Origin: an uncultured Mycoplasmatota bacterium
GTDB taxonomy: Bacteria > Bacillota_I > Bacilli_A > RF39 > UBA660
Length of the DNA stretch: 48,194 nucleotides
Direction of reading: 5' to 3'
Assembly (NCBI GenBank): GCA_900554305.1
Contig: USGV01000010.1
Location: forward strand, 1 to 48,194
Notes under the pieces: model-generated
Told to the model about the DNA's origin: nothing
Databases searched by the model: none
Seen by the model: only the letters and a program-made list of their open reading frames with translations
Part shown: in pieces, positions 1-48,194 of the stretch
How positions within the stretch are numbered: the first letter of the stretch is position 1
How the letters are laid out: every line of letters begins with the position of its first letter
Program-made: the position numbers and the translations under genes

Positions 1-84
1 TAAATATTTAAAAAGAGAAAGGAAGTTGATATATGCATGATAAAAAAATAATTTTAAACATAAATTTAAATAGGTGGTTTAAAT

Positions 85-183
85 ATGAAAGGAGCCTATT
101 TGAATAAAATTTCATTTAAAGATCTTATTTTGAAGTACCTAATCGAAGAGATAATGAAAGAAGAAGGAGTAAACAATAATTAA
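85..183 (+). CDS. Small hypothetical protein upstream of the recombinase
   Basis: A 32-codon ORF starts at ATG 85, preceded at 8 nt by AGGTGG (72-77). The product MKGAYLNKISFKDLILKYLI... is amphipathic and has no recognised domain. A second even shorter ORF (33-107, 24 codons, with AAGGAAG upstream) overlaps its start, so the two could be translationally coupled. Small ORFs are common just upstream of large serine recombinases, but nothing here proves function. The rest of 184-261 is a short AT-rich leader with no hairpin that I can see. Confidence 0.35.
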   Translation: MKGAYLNKISFKDLILKYLIEEIMKEEGVNNN

Positions 184-261
184 TGATTTGCAATTATTCA
201 TTAATGATGTTATCATTCATTTGTCTAAATACCCAATTAAGTAAGAGGATTGGAGGAATGA

Positions 262-1923
262 ATGAATAATACTTACTTAAATGGATTAGATTTCAATGTT
301 GGAATCTATATAAGATTATCTCAAGAAGATAAGGACAAAAAATATGAATCTGATAGTGAAAGTGTAATAAATCAAAAAGAATTATTAAGGAATTATGTTA
401 AAAACAATAATTTTAATTTAGTTAAAGAATATGTTGATGATGGATTTTCTGGAACTGATTTTGAAAGACCAGGATTTAAAAGTTTATTAGAAGATATTAA
501 TAATAAAAAAATTAATTGTGTAATAGTAAAAGACTTATCAAGACTTGGCCGTGATCATGTTATGACTGGTTATTATATTGAAACATTTTTTCCAGAGAAC
601 AATATAAGATTTATTTCTATATTAGAATCTTTTGATAGTTTTAAAAATCAAGCTAGTAATGATTCGTCAACATTTATAATTGCTTGTAATGATTATTATA
701 GTAAACAAAATTCTATTAAGATTAGAAATGTTTTAAATGAAAAAAGAAAAAGTGGTAAATTTGTAGGAAGTCTTCCATGCTATGGATATATGAGAGATCC
801 TAAAGATAAAGGACACTTAATTCCTAACCCAGAAACTGCTCCGATTGTAAAAAATATATTTAAATGGAGAGCAGATGGTATTGGGCCTACCGAAATAGCA
901 AATAGACTTAATAAAGCGCATGTAGTTACACCTAGTGGTTATAAAAAGACTAATTATTCATCTAGATTAATTGATAGAGATAATTGGAACATTTCCACAG
1001 TAAAAAAGATTTTAATTAATAGAATTTATACAGGAGATTTAGTTCAGCACACTCAGACTAAAGTAAATTATAAATCAAAAAAGAAAATAACATTGGATGA
1101 AAAATTATGGATGGTAGTAGAAAATACTCATGAGCCATTAGTCGATAAAGACACTTTTGATTATGTTAATAATTTAAGAAAAAGAAATACAAGAAATTAT
1201 GAAATTAAAACTGGTAGAGAAAAAAGGTTACTAGAAGGTAAGTTGTTTTGTAAGGAATGTGGGAATAGACTTACCGTACTTTATAGAAAAAAACAAGATT
1301 ATTGGTCAGTTAATTGTAATAGATATTCAAGAGATCCAGTTAGAGGTAGATGTTATTCACATTTTTATCCATATAACTATTTGGAAGAACAAGTGTTAGA
1401 GCAAATCAACAAATCTGTTTCTAAATTAATGAAAGAATTGGATTTAAAGCAATTAAATGATGAGGTTGTTAAAAATGTCTATAAGGAAACTAATAACATA
1501 GACAATGTTATCAAGAATTTAGAAACAGAAAAAGAAAAAATAACTAAGAGAATTACAACTTTATATAATGATAGATGTGATGGAGTAATATCTACTGAAA
1601 CTTATAAAGAACTAGCTAAAGAATCAGAAACTAAATTAAAAGAAATTAACAATTTAATAGACAATGAAAACATAAAAAAATATAAAATAAAAAACAAGGT
1701 CAATATTTTACCAGACTACACTAAAAAGATAAAGAAACTATTAGATTTAAATAAACCTAAAAAAGAATTAATAGATACATTAATTGATAAAATAGTTATT
1801 GATAAAGATAGAAATATTACTATATGTTTTAAATATGATATTGTACCAGTAGTTTCATTTGTATATGAGAATAGAAATTTAATAAGAAATCCTTATGGAA
1901 GAATTGGTAAAAATAAAATATAG
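262..1923 (+). CDS. Large serine recombinase (TndX/TnpX-like)
   Basis: This 553-aa protein should catalyse integration and excision of the element by serine-mediated strand exchange. An N-terminal resolvase domain (about residues 12-165) opens with V-G-I-Y-I-R-L-S, which puts the nucleophile at Ser20, and contains D-L-S-R-L-G-R-D. A recombinase domain follows (about 175-320). Then comes a zinc ribbon (about 333-375) with Cys pairs F-C-K-E-C-G and a later C-N/R-C-Y-S-H stretch, and a lysine-rich coiled coil (about 390-480) typical of large serine integrases. ATG 262 is chosen because GGAGG sits at 252-256. An ATG at 258 is out of frame. The gene is followed 38 bp later by a cargo gene and then by the interrupted amidase. 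Confidence 0.92.
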   Translation: MNNTYLNGLDFNVGIYIRLSQEDKDKKYESDSESVINQKELLRNYVKNNNFNLVKEYVDDGFSGTDFERPGFKSLLEDINNKKINCVIVKDLSRLGRDHVMTGYYIETFFPENNIRFISILESFDSFKNQASNDSSTFIIACNDYYSKQNSIKIRNVLNEKRKSGKFVGSLPCYGYMRDPKDKGHLIPNPETAPIVKNIFKWRADGIGPTEIANRLNKAHVVTPSGYKKTNYSSRLIDRDNWNISTVKKILINRIYTGDLVQHTQTKVNYKSKKKITLDEKLWMVVENTHEPLVDKDTFDYVNNLRKRNTRNYEIKTGREKRLLEGKLFCKECGNRLTVLYRKKQDYWSVNCNRYSRDPVRGRCYSHFYPYNYLEEQVLEQINKSVSKLMKELDLKQLNDEVVKNVYKETNNIDNVIKNLETEKEKITKRITTLYNDRCDGVISTETYKELAKESETKLKEINNLIDNENIKKYKIKNKVNILPDYTKKIKKLLDLNKPKKELIDTLIDKIVIDKDRNITICFKYDIVPVVSFVYENRNLIRNPYGRIGKNKI

Positions 1924-1961
1924 TGATATAATAAATCTCAAATTATTTAGGAGGTTTATTT

Positions 1962-2738
1962 ATGCAAGAAATAATTAATTATCTATTTGAAAACTTTTTT
2001 AATATTTTGTTGGTTATTGGAGGTTTAGGTGCTTATATTGTTTACTTTCGCGAATGTGCAGCAAGAAAACGAGATGCAGCGGCTTTAATAGTTACACAAA
2101 TTGAAGAGTTGAAAGATAAACTGTTAATAATAAATAATATATCAACAGGTAATTCGGTTAATCAAAAAGCTTTTTATGAAACTATAGATATTATTACTGA
2201 TAATCAGTGGGAAAAATATAAACATATGTTTATCAATGAAATTGATTCTTATAGTTTTAAAACTATAAATAGTTTTTACGAATCTATTTTGAGTATTAAA
2301 GATCAACTTTTATTTGTTAAACAATTACAACATCAACAATATCATAATATTCAAGGTATGTTAGATACAAATTGTAATTCGTTCATTTTGGACGGTATGA
2401 ATATGTTGATTTCATCACCTTCATTAACTGATTTAAAGAAAATTATAAGTGATAAAGAGGCAGATAAAGATTCTGAAAGCAATCAAAATGGAAATTTTAG
2501 TGAATTAGTAGATTATTTGATTAAGGCTAATCCAAATTTTGATATTAATCAATTTTGGAAAATATATAATAGTAAAAAAGAATGGTTAAAAAGTATTGTG
2601 AATGAGTCTCCCTATATTCAATATGTTCCTACTCAAGTAGCAGAAACATTAAATAAGGAGATAACGAATATAAATTCAATTGAAATAATTGGTTGCGAAG
2701 GATTTAGAAATTTAAAAAAAATAGCAAAAATAAAATAG
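1962..2738 (+). CDS. Membrane-anchored hypothetical cargo protein
   Basis: This 258-aa protein has one N-terminal membrane segment (about residues 8-27: F-F-N-I-L-L-V-I-G-G-L-G-A-Y-I-V-Y), then a positive R-E-C-A-A-R-K-R stretch that would place the rest in the cytoplasm. The body is predicted helical with many Asn, Gln and Lys and no catalytic motif I recognise. Its start has a strong AGGAGG eight bases upstream. It is the only gene between the recombinase and the element end, so it is the cargo at this end. Single-TM helical proteins in such positions are sometimes phage-defence or superinfection factors, but that is only a guess from position. Confidence 0.6.
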   Translation: MQEIINYLFENFFNILLVIGGLGAYIVYFRECAARKRDAAALIVTQIEELKDKLLIINNISTGNSVNQKAFYETIDIITDNQWEKYKHMFINEIDSYSFKTINSFYESILSIKDQLLFVKQLQHQQYHNIQGMLDTNCNSFILDGMNMLISSPSLTDLKKIISDKEADKDSESNQNGNFSELVDYLIKANPNFDINQFWKIYNSKKEWLKSIVNESPYIQYVPTQVAETLNKEITNINSIEIIGCEGFRNLKKIAKIK

Positions 2739-2750
2739 ATTTTTACTTTT

Positions 2751-2766
2751 ATACCGCAAACGGTAT
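2751..2766. repeat. Small inverted repeat near the element end
   Basis: ATACCG-CAAA-CGGTAT is a perfect 6-bp inverted repeat about 45 bp from the amidase junction. It is not followed by a T-run, so it is not an ordinary terminator. It may be an arm or motif of the recombinase attachment site, or a weak transcript-end hairpin. Confidence 0.4.
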
Positions 2767-2807
2767 GATTGACATTAAAAGAGTATAATTACTAATGGAA
2801 ACTAAAC

Positions 2808-3752
2808 TCGCGAGGTGGCGAAGGCGCAGAAATAATTTACGCACTTCGTAATGATGATACTCTAGCTAGTATGGCTCTAGAAAACATTGGTGATGCAGGT
2901 CAAAAAATGAGAAAAATATATCAGCGAAGACTGCCAGAAAATCCAAGTAAAGATTACTACTATATCATTAGAGAAACGGATCCCATGCAATCATTGTTAG
3001 TAGAGTATGGATTTATTGATAATAGCGCAGACCAACAAAAACTAAAGAATAATCTAACAGATTATGTAGAAGGAGTAGTAAAAGCAATTGCAGACTATGG
3101 TGGTTATGAATATACACCGCCGGGAATGAGTGGAAGTAATAACACTTACACAGTAGTAAAAGGTGATACTCTTTCGGGTATTGCTAATAAATTTAATACT
3201 ACAATAAGCGAACTAAAAGAACTAAATCATTTAACTTCCGACCTTATTCAAATTGGTCAAGTGCTATTTATACCAACAACCACAACAACACCAGTATATA
3301 GCACATATACAGTAGTAAAAGGCGATACATTATACGGTATAGCCAGTAAATATGATATAAGTGTAGACGAATTAAAAAGCTTAAATAATTTAACCAGCAA
3401 TACACTCTATATAGGCCAACAATTAAAAGTTCCAGAAAAAGACATAGAAGAAAGTGAAGAATATGAAATTTATACAGTAGTAAAAGGCGATAGCTTATGG
3501 TTAATATCTCAAAAATATGATGTTCCGGTAGATGACTTAATAGAGCTGAATAATTTAGAAACCGTAAACTTACAAATAGGGGATAAGTTGAAAATTCCAA
3601 AAGCTACATCCAAAAAGACATATATAGTCCAAAAAGGCGACAGCTTATGGTCAATAGCAAAAGATTATAACATCAGTGTAGAAGAACTAAAACTAGCTAA
3701 TAATTTAACTTCTAATTTATTATCTATCGGGCAACAACTAATTATTCCATAA
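2808..3752 (+). pseudogene. 5'-truncated N-acetylmuramoyl-L-alanine amidase with four LysM repeats
   Basis: The reading frame begins at the element junction with the central part of an Amidase_3 domain (G-G-E-G-A-E-I-I-Y-A-L-R, then D-Y-Y-Y-I-I-R-E-T and L-V-E-Y-G-F-I-D-N). Four LysM modules follow, starting near 3147, 3303, 3471 and 3618, each with a Y-T/I-V-x-K-G-D-S/T-L core. The first half of the catalytic domain, including its first zinc ligands, is missing, so this copy cannot hydrolyse peptidoglycan while the element is present. ATG 2871 has no ribosome-binding site and lies inside the catalytic domain, so it is not a plausible start. Excision of the upstream recombinase element would be expected to restore the full gene, if its 5' part is intact to the left. 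Confidence 0.85.
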
Positions 3753-3753
3753 A

Positions 3754-3780
3754 AAAATTGCTTATATAAAAGCAATTTTT
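3754..3780. terminator. Bidirectional terminator between amidase remnant and ABC permease
   Basis: AAAATTGCTT-ATATA-AAGCAATTTT forms a hairpin with an A-run before and a T-run after it. It can end transcripts from both convergent genes. It overlaps the permease stop codon region at 3780. Confidence 0.8.
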
Positions 3781-4562
3781 TATTCTAAGTTAAGCTTTCT
3801 ATCAAAAGTTTTTACTGCAAGGAAATAATAAGCAACAATAAATAAAACAGAAATAACTAACGAAAGAGCAATGAATCCATTAATTAATCCAAAGTCAAGT
3901 ACATTACTTCCATCAACGTATTGTTGATAATTAGAATCCATTAACATAAATGGTAACAAAAGAATTGCAGAAATGATTTGAGTTGCATTATATATGACGA
4001 TTCCATAAATGATGGAATAAAGAACTTTGCTATTATGTTTTTGCCCTAAGGCTATAGATGCGTAAATCATAATTTGATTAAATACCACTCCAATAAAAAT
4101 AGATAGAAGTAAAAGAATTAAAAAGATAGTGTCAATATGTCCGATAGCTTCCACAAAAGTATGAACAAATTTTGAATCAAACCACAAACCATAAACTCCC
4201 ACAAATAATAATACAAAAATCATAATTCCAGATATAACTAAATAAATAGTAGAACTAATGGTTTTAGAAAGAATTAAACTATGTTTAGAAACTGGAATAG
4301 TGTGCATTAGATATCCTTCATCCTTTACTAAATTTTGATAAAATTTAAGAATGGTAAAAATAAAAGTTACGATAGGAACTGCAATTAGTATTATGACAAA
4401 TATTGCACTAATAAATCCACTTGGTACAGAAAAAACAGAAAATTTATCAGCTAATATATTAGCAATTCTAGTAAGCAGAGCTAATAAAAGTGAAATTCCA
4501 TATACTGGAAGTAATACTTTTGATAGAGATTTAAAATCATATTTTAATAGTTTCGTTAGCAT
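3780..4562 (-). CDS. ABC-2 type transporter permease
   Basis: A 260-aa hydrophobic protein with about six membrane segments, lacking a signal peptide, typical of ABC-2 permeases. The N-terminus M-L-T-K-L-L-K-Y-D-F-K is the usual cytoplasmic lead-in of YtrC/EcsB-like permeases. Its ATG overlaps the last 7 bases of the ATPase gene, so the two are translationally coupled. With the upstream ATPase and a GntR regulator it forms a three-gene YtrA-type operon. In Bacillota such operons usually respond to cell-wall-active compounds or export lipids and peptides. The substrate cannot be read from the sequence. Confidence 0.85.
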   Translation of the reverse strand: MLTKLLKYDFKSLSKVLLPVYGISLLLALLTRIANILADKFSVFSVPSGFISAIFVIILIAVPIVTFIFTILKFYQNLVKDEGYLMHTIPVSKHSLILSKTISSTIYLVISGIMIFVLLFVGVYGLWFDSKFVHTFVEAIGHIDTIFLILLLLSIFIGVVFNQIMIYASIALGQKHNSKVLYSIIYGIVIYNATQIISAILLLPFMLMDSNYQQYVDGSNVLDFGLINGFIALSLVISVLFIVAYYFLAVKTFDRKLNLE

Positions 4563-5251
4563 TTAAATTCCTCCCTAAACAACTTATCAATCGTTGTTTT
4601 TTTCTTTTTACGAATTGTATCTGCATCTTCGTTTAAAACAATCTTACCCTGATTAATAAAAATAACCTGATCTAAAATTTTTTCAATATCTGCAATTAAA
4701 TGAGTACAAATAATAATAGAAGATCCTTCATTAAAATTAGTAAGAATAGTATCTAAAATATAATCTCTACTAGCAGGATCAACACCACCGATAGGCTCAT
4801 CCAAAATATATAAGTCTGCTTTTCTACTCATAACCATAACCAGCTGTACTTTTTCTTTTGTACCTTTAGACATATTTTTTAACTTATCATTTTCATTAAT
4901 TTTTAATTTATTTAATAATTTTAAAGCCTTCTTCTCATCAAAATCTTGATAAAAATCTTTAAAGAACTGAATTAATTCAGATACTTTCATATTCATATTT
5001 AAATAGGTTCTCTCTGGTAGATAAGAAATTATCTTTTTACTTTCGATACCAGGTTCTTTTCCTTTAATCAAAATTTCCCCGCTAGAAGGTTGCAACAAAT
5101 CATTAATAATTTTAATGAGTGTTGTTTTTCCACTACCATTAGGACCTAGCAGTCCATATATTTTTCCTTTTTCAATCTTAAGATTAATGTCAATTAAGGC
5201 TTGTTTTGCACCATAATTTTTTGACAAATTTCTAAATTCAATTAATTCCAT
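4556..5251 (-). CDS. ABC transporter ATP-binding protein
   Basis: A 231-aa ATPase. The Walker A motif G-P-N-G-S-G-K-T-T is at residues 36-44. The signature region reads M-S-K-G-T-K-E-K-V, the variant seen in YtrB-like ATPases rather than canonical LSGGQ. Walker B and D-loop are L-Y-I-L-D-E-P-I-G-G-V-D-P, and the switch His is in I-I-C-T-H-L. It energises the permease encoded immediately downstream. Its start codon overlaps the stop codon of the GntR gene (TAATG), so all three genes are coupled and probably made in fixed ratio. Confidence 0.93.
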   Translation of the reverse strand: MELIEFRNLSKNYGAKQALIDINLKIEKGKIYGLLGPNGSGKTTLIKIINDLLQPSSGEILIKGKEPGIESKKIISYLPERTYLNMNMKVSELIQFFKDFYQDFDEKKALKLLNKLKINENDKLKNMSKGTKEKVQLVMVMSRKADLYILDEPIGGVDPASRDYILDTILTNFNEGSSIIICTHLIADIEKILDQVIFINQGKIVLNEDADTIRKKKKTTIDKLFREEFKC

Positions 5252-5613
5252 TATGTAGTTTTCCTTTCTTTTAACAGTTTCATAACTTCATCTTTATCCA
5301 ACCCTAGTATATTCATATCATTAATAAAGTTATCTATTTTTCGGGTTGCCAACTCTTTTTTTACTTGATGAATGATATTCTCATCTTCTGTAACAAATTT
5401 TCCAGACGTTCGTTTTGTATAGATTAATCCATCTTGTTCGAGTTCGGAAAGTGAGCGCTGAATAGTATTAGGGTTTACTCGAATCATAGATGACAATTCT
5501 CTAACAGAAGGGAGCTTCTCACCAGATTTAAAGTTTCCCAGGACTATTTCTAATTTGAGCATTTCCACTAGCTGCTTATAAATTGGTTTATCATCATCAA
5601 ATTCAAATTCCAT
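5251..5613 (-). CDS. GntR-family regulator (YtrA type)
   Basis: A short 120-aa GntR protein. A winged helix-turn-helix occupies about residues 8-76 (K-P-I-Y-K-Q-L-V, then L-P-S-V-R-E-L-S and V-N-P-N-T-I-Q-R). Only about 45 residues of helical tail follow, so there is no large ligand-binding domain. This short architecture defines the YtrA subfamily, which is usually autoregulatory and linked to an ABC transporter, as here. GGAGGAG lies just upstream of the ATG. A near-perfect palindrome between the RBS and the promoter is the likely binding site, so the operon should be self-repressed. Confidence 0.93.
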   Translation of the reverse strand: MEFEFDDDKPIYKQLVEMLKLEIVLGNFKSGEKLPSVRELSSMIRVNPNTIQRSLSELEQDGLIYTKRTSGKFVTEDENIIHQVKKELATRKIDNFINDMNILGLDKDEVMKLLKERKTT

Positions 5614-5626
5614 AAACTCCTCCTTT

Positions 5627-5674
5627 GTATTAATTGATTAATACAGTTATACAGCTGATTGATAAAAAAGTCAA
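5627..5674 (-). promoter_or_regulatory. Promoter and palindromic operator of the GntR-ABC operon
   Basis: On the minus strand the -35 TTGACT (5669-5674) and -10 TATAAC (5646-5651) are separated by 17 bp. Directly downstream, covering the expected start of transcription, lies GTATTAATTGATTAATAC (5627-5644), an inverted repeat of two 8-bp arms around 2 bp. Position and symmetry fit an operator for the GntR protein encoded next to it. Confidence 0.8.
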
Positions 5675-5677
5675 CAA

Positions 5678-5702
5678 AAAACTGCTATTTTCTAGCAGTT
5701 TT
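5678..5702 (-). terminator. Terminator after the 261-aa gene
   Basis: AAAACTGCTA-TTTTC-TAGCAGTTTT is a 10-bp perfect stem followed on the minus strand by more T residues. It overlaps the 3' end of the gene starting at 6470. Confidence 0.75.
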
Positions 5703-6470
5703 GATATAAGGATTCATATGGGTAATTTTAGACTTTAATAAAGTTAATTGTTTAATTTTATTACTAGAGTAACCATCCAATATTACATCGGTCTCAGAAA
5801 TTACTTTATAATCATCGTTTGACATAGCACGAGCCCCACGATTTTCTAAGAATAAATCTATAACAACAAGATCAAGCCAGCGGAATGCTTTTGCTTTAGC
5901 AAATTTAGGATGGTTAGAGTCATTGATAGAAAGCCGCTTTAATCTAGCCGTCTTGGCCAAAGACCAGTCATCTTTGCCTGTATCAACATAAGAATATGGA
6001 TCTTCAGAGTTAGCAAAAAACGCCATCGTCCAAGAACGAATTAGATTATCATATTCATTCCCTGGTTTTATTCTAGAAATAAAATTAGTCTCAATTTCTT
6101 CATCTCCAGTACTTAAGCTAGAAAAAGTAATATTTAAAAGAAGATACTTATTTTCTTCTACTGCATAAATCCTTTTTAAAAGATCGGTATTTGGGACGGA
6201 AATTCGCCCAATATAGTAAATTAAACTTTCTTTTAAATAAAATAATTCTTCATCGGATAGCTTATCAAGATCCGGAGTAACATCAAAATAGCAATCTTCT
6301 AAAATCTGTTCTAGTCTCTTAGCAATTATTATTTGATCTTCTATCGGTAAAGTGGATATTTTGCCACGAACAAGATCTGTAATTTCATTATTATTTGCTT
6401 GGTTTCCAAGCATAGCAATCGTTCGCTCATTACTCGTTAACATAGCTTCCACTAACTGATTGATATCCAT
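5685..6470 (-). CDS. Hypothetical cytoplasmic protein, 261 aa
   Basis: I do not recognise this family. The protein has no signal peptide or membrane segment. It is rich in charged residues and reads as mostly helical, with a conserved-looking N-terminus (M-D-I-N-Q-L-V-E-A-M-L-T-S-N-E-R-T) and a middle stretch W-T-M-A-F-F-A-N-S. A GGTGAG sequence precedes ATG 6470. It is monocistronic: a strong hairpin terminator overlaps its end, and the upstream neighbour on the same strand starts a separate unit. No catalytic motif is evident, so no function is proposed. Confidence 0.7.
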   Translation of the reverse strand: MDINQLVEAMLTSNERTIAMLGNQANNNEITDLVRGKISTLPIEDQIIIAKRLEQILEDCYFDVTPDLDKLSDEELFYLKESLIYYIGRISVPNTDLLKRIYAVEENKYLLLNITFSSLSTGDEEIETNFISRIKPGNEYDNLIRSWTMAFFANSEDPYSYVDTGKDDWSLAKTARLKRLSINDSNHPKFAKAKAFRWLDLVVIDLFLENRGARAMSNDDYKVISETDVILDGYSSNKIKQLTLLKSKITHMNPYIKTARK

Positions 6471-6506
6471 AAACTCACCACTTTCTAAAAAAAGTATATC
6501 ACAAAA

Positions 6507-6537
6507 TAAAAAATAGATAACAAGATTATCTATTTTT
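6507..6537 (-). terminator. Terminator after the CPHC membrane protein
   Basis: AAAAATAGATAA-CAAGA-TTATCTATTTTTA is an inverted repeat ending at the stop codon of the gene at 6536-7060, with a T-rich tail on the minus strand. Confidence 0.7.
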
Positions 6538-7060
6538 AATTAGCTTTTCTTCTAGCATACCAAATACCGAATCCTATACCTGCTACTACCAAAACTATAG
6601 CAATCACAACAGCAATGTCAGATGCGTAATTATCTTCTTTTTTTCCATTTACAGACTCAACATAAGTCATAACATCATAACGACTATCAGTATCTTTTTC
6701 ATATTCTGATTGAATTTTATCAATAATTTCATCGTCATAAGAAGATGTATATCCATCCCATGATTGATTACCAATGATAATGTAAGGTACACCCTGAGGT
6801 TCTTCTTTTCTAATATCTGCAACCTCATTCATTAAGTCAACATTATCAGTATCATACCAAGTTTCGTAAGAAACAATATCAAATTGGTCACCTAATTCAT
6901 CTTCTATACTATCAAAGAATTCTTCAGCTTCGGCACAATGTGGGCATCCATTTCCATAAAAGAAATAAACATTAACAGGATCTTTATCTTTGGCTAAAAC
7001 AGTACATGGTACTAATAAAATTCCAATTAGCATAACAAATAAAAATTTTAGTTTTTTCAT
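6536..7060 (-). CDS. Secreted, membrane-anchored thioredoxin-like protein
   Basis: A 174-aa protein with an N-terminal signal or anchor (L-K-F-L-F-V-M-L-I-G-I-L-L-V-P-C). A thioredoxin-fold domain follows with the redox pair C-P-H-C at about residues 39-42 (F-F-Y-G-N-G-C-P-H-C). A cis-Pro loop is seen in G-V-P-Y-I-I-I-G. A C-terminal membrane helix ends in Y-A-R-R-K. It is therefore tethered outside the membrane as a thiol-disulfide oxidoreductase, active on extracytoplasmic proteins. AGGAGG precedes the ATG. The two genes upstream on the same strand also encode redox-type iron-sulfur proteins, but a gap with a hairpin-like stretch (7130-7190) suggests separate transcripts. Confidence 0.8.
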   Translation of the reverse strand: MKKLKFLFVMLIGILLVPCTVLAKDKDPVNVYFFYGNGCPHCAEAEEFFDSIEDELGDQFDIVSYETWYDTDNVDLMNEVADIRKEEPQGVPYIIIGNQSWDGYTSSYDDEIIDKIQSEYEKDTDSRYDVMTYVESVNGKKEDNYASDIAVVIAIVLVVAGIGFGIWYARRKAN

Positions 7061-7165
7061 CTTACTTTACCTCCTCTATAACTATAGCATAATTTTATAA
7101 ATTACACTATGAAAAACAGTAATTACTAATAAAAAAAGAAGAAATTTCATCAGATTTTCACAAAT

Positions 7166-7390
7166 CTATTTATCTTCTTTTTCTGCTAGTTTTCTTAATT
7201 TTTCTTCAGCTTCTTCCATAGGAATATATAACTTACACTTACAAATACCATCGCTAATAAATTCATCACAAGGACACAAGGTAGTATCATCAACATTAAC
7301 TCTACATGGGCAATGCCCATTTTTCTTTTCTAAACCTTCTATAATCGCTGAAACATATTTTTTGTCTGGATTAATTCTATAATTTTTCAT
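7166..7390 (-). CDS. Ferredoxin-thioredoxin reductase catalytic-subunit-like protein
   Basis: This 74-aa protein carries the cysteine signature of the FTR beta chain: C-P-C, nine residues, C-P-C, eight residues, C-K-C (residues about 27-54). In plant and cyanobacterial FTR these cysteines hold a [4Fe-4S] cluster next to a redox-active disulfide. The protein is shorter than the plastid enzyme, and no variable alpha chain is seen nearby, as in many anaerobic bacteria and archaea. It likely passes electrons to a thioredoxin. TAGGAGG precedes the ATG. The PflX-like gene ends only about 20 bp upstream, so the two may be cotranscribed. Confidence 0.82.
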   Translation of the reverse strand: MKNYRINPDKKYVSAIIEGLEKKNGHCPCRVNVDDTTLCPCDEFISDGICKCKLYIPMEEAEEKLRKLAEKEDK

Positions 7391-7408
7391 AACATCCTCC
7401 TATCCATA

Positions 7409-8299
7409 TTATATATCAGAACAATTAAAGTTTGGTATAAAACTTTCACTTTGTGTTTCACCTTCCTGTATAAATGCATATTCTACACCCAAATTCAAAG
7501 CAAAATCAATAACATCCTGATATTCCTCATCACTAACTTTAGAGTTAAGATTTGGAAACTGCACAAAGTGTTTCAATGGAGTATACTGATTCATTATACT
7601 AATAATAATAGCATCTTTATAAGTATTATATAAATACTGTACTAGCTTCTTAGCATCATCACCATGACCGGGTAGGATAAGAATACGAACAATAACCCCA
7701 CGAACCATCAAGTCATCTTTTATAACAAATTGTCCAACTTGCTTTATCATTTCATCAATAGCCAAAGTTGCATAATGAAAATAATCTTTAACATGAGAGT
7801 ACTGGCAAGCTAGAGTATCATCAAAATATTTTAAATCCGCCAAATAGACATCAACGATACCATCTAACATACGAATAGTGGAAACATTTTCATAGCTACT
7901 TGTATTATAAACAATAGGAATTTTCAACTCTTTACCTTTGATTTTTTGAATTGAAGATACGATTTGAGGAACATAATGAGTGGGAGTGACTAAATTAATA
8001 TTATTGGCCCCTTGTTTTTGCAAATCTAAACATAATTCTTGGAATCGCTCTTCAGATATCTCCTTGCCATAACCTCCGGTACTAATCTTATAATTCTGAC
8101 AAAAGATACATTTTAAATTGCAATAGGAGAAAAAAATAGTACCACTACCCGTTTCCCCTGAAATAATGGGCTCTTCCCACATGTGCAACCCATAATGAGC
8201 AACTTTCATCTTTTCCCCCGCTCCACATACACCGGTAGTATGATAACGGTTAATTTTACAATTTCTAGGACATAAAGTGCATGATTCCAATTCATTCAT
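7409..8299 (-). CDS. Radical SAM protein, PflX-like (PflA-related)
   Basis: A protein of about 296 aa when started at ATG 8299, which has a good GAGGTG upstream. A longer in-frame start at 8374 would run through the promoter region. The N-terminus has a Cys-rich motif C-T-L-C-P-R-N-C followed by G-V-C-G-A-G. The radical SAM motif is C-N-L-K-C-I-F-C (CxxxCxxC). This is the COG1313/PflX layout, related to pyruvate formate-lyase activating enzymes but without a known substrate. No glycyl-radical enzyme lies beside it; the neighbour is an FTR-like iron-sulfur protein, so a redox or maturation role is possible. Confidence 0.85.
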   Translation of the reverse strand: MNELESCTLCPRNCKINRYHTTGVCGAGEKMKVAHYGLHMWEEPIISGETGSGTIFFSYCNLKCIFCQNYKISTGGYGKEISEERFQELCLDLQKQGANNINLVTPTHYVPQIVSSIQKIKGKELKIPIVYNTSSYENVSTIRMLDGIVDVYLADLKYFDDTLACQYSHVKDYFHYATLAIDEMIKQVGQFVIKDDLMVRGVIVRILILPGHGDDAKKLVQYLYNTYKDAIIISIMNQYTPLKHFVQFPNLNSKVSDEEYQDVIDFALNLGVEYAFIQEGETQSESFIPNFNCSDI

Positions 8300-8334
8300 A
8301 AAAACACCTCGATTACTATAATAGCATAAAGATA

Positions 8335-8362
8335 TTGAAATTTGATGGTAAAATGTTATAAT
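8335..8362 (+). promoter_or_regulatory. Promoter for the 310-aa HEYFH protein
   Basis: TTGAAA (8335-8340) and TATAAT (8357-8362) are separated by 16 bp and point at the gene starting at 8391. The region is shared with the divergent PflX-like gene. Confidence 0.7.
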
Positions 8363-8390
8363 AAACATCAACAATAAAGGAAAAATGCAT

Positions 8391-9323
8391 ATGGAAAAAA
8401 ATTTTTATACACAATTGGAAGAAAAAGTACAACAGAATCTAAAAAAAATAAAACAAACAGACCCCTTCTTGTATAAGGAGATGAGAATCATTTATGAGAT
8501 GCTAAAAGATGCAGAATATCCGACTTCTAAAGGATTAGTCCAAGGACCGTTAGCGAGAGTAACTGAAGAACAAGCTATTGCATTAGTGGCAGAATTCTTA
8601 GAAAAATGTAACCCAAGATATAAAGATAATTTATTAAAAGATTATTCAAATGGGAAGATAATCTTTAATCCAGAAGAAAAAAGTATTATGAAATGGGACG
8701 TTAAATCCCTAGAATATGATATAAATATTGAAAAAACAGACACTATCACAATGGCCTACGATTTAGTTCATGAATATTTTCATACTTTGAATTTAAACAT
8801 ATATGTTGTAAGAGCGGCACTAACAGAAACAGTTTCTATTATAGCGGAACTTATGTTTTTAGAATTTCTAAAAACAAAAGGTTATAGCGATTATGACTTA
8901 AATATTGTAAATCAAAAAAGAAGAAGTTATTATAACAATAACTTACATCTATTAAAATTGGTATTACCATTATACTTAGATAAAAAAGAAAAGAATACAA
9001 TTGCTGAAGAAACATATAGAAATCTTCCAGAACTGGTTGGCGTATCTCAACAAAATATAAATCTAAATTTAGAACATATATTGAATTCAAAAGAACTAGC
9101 CTTAGATGCATATAAATATGTAATTGGTTATCTGCAGGCCAGAATGGTTCTGTATAAAGGACTTGATTGCCATGGTTTAGAAGCATTAAACGAAAATCTA
9201 AAAAATGCTAACTTTAAAGAATTTGAAGAAAGGCTAATAGGTGATGATTTAGTAGAAACAATACATACCTATGCAAAGAAAGATGATTTTTCCTATCAAC
9301 CAATCCAGTTAGTAAAAAAGTAA
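8391..9323 (+). CDS. Hypothetical protein with a metallopeptidase-like HExxH motif
   Basis: About 310 aa. An in-frame ATG at 8385 is also possible, but AAAGGA (8376-8381) is better spaced for 8391. The middle contains L-V-H-E-Y-F-H-T-L-N, an H-E-x-x-H zinc-binding pattern. An E-T-V-S-I-I-A-E-L segment about 25 residues later could give the third ligand, as in gluzincin peptidases of the M3 type. There is no signal peptide. The overall sequence is far shorter than oligopeptidase F (about 600 aa), so this may be a minimal or degenerate relative. A substrate cannot be named. Confidence 0.6.
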   Translation: MEKNFYTQLEEKVQQNLKKIKQTDPFLYKEMRIIYEMLKDAEYPTSKGLVQGPLARVTEEQAIALVAEFLEKCNPRYKDNLLKDYSNGKIIFNPEEKSIMKWDVKSLEYDINIEKTDTITMAYDLVHEYFHTLNLNIYVVRAALTETVSIIAELMFLEFLKTKGYSDYDLNIVNQKRRSYYNNNLHLLKLVLPLYLDKKEKNTIAEETYRNLPELVGVSQQNINLNLEHILNSKELALDAYKYVIGYLQARMVLYKGLDCHGLEALNENLKNANFKEFEERLIGDDLVETIHTYAKKDDFSYQPIQLVKK

Positions 9324-9333
9324 AGCATAAATA

Positions 9334-9369
9334 AAAACCTCATAACATACACTTTGTTAGGAGGCTTTT
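9334..9369 (+). promoter_or_regulatory. Hairpin that overlaps the Shine-Dalgarno of the Ca2+-ATPase gene
   Basis: CCTCATAACA (9338-9347) pairs with TGTTAGGAGG (9355-9364), leaving one mismatch, and flanking A4/T4 extend it. It is followed by TTTTAT. The 3' arm contains the AGGAGG of the downstream gene. The element therefore looks like the terminator of the upstream gene with the next gene's ribosome-binding site embedded in it. Confidence 0.6.
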
Positions 9370-11952
9370 ATGTTAAATGGACTAACGAATAAAGAAGTAA
9401 TCGAACAAAGAAAAGAATATGGTAGTAATGAAATCACTAGAGCAAAACAAAAAGGAATAGGAAAATTATTTTTAGAGTCATTAGGAGATCCAATTATTAA
9501 AATATTACTAATTGCCTTAGGAATAAAAACAATGTTTCTGTTTCATGAATTTGATTGGTTTGAAACATTAGGAATTGTGATTGCTATTATGATAGCTTCT
9601 TTAATTTCAACTATTTCTGAATATGGCAGTGAAGAAGCATTTAAGAAACTCCAGCAAGAATCTTCTAAATTAAAATGCAAAGTAAAAAGAGATGGTAGTG
9701 TAAAAGAAATACCAATGGATGATATCGTAGTAAAAGATTTAGTTTTGCTACAAACCGGAGATAAAATTCCTGCAGATGGTATTATAAGAGAAGGTTCAGT
9801 ACTAGTAGATGAATCAAGTATGAATGGAGAAGCAAAAGAAACAGAAAAAACAATTGGAGACAAACTGTTTAGAGGAACAGTAATATATGCAGAAGAAGCA
9901 TATATGGAAGTAACAGAAGTAGGCAATCAAACCTTCTATGGGAAAATGAGTCAAGAACTTCAAGAGACAGCAGGAGATAGCCCTTTAAAAATTAGATTAA
10001 GAGAATTAGCGAAGTTTATTAGTAAAATAGGATATATAAGTGCGGTATTAGTAGCCCTTTCTTATCTATTTACAGAAATAGTCATAGCCAATTCTTTTAA
10101 TTTGGAACAAATTATGGATACTATAACAAATTTTCCCAAAATGATGAATATATTAATTTATGCATTAACACTAAGTGTAACAATTATAGTAGTAGCGGTT
10201 CCAGAAGGGCTACCCATGATGATTACTTTAGTACTTTCTTCAAACATGAAAAGAATGCTAAAGAGCCATGTTTTAGTAAGAAAAATGGTAGGAATTGAAA
10301 CCGCTGGAAGTCTAAACATTTTGTTTACTGACAAAACGGGAACATTAACAAAAGGAAAATTAAAAGTAATTAGTTTTATAGATGGAAATGGAACAGAATA
10401 TAAAACAGAAAAAGAATTGCTAAAACATAAATTTCTCCACGAACATGTAAAAAATAATTGTTTATATAATAATAGTAGTAATTTTGATGATAATCATGTA
10501 CCTATCGGAGGAAACATTACAGATAGAGCAGTATTAGAATTTATTAAATCTGATAGTAATAAAAAATATAAAAAAATAAAAATCATTCCCTTCGATAGTA
10601 AAAACAAATTTTCTGGAGCAGTAATAGACATAGGTAAAAAAGTTAATTATATCAAAGGCGCTCCCGAAAAGCTTCTACCTTTATGTAAAACTTATATAAA
10701 AGAAAATGGTCAAAAGGAAATAATATCTAATAAAGAGAAAATAGCATACGAAATAAAGAAAAAAACAGAACAAGGAATACGAGCAATTTTACTTGCCTAT
10801 AATGATAATTACATGCCTGAAAGACTAGAAAGACTAACGCTAATTGGCCTCATGTATATAAAGGACGAAGTCAGAGAAGAAGCCAAAGAAGGAATTGAAC
10901 TGGTCCATAAATCCGGTATTCAAACAGTAATGATTACAGGTGATAATAAAGATACAGCGATAAATATAAGCAAAGAAATTGGGTTAATAAGTGATAAGGA
11001 AGATATTATTTTAACGAGTGATGAGCTAAAAGAACTTTCAGATGATAAAGTGAAAGAAATTTTACCTAGATTAAAGGTAGTGGCTAGAAGTATGCCACAG
11101 GATAAGAGTAGATTGGTACGTTTAGCCGAAGAAAAAAATTTAGTAGTCGGAATGACCGGCGATGGAGTAAATGATGCTCCTGCATTAAAAAAAGCTGATG
11201 TTGGCTTTGCGATGGGAAGCGGAACAGAGGTTGCAAAAGAAGCAAGTGACATTGTTATATTAGATAATAATTTTTTATCCATAGCAAATGCTATTTCTTA
11301 TGGTCGTACAATATTTAAAAGTATTAGAAAGTTCATTATTTTTCAGTTAACAATTAATTTATGTGCAGTAAGTTTATCTATCGTTGGGCCGTTTATAGGA
11401 ATAGAAACCCCTGTAACAGTCATTCAAATGCTATGGATTAACATGATTATGGATACTTTAGCAGGCATTGCCTTTTCTTACGAACCACCATTGAAATCAT
11501 ATATGCAAGAAACCCCAAAGGCTAAAAATGAAAAAATAATGAATTCTTATATGTATAGTGAAATAGTTTTTACAGGGATTTATTCGGCGCTACTTTGTCT
11601 TTTCTTTTTGAAAAGTCCAACAATAAGAATGTTATATAGAACTGACCCTTCAAATAAATACATCATGACAGCATTTTTTGCATTATTTATATTTATGGGA
11701 ATATTTAACTGCTTTAATGCTAGAACACCACGATTAAATTTACTAGCAGACTTAAACAAAAATAAAGTATTTATCTTAATTATTTTATTTATTATTCTAG
11801 TACAGCTTTATTTAATATACTATGGTGGAAATTTATTTAGAGCATATGGTTTATCATCAAAAGAATTAATAATTACAATTTTGTTAGCTTCAACCGTAAT
11901 ACCAGTGGATTGGTTACGGAAACTAGCAACGAAACGAAACAAAACAATTTAA
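9370..11952 (+). CDS. P-type Ca2+-transporting ATPase (P2 type)
   Basis: An 860-aa cation pump. It has the P2 membrane motif V-P-E-G-L-P-M-M in M4, the phosphorylation site D-K-T-G-T-L-T with Asp321, and the hinge T-G-D-G-V-N-D-A-P-A-L. About ten membrane segments are present, with an N-terminal cation-ATPase domain (L-T-N-K-E-V-I-E-Q-R-K-E-Y-G-S-N-E). M6 has N-M-I-M-D-T-L-A, the carboxylate-containing pattern of PMCA-like calcium pumps. Bacterial relatives export Ca2+ from the cytoplasm. Its ribosome-binding site lies inside a hairpin (9338-9364), which suggests translational control or read-through from upstream. The FkbM gene follows after 11 bp and is probably cotranscribed. Confidence 0.93.
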   Translation: MLNGLTNKEVIEQRKEYGSNEITRAKQKGIGKLFLESLGDPIIKILLIALGIKTMFLFHEFDWFETLGIVIAIMIASLISTISEYGSEEAFKKLQQESSKLKCKVKRDGSVKEIPMDDIVVKDLVLLQTGDKIPADGIIREGSVLVDESSMNGEAKETEKTIGDKLFRGTVIYAEEAYMEVTEVGNQTFYGKMSQELQETAGDSPLKIRLRELAKFISKIGYISAVLVALSYLFTEIVIANSFNLEQIMDTITNFPKMMNILIYALTLSVTIIVVAVPEGLPMMITLVLSSNMKRMLKSHVLVRKMVGIETAGSLNILFTDKTGTLTKGKLKVISFIDGNGTEYKTEKELLKHKFLHEHVKNNCLYNNSSNFDDNHVPIGGNITDRAVLEFIKSDSNKKYKKIKIIPFDSKNKFSGAVIDIGKKVNYIKGAPEKLLPLCKTYIKENGQKEIISNKEKIAYEIKKKTEQGIRAILLAYNDNYMPERLERLTLIGLMYIKDEVREEAKEGIELVHKSGIQTVMITGDNKDTAINISKEIGLISDKEDIILTSDELKELSDDKVKEILPRLKVVARSMPQDKSRLVRLAEEKNLVVGMTGDGVNDAPALKKADVGFAMGSGTEVAKEASDIVILDNNFLSIANAISYGRTIFKSIRKFIIFQLTINLCAVSLSIVGPFIGIETPVTVIQMLWINMIMDTLAGIAFSYEPPLKSYMQETPKAKNEKIMNSYMYSEIVFTGIYSALLCLFFLKSPTIRMLYRTDPSNKYIMTAFFALFIFMGIFNCFNARTPRLNLLADLNKNKVFILIILFIILVQLYLIYYGGNLFRAYGLSSKELIITILLASTVIPVDWLRKLATKRNKTI

Positions 11953-11963
11953 AAGGAGAATTT

Positions 11964-12902
11964 ATGAATAGAATAGATAAAAAATTTCAAGAATTAGTAG
12001 TAGAAATAACAAGAAAGTCTAAAGAGGAAATTTACAATCAAATAAAAGAAACATATACAATGAGTCCAATAGAAGTAAAAACGGCATTAGAAAATTATTT
12101 TAAAACTTTTGCTTACTGGGGAAAATTAGAAGAATATAGAGGAGAGTATGAATCTTTATATTTGAGAGCAACTTCCCTAAAAGATCATATAGAAGACTAT
12201 GTTTGGTTGTATAACAAATTAACAGATTATCGTTCTAAAAAATTACTTTTTGCAATATTAAACAATTGGTATTATTTTGATACAAGAGAAACTAGTATAT
12301 CTTTAGAAAGGAACTATGATCAATACTGGGATTTAGATATTATAAAACCAACAAGTGAAGAAGTAATAGTAGATGTGGGTGCATATACAGGCGATAGTAT
12401 ACTTACGTATATCAAAAATTATGGTATAGACAATTATAAAAAAATTTATGCTTATGAAATAACTCCAGAAAGTATAGAATTAATAAGAAACAATACAAGA
12501 TATTACCCAAATATTGAAATTAGAAAAAAAGCGGTAGTAGACTTCCCTAAAAAAGTATACATGCATATAAATGAAGAAGGATCATCGGCAAACCAGATAT
12601 CTGAAGAAGGAGAAGAAATACTAGAAGGAATAAGTATTGATAATGATATAGAGGAACAAGTTTCTATGATAAAAATGGATATCGAAGGTGGAGAAACCAA
12701 AGCCTTACTTGGCTGCAGTAATCATATAAAAATGGAGACACCCAAGCTATTGATTTCAGTTTATCATAACTATGAAGATTTATGGAAAATTCCTAGGATG
12801 ATAGATGATATGAATAGTAATTATGAATTCTATCTTCGATGTTATGGAACAGAATTGTTTCCAACAGAGATTATTCTTTATGCAATAAAAAAAGAAGCAT
12901 GA
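11964..12902 (+). CDS. FkbM-family methyltransferase
   Basis: A 312-aa protein starting at ATG 11964, which has AAAGGAG upstream. An in-frame ATG at 11910 would overlap the ATPase gene and lacks an RBS. After a helical N-terminal region of about 120 residues comes a SAM-binding motif V-D-V-G-A-Y-T-G-D-S, then the FkbM signature M-I-K-M-D-I-E-G-G-E. The C-terminus has I-S-V-Y-H. FkbM enzymes O-methylate sugars or polyketides; the substrate here is unknown. Position directly behind the Ca2+-ATPase suggests cotranscription, not shared function. The stop codon abuts a decayed DUF523 gene. Confidence 0.85.
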   Translation: MNRIDKKFQELVVEITRKSKEEIYNQIKETYTMSPIEVKTALENYFKTFAYWGKLEEYRGEYESLYLRATSLKDHIEDYVWLYNKLTDYRSKKLLFAILNNWYYFDTRETSISLERNYDQYWDLDIIKPTSEEVIVDVGAYTGDSILTYIKNYGIDNYKKIYAYEITPESIELIRNNTRYYPNIEIRKKAVVDFPKKVYMHINEEGSSANQISEEGEEILEGISIDNDIEEQVSMIKMDIEGGETKALLGCSNHIKMETPKLLISVYHNYEDLWKIPRMIDDMNSNYEFYLRCYGTELFPTEIILYAIKKEA

Positions 12903-12903
12903 T

Positions 12904-13038
12904 ATAAGCCCTTCTTGTGGAATGAATGAAATTTATGATCAAAAATTCACCGCTTCCTTAGTAAAGAGAGACGGAGTCACAGCAGAACTGTTAAGAAAAA
13001 ATGGAATTCAGGTAGTTTCTTCAGATGAATATTTATAA
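12904..13038 (+). pseudogene. C-terminal remnant of a DUF523 (TudS-like) gene
   Basis: The frame encodes S-P-S-C-G-M-N-E-I-Y-D, then G-V-T-A-E-L-L-R-K-N-G-I and a short tail before TAA at 13036. This matches the C-terminal third of DUF523 proteins, which carry S-P-S-C-G and G-D-G-V-T-A-x-L-L-x-x-N-G-I. Some members are thiouracil desulfurases with a [4Fe-4S] cluster. The N-terminal two thirds are absent; the FkbM gene ends at 12902 exactly where the remnant begins. A deletion appears to have fused the two neighbours. An internal ATG at 12922 could give 38 residues, but no RBS is seen. Confidence 0.72.
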
Positions 13039-13042
13039 AAAG

Positions 13043-13081
13043 AAAAAAGTGGTTATTACTCACAAGTAAAACCACTTTTTT
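13043..13081. terminator. Bidirectional terminator
   Basis: AAAAAGTGGTT and AACCACTTTTTT form the base of a hairpin, with an additional TTACT/AGTAA pairing inside. A-run and T-run flank it, serving the plus-strand FkbM unit and the minus-strand lipoprotein gene. Confidence 0.75.
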
Positions 13082-13514
13082 CAGCTTGTTCTTTAACGCT
13101 GTCATAAGTACCTTCAGCATCAGCAAGACCATCTAAATTATAATCAGATAAATCTTCATCTTTAGCTTTTGCTACATCAACATCAATTGTTATTGTATAA
13201 ATATGGTCACTTTCATTGTTATCTTTAGTCAATTCAATTCCTTCTTTATTAGAATCAGGAAATTGTTCAGCTAATGTGTCAGTAAAAAGATCCCAGTTGT
13301 TTTTTATTGTATCATTAGTTGCTTCACTCGCTACAATAAGCTTAAGATTAGAAACCTTATCACCGTTGAAAGTAACTTCAACTGTTTGATCCATACTTAA
13401 CCCAGCTTGCTTTTGATTAGTAGAACAAGTAAGCACTTTTTCACTACCACATCCTGCCAAAAGTAAGCAAGAAGCAAAAGCAAAAGTTATACCCAATATT
13501 TTTAATTTCTTCAC
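13056..13514 (-). CDS. Lipoprotein of about 150 aa (DUF1307/YehR-like)
   Basis: The product has a type II signal peptide with lipobox L-L-L-A-G-C (Cys about residue 22), so it is anchored to the outer face of the membrane. The mature part is acidic and resembles the small DUF1307/YehR-like lipoprotein family: T-V-E-V-T-F-N-G-D-K-V early and a late Y-D-S-V-K-E-Q-A-E-K-S-G-F. Function of that family is unknown. The start codon is GTG at 13514, supported by AAAGGAG upstream. A single extra Cys at the C-terminus (F-T-C-E) could pair with C-S-T near residue 31. Confidence 0.75.
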   Translation of the reverse strand: MKKLKILGITFAFASCLLLAGCGSEKVLTCSTNQKQAGLSMDQTVEVTFNGDKVSNLKLIVASEATNDTIKNNWDLFTDTLAEQFPDSNKEGIELTKDNNESDHIYTITIDVDVAKAKDEDLSDYNLDGLADAEGTYDSVKEQAEKSGFTCE

Positions 13515-13598
13515 GTCAATACTCCTTTCTACTTTTAATATACTGTAATAGAAGAAAAAAGTAAAGTTTTATATAATTTTTCTGTCTAAAAATAATAA

Positions 13599-15659
13599 TT
13601 AATTTTCCAAAGAAATCTTTTCTAAGTCGAAATAAAAACCGTATTCTAAATAAGCTTCATCGCCAACCTTTGCCATTTTTTCTTCTACTTTTAGTCCACC
13701 CAATCCTTCGTAAAAAGATATAGCACTCTTATTATCAGAAAAACACCAAACAATCATATTGTGCTTGCCTAGAGAATAGAGTTCTTTAGCCGTAGAAATT
13801 AACAAATTAGAGCCGATTCCTCTTCCGGCTTCTTTTTTCTTTACGTATAAACTAACAAGTTCAGAATCGTATTTTTTATCTTTATCTTCTGGCATAAAAC
13901 AAGAGTACCCTAAAACTTCATCTCCTCGTACCGCAACAAAAACCAAATCTTTATATTCATCAAAACTACTTAAGTATCTTTGTGTTTGAGAGTCATAGTC
14001 GAGAGAGTTTAAATATTTAGAGGCCACTATTTTGTCGTAGGCAGTTCTCCATCCATCGATTTTAATATGAGCCATCTGTTCTTGATCTTTCTCTAAGTTT
14101 TTACGGATAATATAATCTTCGCCAGGCTCTAATAAATGAAGCGATTGATTCATTTGAGAAAGTGCAGAGATAATTAAATTATCTTCAATAGCAAAAGTAA
14201 CCCTACCAACTAATTCATTTGGATACGGCCAACTAATAGATTGACCCACTAAGAAACGAGTACGATAAGTTCGGTAAAAGAAAGTAAGTAAATCTCGCTC
14301 AGTATTAATAACCATATTCTTATATTTCATACCACGAACTTTTGTAAAATCTAAAATGGCAAAAAATCCAGATTCAGGTTCTAAATTATCAGGAAACTTT
14401 GTATAAGGAAGTCCTTCTAAAGCTTGCTCTAACAACACTGGATCACTAATTTGATTACTAATTTTTTCTTGGATTTTCTTCTTCGCAGAAATATCTTTAA
14501 TGGAATCAATTCCTTCTACTAAAGCCTTTAATAACTGGTACTTCTTCTGATAAATTATTCTTAATTTAGAAAAATAGTCTTGATAAATAGCATCGCGCTC
14601 AGGACGCACATTAAAAGCACCAGCAAGAGCTCGTCCAACAATATCAGGAGCAGAATCCATACCTTGGAAGATACGATTAATTAGTTCTCGAATAATCACT
14701 TCGTCGGCAACTACAAAGCCGGCCCTAAGACTTGCCATACCATAACTTTTAGAAAGCCCGAACAAAGAAATTGTATTTCTAAACATCCCTGGAATAGTAG
14801 CAATAGGTTTAGCGAGATTATCTGCATCAAAAGTCAAATCTCGATATACCAAGTCATCGATAATAAACACTCCGCGCTTTAAACAAACTTCCCCAATTTC
14901 TTTTAATAAACCTTCATTCTTTTCTCCCATAACTTTACCAGTAGGGTTATTAGGATTAGCATTAACAAAAGCTACAACTCTAGGAATATAACCTTTACGA
15001 CGATTATAAACTTTTTGTAAACTTTCGTTAATTTCATCAATTTTATTTGCCAGCTTTTCCGGATTTACAAGAAAGTGGTCTTCTTTAGATAAAGGCAAAA
15101 TTTCTACTTCAGCACCAGCACGCTCAGCACGTATAGTAAATAACCCATAATTAGGGCCTGTAACCAAAACAACATCTCCAGGTTTAGAAATAATACTAAC
15201 TACCATATTAAAAGCAATAGAAGTAGATGGCAAAAAAGTAATATTATGGACACATAAACCCTTATCATCAATATCAGAATAATTATAAGGCGTAGTATTA
15301 ATAAAACCTTCTTTTTCTATATAATCAAGTAGTACTTTTCTAATTTCATCAGACCCTTCAGTGTATGGATATTTATACATATAAGAGTCAAGAGCTTTTT
15401 TCATTTCATCGATAGCCATAGGAAAAGGTGGGTATTTAGTAGGATTACCACTACCCAAATCAATATCAGGAATCGTAGTGATATCATCATCCCTAACTTC
15501 GAATCCATAATATTCAATAGCATCTGCTATTTCTTGAACAGTTGGATTAAAAGAATCTCCATCGTATCTACCTCCGACTTCTGGAAGCCCAAAACGTCTT
15601 TCTCCTAAGCTTGGATTTTGCTGCAACAAGCGATCAATTGCACTAGATTTAATAATCAT
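13599..15659 (-). CDS. Fusion of PLP aminotransferase and GNAT acetyltransferase
   Basis: A 686-aa two-domain protein. Residues about 1-500 are a fold-type I PLP enzyme: N-A-N-P-N-N-P-T-G binds the substrate carboxylate and ring, I-I-D-D-L-V-Y-R-D contacts PLP, and S-L-F-G-L-S-K-S-Y-G contains the Schiff-base Lys. It resembles the long bacterial aspartate aminotransferase-like group. Residues about 530-686 are a GNAT domain with acetyl-CoA loop E-A-G-R-G-I-G-S-N-L-L. Such a fusion could make and then N-acetylate an amino acid, but the substrate is not evident. TAGGAGG precedes the ATG. The ArsR-type gene ends 19 bp upstream, so they may share a transcript. Confidence 0.85.
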   Translation of the reverse strand: MIIKSSAIDRLLQQNPSLGERRFGLPEVGGRYDGDSFNPTVQEIADAIEYYGFEVRDDDITTIPDIDLGSGNPTKYPPFPMAIDEMKKALDSYMYKYPYTEGSDEIRKVLLDYIEKEGFINTTPYNYSDIDDKGLCVHNITFLPSTSIAFNMVVSIISKPGDVVLVTGPNYGLFTIRAERAGAEVEILPLSKEDHFLVNPEKLANKIDEINESLQKVYNRRKGYIPRVVAFVNANPNNPTGKVMGEKNEGLLKEIGEVCLKRGVFIIDDLVYRDLTFDADNLAKPIATIPGMFRNTISLFGLSKSYGMASLRAGFVVADEVIIRELINRIFQGMDSAPDIVGRALAGAFNVRPERDAIYQDYFSKLRIIYQKKYQLLKALVEGIDSIKDISAKKKIQEKISNQISDPVLLEQALEGLPYTKFPDNLEPESGFFAILDFTKVRGMKYKNMVINTERDLLTFFYRTYRTRFLVGQSISWPYPNELVGRVTFAIEDNLIISALSQMNQSLHLLEPGEDYIIRKNLEKDQEQMAHIKIDGWRTAYDKIVASKYLNSLDYDSQTQRYLSSFDEYKDLVFVAVRGDEVLGYSCFMPEDKDKKYDSELVSLYVKKKEAGRGIGSNLLISTAKELYSLGKHNMIVWCFSDNKSAISFYEGLGGLKVEEKMAKVGDEAYLEYGFYFDLEKISLEN

Positions 15660-15678
15660 AAATTACCTCCTAATAATT

Positions 15679-16029
15679 TTAGCGTTCTAAAATGTGTTCC
15701 AAAGATACTTCTAAGATAGATTTAATATGGTCATCATCTAAAGAATAATAAATATTTTTTCCATCTCTTCTAATTTTTACCAATTTAGCATTTCGCAAGG
15801 ACTTTAACTGATGAGAAACAGCTGAAATGGACATATTAAGTAAATAAGCCAAATCACTAACACAAAGTTCTCCATATTCCAACACCATTAATAGTTGAAG
15901 TCTTGTGCTATCTCCCATAATCTTAAAAAAGTCAGATAAATCGGTAATAGTATTATAAGAATCTAATTTTTGTTTGATTTCATTTACTAAATTTACATCA
16001 TGGATTGTTATATCTGCATTATTTTCCAA
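15679..16029 (-). CDS. ArsR/SmtB-family metal-sensing repressor (CadC-like)
   Basis: About 116 aa when started at TTG 16029. GAGGTG (16036-16041) lies six bases upstream. An ATG at 16059 is in frame, but the intervening codons contain the promoter -10 box TATAAT, so TTG is preferred. The winged helix reads E-L-C-V-S-D-L-A-Y-L-L with recognition helix S-I-S-A-V-S-H-Q-L-K-S-L. The alpha-5 region has D-D-D-H-I, matching metal ligands of CzrA/SmtB-type Zn or Co sensors. The ELCVCDL cysteine motif of CadC appears as E-L-C-V-S-D-L, so one Cys is replaced by Ser. It should repress the divergent HMA-ATPase genes. Confidence 0.88.
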   Translation of the reverse strand: MENNADITIHDVNLVNEIKQKLDSYNTITDLSDFFKIMGDSTRLQLLMVLEYGELCVSDLAYLLNMSISAVSHQLKSLRNAKLVKIRRDGKNIYYSLDDDHIKSILEVSLEHILER

Positions 16030-16047
16030 GAATATCACCTCAAATTT

Positions 16048-16076
16048 ATTATAAGTCAAGAAAAAAAATTAATCAA
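16048..16076 (-). promoter_or_regulatory. Promoter of the ArsR-type gene
   Basis: On the minus strand -35 TTGATT (16071-16076) and a perfect -10 TATAAT (16048-16053) lie 17 bp apart. The message would start just upstream of GAGGTG, giving a very short leader and supporting the TTG start at 16029. Confidence 0.75.
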
Positions 16077-16091
16077 ACAATTAAAAAAACA

Positions 16092-16148
16092 TTGACATTT
16101 GAATACATATTCAAATATAATAATAGTAACAATTGAATAATTATTCAA
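16092..16148 (+). promoter_or_regulatory. Promoter and twin operators of the metal-efflux operon
   Basis: TTGACA (16092-16097) and TATAAT (16116-16121) are 18 bp apart. ATTTGAATACATATTCAAAT (16097-16116) fills the spacer, and a second palindrome TTGAATAATTATTCAA (16133-16148) lies just after the expected start of transcription. Both match the TTGAATA-N2-TATTCAA type bound by CadC/CzrA repressors. Two operators bracketing the start would give tight repression until zinc or cadmium is bound. Confidence 0.88.
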
Positions 16149-16164
16149 ATGAAAGAGAGGTATT

Positions 16165-16386
16165 ATGAAAAAAGTTTTTAAATTAGAAAATTTAGATTGT
16201 GCAGCTTGTGCTTCAAAAATGGAAGAAGCTATCCAAAAAATTGAAGGTGTAGAAAGTGTCTCTGTCAATTTTATGACTCAAAAGATGAAAGTAGAAGTAA
16301 CTGATCAAAACTATGATACAATTATGACGGAAATAAAAAAAGTATGTAAAAAAATAGAACCAGATTGTACCATACTAGATAAATAG
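16165..16386 (+). CDS. Stand-alone heavy-metal-associated (HMA) domain protein
   Basis: A 73-aa ferredoxin-like HMA domain with the metal-binding loop L-D-C-A-A-C-A-S (Cys at about residues 12 and 15). Typical CadA pumps carry this domain fused at their N-terminus with D-C-A-x-C-A. Here it is a separate gene ending 8 bp before an ATPase that lacks it. It should deliver Zn or Cd to, or regulate, that pump. AGAGAGG precedes the ATG, and the two operators lie immediately upstream. Confidence 0.9.
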   Translation: MKKVFKLENLDCAACASKMEEAIQKIEGVESVSVNFMTQKMKVEVTDQNYDTIMTEIKKVCKKIEPDCTILDK

Positions 16387-16394
16387 GTGAGAAT

Positions 16395-18251
16395 ATGACA
16401 AAAAAAGAGAAAAAAGAACTAGTAAAAATTATTATAACTATAATACTTTTAATATTAATTAGAGTATTACCGGTAATAGACGTAGTAAAGTTAATATTAT
16501 ATATAGTTGCATACTTAATTGTCGGATATCAAGTAGTATTAAAAGCAATAAAAAACATTTTCTCTGGGCAAGTATTTGATGAAAATTTTTTGATGAGTTT
16601 AGCAACAATAGGAGCCTTTGCGACAGGGGAATATCTAGAGGCAGTGTTAGTAATGCTACTATATCAAATTGGAGAATTATTTCAGTCTTACGCCGTTGGC
16701 AAGTCAAGAAAATCAATTACAGAGTTAATGGATATTAGGCCAGATTACGCCAATATTGAACAGAATGGAAAATTGGTAAAAGTAGATCCGGAAGAAATAT
16801 CTGTAGGAGATAAAATAATAGTAAAACCCGGAGAAAAAATACCGCTAGATGGAATAGTAGAAGATGGAGAGTCAATGCTAGATACGAGTGCATTAACAGG
16901 AGAATCAGTCCCAAGAAAAGTACATAAAGAGGATGTTGTATTAAGTGGGTGTATTAATAAGAATGGTATCTTAACAATCAAAGTAACTAAGGAGTTCGAA
17001 GAGTCTACGGCTTCAAAAATTCTAGATTTAGTAGAAAATGCCAGTAATAAAAAAGCACGTGCCGAAAACTTTATTACAAAATTTGCCAAATACTATACTC
17101 CAATTGTAGTAATATTAGCACTATGTTTAGCATTCATTCCCCCATTATTTATAAAAGACTTAACAGTTTTAGAGTGCGTAAAAAGAGCAATGACATTTTT
17201 AGTGATTTCTTGTCCTTGTGCATTAGTAATATCAGTACCACTAGGATTTTTTGGTGGAATTGGCGGAGCATCACGCCAAGGAATATTAATTAAAGGAAGT
17301 AATTATTTAGAGACACTATCGAACACCAAAGTAGTAGTGTTTGATAAGACAGGTACGTTAACAGAAGGAAAATTCCAAGTAGTAGAAGTAGTTTCTAAAA
17401 ATAAGAATCAAATGCTAGAAATAGCTGCTTTAGCAGAGGCTTATTCATCACATCCTATTGCTTTAGCAATCAGAGAAAAATATAAACGTGAACTTAATAA
17501 ATCTAGAATAAAAGATATAAAAGAATTAGCGGGCCTAGGAATAAGTGCAAAGATAGATAATAAAAAAGTATATGTAGGAAATGAAAAATTAATGCAAGAT
17601 CATAAAATAAAATATAAAAAAGCATTAGAGCTGGGAACAATTGTTTATATAGCAGTAGAAAATGAGTTTTTAGGATATATTGTTATTTCTGACAAAGTAA
17701 AAGAAAATGCTAAAGAGGTAATTTCAAATTTAAAAGAAAAAAATCATATAAAAAAGTTAGTTATGCTTACAGGAGATAAAAAAGAAATTGCTGAGAGTAT
17801 AGCCAGTACTTTAGGTCTAGACAAGGCATATTCTGAGTTGCTTCCTAAAGATAAAGTAGATAAATTAGAAATGATTTTAAAAGAGCAAAATGAAAAAGAA
17901 AAGGTTGCTTTTGTAGGAGATGGAATTAATGATGCTCCCGTACTAACAAGAGCGGATATTGGTATCGCCATGGGAGCCTTAGGAAGTGATGCTGCAATTG
18001 AAGCGGCAGATGTAGTAATCATGGATGACGATATTTCTAAAATAAGTACAGCTATTAAGTTATCACAAAGAACAATTCGTATTGTAAAACAAAATATTTA
18101 CTTTGCGATAGGTATTAAAATTTTCTTCTTACTTCTTGGAGCTTTAGGAGTAGCTAACATGATGGAAGCAGTATTTGCCGATGTAGGTGTATCAGTGATA
18201 GCCATACTAAATTCTATGAGAGCATTAAAAATTGCTAAAGAAAAGAGATGA
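16395..18251 (+). CDS. Heavy-metal P1B-type ATPase (Zn/Cd/Pb class)
   Basis: A 618-aa efflux pump. Membrane motif S-C-P-C-A-L-V has the metal-binding C-P-C at 273-275. The phosphorylation site D-K-T-G-T-L-T-E-G has Asp317. The nucleotide domain has S-S-H-P-I-A-L-A and the hinge G-D-G-I-N-D-A-P-V-L. The last membrane helices contain the P1B-2-type D-V-G-V-S-V-I-A-I-L-N. No N-terminal HMA domain is present, matching the separate HMA gene upstream. The ATP-driven export of Zn2+ or Cd2+ is inferred from class motifs and from the CadC-like regulator. GGTGAG precedes the ATG. Confidence 0.93.
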   Translation: MTKKEKKELVKIIITIILLILIRVLPVIDVVKLILYIVAYLIVGYQVVLKAIKNIFSGQVFDENFLMSLATIGAFATGEYLEAVLVMLLYQIGELFQSYAVGKSRKSITELMDIRPDYANIEQNGKLVKVDPEEISVGDKIIVKPGEKIPLDGIVEDGESMLDTSALTGESVPRKVHKEDVVLSGCINKNGILTIKVTKEFEESTASKILDLVENASNKKARAENFITKFAKYYTPIVVILALCLAFIPPLFIKDLTVLECVKRAMTFLVISCPCALVISVPLGFFGGIGGASRQGILIKGSNYLETLSNTKVVVFDKTGTLTEGKFQVVEVVSKNKNQMLEIAALAEAYSSHPIALAIREKYKRELNKSRIKDIKELAGLGISAKIDNKKVYVGNEKLMQDHKIKYKKALELGTIVYIAVENEFLGYIVISDKVKENAKEVISNLKEKNHIKKLVMLTGDKKEIAESIASTLGLDKAYSELLPKDKVDKLEMILKEQNEKEKVAFVGDGINDAPVLTRADIGIAMGALGSDAAIEAADVVIMDDDISKISTAIKLSQRTIRIVKQNIYFAIGIKIFFLLLGALGVANMMEAVFADVGVSVIAILNSMRALKIAKEKR

Positions 18252-18267
18252 TAATCATCTCTTTTTT
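18241..18267. terminator. Bidirectional terminator
   Basis: AAAAGAGATGAT-AATCATCTCTTTTTT is a strong hairpin overlapping the ATPase stop, between convergent genes. Confidence 0.85.
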
Positions 18268-18833
18268 AATATGATATTAGATATAAAACGTGGATAGATT
18301 CTAAACAAATTAATAAAAACACTTTCCCACCATAAATCGTTAATAACATCTTCTCGGGAAGAGAAAAAATCATGACGTAATAAAAATCTTTGCCTAATAC
18401 TAAGACATTTTAAAAGCGGTAAATCCTTTTCTTGTAATGTAGTGTATCCTCTAGCGGCCCCAACACAATAAAACATCTTACAAGTAAAGTTACTAGTAGT
18501 ACAACCAGTAGGACTAGAATATTTACACATTCTACAGCAACCATTTTTATATTTCATTTTTCTACGTTGAACAATGCATCTATCATGTTCAAAACGACAA
18601 ATGTTTTTATCTTGATAATAAGTATCAACTTGCTTACATAAAGTATCATAAATATAGGTAACACGTTGTTTTCTCTTTTTAATATTTAAAGAAGAGATAA
18701 TAGTATCAATTGGAATAAGAGAGTTCTTATTAGAAAAGTGAATAAAACGACAGAAAAAGGAGCGATAAATAAAAAGTCTTCGCTCAAGCTTTTTCAAATC
18801 TTGAATAGATTGAATAGAAATAGTAATTTCCAT
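18255..18833 (-). CDS. Cysteine-rich hypothetical protein, 192 aa
   Basis: I do not recognise the family. The protein is basic, with a central cluster of about nine cysteines between residues 85 and 125: N-I-C-R-F-E-H-D-R-C, G-C-C-R-M-C-K-Y, T-G-C-T-T and F-T-C-K-M-F-Y-C. These could hold zinc or an iron-sulfur cluster. No signal peptide is obvious, though the C-terminus has a weak hydrophobic region (V-F-I-N-L-F-R-I-Y-P). AGGGTGAG precedes ATG 18833. Its 3' end shares the bidirectional terminator with the metal ATPase, and it may have no relation to metal efflux beyond position. Confidence 0.6.
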   Translation of the reverse strand: MEITISIQSIQDLKKLERRLFIYRSFFCRFIHFSNKNSLIPIDTIISSLNIKKRKQRVTYIYDTLCKQVDTYYQDKNICRFEHDRCIVQRRKMKYKNGCCRMCKYSSPTGCTTSNFTCKMFYCVGAARGYTTLQEKDLPLLKCLSIRQRFLLRHDFFSSREDVINDLWWESVFINLFRIYPRFISNIILKKR

Positions 18834-18961
18834 AAACTCACCCTAAAATTATTATAAAAAAAGAAATGTAGGTTGTAAATGAAACAAAGTAATAAAAATA
18901 TAAAGTAAAAAGAAAAAAACACCAATTTGCCAAAAATAAAAAAAGAACTAAAATAAAGTTT

Positions 18962-20527
18962 ATGCACATTGGAAAATATATTTTAGATGATAATCAAACT
19001 AATATTGCTAAAGATGATAGTAAATACTTATTAGTAACTGCAGGTGCAGGAAGTGGCAAAACATTAACAATATTAGGCAAAATAAATTACTTAGTAAACC
19101 AAAAAGGGTTAAAAGAAGAGGAATTATTATGCATCTCCTTTACCAAAGCATCAGCAGATAGTCTGAAAGAAAAGATAAAAAAAGATTTAAATTTAAACGT
19201 ACCAACTTATACATTTCATAAATTGTCACTAGAGATAATTAAAAAGTTAAAAGCTTCATATGAGATTGCGGAAGAAGATTTGCTAGAAGATATAATTAAT
19301 GAGTTTTTTTACATGGATATATATAACTCAAAGTATTTAATGAAGTTAGTATGTAAATATTTTAAAAAGAATCTGGCAAATGTAAAACAAGAATATAAAA
19401 CTATAATAGAAGATCAAAAAGAAGAATTAGAAAGTCTAAAAAAAGTATGCAGTACATTTATTAAGTTAATGAAATGTAATAATTATGAGTTAAAGGATTT
19501 CTTAGTTTTTTTATCTAGAATAAAAAGAACCATATTCTATACTACATACAAAAAAGAAAAAGCACTTTTGACAATAATTTTAAATATTTATTTAAAGTAC
19601 AATAGATATTTAACAGAAAATAAAGAAATTGACTTTGATGATATGATTATACTCGCAACGAAACTAGTAAAAGAAGAAAAACTAACATGGCCTATAAAAT
19701 ATATTATTATCGATGAGTATCAAGATACATCACAAATTAGATTTTTACTAATAAAAGAAATGATTAATAAAATTAATGCAAGATTAATGGTAGTAGGAGA
19801 TGACTTTCAATCAATCTATAAATTTACAGGATGTGATGTTTCACTGTTTTTAAACTTTCCAAATTATTTTCCTAATGCTAAAATAAGAAAGTTAGAGAAG
19901 ACTTATCGTAATAGTAATGAATTAATAAAAATAGCTGGAAGATTTATCATGAAAAATAAAAATCAGATAGAAAAGGAATTATCTTCAGATAAACATCTAA
20001 AAAAGCCAATTAAAATTTTAAAGTATATAAATATTAGAAAAATTTTTCTAGAATTAATAAAAGAACTATCGAAAAATAAAGACCAGAAAATATTAATATT
20101 AGGAAGAAATAATAAAGATATTTATTTGTTAATTAGTGAAACTATAAAAATAAATAGTCAAAAAAAGATTATAGTAAAAGGATTTGAATATTTAGACATT
20201 ACATATATGACAGTTCATAAATCAAAAGGGTTAGAGAGTGACAACGTAATTATCATTAATCTTGAAAATAAAACAACCGGATTTCCAAGTAAAATAAAAG
20301 ATGAAAGAATTACTCGCTTAGTAACAAAAACAAAAGATACATATCCTTATAGTGAAGAAAGAAGATTGTTCTATGTTGCGTTAACTAGAACGAAGAACAA
20401 AGTATTTTTATTAGTTCCACAAAAAAGCCCTTCTATTTTTATAGAAGAGCTAGAATATATAATTAATCATTTAGAAAAAGAAACTAAATTTTTTAAATCG
20501 CCAGGAGCACTTAATAAGAAATCATAA
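18962..20527 (+). CDS. UvrD/PcrA-like superfamily 1 helicase, compact
   Basis: A 521-aa SF1A helicase. Walker A is T-A-G-A-G-S-G-K-T (about residues 27-35). Motif Ia follows as C-I-S-F-T-K-A-S-A. Motif II is I-I-D-E-Y-Q-D-T-S, motif III G-D-D-F-Q-S-I-Y, motif IV T-Y-R-N-S, motif V V-H-K-S-K-G-L-E and motif VI Y-V-A-L-T-R-T. At about 520 aa it is shorter than PcrA (about 720), mainly through reduced 1B/2B domains. It should unwind or translocate on single-stranded DNA. The start has only a weak RBS, and the last 61 bases overlap a convergent HAD gene. Confidence 0.88.
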   Translation: MHIGKYILDDNQTNIAKDDSKYLLVTAGAGSGKTLTILGKINYLVNQKGLKEEELLCISFTKASADSLKEKIKKDLNLNVPTYTFHKLSLEIIKKLKASYEIAEEDLLEDIINEFFYMDIYNSKYLMKLVCKYFKKNLANVKQEYKTIIEDQKEELESLKKVCSTFIKLMKCNNYELKDFLVFLSRIKRTIFYTTYKKEKALLTIILNIYLKYNRYLTENKEIDFDDMIILATKLVKEEKLTWPIKYIIIDEYQDTSQIRFLLIKEMINKINARLMVVGDDFQSIYKFTGCDVSLFLNFPNYFPNAKIRKLEKTYRNSNELIKIAGRFIMKNKNQIEKELSSDKHLKKPIKILKYINIRKIFLELIKELSKNKDQKILILGRNNKDIYLLISETIKINSQKKIIVKGFEYLDITYMTVHKSKGLESDNVIIINLENKTTGFPSKIKDERITRLVTKTKDTYPYSEERRLFYVALTRTKNKVFLLVPQKSPSIFIEELEYIINHLEKETKFFKSPGALNKKS

Positions 20528-21093
20528 GTAATAGTATCATCATAATTATCCCAACTAGCATAGGCAAATAAAACACCAGCAGATTTTGCTGCAAGCATAT
20601 CAACCTTGCTATCACCAACATATACAGTCTCTTTAGGATCTAACTGAAATCTTTCCAAAATAGTAAGGATAGATTCAGGATTGGGCTTGGGCTGCTTTAC
20701 TAAATCAGAAGTAATAACACTACTAAAAATAGGTAAAATATTCATAAGATCACTAATTTCTTCCAATTCTTCATAAGTCCTAGAAGTAACAATTCCTAAA
20801 AATTTATTTTGTTCAGACAAAAATGTAAGCATTTCAGGAATATCAGGAAACATAACGACAGGTTGTTTTTTCAATAATTCTCCCCAATAATGATTAACTT
20901 TCTTTAAAGTATCTTGATCATGAATATCAAGCGATTGAAAAAACTCATCTGTAGTAAGAACTGTTAATTGGTTCATAACTTCATCACTATAACGTTTCCC
21001 TGTAGCAAGGTAAAGTGCTTCATTTAAAGTTGAAAGCTCAGGACCGTAACTATCTACTAATGTTCGGTCTACATCAAAAATAATATTTTTCAT
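20467..21093 (-). CDS. HAD-superfamily phosphatase (phosphoglycolate phosphatase-like)
   Basis: About 208 aa from ATG 21093, with GGATGG upstream; an ATG at 21105 is less well placed. Motif I is F-D-V-D-R-T-L-V, with Arg replacing the usual Gly. Motif II is V-T-S-R-T, motif III Lys lies in K-Q-P-K-P-N-P-E, and motif IV reads Y-V-G-D-S-K-V-D-M. An alpha-helical cap lies between motifs I and II. Members dephosphorylate small metabolites such as phosphoglycolate or nucleotides; the substrate is open. It is 10 bp downstream of the PASTA gene, so they form a likely two-gene unit, and it overlaps the helicase 3' end tail to tail. Confidence 0.85.
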   Translation of the reverse strand: MKNIIFDVDRTLVDSYGPELSTLNEALYLATGKRYSDEVMNQLTVLTTDEFFQSLDIHDQDTLKKVNHYWGELLKKQPVVMFPDIPEMLTFLSEQNKFLGIVTSRTYEELEEISDLMNILPIFSSVITSDLVKQPKPNPESILTILERFQLDPKETVYVGDSKVDMLAAKSAGVLFAYASWDNYDDTITYDFLLSAPGDLKNLVSFSK

Positions 21094-21114
21094 AAACACA
21101 ACCATCCATTAACT

Positions 21115-21939
21115 CTAATTTAATTTATCACTAACTTCATCGTCTGTATTTGTATCATCGGTAGTAGAATCAGAATCATCGTCAACAATAGGAGATGATG
21201 ATTCACTTTGATTATTAGAAACAGATACAGTTAAAGTTATACTTTCTGTATTATCAATTACTTTTCCAGCACGAACGCTTTGATCTAGAACAATATTTGT
21301 ATCTTCATCAGATTCTTCATAGACAACTTGATAAAAAATACCAACTTGATTTAAAGTATCAGCTGCTTCTTCCAAAGTTAGACCACGAACATCTGGAACT
21401 TTAACACGAGTATCTAAGACACCAACAGTTAATGTGATAACTGCATTTTCATGAGTTTTACTACCAGCACGCTTACTTTGCTTAATAACACTGCCAACTT
21501 CTTCTTCATCAGTAGTAAATTCTGTCTTTTGTTGATAACTTAATTTTGCCTCACTTAAAATAGCCGTTGCCTCTTCATAAGAATACCCAACAACATTTGG
21601 CACTTCGATATTATTTTCTTGATAATAATGATAAGCAAATACACCAAGAGCACCAGCCAAAGCAATTACGATAAGTAATAAAATAAATACTAAAAACTTA
21701 GAAAAGAAACTAGATTTCTGCTTATCTTTAGGTGCCTTTTCCTTCTGCACTTTAGTTTTATACTTAGTTTTAGTTTTAACCTTTTTCTGTTTTTTTACTT
21801 TTTCCTTACTCTGCTTATTTTTATCTTTATTTTTATCTTTATTTTTATCTTTTTCCTCTTCAAAAAGTGGATTAGCACACTTTTTACAATAAAGAGCATC
21901 TTCTTCATTTTCTGTATGGCAAACAGGACATATTTTCAT
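21115..21939 (-). CDS. Zinc-ribbon membrane protein with two PASTA domains
   Basis: A 274-aa protein. The N-terminal zinc ribbon has C-P-V-C-H and Y-C-K-K-C. A strikingly repetitive Lys/Asp/Asn/Gln linker follows (about residues 30-75, with repeated K-N-K-D). One membrane helix sits at about 78-102. Outside the cell are two PASTA domains, starting V-P-N-V-V-G-Y-S-Y-E-E-A and V-P-D-V-R-G-L-T-L-E-E-A, and a Ser/Asp/Thr-rich tail. PASTA domains bind peptidoglycan fragments or beta-lactams and normally sit on Ser/Thr kinases or PBPs. Here the kinase is replaced by a zinc ribbon, so the cytoplasmic output is unknown. Confidence 0.85.
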   Translation of the reverse strand: MKICPVCHTENEEDALYCKKCANPLFEEEKDKNKDKNKDKNKQSKEKVKKQKKVKTKTKYKTKVQKEKAPKDKQKSSFFSKFLVFILLLIVIALAGALGVFAYHYYQENNIEVPNVVGYSYEEATAILSEAKLSYQQKTEFTTDEEEVGSVIKQSKRAGSKTHENAVITLTVGVLDTRVKVPDVRGLTLEEAADTLNQVGIFYQVVYEESDEDTNIVLDQSVRAGKVIDNTESITLTVSVSNNQSESSSPIVDDDSDSTTDDTNTDDEVSDKLN

Positions 21940-22036
21940 AGTACCACCTCATCTTGTATTATACATCAATAGAACTTTCTTTGAAATAACAAAAAATATG
22001 ATAAAATAAAAATATCAGTAAAAAGAGGAAAAATAT

Positions 22037-24319
22037 ATGGAAAATGAAAATCTAACATTAAGAGAAAAAGAAACTATGATAGAAGTAATAAAAAAAGGGG
22101 AATTTGCAGAACTGGAAAGCATGTCATATTTTTCTTCTGCTAAAATAAAAGCAAAAACTGCAGCCAGATTAGCGGAAGTTTTAAGTTATCACTTCGACGA
22201 AGATAATGAAAATAATCAAGAAAGATTATATTATTGTTTGGATAAGATAATGGATGGAGTGGCAAAGCAAAGATTCATCAAAGACAAGAGGTATTTTCGC
22301 TTCAGAAGTTTAAACCAAATAAACGATTATTTACTAAAAGAATTTGAAAAAATTGATGAATATAACCAGGAATATTATTTTAAGAAAATATCTAGCATGA
22401 TTAGTCAAAAGATAAGTGATGAAAACTATTATAATATTTGTCTAGAAAAAATAAAAAGATTTTATGATTACTACCATAATCAGAACACTCTTCCTAGAGA
22501 ATTGACTACTAATTTTTATAATCAAATATTAAATAAGCAAGAGGAAACATATGTTAAGAAGTCAAAAACAGGCATGATTAAAAAATTAGCCAGAACTCTA
22601 CCTTATACATCAAAAAAAGAAAGGGGGAGAATAATCGGGGCTAAACTAAAGAAAATAGATTCTTTATTAGCAAATAGAAATTATCAAGAATTAGGAATAA
22701 CAGAAACTGAATTAAAACAATTATTAGAAAATTACGATGATGACATTAATAAAGTAAGAAAAATAAGGAAAGAGCATTTCTGTTTAACAAAAGAACAATT
22801 AAATAGAATAAATGAACAATTTATCATTGGCAGATTAACAGAAGATACCTTAGCAGCAATTCTACCTGATATCAGCGATGAAGTAAGAACAATAATTTTA
22901 AATAAATATACTCTGATAAAAACACAGTTTCTAAATAATGTCTCAGTAACAGAACAAGAACTTCCTAAGTTGGATTTGGGTTATCATTATAACAATTTTA
23001 AAATTGGAACGATGAGAGATGCTTATGAAAATGTAATTAATATCATAACAACTATATCTGAAGAAGAAGCACAAGATATTTTGTTCAATAAAGAGATTCC
23101 GAAAGAGATATTGGAACTGTTACCTCTAGTAGGACATATAGATGGCTTTAATACAGAAGAAATGATAGTGCTTCTACGAAATTATCCTATGGTATTGAAT
23201 CATATGAGAAAAGAGTCATTAACCCAAAATATCACATTAAACTCTGCACTATCACATTTTTTCGACTTTTTGACAATAGCAGAAGCTTACAACAGTGCAG
23301 ATGATATAACTATAAGTGTTTTAGGAAAGAATATAGTAGAACAAATCAGATTTTCAGATAAGCAAACAAGTAAAAATCCATTAGATTATCTAAATGTTTA
23401 TGAAGGGATGCTAACAAGAGAATACACATTTATTCCAAGAGTAGAAGGAGAGTTTGGAGATTATCATTATGAATCTGCAAATGATGCCGATAGGGAAAGA
23501 TTACTAATAGGGAAAAAATGTAATTTTAGCTGTATAGGTCCCGGAGGTGCAGGAGAAAAAGCATATTACCAAGCATTAACTGGTCACAATGCAGATGTAA
23601 TTATAATAACAGATAAAAATACAAATGAGTTTATTGCACGAAGTATTTGTTTTAGGAAAGGAAATTATGTAGTGTTAGCACCTATCCAAGGAATAAGAGG
23701 AATTGAAGAATCCTTATATCAACCAAAATTTGTATCAGGGATAGGGAAACAAATGATAAAACAATCATTAGAAAGTAAAGACACATTAGAATATGTCTTT
23801 CTTAGCCCCGACGGTAGATTTTTAGATGATTATTTTCCGATAATAGAAGACAGTTATTTAATAGACCCTTTTCCTCATGCGGATTTAGATGAAATAGCTT
23901 ATCTAATAGCTAGTACAAAAGATCCAGAAGATGTAGAAATAGATTCCACTATACCTATGCCGGTAATATATAAGACAAAAAGAGAGTCAGTAAGAGGAAA
24001 AGATGAGGCTTCCAATGAGAATCTAACCAGGTTAAAAGCTTTAGATATCCTTTTAACAGAAGATAGTGAGATTCGTGAAGAAAAAGAGCGAAACTTTGAG
24101 CCAGTAAATAAAGAAAATTATGATGATGTATATATGGGACAAGATTGGTATATTGCGATAAAAAAAGGAAAAATCGTAGAAGAAGTAGTTTTGCCAACAG
24201 AACAAGAAGCTCAAATCAAAGAAATTGCTACATTAAAAGAACAGCTCACTTCATTGAATATGTTGGAAGAAATTACAGAAAATGTTACATTAAGCAGTAA
24301 TAGAGGTGGTAAAAAATGA
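22037..24319 (+). CDS. Large hypothetical protein, 760 aa
   Basis: I do not recognise the family. The first 450 residues read as helical repeats, charged and Lys/Glu-rich. From about 490 a different, more globular region appears, with S-C-I-G-P-G-G-A-G-E-K-A-Y-Y-Q-A-L-T-G-H and then D-V-I-I-I-T-D-K-N-T-N-E-F-I-A-R-S. This could be a small-molecule-binding or catalytic domain, but it fits no motif I know. There is no signal peptide or membrane segment, so it is cytoplasmic. AGAGG precedes ATG 22037. The next gene, a cold-shock/S1-like protein, begins at 24316, overlapping the stop, so the two are translationally coupled and may act together on RNA. Confidence 0.7.
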   Translation: MENENLTLREKETMIEVIKKGEFAELESMSYFSSAKIKAKTAARLAEVLSYHFDEDNENNQERLYYCLDKIMDGVAKQRFIKDKRYFRFRSLNQINDYLLKEFEKIDEYNQEYYFKKISSMISQKISDENYYNICLEKIKRFYDYYHNQNTLPRELTTNFYNQILNKQEETYVKKSKTGMIKKLARTLPYTSKKERGRIIGAKLKKIDSLLANRNYQELGITETELKQLLENYDDDINKVRKIRKEHFCLTKEQLNRINEQFIIGRLTEDTLAAILPDISDEVRTIILNKYTLIKTQFLNNVSVTEQELPKLDLGYHYNNFKIGTMRDAYENVINIITTISEEEAQDILFNKEIPKEILELLPLVGHIDGFNTEEMIVLLRNYPMVLNHMRKESLTQNITLNSALSHFFDFLTIAEAYNSADDITISVLGKNIVEQIRFSDKQTSKNPLDYLNVYEGMLTREYTFIPRVEGEFGDYHYESANDADRERLLIGKKCNFSCIGPGGAGEKAYYQALTGHNADVIIITDKNTNEFIARSICFRKGNYVVLAPIQGIRGIEESLYQPKFVSGIGKQMIKQSLESKDTLEYVFLSPDGRFLDDYFPIIEDSYLIDPFPHADLDEIAYLIASTKDPEDVEIDSTIPMPVIYKTKRESVRGKDEASNENLTRLKALDILLTEDSEIREEKERNFEPVNKENYDDVYMGQDWYIAIKKGKIVEEVVLPTEQEAQIKEIATLKEQLTSLNMLEEITENVTLSSNRGGKK

Positions 24320-24570
24320 AAAAGACCGGAAAAATAACAAGCTTTGACGGACGCCATGGATTAATCAATGACAAATCAGAAGAGTTTGATTTTCATATCT
24401 CTGATTTTAGTACGCCAGAGCCAGCAGAGTGTGTCCAGTTAGGGGATCTTGTGGAATTTAGAGCAGAATACCGAGAATTGAATGTAAAAAGAGCAAAAAA
24501 TATAAAAGTATTACAGAAAAAGCCAACATCTAGAACAGTTCTCTTTACAAACAATAAGACAAACAGATAA
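24316..24570 (+). CDS. Small cold-shock/OB-fold-like protein
   Basis: 84 aa. The start M-K-K-T-G-K-I-T-S-F-D-G-R-H-G-L-I followed by D-F-D-F-H-I-type residues (E-F-D-F-H-I-S-D-F) mirrors the cold-shock domain layout (G-x-V-x-x-F...G-F-I...F-V-H). An R-A-K-N-I ending also fits. A single-stranded nucleic-acid-binding role is likely. The aromatic RNP residues are only partly kept. Its ATG overlaps the stop of the 760-aa gene (ATGA), and GAGGTGG lies inside that gene's end, a sign of coupled translation. Confidence 0.75.
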   Translation: MKKTGKITSFDGRHGLINDKSEEFDFHISDFSTPEPAECVQLGDLVEFRAEYRELNVKRAKNIKVLQKKPTSRTVLFTNNKTNR

Positions 24571-24585
24571 ACTGTTTGTTTTTTA
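24559..24585 (+). terminator. Terminator after the CSD-like gene
   Basis: ACAAACAG-ATAAA-CTGTTTGT followed by TTTTT overlaps the stop codon of the preceding gene. Confidence 0.85.
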
Positions 24586-24655
24586 TAAAATCAAAAGAAA
24601 AGTATAACTAAATTGTAAAAGTGTGATAAAATAGAATAAAATAGGAGGGGTGGCT

Positions 24656-27241
24656 ATGAACGAAACACAGGAAATGATAGAAAATCTAATGGAACGAGCA
24701 AAAATAGCCCAAGAAGAATATAGTAAATTAACGCAAGAAGATGTAGATCGTATTGTAAAACAGATGGCAATGGCAGTTCAAGAAAACCATATGATGCTAG
24801 CGAGAATGGCAGTAGATGAAACAAAAAGAGGGATTTATGAAGACAAAATAACAAAAAATATCTTTGCCTCAGAATATATATATCACAGTATTAAACATAA
24901 TAAGACTGTTGGTATTATCAATGATAATGAAGAAGAAGGTTATATGGAGATTGCAGAACCAATCGGTATTATTGCCGGTGTAACTCCTGTAACAAATCCA
25001 ACTTCAACAACTTGCTTTAAATCATTAATTGCTGCTAAAACTAGAAATGTAATAGTATTTGGTTTTCACCCATCAGCTCAAAACTGTAGTGTAAGAACAG
25101 CTCAGATTTTACTAGAAGCAGCAGTCAAAGCAGGAGCTCCAAAGGATTGTATTTTATGGATTGATAAACCTTCTATCGATGCTACAAAAACATTGATGAA
25201 TCATCCAGACGTTAGTTTAATTCTTGCTACTGGTGGAAAAGGAATGGTAAAGAGTGCATATTCCTGTGGAAAACCAGCACTGGGAGTAGGTCCAGGAAAC
25301 GTACCTTGCTATATTCATAAAGATGCAAAATTAAAAACAAGTGTAAATGATTTAGTAATGTCGAAATCATTTGATAACGGAATGATTTGTGCAAGTGAAC
25401 AAGCAGTAATCGTAGATAAAGAAATAAGTAAAGATTTTGAAATATTAATGAAAGAAGCAGGATGCTACTTTGTTAATGAAGAAGAAAAACAAATGCTACA
25501 AAACTATATGTTTACTTTAAAAGACGATGGATATGATTTAAATTCAGAAGTGGTAGGAAAAGACCCTTGTGATATTGCTGATAAAGCAGGATTTTTAATT
25601 CCGCTAGAAACAAAAGTAATTGTAGTTAGAGAACAGGGGGTAGGTAAAGACTGTCCGTTCTCAAAAGAAAAACTAAGTCCAATTTTAACTTATTACATTG
25701 TAAATAATGAGGACGAAGGAGTAGAATTAAGTGAAAAACTAGTAGAGTTTGGAGGATTAGGACACTCTGCGGTAATTCATACAGAAAATGAAGATACAAT
25801 AAATCATTTCTCTAATGTACTAAAAGTAGGAAGAATTATTGTAAATTCTCCATCTACTCATGGTGCTATTGGAGATATCTATAATACCAACATGCCATCT
25901 CTAACCTTAGGATGTGGAACATTTGGCGGAAATAGTACAACAGACAATGTATCGAGCGTTAATTTAATAAATTTAAAAAGAGTGGCTAAACGTCAAGTAA
26001 ATATGCAGTGGTTTAAAGTCCCTCCAAAAATATATTTTGAAGCAGGATCTATTAGTTACTTATCAAAGATGCCAGAAATTACCAAAGCTTTTATTGTAAC
26101 AGATCAATCTATGGTAAAACTTGGTTATGTAGATAAAATAATTTATCAATTAGAGAAAAATGCTAATCATATTCACTTTGAAATATTTAGTGATGTAGAA
26201 CCAGATCCGTCATTTGATACTATCGATCGCGGAGTAGAAGCTATGGGACAATTTACTCCAGATGTAATTATCGCTTTAGGTGGAGGTAGTGCTATTGATG
26301 CTGCGAAAGGAATGTGGTTATTCTACGAACACCCTGATGTTGATAAGGAAGGATTAAAATTAAAATTCTTGGATATTAGAAAGAGAACCTATAAATATCC
26401 AAAACTCGGATTAAAAGCAAAATTTGTTGCGATTCCTACAACATCTGGAACGGGTAGTGAAGTAACTTCATTCGCAGTAATTACAGACAAGAATAATAAT
26501 GTTAAGTATCCTTTTGCAGATTATGAACTAACACCAGATGTTGCAATTATCGATCCAGAATTAGTGTTAACTTTACCAAAAGTATTAACAGCAGATACTG
26601 GAATGGATGTTTTAACACATGCTATAGAAGCTTATGTTTCAAATATGGCAAGTGATTATACAGACGGACTTGCAGAAAAGGCAGGAGAACTAATCCATAA
26701 ATATTTACTTCGTGCCTATGAAAATGGGAACGATAAAGAAGCAAGAGAAAAAGTACACAATGCAAGTTGTATTGCAGGTATGGCGTTTACCAATGCCTTT
26801 TTAGGAGTGAACCACTCTCTAGCCCACAAATTAGGTGGTGAATTCCATATAGCACACGGAAGATGCAATGCCATACTTCTTCCATATGTAATTAGATATA
26901 ATGCTTCTAAACCAACAAAATTTGTATCTTTCCCTAAATATGAGTATTATATTGCAGATGAAAAATATGCAAACTTTGCTAAAAAGATAGGGTTAGAAGT
27001 AAAAGATACAGAAGATGGAGTAGAAAAATTAATAGATATGGTAAATGAAATGAATGAAAAACTAGGTATTCCAAAATCATTCAAAGAATATGGAATAGAT
27101 GAAGAGACTTATATGAACAAGTTAGATTCTCTAGCAAACCATGCATTTGAAGATCAATGTACAACTGCTAATCCAAGATTACCATTAGTAACAGAATTAA
27201 AGAAAATACTAGTTGATGCCTATTATGGAATAAACTTATAA
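24656..27241 (+). CDS. adhE: Bifunctional acetaldehyde-CoA/alcohol dehydrogenase
   Basis: An 861-aa AdhE. The N-terminal aldehyde dehydrogenase half (about 1-440) has T-P-V-T-N-P-T-S-T and the catalytic Cys in D-N-G-M-I-C-A-S-E. The C-terminal iron-dependent alcohol dehydrogenase half (about 455-861) has [19 protein letters not shown] and the His-rich iron site A-H-K-L-G-G with H-I-A-H-G-R. It turns acetyl-CoA into ethanol while regenerating two NAD+, the main redox outlet of mixed-acid and ethanol fermenters, and assembles as spirosomes. ATG 24656 is preferred over GTG 24650 because AGGAGG (24643-24648) would be only one base from the GTG. Confidence 0.97.
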
Positions 27242-27267
27242 AAAAATACCTATGAAAGGTATTTTTT
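27241..27267. terminator. Terminator after adhE
   Basis: AAAAATACC-TATGAAA-GGTATTTTT, with A- and T-runs, sits between convergent adhE and the 122-aa gene. Confidence 0.85.
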
Positions 27268-27278
27268 ATATTTATCTT

Positions 27279-27647
27279 TTATTTTTTACGTATACCAACA
27301 TTTTGTCCTTCTGAAGTGGCTAAAACTGATGCAAGAGCTTCCTTTTCAACTTTTTGAATAATAGGTTTATATAACTCTATAACCTTTTTATCGCAAGGGT
27401 TAACTCCAGTTAAATGTGACAAATACTGAAACATACTTTCTGATATAACATATTTATCTCCATTAGGTCTTAATTTTAATAAAATCTGTGGATATGTACA
27501 AGCTATTTCCCCAGCTCTGTTGACTACGTATTGTTGGTATTGATTAGCAATTCCACCAGAAAAGTATGGATTTTCATTTTTCATTTCTTCAGTCCGCTGA
27601 CTAAAAATCATTGCTTGTAAAAAATTCAAAGCTACTTCTTTGCTCAT
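27279..27647 (-). CDS. Hypothetical protein, 122 aa
   Basis: Family not recognised. A small soluble protein without signal peptide or membrane helix. It has Q-Y-Q-Q-Y-V-V-N-R-A-G-E-I-A in the middle and a Lys/Glu-rich C-terminal helix ending in I-R-K-K. GAGG precedes ATG 27647 by about seven bases. It stands alone between adhE and the divergent lipoprotein gene. Compositional properties match its neighbours, so it looks like a genuine gene rather than a chance ORF. Confidence 0.6.
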   Translation of the reverse strand: MSKEVALNFLQAMIFSQRTEEMKNENPYFSGGIANQYQQYVVNRAGEIACTYPQILLKLRPNGDKYVISESMFQYLSHLTGVNPCDKKVIELYKPIIQKVEKEALASVLATSEGQNVGIRKK

Positions 27648-27711
27648 TATAAAACCTCATTTCAATTAGTAAAATATAATTTGTTAGAATTTAAATTAAA
27701 AATAAAAAATA

Positions 27712-27739
27712 TTGTAAATTTAATAATTTATGTTACAAT
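27712..27739 (+). promoter_or_regulatory. Promoter of the Tyr-rich lipoprotein gene
   Basis: TTGTAA (27712-27717) and TACAAT (27734-27739) are 16 bp apart, upstream of a GGGGAGG ribosome-binding site. Confidence 0.6.
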
Positions 27740-27762
27740 AATCACAATTTGGGGAGGAATAT

Positions 27763-28419
27763 ATGAAAAAATATAATTTAATAAAAGCAGGCATTCTATG
27801 TGGCGGAATATTCATGGGATTAACTGGCTGTGGAGCAAAAACCGTAGATTGTGATATTGAAGGACAACATGTACACTTATATGTGGATGAAGAGAATAAT
27901 TTATGCAGATACGCTGAGAGTGAGAAAGAGTATATTGGTAATTTAATAAGAACCGAAGAATATTTACCAACGACAGAAGAACTATCTACAATAAGCGAAA
28001 ATGATTTTTATCGTGTTAAAGACAATGAAGAGTATTTAGAACAGATATCTTTAGAATACCAGCCACGAAGAGAAGCATATGTGTATGATTATGTTTATGG
28101 TCCGCATTATGGATATCGCTATGGATATAGTGCAAGAGGAAAGTTTGAATATAGTTATGGTCTGACCTATGGATATCACTGGGACTATGAATGGCAAGAT
28201 ATACCACTAGATGAATATACATCAGATCAAGTAAGAGATATAACTTATCAGTATCAGTTATACAAAATAAATGAGGATGGTACTACATCAAAGAAATTAT
28301 TTTCATCCTTAGAAGATGTCCCAAAAGAATATGAATATTTTACACTTGATACTTTAGTACAAGAAAACATTAGTGATTCCTACCATTTAGAGAGTAAGAA
28401 AATGAAAATACGAAAATAG
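27763..28419 (+). CDS. Tyr-rich lipoprotein of unknown function
   Basis: 218 aa with a lipobox G-L-T-G-C-G (Cys about residue 23), so it should be anchored on the outer membrane leaflet. A central stretch (about residues 105-148) is unusually rich in Tyr, Gly and His (Y-D-Y-V-Y-G-P-H-Y-G-Y-R-Y-G-Y). It may bind polysaccharide or form stacked beta structure, but no domain is recognised. Two Cys after the lipobox (V-D-C-D and N-L-C-R) could form a disulfide. A good promoter and GGGGAGG precede it. The downstream gene has its own promoter, so this is probably monocistronic. Confidence 0.7.
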   Translation: MKKYNLIKAGILCGGIFMGLTGCGAKTVDCDIEGQHVHLYVDEENNLCRYAESEKEYIGNLIRTEEYLPTTEELSTISENDFYRVKDNEEYLEQISLEYQPRREAYVYDYVYGPHYGYRYGYSARGKFEYSYGLTYGYHWDYEWQDIPLDEYTSDQVRDITYQYQLYKINEDGTTSKKLFSSLEDVPKEYEYFTLDTLVQENISDSYHLESKKMKIRK

Positions 28420-28445
28420 TGAGAAACTGATAGGAGCTTTTAATA

Positions 28446-28474
28446 TTTACCAACACCGAAAGATTTGCTATAAT
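28446..28474 (+). promoter_or_regulatory. Promoter of the phosphatidyltransferase gene
   Basis: TTTACC (28446-28451), 17 bp, TATAAT (28469-28474), then GAGGGGG before ATG 28495. Confidence 0.7.
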
Positions 28475-28494
28475 ATAAGGGCGAGGGGGACCAT

Positions 28495-29343
28495 ATGTCT
28501 GAAAAAAATATAATAAAACTATTTAAAGAAAGTTTAAAAAACAAACATACTTATATTCCTAATCTTCTAACTGCATCTAGATTAGTAGGAGCTTTTGTAG
28601 TTCCGGGATTGTTTTTAACTGGAAATATCCCAGGTGCTATTATTGCTACTGCAGCTTTTGGAGCAACGGATTTTTTTGATGGAAAAATTGCTAGGGCAAC
28701 AAATGGCTATAGTGAGTTCGGTAGAATACTAGACCCAATCGTGGATAAAGCATTCGCAATCGTACCAGCGTTAGCTATCTTACCAAGCATGCCAATGCTT
28801 GCAGTGAATATTGGAGCAGAAGCAGCAATCGCTTATATTAACTCAAAGTCATATGTGAATGATGGAAAACCAAAGAGTTCGTTCCTGGGAAAATTTAAAA
28901 CATTTTGTTTATTCCCTACTATAGGTTTAGGTTATTTAAGTGCTGCAGTAAATATGCCAGCGATAAGTCTTTTAGCTAATGCTGCATGTTTAGGGACATT
29001 AGGAGTTCAGGCTCTTGCAGCAAAGGACTACTACAAAAAAGCAAAAGAGGCAAAAGAAGAAAATAAATCTGTAACAGTTGAACAAGAAGAAGTAAAAGAA
29101 GAGAATCAAGAAAAAGTACTAGAAGACGGAATAAGTTATGAAAAAGAAAAAGAGAAAAGTGGAATTCCTAGTCAGACTTCAACATTAGAAGAACAACAAG
29201 CTATAAATCCAATGTTAGAAGCAATAGACTTAGATCAACTTCCTCTTGAACAAATTCCAGGTTTAATAGAAGCACCAATAGAAAAATCAGGCGATAAACC
29301 TAAAATGTTAATAAGAGAAAGCAACAATAAAAGTGGTAATTAA
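28495..29343 (+). CDS. CDP-alcohol phosphatidyltransferase family protein
   Basis: 282 aa. The catalytic signature D-x2-D-G-x2-A-R-x8-G-x3-D-x3-D appears as D-F-F-D-G-K-I-A-R followed by G-R-I-L-D-P-I-V-D. Several membrane helices occupy about residues 20-185. Such enzymes transfer a phosphatidyl group from CDP-diacylglycerol to an alcohol, for example glycerol-3-phosphate in PgsA. Unusual here is an acidic, Glu/Lys-rich cytoplasmic tail of about 90 residues (190-282). The substrate is not determined by the motif. It lies next to the tRNA-Trp locus used by the mobile element. Confidence 0.88.
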   Translation: MSEKNIIKLFKESLKNKHTYIPNLLTASRLVGAFVVPGLFLTGNIPGAIIATAAFGATDFFDGKIARATNGYSEFGRILDPIVDKAFAIVPALAILPSMPMLAVNIGAEAAIAYINSKSYVNDGKPKSSFLGKFKTFCLFPTIGLGYLSAAVNMPAISLLANAACLGTLGVQALAAKDYYKKAKEAKEENKSVTVEQEEVKEENQEKVLEDGISYEKEKEKSGIPSQTSTLEEQQAINPMLEAIDLDQLPLEQIPGLIEAPIEKSGDKPKMLIRESNNKSGN

Positions 29344-29355
29344 ATTCCACTTTTT
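29329..29355 (+). terminator. Terminator after the phosphatidyltransferase gene
   Basis: AAAAGTGG and CCACTTTT pair around a 10-nt loop and are followed by T residues. Confidence 0.8.
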
Positions 29356-29387
29356 ATTTACGAAAATTATTTACTATTTAGAAAAAT

Positions 29388-29415
29388 GAAAAAGAGTCAC
29401 TTGCTGTGACTCTTT
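29388..29415 (-). terminator. Native terminator of the chromosomal tRNA-Trp
   Basis: AAAGAGTCAC-TTGCT-GTGACTCTTT (29391-29400 with 29406-29415) is followed on the minus strand by CTTTTT. It lies just beyond the chromosomal 3' half of tRNA-Trp, where the original gene would have ended before integration. Confidence 0.75.
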
Positions 29416-29418
29416 AAT

Positions 29419-29471
29419 TTCTAAATGGCAGGGGATGAGAGAATCGAACTCCCAACAGTGGTTTTGGAGAC
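29419..29471 (-). other. Left attachment junction: 3' half of chromosomal tRNA-Trp
   Basis: These 53 bp are identical to 38650-38702. On the minus strand they read from the core GTCTCCAAAA through the anticodon 3' stem, T-arm, acceptor strand and encoded CCA, plus 7 bases beyond. The 5' half is missing: at 29472 the sequence changes to the element arm. This is therefore a split tRNA and one end of the integrated element. Confidence 0.92.
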
Positions 29472-29645
29472 GAAGTCCTAATTACCACAGTCCCGTTTCT
29501 AATAAGCTTTCCATGGTAGTTCATGATCTGTTATATAAATTACTCATCTTTATTATACGAAGAAAATTATCTTTACACCAGTAAAATTAAAACTTTTTTT
29601 GATGAATTTGAGTACGAAAAATCATCAAAAAATTTCGGGCTTCGC
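29463..29645. repeat. 183-bp inverted repeat X, left copy
   Basis: This segment, from the core TTTGGAGAC to CTTCGC, is the reverse complement of 36935-37117; I found no mismatch. It contains one attachment arm with CCATGG (29511-29516). Outside it a diverged continuation is visible to about 29742, pairing with 36838-36934 and including GTGTGGGGAAAGCG. The pair brackets the whole cargo region (regulators, restriction-modification, AIPR, kinase-like genes). Confidence 0.93.
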
Positions 29646-29715
29646 TTAAGATAAATAAGACTTTTAGATTCTACTTTTTCTAAAAGTATATAAATAGAAA
29701 GAAAAATCAAAACAA

Positions 29716-29750
29716 AAGAATCGCCAGGGGTGTGGGGAAAGCGATTCTTT
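29716..29750 (-). terminator. Possible terminator after the DUF3892-like gene
   Basis: AAAGAATCGC and GCGATTCTTT pair (10 bp) around a 15-16 nt G-rich loop. On the minus strand a T-rich stretch (TTTTGTTTTGATTTTT) follows. It lies about 40 bp past the stop of the 93-aa gene. The G-rich loop (CAGGGGTGTGGGG) is unusual in this AT-rich region. Confidence 0.5.
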
Positions 29751-29787
29751 GAGTTTAACTATTCTAGAATATAAGAAAAGGACCAGA

Positions 29788-30069
29788 TTAACTAGTAGTT
29801 TTTTCTCTAGGTAAGTTAAGTAAATTATCAAAACCATATCTATCAGGTACTGACTTAACAAACTTTTCGTTATTCGAACTTAGTTGTTTTACTAATTTAG
29901 GATAAGGGTATATATTGACTGCTAAGGAATTAGGATACATAGTCAAATAGTCATAATAATAAGCCTTAGACTTCCAACCAATTCCTGAAACATATATTTC
30001 ATCTATCTCTAATAATTCGTTAGAACTTTCTTGTCCTTTCTTCATTTTTATTTTTTCTACATATTTCAT
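29788..30069 (-). CDS. DUF3892-like small protein
   Basis: 93 aa. The C-terminal segment (K-F-V-K-S-V-P-D-R, then D-N-L-L-N-L-P-R) resembles the characteristic end of DUF3892 proteins, and the middle has I-G-W-K-S-K-A-Y-Y-Y. The function of that family is unknown, though it is common in accessory islands. The start ATG 30069 has GGAGG about eight bases upstream. It lies just 19 bp downstream of a 45-aa Lys-rich ORF and shares its promoter, so the two form an operon. Family assignment is by eye and moderate. Confidence 0.62.
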   Translation of the reverse strand: MKYVEKIKMKKGQESSNELLEIDEIYVSGIGWKSKAYYYDYLTMYPNSLAVNIYPYPKLVKQLSSNNEKFVKSVPDRYGFDNLLNLPREKTTS

Positions 30070-30088
30070 ATAAAATTCCTCCTATATC

Positions 30089-30226
30089 TTATTTTCTTTT
30101 TTTAGGTGCTCTTTGAGATAAGGCACTTGCTGCAACTGATTTTGTTTTACTTGATGTTCTACCATCTTTTAGTAATTTACTAGCTTTTGATGCAACTCTT
30201 GCACTAGTTTTACGTGCTTTTGGCAT
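30089..30226 (-). CDS. Lys/Ser/Ala-rich 45-aa protein
   Basis: ATG 30226 follows AAAGGAGG. The product begins M-P-K-A-R-K-T-S-A-R-V-A-S-K-A-S-K and ends in S-A-L-S-Q-R-A-P-K-K-R-K. It is strongly basic and reads like a histone-tail or nucleoid-binding peptide. Very similar short M-P-K...S-A-L-S-Q proteins occur next to DUF3892-like genes in accessory islands of other bacteria, as I recall it. Strong RBS, own promoter and operon position support a real gene. Function is unknown; DNA or RNA binding is inferred from charge only. Confidence 0.7.
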   Translation of the reverse strand: MPKARKTSARVASKASKLLKDGRTSSKTKSVAASALSQRAPKKRK

Positions 30227-30250
30227 GTTTTTCCTCCTTTACTTTAGACA

Positions 30251-30306
30251 TCAATTGACAAATGCGCACCATTTAATATAAAATATAGGTGACGAAAGTC
30301 AATTGA
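30251..30306 (-). promoter_or_regulatory. Promoter of the small-protein operon with flanking inverted repeat
   Basis: On the minus strand -35 TTGACT (30297-30302) and -10 TATATT (30275-30280) are 16 bp apart. TCAATTGAC (30251-30259) and GTCAATTGA (30298-30306) form a perfect 9-bp inverted repeat bracketing the promoter, one copy overlapping the -35. This is a candidate operator pair for the XRE regulator nearby. The adjacent 30307-30361 holds no gene. Confidence 0.6.
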
Positions 30307-30361
30307 AGCCAAACCTCTATGCTGTTTGGTTCGCAATAAATAAAACTGCTTGGCCGTGGTT

Positions 30362-30862
30362 TTATTTTTTTTCGCTCAATTGAATACTTGCAACTTCTTT
30401 TGAAACACCATATTTTTCTGAAATTATATCAATGTCATCATTATCTGATATACCATTTAGTGGACAAAGAAACTCTCTTGCGAATGTATTTGCTTGCCAC
30501 TCTGGATCACAATAAACTGGAATCTTTTCATCAGAACGAGCCATTGCAATATTGTCAGAATGTAAGAAAATATGCCCTATTTCGTGTGAAACGGTAAATC
30601 TATCTCTGCCTATGCCATTTATAGCTCTTTCATATACATCTTCACGTAATTTAATTGTTTTATCAATAGGGTTATATTCAGCGTATTTGTCCAACATCTC
30701 CTTTTTTTCAATAATTTCGAAAGATATGTCGAGCGCAGGGCAAATAACCATTTCTAACAAACGAATTATATCAATTTTCTCATTTTTATTTACTTGAAGT
30801 ATTTCGCGTATCTGATTTGCTATTTGTCTAATGAGTACTTTACTTCTCGGATGTGCTTTCAT
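30362..30862 (-). CDS. ImmA/IrrE-type metallopeptidase
   Basis: 166 aa. The zinc motif H-E-I-G-H lies in F-T-V-S-H-E-I-G-H-I-F-L-H at about residue 95, preceded by a helical N-terminus; W-Q-A-N-T-F-A-R-E-F-L-C-P supplies the third-ligand region. ImmA proteases of mobile elements cleave their partner XRE repressor after DNA damage or another signal and so activate the element. Its start overlaps the end of the XRE gene by 23 bp, so the pair is translated together. It probably controls the small-protein operon, and perhaps the integrase. Confidence 0.9.
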   Translation of the reverse strand: MKAHPRSKVLIRQIANQIREILQVNKNEKIDIIRLLEMVICPALDISFEIIEKKEMLDKYAEYNPIDKTIKLREDVYERAINGIGRDRFTVSHEIGHIFLHSDNIAMARSDEKIPVYCDPEWQANTFAREFLCPLNGISDNDDIDIISEKYGVSKEVASIQLSEKK

Positions 30863-31229
30863 TCTTTTCTCCTTCCATTATTTTAATTATCTTGTTAAAC
30901 TTTTCAGGAGTTATGCTATTTTCTTGGCATTTCCTAGCAAAGGATATAAGCATCTGCTTAGTTTTGTAATCATCAGACTCAATAACATCATTAAATTGTA
31001 AATCCTGACTCTTAATGATAGAAAATAATTCATCTTGTTTATCTTTTGGAAGACAATACAGGTTTGATATTTTCTCATACCAATTATCAGGTATTTTTCT
31101 TTTTCCATTTTCAACCGCAGATAAATATGATGATGATACACCTAGAGCATCAGCCATATCTTTTAATATTTGATTATTATCAAGTCTAATCTTTCTACAA
31201 AAAATTGCAAATTCACTTAATCTTTCCAT
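30840..31229 (-). CDS. XRE-family repressor (ImmR-like)
   Basis: About 129 aa from ATG 31229, which has GGAGAG eight bases upstream; the longer frame from 31280 runs through the promoter. The helix-turn-helix is near the N-terminus (I-L-K-D-M-A-D-A-L-G-V-S-S-S-Y-L-S-A-V-E-N-G-K-R), followed by a dimerisation tail with N-S-I-T-P-E-K-F. It is coupled to the ImmA gene. The arrangement equals the ImmR/ImmA switch of ICEBs1-like elements. Palindromes at its own promoter and at the small-protein promoter are candidate targets. Confidence 0.9.
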   Translation of the reverse strand: MERLSEFAIFCRKIRLDNNQILKDMADALGVSSSYLSAVENGKRKIPDNWYEKISNLYCLPKDKQDELFSIIKSQDLQFNDVIESDDYKTKQMLISFARKCQENSITPEKFNKIIKIMEGEKNESTSEK

Positions 31230-31251
31230 ATTTCTCTCTCCTAACACCAAA

Positions 31252-31313
31252 AGTATAGCATAACATTTTATTTTTGTCAACTTGCTTGTGGATTAATTTT
31301 ACAATTTTGTAAA
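31252..31313 (-). promoter_or_regulatory. Promoter of XRE-ImmA with upstream palindrome
   Basis: On the minus strand -35 TTGACA (31275-31280) and -10 TATACT (31252-31257) are 17 bp apart. A 16-bp palindrome TTTACAATTTTGTAAA lies at 31298-31313, 17 bp upstream of the -35, and may be a regulator site. Confidence 0.7.
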
Positions 31314-31337
31314 TAAAATCAAAAAAAGGAAAAATCA

Positions 31338-32576
31338 TCAGTTTTCATTTTCGATGATTCTTTCTATTTCTTTTCCAATTCTCTCAATAACTCCAACAAC
31401 AAGAGCATTTCCCATCATAAAATATCTTTTCTTATCACTCATACCAGTATTTGTCCAATCATCTGGGAATCCATTAATTCGTTCGCATTCTCTTGGTGTT
31501 AATAAACGAAGTTTTTTTGTTTTAAAGTCTTCTATTACATGAGTTGTTCTACTAATTCCACTTTCACTAGTAAGCATAGTTCTAGCAGGAGCATCCAAAT
31601 TATCTGGAAAAGGCATAGAACCCTCACAGTAATAATATGGTTCTCCATTGGGTTTGACTCTAGGAATCTTTTTGCTTCCCTTTAGAAAAGCGAACTTTTC
31701 TATTTGTTTATCGTTTAAGAAGTATTTTTCATCAACTGGATTTTCTTCACGAATATTTCTTAAAGGATAAATAAGATTATAATCAGACTTAACTTTTACA
31801 GTATAAATACCACCATTAGTCATAACACCAGCATTATAAAACTGACACTTAAAATTATCACTAACATCTTTTAAATCCTTGTATTCAGAAATACTGGACT
31901 CACTAATAGCTTGGTACTCAGATTTAATTGGGAATTGTTGTACAAATAACCCTTTTTCAAAAATAACATCTCTATCTTTAACTTTTTGCATTTCTTTATA
32001 ATAATTTGTAGATTTATGATATGCTAAGATATAAGTTCGTCTACGTTTTTGTGGAAGGCCATATTCTCCTGCGTTAATAACTCTCCATTGTACATCATAC
32101 CCGTTTTCATAAAAACTTCTTAGCATAATTCCAAAATCCCTACCACGTTGTTTAGCGGGAGATAATAAAAGTCTATCAACATTTTCTAATAACACAAAAG
32201 GAGGTTGTTTGATTGCTAGAGTCTGTTCAATAGCCCACCATAAAACACCTTTTTTACCTTCAATACCTTTACTATTAGATAATGTTTGCGCTACAGAATA
32301 GTCTTGGCAAGGGAATCCACCAACCAATAAAGTATGGTCTGGGATATCATGCTTATCAACTTCAAAGATATCAACATTAGATACAGAATCTTCACCAAAT
32401 CTTTTAGCATAACATTCATAAGCTTCCTGACTTTTAGTAGCAGGTTCCCATTGGTTAGCCCATAAAAACTTCCAATTTCCATTTTCTACAACTTTATCAT
32501 CCTTAAGTTCAACATGATTTAATCCACATCTAAACCCGCCAACTCCGGCAAATAATTCTATTGCTGTTTTTTCCAT
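31338..32576 (-). CDS. DNA (cytosine-5) methyltransferase, probable GATC-specific
   Basis: About 412 aa from ATG 32576, which has GGGGAGG upstream. Motif I is E-L-F-A-G-V-G-G (7-14), the catalytic motif G-G-F-P-C-Q-D has Cys90, motif VI is E-N-V at 131-133, and R-R-R-T-Y-I-L supplies motif VIII. The target-recognition region lies at about 205-330, and a C-terminal motif X contains the final N-A-L-V. It methylates its host's restriction sites. The divergent neighbour is a Sau3AI/MutH-like nuclease, whose family cuts GATC, and Sau3AI itself is partnered with a C5 methylase, so GAT-m5C is the most likely product. Its promoters contain GATC in both -35 boxes. Confidence 0.92.
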   Translation of the reverse strand: MEKTAIELFAGVGGFRCGLNHVELKDDKVVENGNWKFLWANQWEPATKSQEAYECYAKRFGEDSVSNVDIFEVDKHDIPDHTLLVGGFPCQDYSVAQTLSNSKGIEGKKGVLWWAIEQTLAIKQPPFVLLENVDRLLLSPAKQRGRDFGIMLRSFYENGYDVQWRVINAGEYGLPQKRRRTYILAYHKSTNYYKEMQKVKDRDVIFEKGLFVQQFPIKSEYQAISESSISEYKDLKDVSDNFKCQFYNAGVMTNGGIYTVKVKSDYNLIYPLRNIREENPVDEKYFLNDKQIEKFAFLKGSKKIPRVKPNGEPYYYCEGSMPFPDNLDAPARTMLTSESGISRTTHVIEDFKTKKLRLLTPRECERINGFPDDWTNTGMSDKKRYFMMGNALVVGVIERIGKEIERIIENEN

Positions 32577-32613
32577 ATATAAAACCTCCCCGTTGTTATA
32601 TCGTTTCAATTAT

Positions 32614-32692
32614 ATTATAATAAAAGCAAGTGGAAAGATCAACCTTTTCTAACAATATTATTATAAAATATTTAACAAAAAAGATCAACCTT
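32614..32692 (-). promoter_or_regulatory. Tandem methyltransferase promoters with GATC inside both -35 boxes
   Basis: Proximal promoter: -35 TTGATC (32637-32642), 17 bp, TATAAT (32614-32619). Distal promoter: -35 TTGATC (32683-32688), 17 bp, TATAAT (32660-32665). The two are exactly 46 bp apart and share the 13-mer AAAGATCAACCTT (32634-32646 and 32680-32692). On the plus strand the nuclease promoter TTAGAC (32691-32696), 16 bp, TAAAAT (32713-32718) overlaps the end of the distal copy. A third GATC lies at 32733-32736 in the nuclease leader. Confidence 0.82.
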
Positions 32693-32750
32693 AGACCATT
32701 ACTATTTTAAAATAAAATGAATAAAAAAACAAGATCGAAAGGAGCTTTTT

Positions 32751-34136
32751 ATGAAAAAAGGTAGACTATACGGTAGAGAAGAGATAGAAGTAATTGCAAA
32801 ATCAGCAATAGGGAAATCACTTAATGATATTCTAAATGAAGAAGTAGTTACAATAGAGGATAAAGAAGCAAACAAAGGAGGACTAGGCCAACTAATTGAA
32901 AAATATCTATTTGGAATGGATAATAATAGTGATTCAGAACCTGATTTTATGCCTGCTGGAATTGAACTAAAAGTTACTCCATATAAAAAGATAAAAGGAA
33001 ATCAACTTTCCGCAAAAGAAAGATTAGTACTAAATATTATTGATTTTGACGCAGAATATAAAAATGATTTTAAAAATAGTCACTTTTGGTATAAAAACAA
33101 TAAAATACAACTTCTATGGTATTTATGGGAAGCAGGAAAAGATAAAAAGGATTACAAAATAACTCATGAAAGATTACTAGAGTTAGCACAAAGTGAAGAT
33201 TTAAAGCAGATAGAAGAAGACTGGAATAAAATCATTAATAAAATTAAGAAGGGACAAGCACACGAGATATCTGAAGCGGACACTATGTATTTAGGTGCTT
33301 GTACCAAAGGAGCAAATGCTAAAGCATTACGTGACCAACCTTTCTCATCTATAAAAGCAAAACAAAGAGCTTTTTGTTTTAAGACTTCATACATGACTCA
33401 GCTAGTAAGAAAATACATCGGGGATTATACTGATGTAGAAAAAGTTCTTAAAAATGAAGAAGAGACATTTGATAGTTTTATAAATAAAGTTATTAATAAA
33501 TATAAAGGAAAGACACAAAAAGAATTAATGGAAGAATTAAATATCGACTCAAAAGCCAAAAATATCCTTAGTATGATAATAAGCAGAATGTTTAATGTTA
33601 AATCAAAATTAAAAGAAACCGAAGAATTTCAAAAAGCAAATATTATTCCTAAAACAATCAGAGTGGAAGAAAATGGAAATATTATTGAATCAATGTCTTT
33701 CCCATACTTTAGCTTTGAAAAGGTTTTAAAAACTGATTTTGAAGATTCAGATTTAAGAGAAGAATTAGAAACCACTAAATATATGTTTTTTATATTTAAG
33801 AAAGAAAATGAAGAGTATGTATTTAAAGGAATAAAATTATGGAACATGCCTGAATCAACCATAGATTCAAAAGTAAAAGATATGTATGACAAAACAAGAG
33901 AAGTGATTAAAACTGGAAATATTGTAAATCACATAGATGAAAGAGGAAGAAGAATAACTAATTTTCCAGGTATGAGTGATAATGGAGTATGCCATGTAAG
34001 GCCTCATGGTAGAAACGCTAACGACACGATACCATTACCAGTAAAAGATAAAGTAACGGGTGCAACTAAATACACTAAACAATGCTTTTGGCTTAATAAC
34101 AATTATTTAAGAAATATATTAAAAAATTATATATAA
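32751..34136 (+). CDS. Sau3AI/MutH-like restriction endonuclease
   Basis: 461 aa. The MutH/Sau3AI catalytic signature is clear: Glu50 in G-L-G-Q-L-I-E-K-Y, then Asp65 in P-D-F, six residues, and E-L-K at 72-74. This D-x6-E-x-K spacing matches the metal-binding site of MutH and Sau3AI. Sau3AI is about 490 aa with two related halves; here the second half (about 250-461) is expected to be the allosteric pseudo-catalytic domain. Predicted cleavage is at GATC. AAAGGAGC precedes the ATG. The divergent methyltransferase protects the host. Together they form a type II R-M system, the island's core defence. Confidence 0.88.
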   Translation: MKKGRLYGREEIEVIAKSAIGKSLNDILNEEVVTIEDKEANKGGLGQLIEKYLFGMDNNSDSEPDFMPAGIELKVTPYKKIKGNQLSAKERLVLNIIDFDAEYKNDFKNSHFWYKNNKIQLLWYLWEAGKDKKDYKITHERLLELAQSEDLKQIEEDWNKIINKIKKGQAHEISEADTMYLGACTKGANAKALRDQPFSSIKAKQRAFCFKTSYMTQLVRKYIGDYTDVEKVLKNEEETFDSFINKVINKYKGKTQKELMEELNIDSKAKNILSMIISRMFNVKSKLKETEEFQKANIIPKTIRVEENGNIIESMSFPYFSFEKVLKTDFEDSDLREELETTKYMFFIFKKENEEYVFKGIKLWNMPESTIDSKVKDMYDKTREVIKTGNIVNHIDERGRRITNFPGMSDNGVCHVRPHGRNANDTIPLPVKDKVTGATKYTKQCFWLNNNYLRNILKNYI

Positions 34137-34185
34137 TTAAATAACAAAATGATATAATGAACATAAAGTAGTTGAGGTGAAATAT

Positions 34186-35961
34186 ATGGATTTTAGAGAT
34201 CAAATTAAAGAGGATATAGAGGAATATCAAGAAAAATATCCAAATATAAAAAATATTAATAAAGATGAATGGGCTTTTAATTTTTGGATTCTTGACAAAT
34301 TTTTTCAAATTGACGAAGAGTTGATTGAGTCTAATATTGTTGATTATAAGGATTTAGGAATTGATTGTTTTGTATATTATGAAGATACAAAGGAGTTTTA
34401 TTTAATACAAAATAAGTATTATTCGGATTCAACGCAATTAACACGAAGCTATGTAGAAGACGATTTTTTAATAAGACCATACAACGCATTAAAAGAAGGT
34501 ACATATCGCAAAAACTCGGATCTTCAAAGAGCATTTACGAAATATAAAAATGATTCAGATTTTTACGTATATTTGCAAATTTATGTAACTAATGACTTAA
34601 TAAGTGATGATGTCGTTGAAAGCATACGTAAGTTTAATCAAAATCATGCCAGCAATCATATTAAGGCTGAATTATATATGCTAAAAGATATACAAAATAA
34701 ATATTATGATAATCCAATTGAAAATAAAATTAATTTTGAATACACAATAAATACAATAAATAATGGTACAATATTAAAGGTGGATTCTGAGAACTATCCT
34801 TTTGATTTGCCATTAAAAGCAAGATACATTTTAACTCCTGTAGTAACAATATATAGGATGTATAGAGCCGCAAAAGAAAAACAATATCCAATATTTGATG
34901 CAAATATAAGAGAATATTTGGGAAATAAAGGGATAAATAAAAATATGTATAATACATTAATGAGCCAAGAAGACAGAAGTAACTTTTTTTATTACAATAA
35001 TGGAATCACTGTAGTATGTAATAATATGAGCACTCCTAAAACAACACCCAATGGTCTAAAATTTTCGGTTTCAAATCCACAGATTGTTAATGGATGCCAA
35101 ACAGTAAGTACAATTTATGAAGCACTTGATACATATGATCCTTCTAGTTTGGAAAAGGAATTTAAAAACACATTTGTTTTGATAAAATTATTACAAATTG
35201 ATGATTCTATTGAACAAGAAGTATTGTATAAAAGTATTGTAAAATATAATAACTCACAGAATGCCATTGACGAAAAAACTTTTGTAGCTAATCATTCAGT
35301 ATTTTTGAGATTACAAAAAGAGTTTGAGAAGAAAGGATTCTTATTGCTTATAAAACAAAGCGATAAAAATACATTTTTAAATAAATATAAAACACCAACA
35401 GAATTGTTAAATCGGAATTCAGAATTATTAGAGAAATATGGTATAGAATTAAAAAAAGTTGCAGATTTTACTATAAAGTTGGATAAACTACTTCAAATTA
35501 TTTTAGCGTTTGTAAATGGTGGAACGCAAGCATATCAGAAAAAAAGCAATCTTTTAAAAGTAGGAACTGATCAATATAATACTGTTATGAATTTTATAAA
35601 AGATAATAATGTTACAATCAATGCAATTTTAAATTTATATTTATTATATTTAAAAATGAATTTGCAAAAAAAAGATTCTGAATATGGAACATTTCCTATT
35701 GCTTATTATGGAATTGATTGCTTCAATAGATTTAACTGTGAAGGAGATTACACTAAAATATTGAATAATTTAAATAGCAAAGAAAATATTGAAAAATTAT
35801 ATAATATTTATTATAGTGCGACGTTACAATATACAATAGGATATACAAGGGAAAAAGGAACAAGTTATAATAATATGATTAAACAAAATATAGAGTATGA
35901 TAGACTGTTAGATTGCTATAAGTATGCAAAAGCGATGAGCGAAATACCTAAATCTTTCTGA
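34186..35961 (+). CDS. AIPR-family protein (abortive-infection type)
   Basis: 591 aa from ATG 34186, with GAGGTG (34174-34179) upstream; an in-frame GTG at 34177 is inside that RBS. The AIPR hallmark region is present: N-I-R-E-Y-L-G, later F-F-Y-Y-N-N-G-I-T-V-V-C and P-Q-I-V-N-G-C-Q-T-V-S-T. The N-terminus (about 1-120) has D-L-G-I-D-C-F and F-Y-L-I-Q-N-K-Y-Y, resembling a PD-(D/E)xK-like nuclease core with Asp and Gln-x-Lys. AIPR proteins were first linked to phage abortive infection in lactococci and often sit beside R-M genes, as here. The trigger is unknown. Confidence 0.85.
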   Translation: MDFRDQIKEDIEEYQEKYPNIKNINKDEWAFNFWILDKFFQIDEELIESNIVDYKDLGIDCFVYYEDTKEFYLIQNKYYSDSTQLTRSYVEDDFLIRPYNALKEGTYRKNSDLQRAFTKYKNDSDFYVYLQIYVTNDLISDDVVESIRKFNQNHASNHIKAELYMLKDIQNKYYDNPIENKINFEYTINTINNGTILKVDSENYPFDLPLKARYILTPVVTIYRMYRAAKEKQYPIFDANIREYLGNKGINKNMYNTLMSQEDRSNFFYYNNGITVVCNNMSTPKTTPNGLKFSVSNPQIVNGCQTVSTIYEALDTYDPSSLEKEFKNTFVLIKLLQIDDSIEQEVLYKSIVKYNNSQNAIDEKTFVANHSVFLRLQKEFEKKGFLLLIKQSDKNTFLNKYKTPTELLNRNSELLEKYGIELKKVADFTIKLDKLLQIILAFVNGGTQAYQKKSNLLKVGTDQYNTVMNFIKDNNVTINAILNLYLLYLKMNLQKKDSEYGTFPIAYYGIDCFNRFNCEGDYTKILNNLNSKENIEKLYNIYYSATLQYTIGYTREKGTSYNNMIKQNIEYDRLLDCYKYAKAMSEIPKSF

Positions 35962-36286
35962 TAATATAATAATAAAAGTACTATAAAAGGGTCACTTTTA
36001 ACTTTAGATAATAGAAAATGAGAAAATTAAACATCTACAATAATTTTAAGTTAATACACAATTAATTTATCGTATAATTAGTTCACCGTGATATTATTAT
36101 AATCTATTATAAAATGGATTATTTCTATGAAGTTTAATATTACTGAGAAGGTTAAAATTCATAAATCATTAATATCCTGTGTACCTTGCTCCAAGCGTTA
36201 TAAAAAGTTATCCTATGCAAATAGTCCCATTCTATTAGAAGACGGATAATGAGTTATATATAAATAAAATATATGGAGTTGATAAA
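35962..36286. other. 325-bp intergenic stretch without a convincing gene
   Basis: AT-rich sequence between the AIPR and kinase-like genes. A 40-codon ORF from ATG 36127 to 36249 (M-K-F-N-I-T-E-K-V-K...) lacks a good RBS and has no recognisable domain, so I do not call it a gene. TATAAT-like boxes near 36090-36110 may belong to a promoter for the downstream gene. No hairpin terminator with a clear T-run is seen after AIPR. Confidence 0.5.
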
Positions 36287-36826
36287 ATGATTATATGGAT
36301 AGATGGAGTACGAGGTGTTGGAAAAACAAAAGTGTGTGAAGAATTAATGAATGCAAAGATTAATTATAATTTCGAATTGTTAAATTCTGATCAATATTAT
36401 ATAAATATGATTAAGAGAAATGCTTTCTTGGCTTTAAACACGGGAGCTTTGCCACAAAATAATAAAAATTTTATTATAGAATTTAGGAATGTAATTAAAA
36501 GCAAGATAAAAAATGAGGAAAAAAATTTAATTATAGATATGGCTTTAACAGAGAAGGAATGTAAAGATGGTTTGATTGATTCTCTAAAAAAAGACGGTAT
36601 AAACATTTTGCATATTATATTAACGGCCTCAAAAGAAAATTTAATTGACCGAATTAGAAATGATTCTAATCGTGATAAAGAGGATGCATTAAATTTATTA
36701 GAAAATAATTTAAAATTTTTAGAAACGGAATTTAGTCAAGATGAATGGATTGAAACTGATAATAAATGTATTTCTGATATCGTAAAAGAGATAATAATTA
36801 TAGAAAAACGCAAACACAAATATTAA
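36287..36826 (+). CDS. P-loop kinase-like protein (AAA_33/TmrB type)
   Basis: 179 aa. The N-terminus I-I-W-I-D-G-V-R-G-V-G-K-T-K contains a Walker A motif (G-V-R-G-V-G-K-T at residues 7-14), and the body has L-I-I-D-M-A-L-T as a Walker B candidate. L-I-D-R-I-R-N-D-S-N-R resembles the lid arginines of nucleotide or small-molecule kinases such as TmrB and chloramphenicol phosphotransferase-like proteins. It could phosphorylate a nucleotide or antibiotic, or act in defence with AIPR. Substrate unknown. GGAG precedes the ATG. It is the last cargo gene before the right inverted repeat. Confidence 0.7.
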   Translation: MIIWIDGVRGVGKTKVCEELMNAKINYNFELLNSDQYYINMIKRNAFLALNTGALPQNNKNFIIEFRNVIKSKIKNEEKNLIIDMALTEKECKDGLIDSLKKDGINILHIILTASKENLIDRIRNDSNRDKEDALNLLENNLKFLETEFSQDEWIETDNKCISDIVKEIIIIEKRKHKY

Positions 36827-36934
36827 AATAAAACAACCGCTTTCCCCACACGATAAAAAACACCTTTTGATTTTTCTTTCTATTTATCTATACTTTTAAA
36901 AAGAAGAATCTACAAAAGTCCCAACCGATGACGG

Positions 36935-37117
36935 GCGAAGCCCGAAATTTTTTGATGATTTTTCGTACTCAAATTCATCAAAAAAAGTTTTAATTTTACT
37001 GGTGTAAAGATAATTTTCTTCGTATAATAAAGATGAGTAATTTATATAACAGATCATGAACTACCATGGAAAGCTTATTAGAAACGGGACTGTGGTAATT
37101 AGGACTTCGTCTCCAAA
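36935..37117. repeat. 183-bp inverted repeat X, right copy
   Basis: Reverse complement of 29463-29645 with no mismatch found. It ends at the core GTCTCCAAA (37109-37117). A diverged extension of about 100 bp continues leftwards to 36838 and contains CGCTTTCCCCACAC, matching 29729-29742. The rest of 36827-37270 is this repeat, the attP-like site and the half tRNA, with no gene. Confidence 0.93.
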
Positions 37118-37220
37118 TTACTTGGTTACCATGGAATTACAAATAGCTAGTTCTATATTTTATAAGCTATTAATCTCATACAGGGGATTAGTTAAATGGT
37201 ATAATAATGGTCTCCAAAAC
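37057..37220 (+). other. Internal attP-like site followed by a 5' half tRNA-Trp
   Basis: Arm X with CCATGG (37073-37078), core site TAATTAGGAC-TTC-GTCTCCAAATTA (37096-37120), then arm Y with a second CCATGG (37129-37134) lie uninterrupted. This is the sequence expected in an excised circular element. Directly after it is a 5' half of tRNA-Trp (37182-37216) ending in a second core (37210-37218), where the sequence turns into unrelated DNA (TTATGCAGGGTG). Core-flanking arms TAATTAGG and CCAAATTA are near inverted repeats, as expected for tyrosine-integrase core sites. The whole site faces opposite to the outer junctions. Confidence 0.85.
37109..37220. repeat. 112-bp inverted repeat Y plus 5' half-tRNA, left copy
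   Basis: From core GTCTCCAAA through arm Y and the 5' tRNA half to the second core, this is the reverse complement of 38692-38803 with two mismatches (ATTACAAAT versus ATTGCAAAT, and AAGCTATT versus AAGCGATT). The pair brackets the integrase and SymE-like genes. Confidence 0.92.
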
Positions 37221-37263
37221 TTATGCAGGGTGTTCAATATAGACAAGCGGTGTCATAGCCGAA

Positions 37264-37298
37264 AAAAGACTCAAATCTTTTTTTGATTTGGGTCTTTT
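37264..37298 (-). terminator. Terminator overlapping the SymE-like gene end
   Basis: AAAAGACTCAAATC and GATTTGGGTCTTTT form a 14-bp stem (one T-G pair) around a T7 loop. On the minus strand it is followed by TTTTTTC. The stem begins inside the last codons of the SymE-like gene. Confidence 0.8.
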
Positions 37299-37447
37299 AC
37301 TTTGGTTATAATCAACTTATCTTTATACTGTTTTATTTCGACAGTATCATGAAAATGAAAGCCAAGTTTTTGTAACCATTTCCCTTTAAGTAGAAGATAA
37401 GGAGTATTATGAAAGTCTTCATATACGAGTATCTTTCTATTTTTCAT
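37271..37447 (-). CDS. SymE-like toxin-family protein
   Basis: 58 aa from ATG 37447, with GGTGAG six bases upstream. The core P-Y-L-L-L-K-G-K-W-L-Q-K-L-G-F followed by V-E-I-K-Q-Y-K-D-K-L-I-I-T matches the SymE family, an AbrB-fold group whose E. coli member condenses the nucleoid or acts as an SOS-induced type I toxin under antisense RNA control. An in-frame ATG at 37471 lies deeper inside the integrase gene. The gene overlaps the integrase stop by 11 nt (ATGAAAAATAG), so translation is coupled. No SymR-like antisense RNA can be proven, but a strong inverted repeat upstream of the integrase is a candidate regulatory RNA. Confidence 0.78.
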   Translation of the reverse strand: MKNRKILVYEDFHNTPYLLLKGKWLQKLGFHFHDTVEIKQYKDKLIITKVKDPNQKKI

Positions 37448-38471
37448 GATACTCACCAGCTTGTCTATCATTTTCTATATTAGAGATTATAGAATGTTTA
37501 GCGTGTTTAGTTTTAAGATCTTTTGGAGACATATCTACATAAATCTTGGTAGTTTCAATATTAGTATGCCCCAAAAGATCACGGAGTGAAAAAGGGTCAC
37601 CTCCATTAATAACAAAGTGAGTCGCAAAAGTATGACGGAACTTATGTGGATTCATACGAAATCCAGGACCAAATATTTTCTTCGCCTTACGATTAAGTAA
37701 TCCATAAACCATTTCTGTATTTAAAGGTGAATCCAAAATAGGTTCGTTATACTGGCGATGAAACTTTACAAATAGTGGTCCTTTTTCTGCTCCTTTTAAA
37801 ACTTCACGTCTATAAACATTGTATATTCTCTCTGTTTCTTTCGAATAGTACACGGTGCGAAAAGTATTCGTCTTAGTAGCATATATGTAGATACTCCTTT
37901 CTTTTGTATTAATATCTTCCAGTTTGATACGCACAAGTTCGCTATTTCTAATACCAGTATCTAAAAGCACCATAACAATTAATAGGTTACGAAGTTCGGA
38001 CTTGTAGCGTAAATCAAACGAAGTAAGGAGTTTTCGCACCTGTTCTACCGTAAAGTAATCGATTTTTTCTTTTCTAACTTTTTTAGGCTTAACATTGCGA
38101 GCAGGATTGGCAATCAAATAACCATCTCTTTCTAAATAGTTAAAGAAAGCTCTTAGTGCTCTTGCGTGACAATTAAAAGTGTTAACCTTATTCTTGGAAT
38201 ACTTACTTTCAATATAATATTCTAGTTCAGAAGAAGTAAGGCTCTCTAAAGCTTGAACTTTCTTAATCTGCACTAAGAACTTTCGAAATGCATTAAGTTT
38301 GTCCTTATAAAAATGTTTGGTCTCACTTGCCAATCCTCGCACTTCCATATTCCTAAAAAAGTATGCAACGGCATCATCATAAGTGAGATTACTTTGCGGT
38401 GGTTGTTTTGTTTCTCCTTGTTTAAACGTTCTAAAAAAATCTGCAAGTTCATTGATAGTTTGTTCTGTCAT
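37437..38471 (-). CDS. Tyrosine recombinase (element integrase, XerC/D-like)
   Basis: 344 aa from ATG 38471, with GGGAGG upstream; the frame's earlier ATG at 38516 has none. The N-terminal SAM-like core-binding domain covers about residues 25-120 (A-V-A-Y-F-F-R-N-M-E). The catalytic domain has Arg in D-T-G-I-R-N-S-E-L (about 175), the box H-K-F-R-H-T-F-A-T-H (about 283), L-L-G-H, and the nucleophile Tyr in T-T-K-I-Y-V-D (about 317). It lacks an obvious AP2-type arm-binding domain, as in Xer-like integrases. It should recombine the GTCTCCAAA cores in the tRNA-Trp anticodon loop. No excisionase gene is evident. Confidence 0.93.
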   Translation of the reverse strand: MTEQTINELADFFRTFKQGETKQPPQSNLTYDDAVAYFFRNMEVRGLASETKHFYKDKLNAFRKFLVQIKKVQALESLTSSELEYYIESKYSKNKVNTFNCHARALRAFFNYLERDGYLIANPARNVKPKKVRKEKIDYFTVEQVRKLLTSFDLRYKSELRNLLIVMVLLDTGIRNSELVRIKLEDINTKERSIYIYATKTNTFRTVYYSKETERIYNVYRREVLKGAEKGPLFVKFHRQYNEPILDSPLNTEMVYGLLNRKAKKIFGPGFRMNPHKFRHTFATHFVINGGDPFSLRDLLGHTNIETTKIYVDMSPKDLKTKHAKHSIISNIENDRQAGEYHEK

Positions 38472-38547
38472 ATAAATCCTCCCTATAATTAAAATATTTT
38501 GTAATTTATATAACAAAACAACCGCGAAAGAAACTAATATAGAAAAT

Positions 38548-38601
38548 CTTTTAAACTAGACAAAAGGACTACCCAGGGTAACAATAGGTCTAGTTTAAAA
38601 G
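38548..38601. repeat. Long inverted repeat upstream of the integrase
   Basis: CTTTTAAACTAGAC (38548-38561) and GTCTAGTTTAAAAG (38588-38601) are perfect 14-bp complements. The 26-nt loop contains a second small stem TACCC-AG-GGTA (38571-38581). There is no T-run, so it is not a terminator. It may be a structured leader or small RNA, or a recombinase or regulator site in the integrase promoter region. Confidence 0.7.
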
Positions 38602-38619
38602 TCATCACCTGCATATCAA

Positions 38620-38644
38620 CAAAAAAAGCAGCACCACTGCTGCT
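38620..38644 (-). terminator. Terminator behind the intact tRNA-Trp
   Basis: AGCAGCA-CCAC-TGCTGCT followed on the minus strand by TTTTTTT. It differs from the native tRNA terminator at 29388-29415, showing that the intact tRNA ends in element DNA. Confidence 0.85.
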
Positions 38645-38656
38645 TATAATTCTAAA

Positions 38657-38730
38657 TGGCAGGGGATGAGAGAATCGAACTCCCAACAGTGGTTTTGGAG
38701 ACCATTATTATACCATTTAACTAATCCCCT
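38657..38730 (-). tRNA. tRNA-Trp (anticodon CCA), intact, at the element's right end
   Basis: The minus strand folds as a 74-nt tRNA: acceptor AGGGGAT with ATCCCCT, encoded CCA, T-arm GGGAG-TTCGATT-CTCTC, anticodon arm TGGT-CTCCAAA-ACCA with CCA at 38698-38696. This is the only complete tRNA-Trp in the window. Its 3' flank is element DNA with its own terminator. Immediately upstream, arm Y contains TTGCAA and TATAAG about 18 bp apart, which could serve as a local promoter. Further upstream lies the orphan 5' half with the strong chromosomal promoter. Confidence 0.95.
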
Positions 38731-38803
38731 GTATGAGATTAATCGCTTATAAAATATAGAACTAGCTATTTGCAATTCCATGGTAACCAAGTAATTTGGA
38801 GAC
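38692..38803. repeat. 112-bp inverted repeat Y plus 5' half-tRNA, right copy
   Basis: Reverse complement of 37109-37220 with two mismatches. It comprises the core in the intact tRNA, the 5' tRNA half, arm Y with CCATGG (38778-38783) and the outer core at 38795-38803. Confidence 0.92.
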
Positions 38804-38831
38804 CATTATTATACCATTTAACTAATCCCCT
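38795..38831 (-). pseudogene. Orphan 5' half of chromosomal tRNA-Trp
   Basis: The minus strand reads AGGGGATTAGTTAAATGG and on to the core GTCTCCAAA, then switches into arm Y instead of the 3' half. It is the original promoter-proximal half, separated from its 3' half (29426-29471) by the island. Because the consensus promoter upstream still drives it, a transcript would contain this half, arm Y and the complete tRNA in order. Confidence 0.9.
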
Positions 38832-38871
38832 ATAAATTTTAAATACATTCATTACTAGATGAACACTTTAA

Positions 38872-38900
38872 ATTATAAGTGAAAATAAATTCTTTGTCAA
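38872..38900 (-). promoter_or_regulatory. Chromosomal tRNA-Trp promoter
   Basis: On the minus strand a perfect consensus: TTGACA (38895-38900), 17 bp, TATAAT (38872-38877), about 40 bp before the orphan 5' half. Such strength is usual for stable RNA genes. The remainder of 38901-39040 shows no gene. Confidence 0.88.
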
Positions 38901-39040
38901 TTATCTTTAAAAATATTAGCCCAAGAAAAATAAAAAAGCATTATTATAAACTTAAATAATGCTACTTTATTATACACATATTAGACAAAAATGAAACAAT
39001 ATTCGACATAAATAGGAACGTCAATTTACAAAAAATGTTG

Positions 39041-39748
39041 TCAAGATACGTTATTGTGATGATAAGATAGAAGATGATAAATAATAGTTGAAAATAAAGC
39101 TCCTGCTAAGGAAGAAAAAAGATAAAAGTTTAATTGACACAATGTATCAAAGTTGACAAATAAATTAGAAATAAATCCACGAGCAGGGTTTACACTGCCA
39201 CCTGTAAACGAAATAGAAATAAATAGTAATAAAAATAGAAGTATTCCTAATAATAATCCCCACATTTTTTTAGACTGAATTTTCTTTTTGATAACAAAAT
39301 AGCTAAATGTAAAAACAAAAGAAGCTATGAACTCTACTAAAATAATTGTATTAAATGAAGAGGAAAACAAAATATGATTGCCAACACCAATAACTAAACT
39401 ATCTAAAAGATTAGGTAAAAGTAGAAGAATAACTAACCCAGATTCTACAGCACCAAGTATTTGTATAAATATAGTAGAAATCATTTTATAAAATGAAATG
39501 TCATTCTTTAGCCACGAAGTAAAAGTAAAAAGAGGATTGATGTCGACATCATAAAATAAATTACACAAACTATAAATAATACCGAAAGAAGTAGCAAATC
39601 CCAAAGCGATAATCAAAACTTTTAAAGAAAAAATAGGAATTGATAGATAATGAATTACAAATAGCTCAATAATACATCCAAATAATAAATATCCAAAACT
39701 ACCTAAAAATTCTAATATTAGTCTTTTCAAGATACCACTTCCTCTCAA
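39041..39748 (-). CDS. MIP/aquaporin-family channel
   Basis: 235 aa with six membrane segments. The second half-loop has the typical N-P-A in G-G-S-V-N-P-A-R-G-F. The first half-loop reads D-V-D-I-N-P-L-F, with Leu in place of Ala. The protein therefore belongs to the aquaporin/glycerol facilitator superfamily, with a divergent first pore motif. It may conduct water, glycerol or another small solute. It is transcribed alone, on the minus strand. Assignment to water versus glycerol channel is not possible by eye. Confidence 0.82.
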   Translation of the reverse strand: MRGSGILKRLILEFLGSFGYLLFGCIIELFVIHYLSIPIFSLKVLIIALGFATSFGIIYSLCNLFYDVDINPLFTFTSWLKNDISFYKMISTIFIQILGAVESGLVILLLLPNLLDSLVIGVGNHILFSSSFNTIILVEFIASFVFTFSYFVIKKKIQSKKMWGLLLGILLFLLLFISISFTGGSVNPARGFISNLFVNFDTLCQLNFYLFSSLAGALFSTIIYHLLSYHHNNVS

Positions 39749-39784
39749 GATTGATATATTATACCATAATTAGTAAAAAGTACA

Positions 39785-39807
39785 ATAAAAAAATCCCCTA
39801 AGGGATT
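39785..39807 (-). terminator. Terminator after the 281-aa gene
   Basis: AATCCC (39792-39797) pairs with GGGATT (39802-39807); on the minus strand TTTTTTT follows. It touches the stop codon at 39806. Confidence 0.7.
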
Positions 39808-40651
39808 ATTTTGAATAATGATTTTCTTTACTAACTTCGAATACTAATTGTGAATTAAAAGAAGGAGCATAATTAATTTGATCACTAAAGAAATAATGAT
39901 TATCATTGACTGGTTTAGGAACCTCTGGATTCTCAACAACAGTAACATTTTTACTATCATACTCTAAATAATGTTGATATCTAGCTAGAGAAAGTAGAGT
40001 ATCTTCAGCCACTTTTTCAACTTCAAATCCTTCTGGCATTGTTCCAAAAGAAACTGTGATATACGCACTGTCTGGTAAAACAGCATTTTCTGTATCAGAA
40101 GGAACAGCATTATAAATCTCTTCTTCGTTATAAGGAACATATTGCATAACTCCGGCTAAAGAATCGGTATCCCAACCTCTCTGATGAAATGTCATCTGCA
40201 TAGATTTTAGCAATGCCTCAGAATGATTAGCAGTACCTGCCTGGCAAGGTCCAATAAAAGCAACACCTTCTCCAGCAATCATTTGCTGATCTAAAGTAAT
40301 AACAGTAGCATTTTCATATATCAAATTATCGTTTTGCTTAGAGGTTGTAAATTGCAGTCCTTTATCTTTTAATGATTCACAAACCTCGCTGAAAAATGCA
40401 TTACCACAATCGTTATCATTGAAAATAAGGTTTAAATCATTAATGTCATCAATAGATACTTCAACTGTGTGATCAGGTAGCAAAGTATCTGCATTCTGTT
40501 TTGCTTCTTGTTCTAAAGATGGGCTTGGAACACCACTAAGTGCACCAGCAAGAATAAATCCAGTGGTCCCACCAGCAACCGCTACATTTCTTATAGTTTT
40601 ATTCAAGTTGGAATTTCCTTTCGGAAAAGTTTCAGGATTTCCCTGTGCCAT
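39806..40651 (-). CDS. Hypothetical membrane-anchored protein, 281 aa
   Basis: Not recognised. A short polar N-terminus (M-A-Q-G-N-P-E-T-F-P-K-G-N) precedes one hydrophobic segment at about residues 23-45 (V-A-V-A-G-G-T-T-G-F-I-L-A-G-A-L-S-G-V). The rest is acidic and probably extracytoplasmic. The middle contains V-A-F-I-G-P-C-Q-A-G and H-S-E-A-L-L-K-S-M-Q. GAGGTG precedes ATG 40651. Three cysteines (N-D-C-G, E-V-C-E, G-P-C-Q) could form a disulfide outside the cell. It is divergent from the YerB-like gene. Confidence 0.6.
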   Translation of the reverse strand: MAQGNPETFPKGNSNLNKTIRNVAVAGGTTGFILAGALSGVPSPSLEQEAKQNADTLLPDHTVEVSIDDINDLNLIFNDNDCGNAFFSEVCESLKDKGLQFTTSKQNDNLIYENATVITLDQQMIAGEGVAFIGPCQAGTANHSEALLKSMQMTFHQRGWDTDSLAGVMQYVPYNEEEIYNAVPSDTENAVLPDSAYITVSFGTMPEGFEVEKVAEDTLLSLARYQHYLEYDSKNVTVVENPEVPKPVNDNHYFFSDQINYAPSFNSQLVFEVSKENHYSK

Positions 40652-40798
40652 AGTATCACCTCAATTAAATTATATAAGAGTAAAAATGCAAAGTCAAAGA
40701 GCTTGACATAAGTTGTCGCAAAAAAATATTTTGAAAATGTAAATAACGTAAACAACAGAAAAAGTATGATAAAATAAGTCCATAGAGGAGTGTTGTGA

Positions 40799-41902
40799 AT
40801 GGAGAGAAAAAAGAAAAAAATAACGAGAAAGAATATAATTATTGGCATAATATTTTTAATTATTATTTTAGGAATGTTAGGATATATTTACGTAACATAT
40901 ATAAATAAAGAAACACCCAGTAAAAAACAGAAAAAAGAACCAGAAGTAGAAGAGAAAAAATTAACAATAGTAGACGAAGACAGCAATCAAAGACCTATCG
41001 CAGTAATGATTGATAATAATATAGGAAATGGTCGACATGCGGGACTTCAAGAATCATATATTAATTATGAAATTATTGTAGAGGGAGGACTTACCAGAAT
41101 TATGGCTGTATTTAAAGATAAAGACGTATCTTTGATAGGACCAGTCCGTAGTTCAAGACACTATTTTTTAGATTATGCTCTTGAAAGTGATGCAATTTAT
41201 GCGCATTATGGTTGGAGTACCTATGCCCAAAATGACATAAAATCACTAGGGGTTAATAATATTAACGGTTTATATGATGAAGCACCTTTTTGGAGAGATA
41301 AGTCTATAGCAGCACCTCACAATGTATTTACTTCTACAGAAAAATTATATGCATATGCCGAACAAAAAAATTACAACACAACAACAACTGATTGGAAACT
41401 ATTAAACTATACAACTGATGAAGTTAATTTAAGTGACCCCATTTCAACTACAACACAAGTAAATCCAGAAACAGGAGAAAAAGAAAAAGTGCCTGTCACA
41501 AGAGATGGATTATTAACAGCCAATTCAGTAGTAATACCATACTCTTATTATCAAACAAGAAGTTATACGTATGATGCCGAAAGAAAAGTATATTTAAGAT
41601 TTATGAACGATACACCTCATATAGATAAATCATCTGGTCAGCAACTATATTACAAGAATATCATTATAGAGCAGGTAAGAAACTCACAACTAGATAGTGA
41701 AGGAAGACAAGACTTAGATACTACAGGAAGTGGTAATGGATATTACATTACTAATGGATATGCTGTTCCAATTTACTGGACAAAATCATCAAGAAGTGCT
41801 AAAACTATATATACATACAGTGATGGCAGTGAAGTAGAAATTAATGATGGCAACACATTTGTTCAAATTATGCCAACAACATTTACACCTACCATCAGCT
41901 AA
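40799..41902 (+). CDS. DUF3048 (YerB-like) membrane-anchored protein
   Basis: 367 aa. A basic N-terminus and one membrane helix (about residues 12-34) lead to an outside domain. The DUF3048 features are clear: R-P-I-A-V-M-I-D-N near the start, then Y-E-I-I-V-E-G-G-L-T-R, L-I-G-P-V-R-S-S-R and Y-A-H-Y-G-W-S. A C-terminal segment with G-Y-A-V-P-I-Y-W-T-K belongs to the same family. B. subtilis YerB is a lipoprotein; here there is no lipobox Cys. Function is not known. GAGGAG precedes the ATG, and gpsA follows 13 bp later. Confidence 0.87.
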   Translation: MERKKKKITRKNIIIGIIFLIIILGMLGYIYVTYINKETPSKKQKKEPEVEEKKLTIVDEDSNQRPIAVMIDNNIGNGRHAGLQESYINYEIIVEGGLTRIMAVFKDKDVSLIGPVRSSRHYFLDYALESDAIYAHYGWSTYAQNDIKSLGVNNINGLYDEAPFWRDKSIAAPHNVFTSTEKLYAYAEQKNYNTTTTDWKLLNYTTDEVNLSDPISTTTQVNPETGEKEKVPVTRDGLLTANSVVIPYSYYQTRSYTYDAERKVYLRFMNDTPHIDKSSGQQLYYKNIIIEQVRNSQLDSEGRQDLDTTGSGNGYYITNGYAVPIYWTKSSRSAKTIYTYSDGSEVEINDGNTFVQIMPTTFTPTIS

Positions 41903-41915
41903 GAAAGGATTGTTT

Positions 41916-42890
41916 ATGAAAGTAGGATTATTTGGCTGTGGAGCTTATGGAATGGCTTTAAGCAGTATTATGATAGAAAACAATTGTGATATTACAATGT
42001 GGACAAAATTCGAAGAGGAAAAAAAGAATTTAGAAGAGACTAGAAAAAACGAAAAGTTAATTCCTAATTTTTCTATTTCAGAAAAGATAAAATTAACAAC
42101 CAGTGTAGAAGAATGCATTAAAGATAAAGATTTATTAGTGATTGCCATACCAGCAGCATTTATTGATTCTCTAGCTTTAGAAATGAAACCATATATTAAA
42201 GACAATCATATTGTAATTGCAACTAAAGGAATCGAACAAGAAACAGGTTTGTTTATTCACCAAATATTAGAAAAACACTTAGATACTAAAAACTTAGCAG
42301 TAATTAGTGGTCCCTCTTTTGCAGTAGACTTAGTAACAAAAATGCCTGCCGGATTAACATTAGCAACACAAAATGAGGAAACAGAACGCTTAACAAAAGA
42401 AGCGCTTGCTAACCGTTATATCAAGTTACGCGCTACCAAAGATATAATAGGAACCGAAATCTGTGGCTCAATCAAGAATGTAATCGCTCTATCTGCTGGA
42501 ATGTTAGCAGGACTTGGAGCTAACGATTCAACAACAGCCATGCTTTTAACAGAGGCAAGTCATGATATGAGAGAAATAATTAATGCTTTTGATGGAGATA
42601 AACAGACCGTACTATCATTCGCAGGATTTGGAGATTTACTATTAACATGTACTTCAGTAAAAAGCAGAAACTTTAGTTTTGGAAAATTGCTAGGAGAAAA
42701 GCGTTCAAAAGAAGAAATTGATGAATATTTATCACATACGACAGTAGAAGGCTTCTATACATTAGAATCCATTTATAAATTATTAAAAGATAAGCAGGTA
42801 TCAATTCCAATCATCGATTTAATTTACGATATTGCAGTAGAAGGAAAAGAGCCAGAATCATTATTAACATTTCTTGTGGAAAAAGAATAA
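41916..42890 (+). CDS. gpsA: NAD(P)+-dependent glycerol-3-phosphate dehydrogenase
   Basis: 324 aa from ATG 41916, with AAAGGA upstream; an ATG at 41844 in frame is inside the previous gene. The Rossmann motif is V-G-L-F-G-C-G-A-Y-G (GxGxxG variant with Cys). I-A-T-K-G-I-E and V-I-S-G-P-S-F-A follow, with the catalytic Lys in E-I-C-G-S-I-K-N-V and S-R-N-F-S-F-G near the end. It reduces dihydroxyacetone phosphate to sn-glycerol-3-phosphate, the backbone for phospholipids. This links it to the phosphatidyltransferase at 28495-29343 in lipid synthesis, though not in one operon. Confidence 0.96.
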   Translation: MKVGLFGCGAYGMALSSIMIENNCDITMWTKFEEEKKNLEETRKNEKLIPNFSISEKIKLTTSVEECIKDKDLLVIAIPAAFIDSLALEMKPYIKDNHIVIATKGIEQETGLFIHQILEKHLDTKNLAVISGPSFAVDLVTKMPAGLTLATQNEETERLTKEALANRYIKLRATKDIIGTEICGSIKNVIALSAGMLAGLGANDSTTAMLLTEASHDMREIINAFDGDKQTVLSFAGFGDLLLTCTSVKSRNFSFGKLLGEKRSKEEIDEYLSHTTVEGFYTLESIYKLLKDKQVSIPIIDLIYDIAVEGKEPESLLTFLVEKE

Positions 42891-42901
42891 TAGAAAAAGA
42901 G

Positions 42902-42926
42902 GTGGAAAATCTTTTCCACTTTTTTT
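42902..42926 (+). terminator. Terminator after gpsA
   Basis: GTGGAAAA-TC-TTTTCCAC followed by T7. Confidence 0.88.
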
Positions 42927-42972
42927 GTGGAAAAATTATGATATAATAATAAATACTGGAAGGAGAGAAGTT

Positions 42973-44178
42973 ATGTCTGCGTATAAAATCCCAATTACTA
43001 CTGCTTTTATCTTCTTTCCTTTAATTGCTTTTGTTTTTACATTACCATTCTTAATATATCAATATAGAAAGTACGGTTCAATTCCCTTTTTAAGAAGTAC
43101 CATTTTCTATAGTTTTATTCTATATTTATTATGTACTTACTTTTTAGTAATTCTTCCTCTCCCATCGATAGAAGAAGTAAAGGTGTTAACAACTCCAACT
43201 ACTCAATTAATTCCATTCGACTTTATTAGAGACTTATTAAATATATCATTTAATTGGAAAGAGCTACCTTCTTATATCAATCTAATTCAAAGTCCTCCCT
43301 TTTATATAGCTGCTTTCAATGTTTTACTAACGCTTCCCTTCGGATTTTATTTAAGGTACTATTTTGAATGTAAATGGTATAAGGCGTTGATATTTGGATT
43401 TTTATTAAGTCTATTTTTTGAATTAACACAACTAACCGGACTATATGGAATTTATCCAAGACCATATCGTTTATTTGATGTAGACGATCTAATACTAAAT
43501 ACCCTGGGGACAATGATAGGATACTTAATTACTCCATTAATCGCAATAATACTACCAACTAGAAAAGAATTAGATGAAAAAAGTTTTGAGAAAGGAAAAA
43601 AAGTAACTTTTTTTCGAAGAGCTCTATCTTATCTTATAGACTTTTTCTTTCTAGTGGTTATGTTTATAGTAATGAGTATTCTATTGCATACCACATCATT
43701 GACAAGGTATATTCCTATAATTACTCTTTTACTATATTATTTAGTAATACCAATAATCACAAATGGAAAAACATTAGGAAAAATGATATTAAGATTACAA
43801 GTAGTAGCAGAAGAAAATAGTAAATTTCAGCGAGTAAAAATAGGAGTTAGATATTTATTAAGTTACATATTATTTTATTACCAATTTATATTAATCAATT
43901 TATTAGAGCGAATAAAAACAAATAATGATATATTAGAAATAATAAGTGCTAGTATTATCATAATATTAAAGGTATACTTTTGGTTGAATATATTAAGTAT
44001 CCTATACAATCTAGCCAAAAAGCAAAAAAAGTTTTTATATGAAAGATTAACAAAAACAAAAATTATTTCAACGATAGAATATGAAAGAGAAGAAACAACA
44101 ATATCCGAAGAGGAGAATAAAAAAGAGGAAAGGGAGAAGAAAAATGTTAGAGTTAAAAAAGATAAAAAAAAGTTATAA
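42973..44178 (+). CDS. VanZ-RDD fusion membrane protein
   Basis: 401 aa from ATG 42973, with GGAGAG upstream. A VanZ-like part (about residues 1-190) shows P-F-D-F-I-R-D and the motif F-D-V-D-D-L-I-L-N-T-L-G. An RDD domain (about 205-350) begins F-F-R-R-A-L-S-Y-L-I-D-F and contains N-G-K-T-L-G-K. The tail is highly charged (E-E-E-N-K-K-E-E-R-E-K). VanZ proteins confer low-level glycopeptide or lipoglycopeptide tolerance in some Gram-positives; RDD proteins include Na+/H+ antiporters. Its 3' end overlaps the MacB-type gene by 35 bp, suggesting one operon for envelope stress. Confidence 0.85.
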   Translation: MSAYKIPITTAFIFFPLIAFVFTLPFLIYQYRKYGSIPFLRSTIFYSFILYLLCTYFLVILPLPSIEEVKVLTTPTTQLIPFDFIRDLLNISFNWKELPSYINLIQSPPFYIAAFNVLLTLPFGFYLRYYFECKWYKALIFGFLLSLFFELTQLTGLYGIYPRPYRLFDVDDLILNTLGTMIGYLITPLIAIILPTRKELDEKSFEKGKKVTFFRRALSYLIDFFFLVVMFIVMSILLHTTSLTRYIPIITLLLYYLVIPIITNGKTLGKMILRLQVVAEENSKFQRVKIGVRYLLSYILFYYQFILINLLERIKTNNDILEIISASIIIILKVYFWLNILSILYNLAKKQKKFLYERLTKTKIISTIEYEREETTISEEENKKEEREKKNVRVKKDKKKL

Positions 44179-46474
44179 AACCGGAAATTTTGTTCAACAA
44201 GCTTTAAATGATGTAAGTCTACAATTTAGGAAAAATGAATTTGTAAGTATTCTAGGACCAAGTGGCAGTGGAAAAACGACGTTATTAAATATTATTGGTG
44301 GTCTAGATCATTATGATACGGGAGATTTAATCATCAATAATAGATCTACCAAGAATTACAAAGAAAATGATTGGAATGCTTATCGCAATAATTGTATTGG
44401 CTTTATTTTCCAAAACTACAATTTAATTAGTCATATTTCAATATTAGAAAATGTAGAGATGGGAATGACTTTAAGTGGAGTTTCATCAAAAGAAAAGAGA
44501 AAACGTGCTAAAGATGTATTAAAACGAGTAGGATTAAGTGAACATGCACATAAAAAACCTAATCAATTATCAGGTGGTCAAATGCAACGTGTAGCAATTG
44601 CCAGAGCTTTAGCAAATAATCCAGATATTATATTAGCTGATGAACCAACGGGAGCTCTAGATACTAAAACTAGTGAGCAAATTATGGAATTAATTAAAGA
44701 AATTTCCAAAGATAAATTGGTTATTATGGTAACTCATAATAGAGAATTAGCAGAAAAATATTCCACAAGAATTGTGGAATTAAAAGATGGAAAATTGTTA
44801 ACAGATTCAAATCCAGTAGAAAAAGAAGAGAAAAACCAAAAAGAGTTTATGATTAAGAAAACAGCAATGAGTTTTTGGACCGCTCTAAAATTGTCGTTTA
44901 ATAATATTAAAACGAAAAAGGGAAGAACAGCATTAACCGCTTTTGCTTCTTCTATAGGAATTATAGGCATTGCATTAATCTTATCTTTATCTAATGGATT
45001 TCAAACAAAAATTGATGAATATGAAGAAGACACTTTATCCCAAATGCCAATAACAATTAGTACTCAGGCTATGAACATGAATGAAGAAACAATGCAAGAA
45101 ATCATGGAAAGTCATGGGAAGCATAAAGAGTACTCAAACAAAAAAGTTGTTTACCCAAGAGAAAATGAATTAGAGACAATGTTACATATAAATAAAATAG
45201 ATGAAGAATATGTGAATTACATAGAATCTATTGATAAAAACAAATTAAATGCTATCGGTTATGAATATGGAACAACACTAAATGTAGTAACTCAAAAAAG
45301 TGATGGTACTTATGCCTTAGTACCCACAGCTACTAACTACTCTATGTCAACAACATCTATGACAGGAGTTATGGGATGGAGCATATATCCAGAAAGTATG
45401 AGCAAACAAAGTTCATTAGAGAAAGATTATGACGTATTAGCAGGAAAAATCAACGATGATGAACCTGGAGTTGTAATTGCTGTAAATTCAAGAAACGAAC
45501 TAGATAAAGCAACTTTAGAACAATTAGGATTTGATGTTAGTAAAAAGCTATCATTCGATGATATCCTAAACAAAGAATTTAAAGTAATACCAAATGATAT
45601 ATATTATAAAGAAATAAATAAATATTTTGTACCAGACCAAAATTATCAAAAAATGTATGAAAATGGTGATTCCATTACAATTCAAATACAAGCAATTATT
45701 CGTGAAAAAGAAGGAAAAAAAGAATTAACGCAATCAGGGATTTATTATAACTCTGCATTAGTCGATAAAGTAATTGAAGAAAATAAAGACAGTGAAATAG
45801 TAAATCGTCAAAAAGAAGTTGATTACAATGTACTAACTGGACAAGCTTTTGACAAAACAACATCAACTGTGACAAAAGATAATATTTTAGGTGTACTAGG
45901 TGCAGAAGTAACTCCATCAATTATCTATCTTTATCCAAAGGATTTTGATACTAAGGATTATATAACCAATTATTTAGATGACTATAATAAAGATAAAAAA
46001 GATATAGACCAAGTATTATATACAGATTATGCCGCTATGATTAGTAGCTTATCGGGAAGTATTATGGATGCAGTTACGTATGTACTAATTGCCTTCTCAT
46101 CTATTTCGCTAGTAGTATCATGTATTATGATTGCTATTATTACTTATATCTCAGTGTTAGAAAGAACAAAGGAAATTGGAATACTACGTGCACTAGGTGC
46201 TAGAAAGAAAGACATTAAACGAGTATTTAATGCAGAAACCTTTTTAGTCGGAATATTTTCTGGCTTATTAGGAATTGTTATTGCAGAAATATTAACATTC
46301 CCAACGAACCGAATTATAGAAAAGTTATCAGAATTACCAAATGTTGCACAATTAAATCCAATTCATGCTATAATATTAGTAATAGTAAGTGTAACTCTAA
46401 CGGTAATCGGTGGTTTAATACCAGCAAGTATTGCATCTAAAAAAGATCCGGTGGAAGCACTTAGAACAGAATAA
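44144..46474 (+). CDS. MacB-type ABC transporter, ATPase fused to FtsX-like permease
   Basis: 776 aa from ATG 44144, with GGGAGA upstream. The N-terminal ATPase (about 1-225) has G-P-S-G-S-G-K-T-T, Q-L-S-G-G-Q-M-Q-R and I-I-L-A-D-E-P-T-G-A-L-D. The permease part has one helix just after it (about 265-285), a large outer domain of about 350 residues, and three C-terminal helices with the FtsX-like E-R-T-K-E-I-G-I-L-R-A-L-G-A. This is a type VII, mechanotransmission-type transporter of the MacB/BceAB superfamily, for antimicrobial peptides or lipoprotein-linked processes. It overlaps the VanZ-RDD gene. A DUF308 gene follows after 10 bp. Confidence 0.92.
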   Translation: MLELKKIKKSYKTGNFVQQALNDVSLQFRKNEFVSILGPSGSGKTTLLNIIGGLDHYDTGDLIINNRSTKNYKENDWNAYRNNCIGFIFQNYNLISHISILENVEMGMTLSGVSSKEKRKRAKDVLKRVGLSEHAHKKPNQLSGGQMQRVAIARALANNPDIILADEPTGALDTKTSEQIMELIKEISKDKLVIMVTHNRELAEKYSTRIVELKDGKLLTDSNPVEKEEKNQKEFMIKKTAMSFWTALKLSFNNIKTKKGRTALTAFASSIGIIGIALILSLSNGFQTKIDEYEEDTLSQMPITISTQAMNMNEETMQEIMESHGKHKEYSNKKVVYPRENELETMLHINKIDEEYVNYIESIDKNKLNAIGYEYGTTLNVVTQKSDGTYALVPTATNYSMSTTSMTGVMGWSIYPESMSKQSSLEKDYDVLAGKINDDEPGVVIAVNSRNELDKATLEQLGFDVSKKLSFDDILNKEFKVIPNDIYYKEINKYFVPDQNYQKMYENGDSITIQIQAIIREKEGKKELTQSGIYYNSALVDKVIEENKDSEIVNRQKEVDYNVLTGQAFDKTTSTVTKDNILGVLGAEVTPSIIYLYPKDFDTKDYITNYLDDYNKDKKDIDQVLYTDYAAMISSLSGSIMDAVTYVLIAFSSISLVVSCIMIAIITYISVLERTKEIGILRALGARKKDIKRVFNAETFLVGIFSGLLGIVIAEILTFPTNRIIEKLSELPNVAQLNPIHAIILVIVSVTLTVIGGLIPASIASKKDPVEALRTE

Positions 46475-46484
46475 GGAGAAAAAT

Positions 46485-47153
46485 ATGGAACGATTTATGA
46501 AGAAATTTTTGAGATCATCAATTATAACGTCCGCAATATTAATAATTTTAGGCTTGTTATTAATCTACAAGTCAGAGAATACTATTATGACTATTTCTTA
46601 TATTATTGGTGGAGTTTTAATAGCGATTGGAGTATTAGCATTAATTAGATATGTAAGAAATGGAGAAAGTCCAGCTTTACGTAATGAGTTAGATATTGTT
46701 TATGGGATAGTTACAGTAATTTTTGGAATAGTTATTATCAAAAATTACCACGCAATTGCTAGTATCATCCCAGCCGTAATTGGCATTGCTATTATTATAA
46801 GCAGTGCAGGAAAATTAAATTATGCATTTCAATTAAAGTCGGATGAAAACAGACTTTGGAAAACTACAATGGTAATATCAATAATTAGCACACTTTGCGG
46901 TGTAATCCTGCTATTTAATCCGTTTAAAGCAGCCATAGGAATCATGAAAATAATCGGAATCTTTATTATTATATATGCCGTGTTAGATATTATATCTACT
47001 CTTGCTATTAAAAGTAGTGTAACGAAAATAAGAAAGGCTATGGAAGAAACAATTACAGATGCAGAAATCATTAGCGAAGATGATAATAAAAAAAATAGCA
47101 CAAAAAATAAAACGTCAAAAAGAAAATCAAAAAAAAGAAATCAAGACAAATAA
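46485..47153 (+). CDS. DUF308 (HdeD-like) membrane protein
   Basis: 222 aa from ATG 46485, with AAGGAG upstream. Six predicted membrane helices occupy about residues 10-185; I-L-G-L-L-L-I-Y and I-G-V-L-A-L-I-R-Y-V-R alternate with short loops, a DUF308/HdeD pattern. A strongly basic Lys-rich tail follows (N-K-K-N-S-T-K-N-K-T-S-K). HdeD in E. coli is linked to acid stress. Its 10-bp spacing behind the MacB-type gene suggests cotranscription. Confidence 0.78.
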   Translation: MERFMKKFLRSSIITSAILIILGLLLIYKSENTIMTISYIIGGVLIAIGVLALIRYVRNGESPALRNELDIVYGIVTVIFGIVIIKNYHAIASIIPAVIGIAIIISSAGKLNYAFQLKSDENRLWKTTMVISIISTLCGVILLFNPFKAAIGIMKIIGIFIIIYAVLDIISTLAIKSSVTKIRKAMEETITDAEIISEDDNKKNSTKNKTSKRKSKKRNQDK

Positions 47154-47167
47154 GGGGAGGTTTATAG

Positions 47168-47338
47168 ATGAACAAGTTATTACTTATCGCCACTTTTTCG
47201 GAAACAATTGAAAAGTGGAATGAAAAGTTAGATTCTATAGCCTCAGAATATATGGATAGTCCTTTTTTTGGAGCCTTAGTCGTAATCGTAGTATTTATCT
47301 TTGGATTTTGGGCAATTTCTTATTTAACAAAAAAGTAA
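47168..47338 (+). CDS. Small single-pass membrane protein, 56 aa
   Basis: ATG 47168 follows GGGGAGG eight bases upstream, a near-ideal RBS. The product has an amphipathic N-terminal half (F-S-E-T-I-E-K-W-N-E-K-L-D) and a C-terminal membrane helix (G-A-L-V-V-I-V-V-F-I-F-G-F-W-A-I). It ends Y-L-T-K-K. It lies 14 bp after the DUF308 gene and directly before a strong terminator, so it is the last gene of the VanZ-RDD/MacB/DUF308 unit and may be a small accessory subunit. Confidence 0.7.
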   Translation: MNKLLLIATFSETIEKWNEKLDSIASEYMDSPFFGALVVIVVFIFGFWAISYLTKK

Positions 47339-47370
47339 AAAGAATGTATAAAATCATACATTCTTTTTTT
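47337..47370 (+). terminator. Terminator of the VanZ-RDD/MacB/DUF308 operon
   Basis: AAAGAATGTAT-AAAATC-ATACATTCTTT followed by T residues, overlapping the stop of the 56-aa gene. Confidence 0.88.
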
Positions 47371-47424
47371 CTCGGTTGAAAAAGCTTAGAAAAAAAGTTA
47401 TAATACAAAAGAAGCGAGGTAAAA

Positions 47425-47979
47425 ATGGAGGAAGAAAAATTAGAAATAGGAAAAAAGTATCAGATTCATAGTTACAAACATGATAGTAAAATACATCGTT
47501 CTTGGGATGAAGCAATTCTATTAGATATAAAAGATGATTATCTAATCTTTGGAAATGATAAAACAAAGGTAACGGAATCTGATGGAAGAACATGGCATAC
47601 AAAAGAGCCAGCGGTTTTATATTTCTTTAGAAACCAATGGTTTAATATTATTGGCCAATGTAAAAAAAATGGAATCTATTATTATTGCAATATTGCCTCT
47701 CCTTATATAATAGAAGAAGGAACCATTAAATATATTGATTACGACTTAGACTTGCGAGTATTTCCGGATGGTAGTTTTAAAGTACTAGATAGAGGGGAAT
47801 ATAAATATCACAAATCTATTATGCATTACTCAGATGATTTGGATATGATACTAAAATCAGAGCTTACCTCATTAATAGAATTGGTTAGAAATAAAGCAAC
47901 AATGTTTAATGCAGAAACAATAGAGAAATATAATCATATATATAATGAAATAAAACGACAAAAAAAAGAGGCGAAGTAA
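47425..47979 (+). CDS. DUF402 family protein (Ntdp-like)
   Basis: 184 aa. The DUF402 pattern is clear: Y-K-H-D-S-K-I-H-R-S-W early, then R-T-W-H-T-K-E-P-A-V-L-Y-F, W-F-N-I-I, Y-Y-Y-C-N-I-A-S-P and Y-I-D-Y-D-L-D-L-R-V-F-P-D-G. The conserved Asp and Tyr residues match those of the staphylococcal nucleoside tri- and diphosphatase Ntdp/SACOL1889-type enzymes. It likely hydrolyses NTP or NDP with metal. GAGG precedes the ATG. It is the last protein gene before the rRNA-type promoter. Confidence 0.88.
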   Translation: MEEEKLEIGKKYQIHSYKHDSKIHRSWDEAILLDIKDDYLIFGNDKTKVTESDGRTWHTKEPAVLYFFRNQWFNIIGQCKKNGIYYYCNIASPYIIEEGTIKYIDYDLDLRVFPDGSFKVLDRGEYKYHKSIMHYSDDLDMILKSELTSLIELVRNKATMFNAETIEKYNHIYNEIKRQKKEAK

Positions 47980-47999
47980 AGAACAAAGGTTCTTTTTTT
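47978..47999 (+). terminator. Terminator after the DUF402 gene
   Basis: AAAGAAC-AAAG-GTTCTTT followed by T residues. Confidence 0.8.
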
Positions 48000-48082
48000 A
48001 TTGTAAAAATAGCAAAAAGTCAGTTTAAAAAGATATAAAATATAAAAAAAACAAAAAAAGTGAAAAAAATGTGAAAAATTTG

Positions 48083-48194
48083 TTGACTTTGTAAATTTAA
48101 TTTGATATATTAACAATGCAACTCGGAAATAACATGCAAAATGATCTTTGAAAACTAAGCAAAACGTCAATTTTGAGACAGTTAGGATTGAACA
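48083..48194 (+). promoter_or_regulatory. Probable rRNA-operon promoter and leader
   Basis: TTGACT (48083-48088), 17 bp, TATATT (48106-48111) form a strong promoter. The downstream sequence contains GATCTTTGAAAACTAAGCAA (48143-48162), the typical conserved leader found just upstream of 16S rRNA in Bacillota. No ORF fills the region. The 16S gene itself would begin just outside the window. Confidence 0.7.

Follow-up and report, generated by a model that had tools for sequence, protein, structure and literature searches.

The window, the whole stretch of 48,194 nucleotides analysed from an uncultured Mycoplasmatota bacterium, probably carries a 9.3-kb integrative defence island, which would have been inserted by recombination of a P'-core-P site with a tRNA-Trp gene and holds a second, inverted attachment copy inside (Table 1). 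The sequence-only reading had proposed a tRNA-Trp island with a tyrosine integrase, and this was borne out by the PF00589 and PF02899 matches, the intact tRNA-Trp, and the displaced tRNA halves. All five GTCTCCAAA cores that it listed were recovered at their positions and orientations; a sixth core on the minus strand (37522-37530), absent from its list, lies within the integrase gene and is probably a coding coincidence. Two inverted repeats, one of 183 bp with zero mismatches (29463-29645/36935-37117) and one of 112 bp with two mismatches (37109-37220/38692-38803), were both reproduced, and the repeat alignment agreed with their description as nested attachment-type repeats. Across the 9.4-kb region, exact inverted matches reached 183 nt; in 20 mononucleotide shuffles, none exceeded 18 nt.

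Table 1. Features of the putative island and its junctions (positions in the window).
Feature	Position	Strand	Evidence or remark
Host tRNA-Trp 3' half, displaced	29426..29462	-	
attR core (P' arm - core - host tRNA 3' half)	29463..29471	-	
P' arm, outer copy	29472..29645	-	183-bp repeat, arm alignment
Distal arm, outer type	29646..29743	-	boundary motif 29729-29743
Small cargo ORF	29788..30069	-	DUF3892 below curated cut-off
IrrE/ImmA-type peptidase	30362..30862	-	PF06114
XRE-type regulator	30840..31280	-	
5mC DNA methyltransferase	31338..32609	-	PF00145; MTase_II 8.3e-165
MutH/Sau3AI-type restriction endonuclease	32751..34136	+	PF02976 3.9e-28; REase_II 4.3e-103
AIPR / AbiU-like gene	34177..35961	+	
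AAA kinase-like gene	36287..36826	+	
Distal arm, inner type	36838..36934	+	begins with cargo-boundary motif CGCTTTCCCCACAC
P' arm, inner	36935..37108	+	identical to outer copy
Site Y, inverted attP-like core, intact (P'-core-P)	37109..37117	+	
P arm, inverted	37118..37178	+	
Site X, inverted decayed tRNA-Trp copy	37183..37260	+	perfect 5' half, degenerate 3' half
SymE-like ORF	37271..37471	-	overlaps integrase end
Tyrosine integrase ORF	37437..38516	-	likely ATG 38471; PF00589 2.6e-29, PF02899 3e-6
Replacement tRNA-Trp, intact, island-borne	38657..38730	-	ARAGORN, Rfam
P arm, left end, 61 bp	38734..38794	-	
attL core (host tRNA 5' half - core - P arm)	38795..38803	-	junction comparison
Host tRNA-Trp 5' half, displaced	38804..38831	-	

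ARAGORN detected a single intact tRNA-Trp in the window, and the same gene was found by Rfam, which gave no other match; the core at 38694-38702 spans its anticodon loop. The integrase gene, whose product was XerC/XerD/XerA-like in a structure comparison, sits at one island end, and a tRNA fragment in direct orientation to the intact tRNA lies at the far end. The two end junctions are the products expected from recombination of P'-core-P with tRNA-Trp, and P'-core-P itself is found at 37109 and in the related locus L021. Crossover by the integrase would fall within CTCCAAA, the 7-nt anticodon loop of a tRNA-Trp gene that is apparently the host's own, with P'-core-P as the attachment site of the element. 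Insertion would then generate attL at 38795 (host 5' half-core-P) and attR at 29463 (P'-core-host 3' half), and the gene so divided would be replaced by the complete tRNA-Trp that lies immediately inward of the left end and is probably read from the host promoter with a leader 101 bp longer. By eye, TTGACA-17-TATAAT, which resembles a promoter, can be read some 41-70 bp outward of the displaced 5' half, and the flank at this site is similar in L065 and L067.

Profile scans confirmed the restriction-modification, AIPR, and kinase-like cargo reported earlier, and no replication family was matched among the eight island proteins scanned in the window. For the SymE-like ORF, the PF08845 match (3.8e-8) is that of its L001 homologue. 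The cargo-boundary motif (at most two substitutions) was present at both cargo ends in 11/11 complete elements. As it was confined to the two cargo ends, save for one additional copy inside L006, an integron-like array was rejected; L015 has a partial distal-arm piece inside, without the motif. A candidate promoter in the P' arm is only weak in the window (8/12 consensus bases) and matches 11/12 consensus bases in L005, L012, and L015. The idea that the P' arm encodes a conserved non-coding RNA was rejected, with an RNAalifold consensus of about -0.35 kcal/mol and no useful covariation term; single-sequence z-scores ranged from +1.0 to -2.0 (eight arms, mononucleotide shuffles).

A genome scan retrieved 22 loci, one of them unrelated (28%), and relatives among them share the scaffold. 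The layout, including the internal inverted site, is seen again in gut metagenome-assembled genome (MAG) loci that are related but carry other cargo, and is therefore not an assembly error, which the sequence-only reading had named as the main alternative. Several relatives' contigs do end in this region; against this, separate assemblies share the layout with a different arm sequence in each, and one contig, that of L021, runs straight across the inner junction. Thus, misassembly at the repeats is almost certainly wrong as an account of the layout, the copy number of the 101-bp block aside. The loci compared are related rather than independent, and contigs ending at the tRNA were left out as evidence of polymorphism because conserved tRNA sequence of co-sampled species can also break assembly. 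In eleven relatives without the left P block, the host 5' half is joined directly to the tRNA; the P-type attL is therefore not universal, and it must have been lost in those eleven, or another junction (P'-core-3' half) must have been used.

Clean empty sites were identified in L067, L068, L080, and L081 (four genomes of G001's genus); they aligned with the window flank, and each contained an intact tRNA-Trp, while L065 was scarred. G257 and G127 carry a 101-bp scar followed by an intact tRNA-Trp, with no integrase. The G257 scar has one mismatch to each of the two blocks in the window, and its flanks are 95-98% identical in the closest stretches and 77-82% elsewhere; the G127 scar has a P arm of a different type. 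G001 carries two tandem blocks of differing P types, and the block nearest the tRNA matches the P arm at that genome's inner site (60/60). Such scars may arise when the loop of the replacement tRNA recombines with attR, leaving a functional tRNA-Trp behind 101 bp. A search for the tRNA-Trp 3' half (at most three mismatches in 24) retrieved only the element tRNA and the outer fragment in 12/12 element-bearing genomes (one or two matches), a third match in G001 being the overlapping end of a partner contig; these counts come from MAGs, which are incomplete. Not every genome of the order has just one tRNA-Trp, as G117 has two.

The integrase module is approximately 96% identical to those of L001, L002, L009, and L019, whereas the flanking chromosome is 74-78% identical to that of L002, L019, and L023 (G001); this indicates horizontal movement. 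The search for relatives also returned an integrase clade at 54-61%. Carriage by a phage or plasmid was rejected, as scans of viral collections found no relative of the island, and plasmid and phage records contained only integrases below 60% identity.

Between integrase and cargo, the element holds an inverted second attachment region composed of Y (37109) and a decayed X (core 37210-37218), in which neither ARAGORN nor Rfam found a tRNA. With this inverted copy inside, an excised circle would carry two opposed attP sites, parting the integrase module from the cargo. The inner copy could instead be a relic of two head-to-head elements or of an aberrant inversion, with no present role and with arms kept alike by ordinary homologous gene conversion. 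We regard this reading as somewhat unlikely, although X is decayed and has lost its loop in 8/17 loci, arm matching ends where homology ends, and remnants accumulate at this tRNA (a further 3' fragment at 19098 in L004 and two blocks in L023). Set against it is the exact 7-nt overlap, which is kept at Y despite variable flanks in all 17 loci with a recognisable X half and at X in nine of them (0.0013 if loci were independent, which, being related, they are not). L016 was left out of this count because its inner site is ambiguous; L002 diverges at X, and its Y lies beyond the contig. Moreover, L006 and L009, which have broken integrases, are the two elements with mismatched arms, compared with nine others with matched arms (p 0.018, one-sided, kinship ignored). 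A working inner attP, which the integrase would use to switch between isomers of a two-chamber circle or to amplify the island during replication, with core recombination keeping the arms identical, seems distinctly improbable to us.

The inner and outer arms beside the core are 91-100% alike within 9/10 elements and 70-74% alike between two pairs of sister elements, which fits the exchange between copies that the sequence-only reading had named, beside recent duplication, for the near-identity of the repeats. The same reading had suggested a possible invertible defence cassette, in which the integrase could flip the cargo, its own gene, or both; such flipping between opposed cores would change expression. 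Opposed identical cores and a recombinase are indeed present, and the cargo genes F25 (96% aa) and F09 (77% aa) are oppositely oriented in L003 and L004, F09 also between L004 and L010. However, core-based inversion would swap the cargo end sequences between sides, and in L003/L004 these are unmoved; the cores are therefore not the crossover points there. The distal end types hold their side in 10/10 complete elements, weakly in L015: the nearest arm of another element was always in the same position, and in L015 each distal part is most similar to the other one of the same element. No reversed integrase module was seen in the 10/10 loci having the shared chromosomal flank and integrase coding sequence on one contig; L079 and L082 were excluded because their contigs end upstream of the integrase and contain none of its coding sequence. 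Other shared cargo keeps the same orientation (L005/L017, L005/L012/L021, L008/L017, L005/L015, and L003/L010), and both orientations of the cassette were not found in the assemblies compared. Given the one-sided distal arms and module, stable flipping was rejected as the main model and appears very unlikely; transient flipping, or isomers lost in assembly, may escape such a comparison.

Exchange of the cargo and both P' arms as a unit between inverted att sites, modelled on laboratory recombinase-mediated cassette exchange, would explain why cargo is unrelated between elements with approximately 96% identical integrase modules and why both arms match within an element. The breakpoints argue against it. 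Between the window and its sister L001, the breakpoint is off the core, the adjoining P arm differs as well, and the variable patch is separated from the cargo by about 97 nt of distal arm with 97% identity. In L003 and L004, high identity likewise returns between patch and cargo, and no such patch occurs in L005/L012 or L007/L008. Exchange at the cores was thus rejected and appears very unlikely. For the integrative island preferred here, elements trade cargo, much of it defence-like, and the swaps would take place inside conserved arm boundaries, most simply by homologous recombination.

Several known systems share parts of this organization. Tycheposons carry cargo and a tyrosine recombinase and occupy tRNA genes; they are not known to have paired arms or, inside the element, a copy of attP in the opposed orientation. 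The circle of the yeast 2-micron plasmid is split in two by opposed recombination sites of the FLP system, and its likeness to the present case lies in the shape of the presumed excised island circle. Restriction genes of the hsdS type are tied to PsrA-type invertible loci. Those loci combine a tyrosine recombinase with inverted sites close to restriction genes, as here (PMC7096588); unlike them, the present family showed no reversed module, and its sites are tRNA attachment sites. Islander-type islands share the tyrosine integrase, the tRNA-gene insertion, the restored tRNA, and the direct-orientation fragment at the far end, and anticodon-centred sites account for 2083 of 3919 islands in that set (PMC4383910). 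They differ from the present island, in which a separate P arm precedes the complete tRNA copy, and the interior holds an additional inverted tRNA half together with an intact attP-like site. The same text states that candidates with an opposite-orientation fragment are discarded (PMC4383910); finders working in this way could miss such layouts. Our literature search of open-licence papers retrieved no match to this layout.

The elements represent a family of very small islands that carry defence genes and occur in gut MAGs of Bacilli and relatives. They occupy and replace a tRNA-Trp gene of which their hosts apparently have a single copy, share a scaffold with changing cargo, and can leave a 101-bp scar that is still readable. 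Their matched arms and the opposed attP-like site that they retain raise the question of why an integrated element keeps a complete attachment site. If the inner attP did work in the way outlined above, a minimal defence island that itself has neither replication nor transfer genes would have a new means of persisting and spreading.

The two inverted repeats and five cores (copies of the anticodon-loop attachment sequence) were confirmed at the positions and orientations described in the sequence-only reading, and the longest inverted match was 183 nt, compared with at most 18 nt in 20 mononucleotide shuffles. CTCCAAA, the seven-base anticodon loop, was the sequence common to the elements and the tRNA at the junctions. 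The junction at core 37109 was P'-core-P, where P and P' are the arms flanking the core. As recombination between P'-core-P and an intact tRNA-Trp would produce precisely the two junctions observed, 38795 and 29463, the outermost cores can be assigned as attL and attR, and core 37109 is, judging from its sequence, an additional attP-like site, intact and inverted. The integrase-internal sixth GTCTCCAAA of the window was also present in L001, L002, L007, L009, and L021 (L, loci, mostly elements of relatives or tRNA sites; G, the genomes carrying them).

Features of the island, in minus-strand order from the left end, and of related loci
Locus	Position	Feature
Window	38795	Promoter-like sequence of the host tRNA-Trp, its displaced 5' half, core, P arm (61 bp)
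Window	38694	Complete tRNA-Trp (loop = core), integrase, SymE-like ORF
Window	37522-37530	Sixth GTCTCCAAA, within integrase coding sequence
Window	37210; 37109	Inverted: decayed tRNA (core 37210), P arm, core 37109, P' arm
Window	37024-37150	Patch around inner core
Window	29463	Cargo, P' arm, core, displaced 3' half
L003	11670-14994	Cargo genes, orientation opposite to L004
L004	12339-15201	Cargo genes, orientation opposite to L003
L012	13735-16269	Homologue (78% nt) of window restriction-modification genes, just beyond the element's outer end
L015	9757-9792; 11244-11289	Variant tRNA-Trp anticodon stem; similar variant in inner decayed copy
L075 (G006)	1351-1614	Other insertion splitting the same tRNA-Trp loop
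L057 (G028)	1501-1815	Other insertion splitting the same tRNA-Trp loop
L077 (G021, contig C78)	1-294	Other insertion splitting the same tRNA-Trp loop

One scan of a genome collection gave 22 loci, of which L022 was unrelated (28%); the source MAGs bore titles such as uncultured Bacilli, Clostridia, Clostridium, or Erysipelotrichaceae, with genome sizes of 0.8–2.0 Mb. Both cargo ends were visible in 11 elements (window, L001, L003, L004, L005, L006, L007, L008, L012, L015, and L017), and a boundary motif (CGCTTTCCCCACACC-like, up to two substitutions) was inverted at both ends in all 11. L006 had one additional internal copy, and the interior of L015 held an incomplete stretch of distal arm that lacked the motif. 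The inner region was inspected in 18 loci; L002, L013, L014, L019, and L020 display it incompletely. In the 17 loci with a recognizable inner tRNA half, the inner site was conserved: CTCCAAA was kept in all 17 at site Y (inner core 37109) and in nine at site X (core 37210, the decayed tRNA copy). L016 was left out of this count, as its X half was absent and its Y call ambiguous. In the clade of L005, L007, L008, L012, and L017, the inner site was near-symmetric, TCTCCAAA-TCC (or TAC)-TTTGGAGACCATTA; its right side was a reversed tRNA half, and the loop of site X was lost. In L015, the anticodon stem of the tRNA-Trp was variant and the inner decayed copy carried a similar variant, a pattern resembling descent from the resident tRNA or conversion with it.

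The P' arms of 10 complete elements were divided at a conserved GGCGAAGC hairpin (L017 was left out, its outer arm being cut). The distal, cargo-side parts (93–103 nt) clustered by position, inner (integrase side) or outer (far cargo end), and were 61–81% similar within an element; those of L015 were closest to each other (81%), and for each the nearest arm in another element still had the same position. The proximal, core-side parts (167–200 nt) clustered by element, with within-element identities of 99% (window), 100% (L001, L003, L004, and L005), 94% (L007), 91% (L008), 96% (L012), 98% (L015), and 56% (L006). Across elements, proximal identity was 70% for the window and L001 and 74% for L003 and L004, while the distal parts of these pairs were 92–97% similar; for the close sisters L005/L012 and L007/L008, cross-element values were equally high. 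Around the inner core, a patch extending ~85 bp to the P' side and 33 bp to the P side could not be aligned between the window and L001; outside it, identity exceeded 90% over most of the scaffold, and both arms of an element carried the same patch type.

The earlier proposal that the integrase could flip the cargo or its own module between opposed cores was not borne out by the sequences compared. Flipping at the cores would also move the distal ends, and these were on a constant side in 10 of 10 elements, weakly in L015 (two-sided p = 0.002 if random and independent; the loci are related). The integrase module, counted where integrase coding sequence shared one contig with chromosome that aligned to the right flank of the window, likewise kept one orientation in 10 of 10 loci (window, L002, L005, L008, L011, L012, L013, L014, L019, and L073, the last an integrase fragment), although these loci are related and assemblies display only the major form. 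Against this no-flip reading, the shared cargo genes F25 and F09 were opposite in L004 compared with L003, relative to the integrase, with the end sequences unmoved, and F09 was also opposite in L004 compared with L010; this fits inversion inside the boundary motifs. Shared cargo had the same orientation in L005/L017, L005/L012/L021, L008/L017, L005/L015, and L003/L010.

In the window, L002, L003, and L004, the host 5' half was separated from the complete tRNA by a block of 101 bp made up of a P arm, a 5' half, and a core; this block was absent from L005, L007, L008, L009, L010, L011, L012, L013, L014, L015, and L019. G001 carried two blocks of different P types; the tRNA-proximal one was identical to the P arm at the G001 inner site (60 of 60 bases), and the outer block was of the window type (95%). 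A pattern search of 385 genomes of the order matched the 5' half in 74, with the paired spacing in G003 with an integrase and in G127 and G257 without one. In the latter two, the block was followed by an intact tRNA-Trp with no integrase match; the G257 block had a single mismatch to either of the copies in the window. A block was visible at a contig end in G195.

Empty sites and a scarred site were found within the genus of G001 (16 genomes). Integrase matches at 1e-40 were detected in G001, G002, G009, and G019, with only a fragment in G021. The G403 and G407 contigs stopped within the region upstream of the integrase, after 52 and 49 bp, respectively, and since the match extends beyond a native-terminator-like stretch, an element is likely present in both. 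Clean tRNA sites, with flanks alignable to that of the window, were found in G280, G364, G405, and G406, and a scar in G257; the search for a tRNA 5' half was negative in G401, G402, G404, and G147. The integrase module of the window was ~96% identical to those of L001, L002, L009, and L019, and the flanking chromosome was 74–78% identical to those of L002, L019, and L023 (G001). The integrase was detected at 1e-60 in six of 385 sampled genomes in the order of G008 and in five of 291 genomes in the family of G004, and a protein cluster at 99% identity contained 492 sequences.

Searches of 12 element-bearing genomes located the tRNA 3' half, in all 12, nowhere but at the element tRNA (which is the replacement copy) and at the outer fragment; the one further match, in G001, was an overlapping contig end. 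Elsewhere in the order, G117 had two tRNA-Trp genes. The other insertions in L075, L057, and L077 bore a divergent tRNA-Trp ~190–250 bp inside their left end, complete in L075 and L057 (ARAGORN) and truncated in L077, where the contig stops; in G006, ~44 kb separated the host 5' half from the next 3' half.

The window cargo comprised restriction-modification, AIPR/AbiU-like, and IrrE/XRE genes. Twenty selected proteins of relatives were scanned, 10 with Pfam and PADLOC and 10 (including one SymE-like ORF) with Pfam only. Matches were obtained for CD-NTase/SMODS (L001), PDC-S06-like (L003), AbiLi/AriA (L005, with a 91% identical protein in L017), Abi_2 (L007), type II endonuclease (L008), AbiD/Abi_2 (L012), GmrSD (L018), and PIN_12 (L015). 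Weak or sub-cut-off matches were HEPN (L007 and L015), PDC-M34B (L015), and NPHP3_N (L016). One protein each in L001, L006, and L021 had DUF4352/DUF5067-type matches only, and two scanned proteins in L003 and one each in L004, L006, and L015 had no Pfam match.

A literature search, judged at the level of search results, retrieved no paper matching this layout. In PMC4383910, islands are described as normally restoring the tRNA and anticodon-centred sites as common among islands, and candidates with opposite-orientation fragments are discarded by the island-finding filter. We propose that crossover would occur within the tRNA loop, that the excised element would form a circle, that the element might be lost by recombination between the tRNA loop and attR, and that cargo may be swapped by homologous recombination.

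The arms were compared with the state of the integrase. The L006 integrase was interrupted (three ORFs, with one TGA and one TAA within the match) and that of L009 was split; L005 and L012 were counted as intact, as the stop reported there is where a 346-aa ORF normally terminates. The L009 arms were of type A (outer, with a changed loop) and type B (inner), with a partial deletion. Arms were mismatched in both elements with broken integrases and matched in the nine others (one-sided p = 0.018, uncorrected for relatedness and with MAG errors possible). Conversion between the arms may have occurred, and the main rival explanation regards the inner site as a relic kept by gene conversion. Most probably, the inner site is of value as a putative working attP retained with the element.
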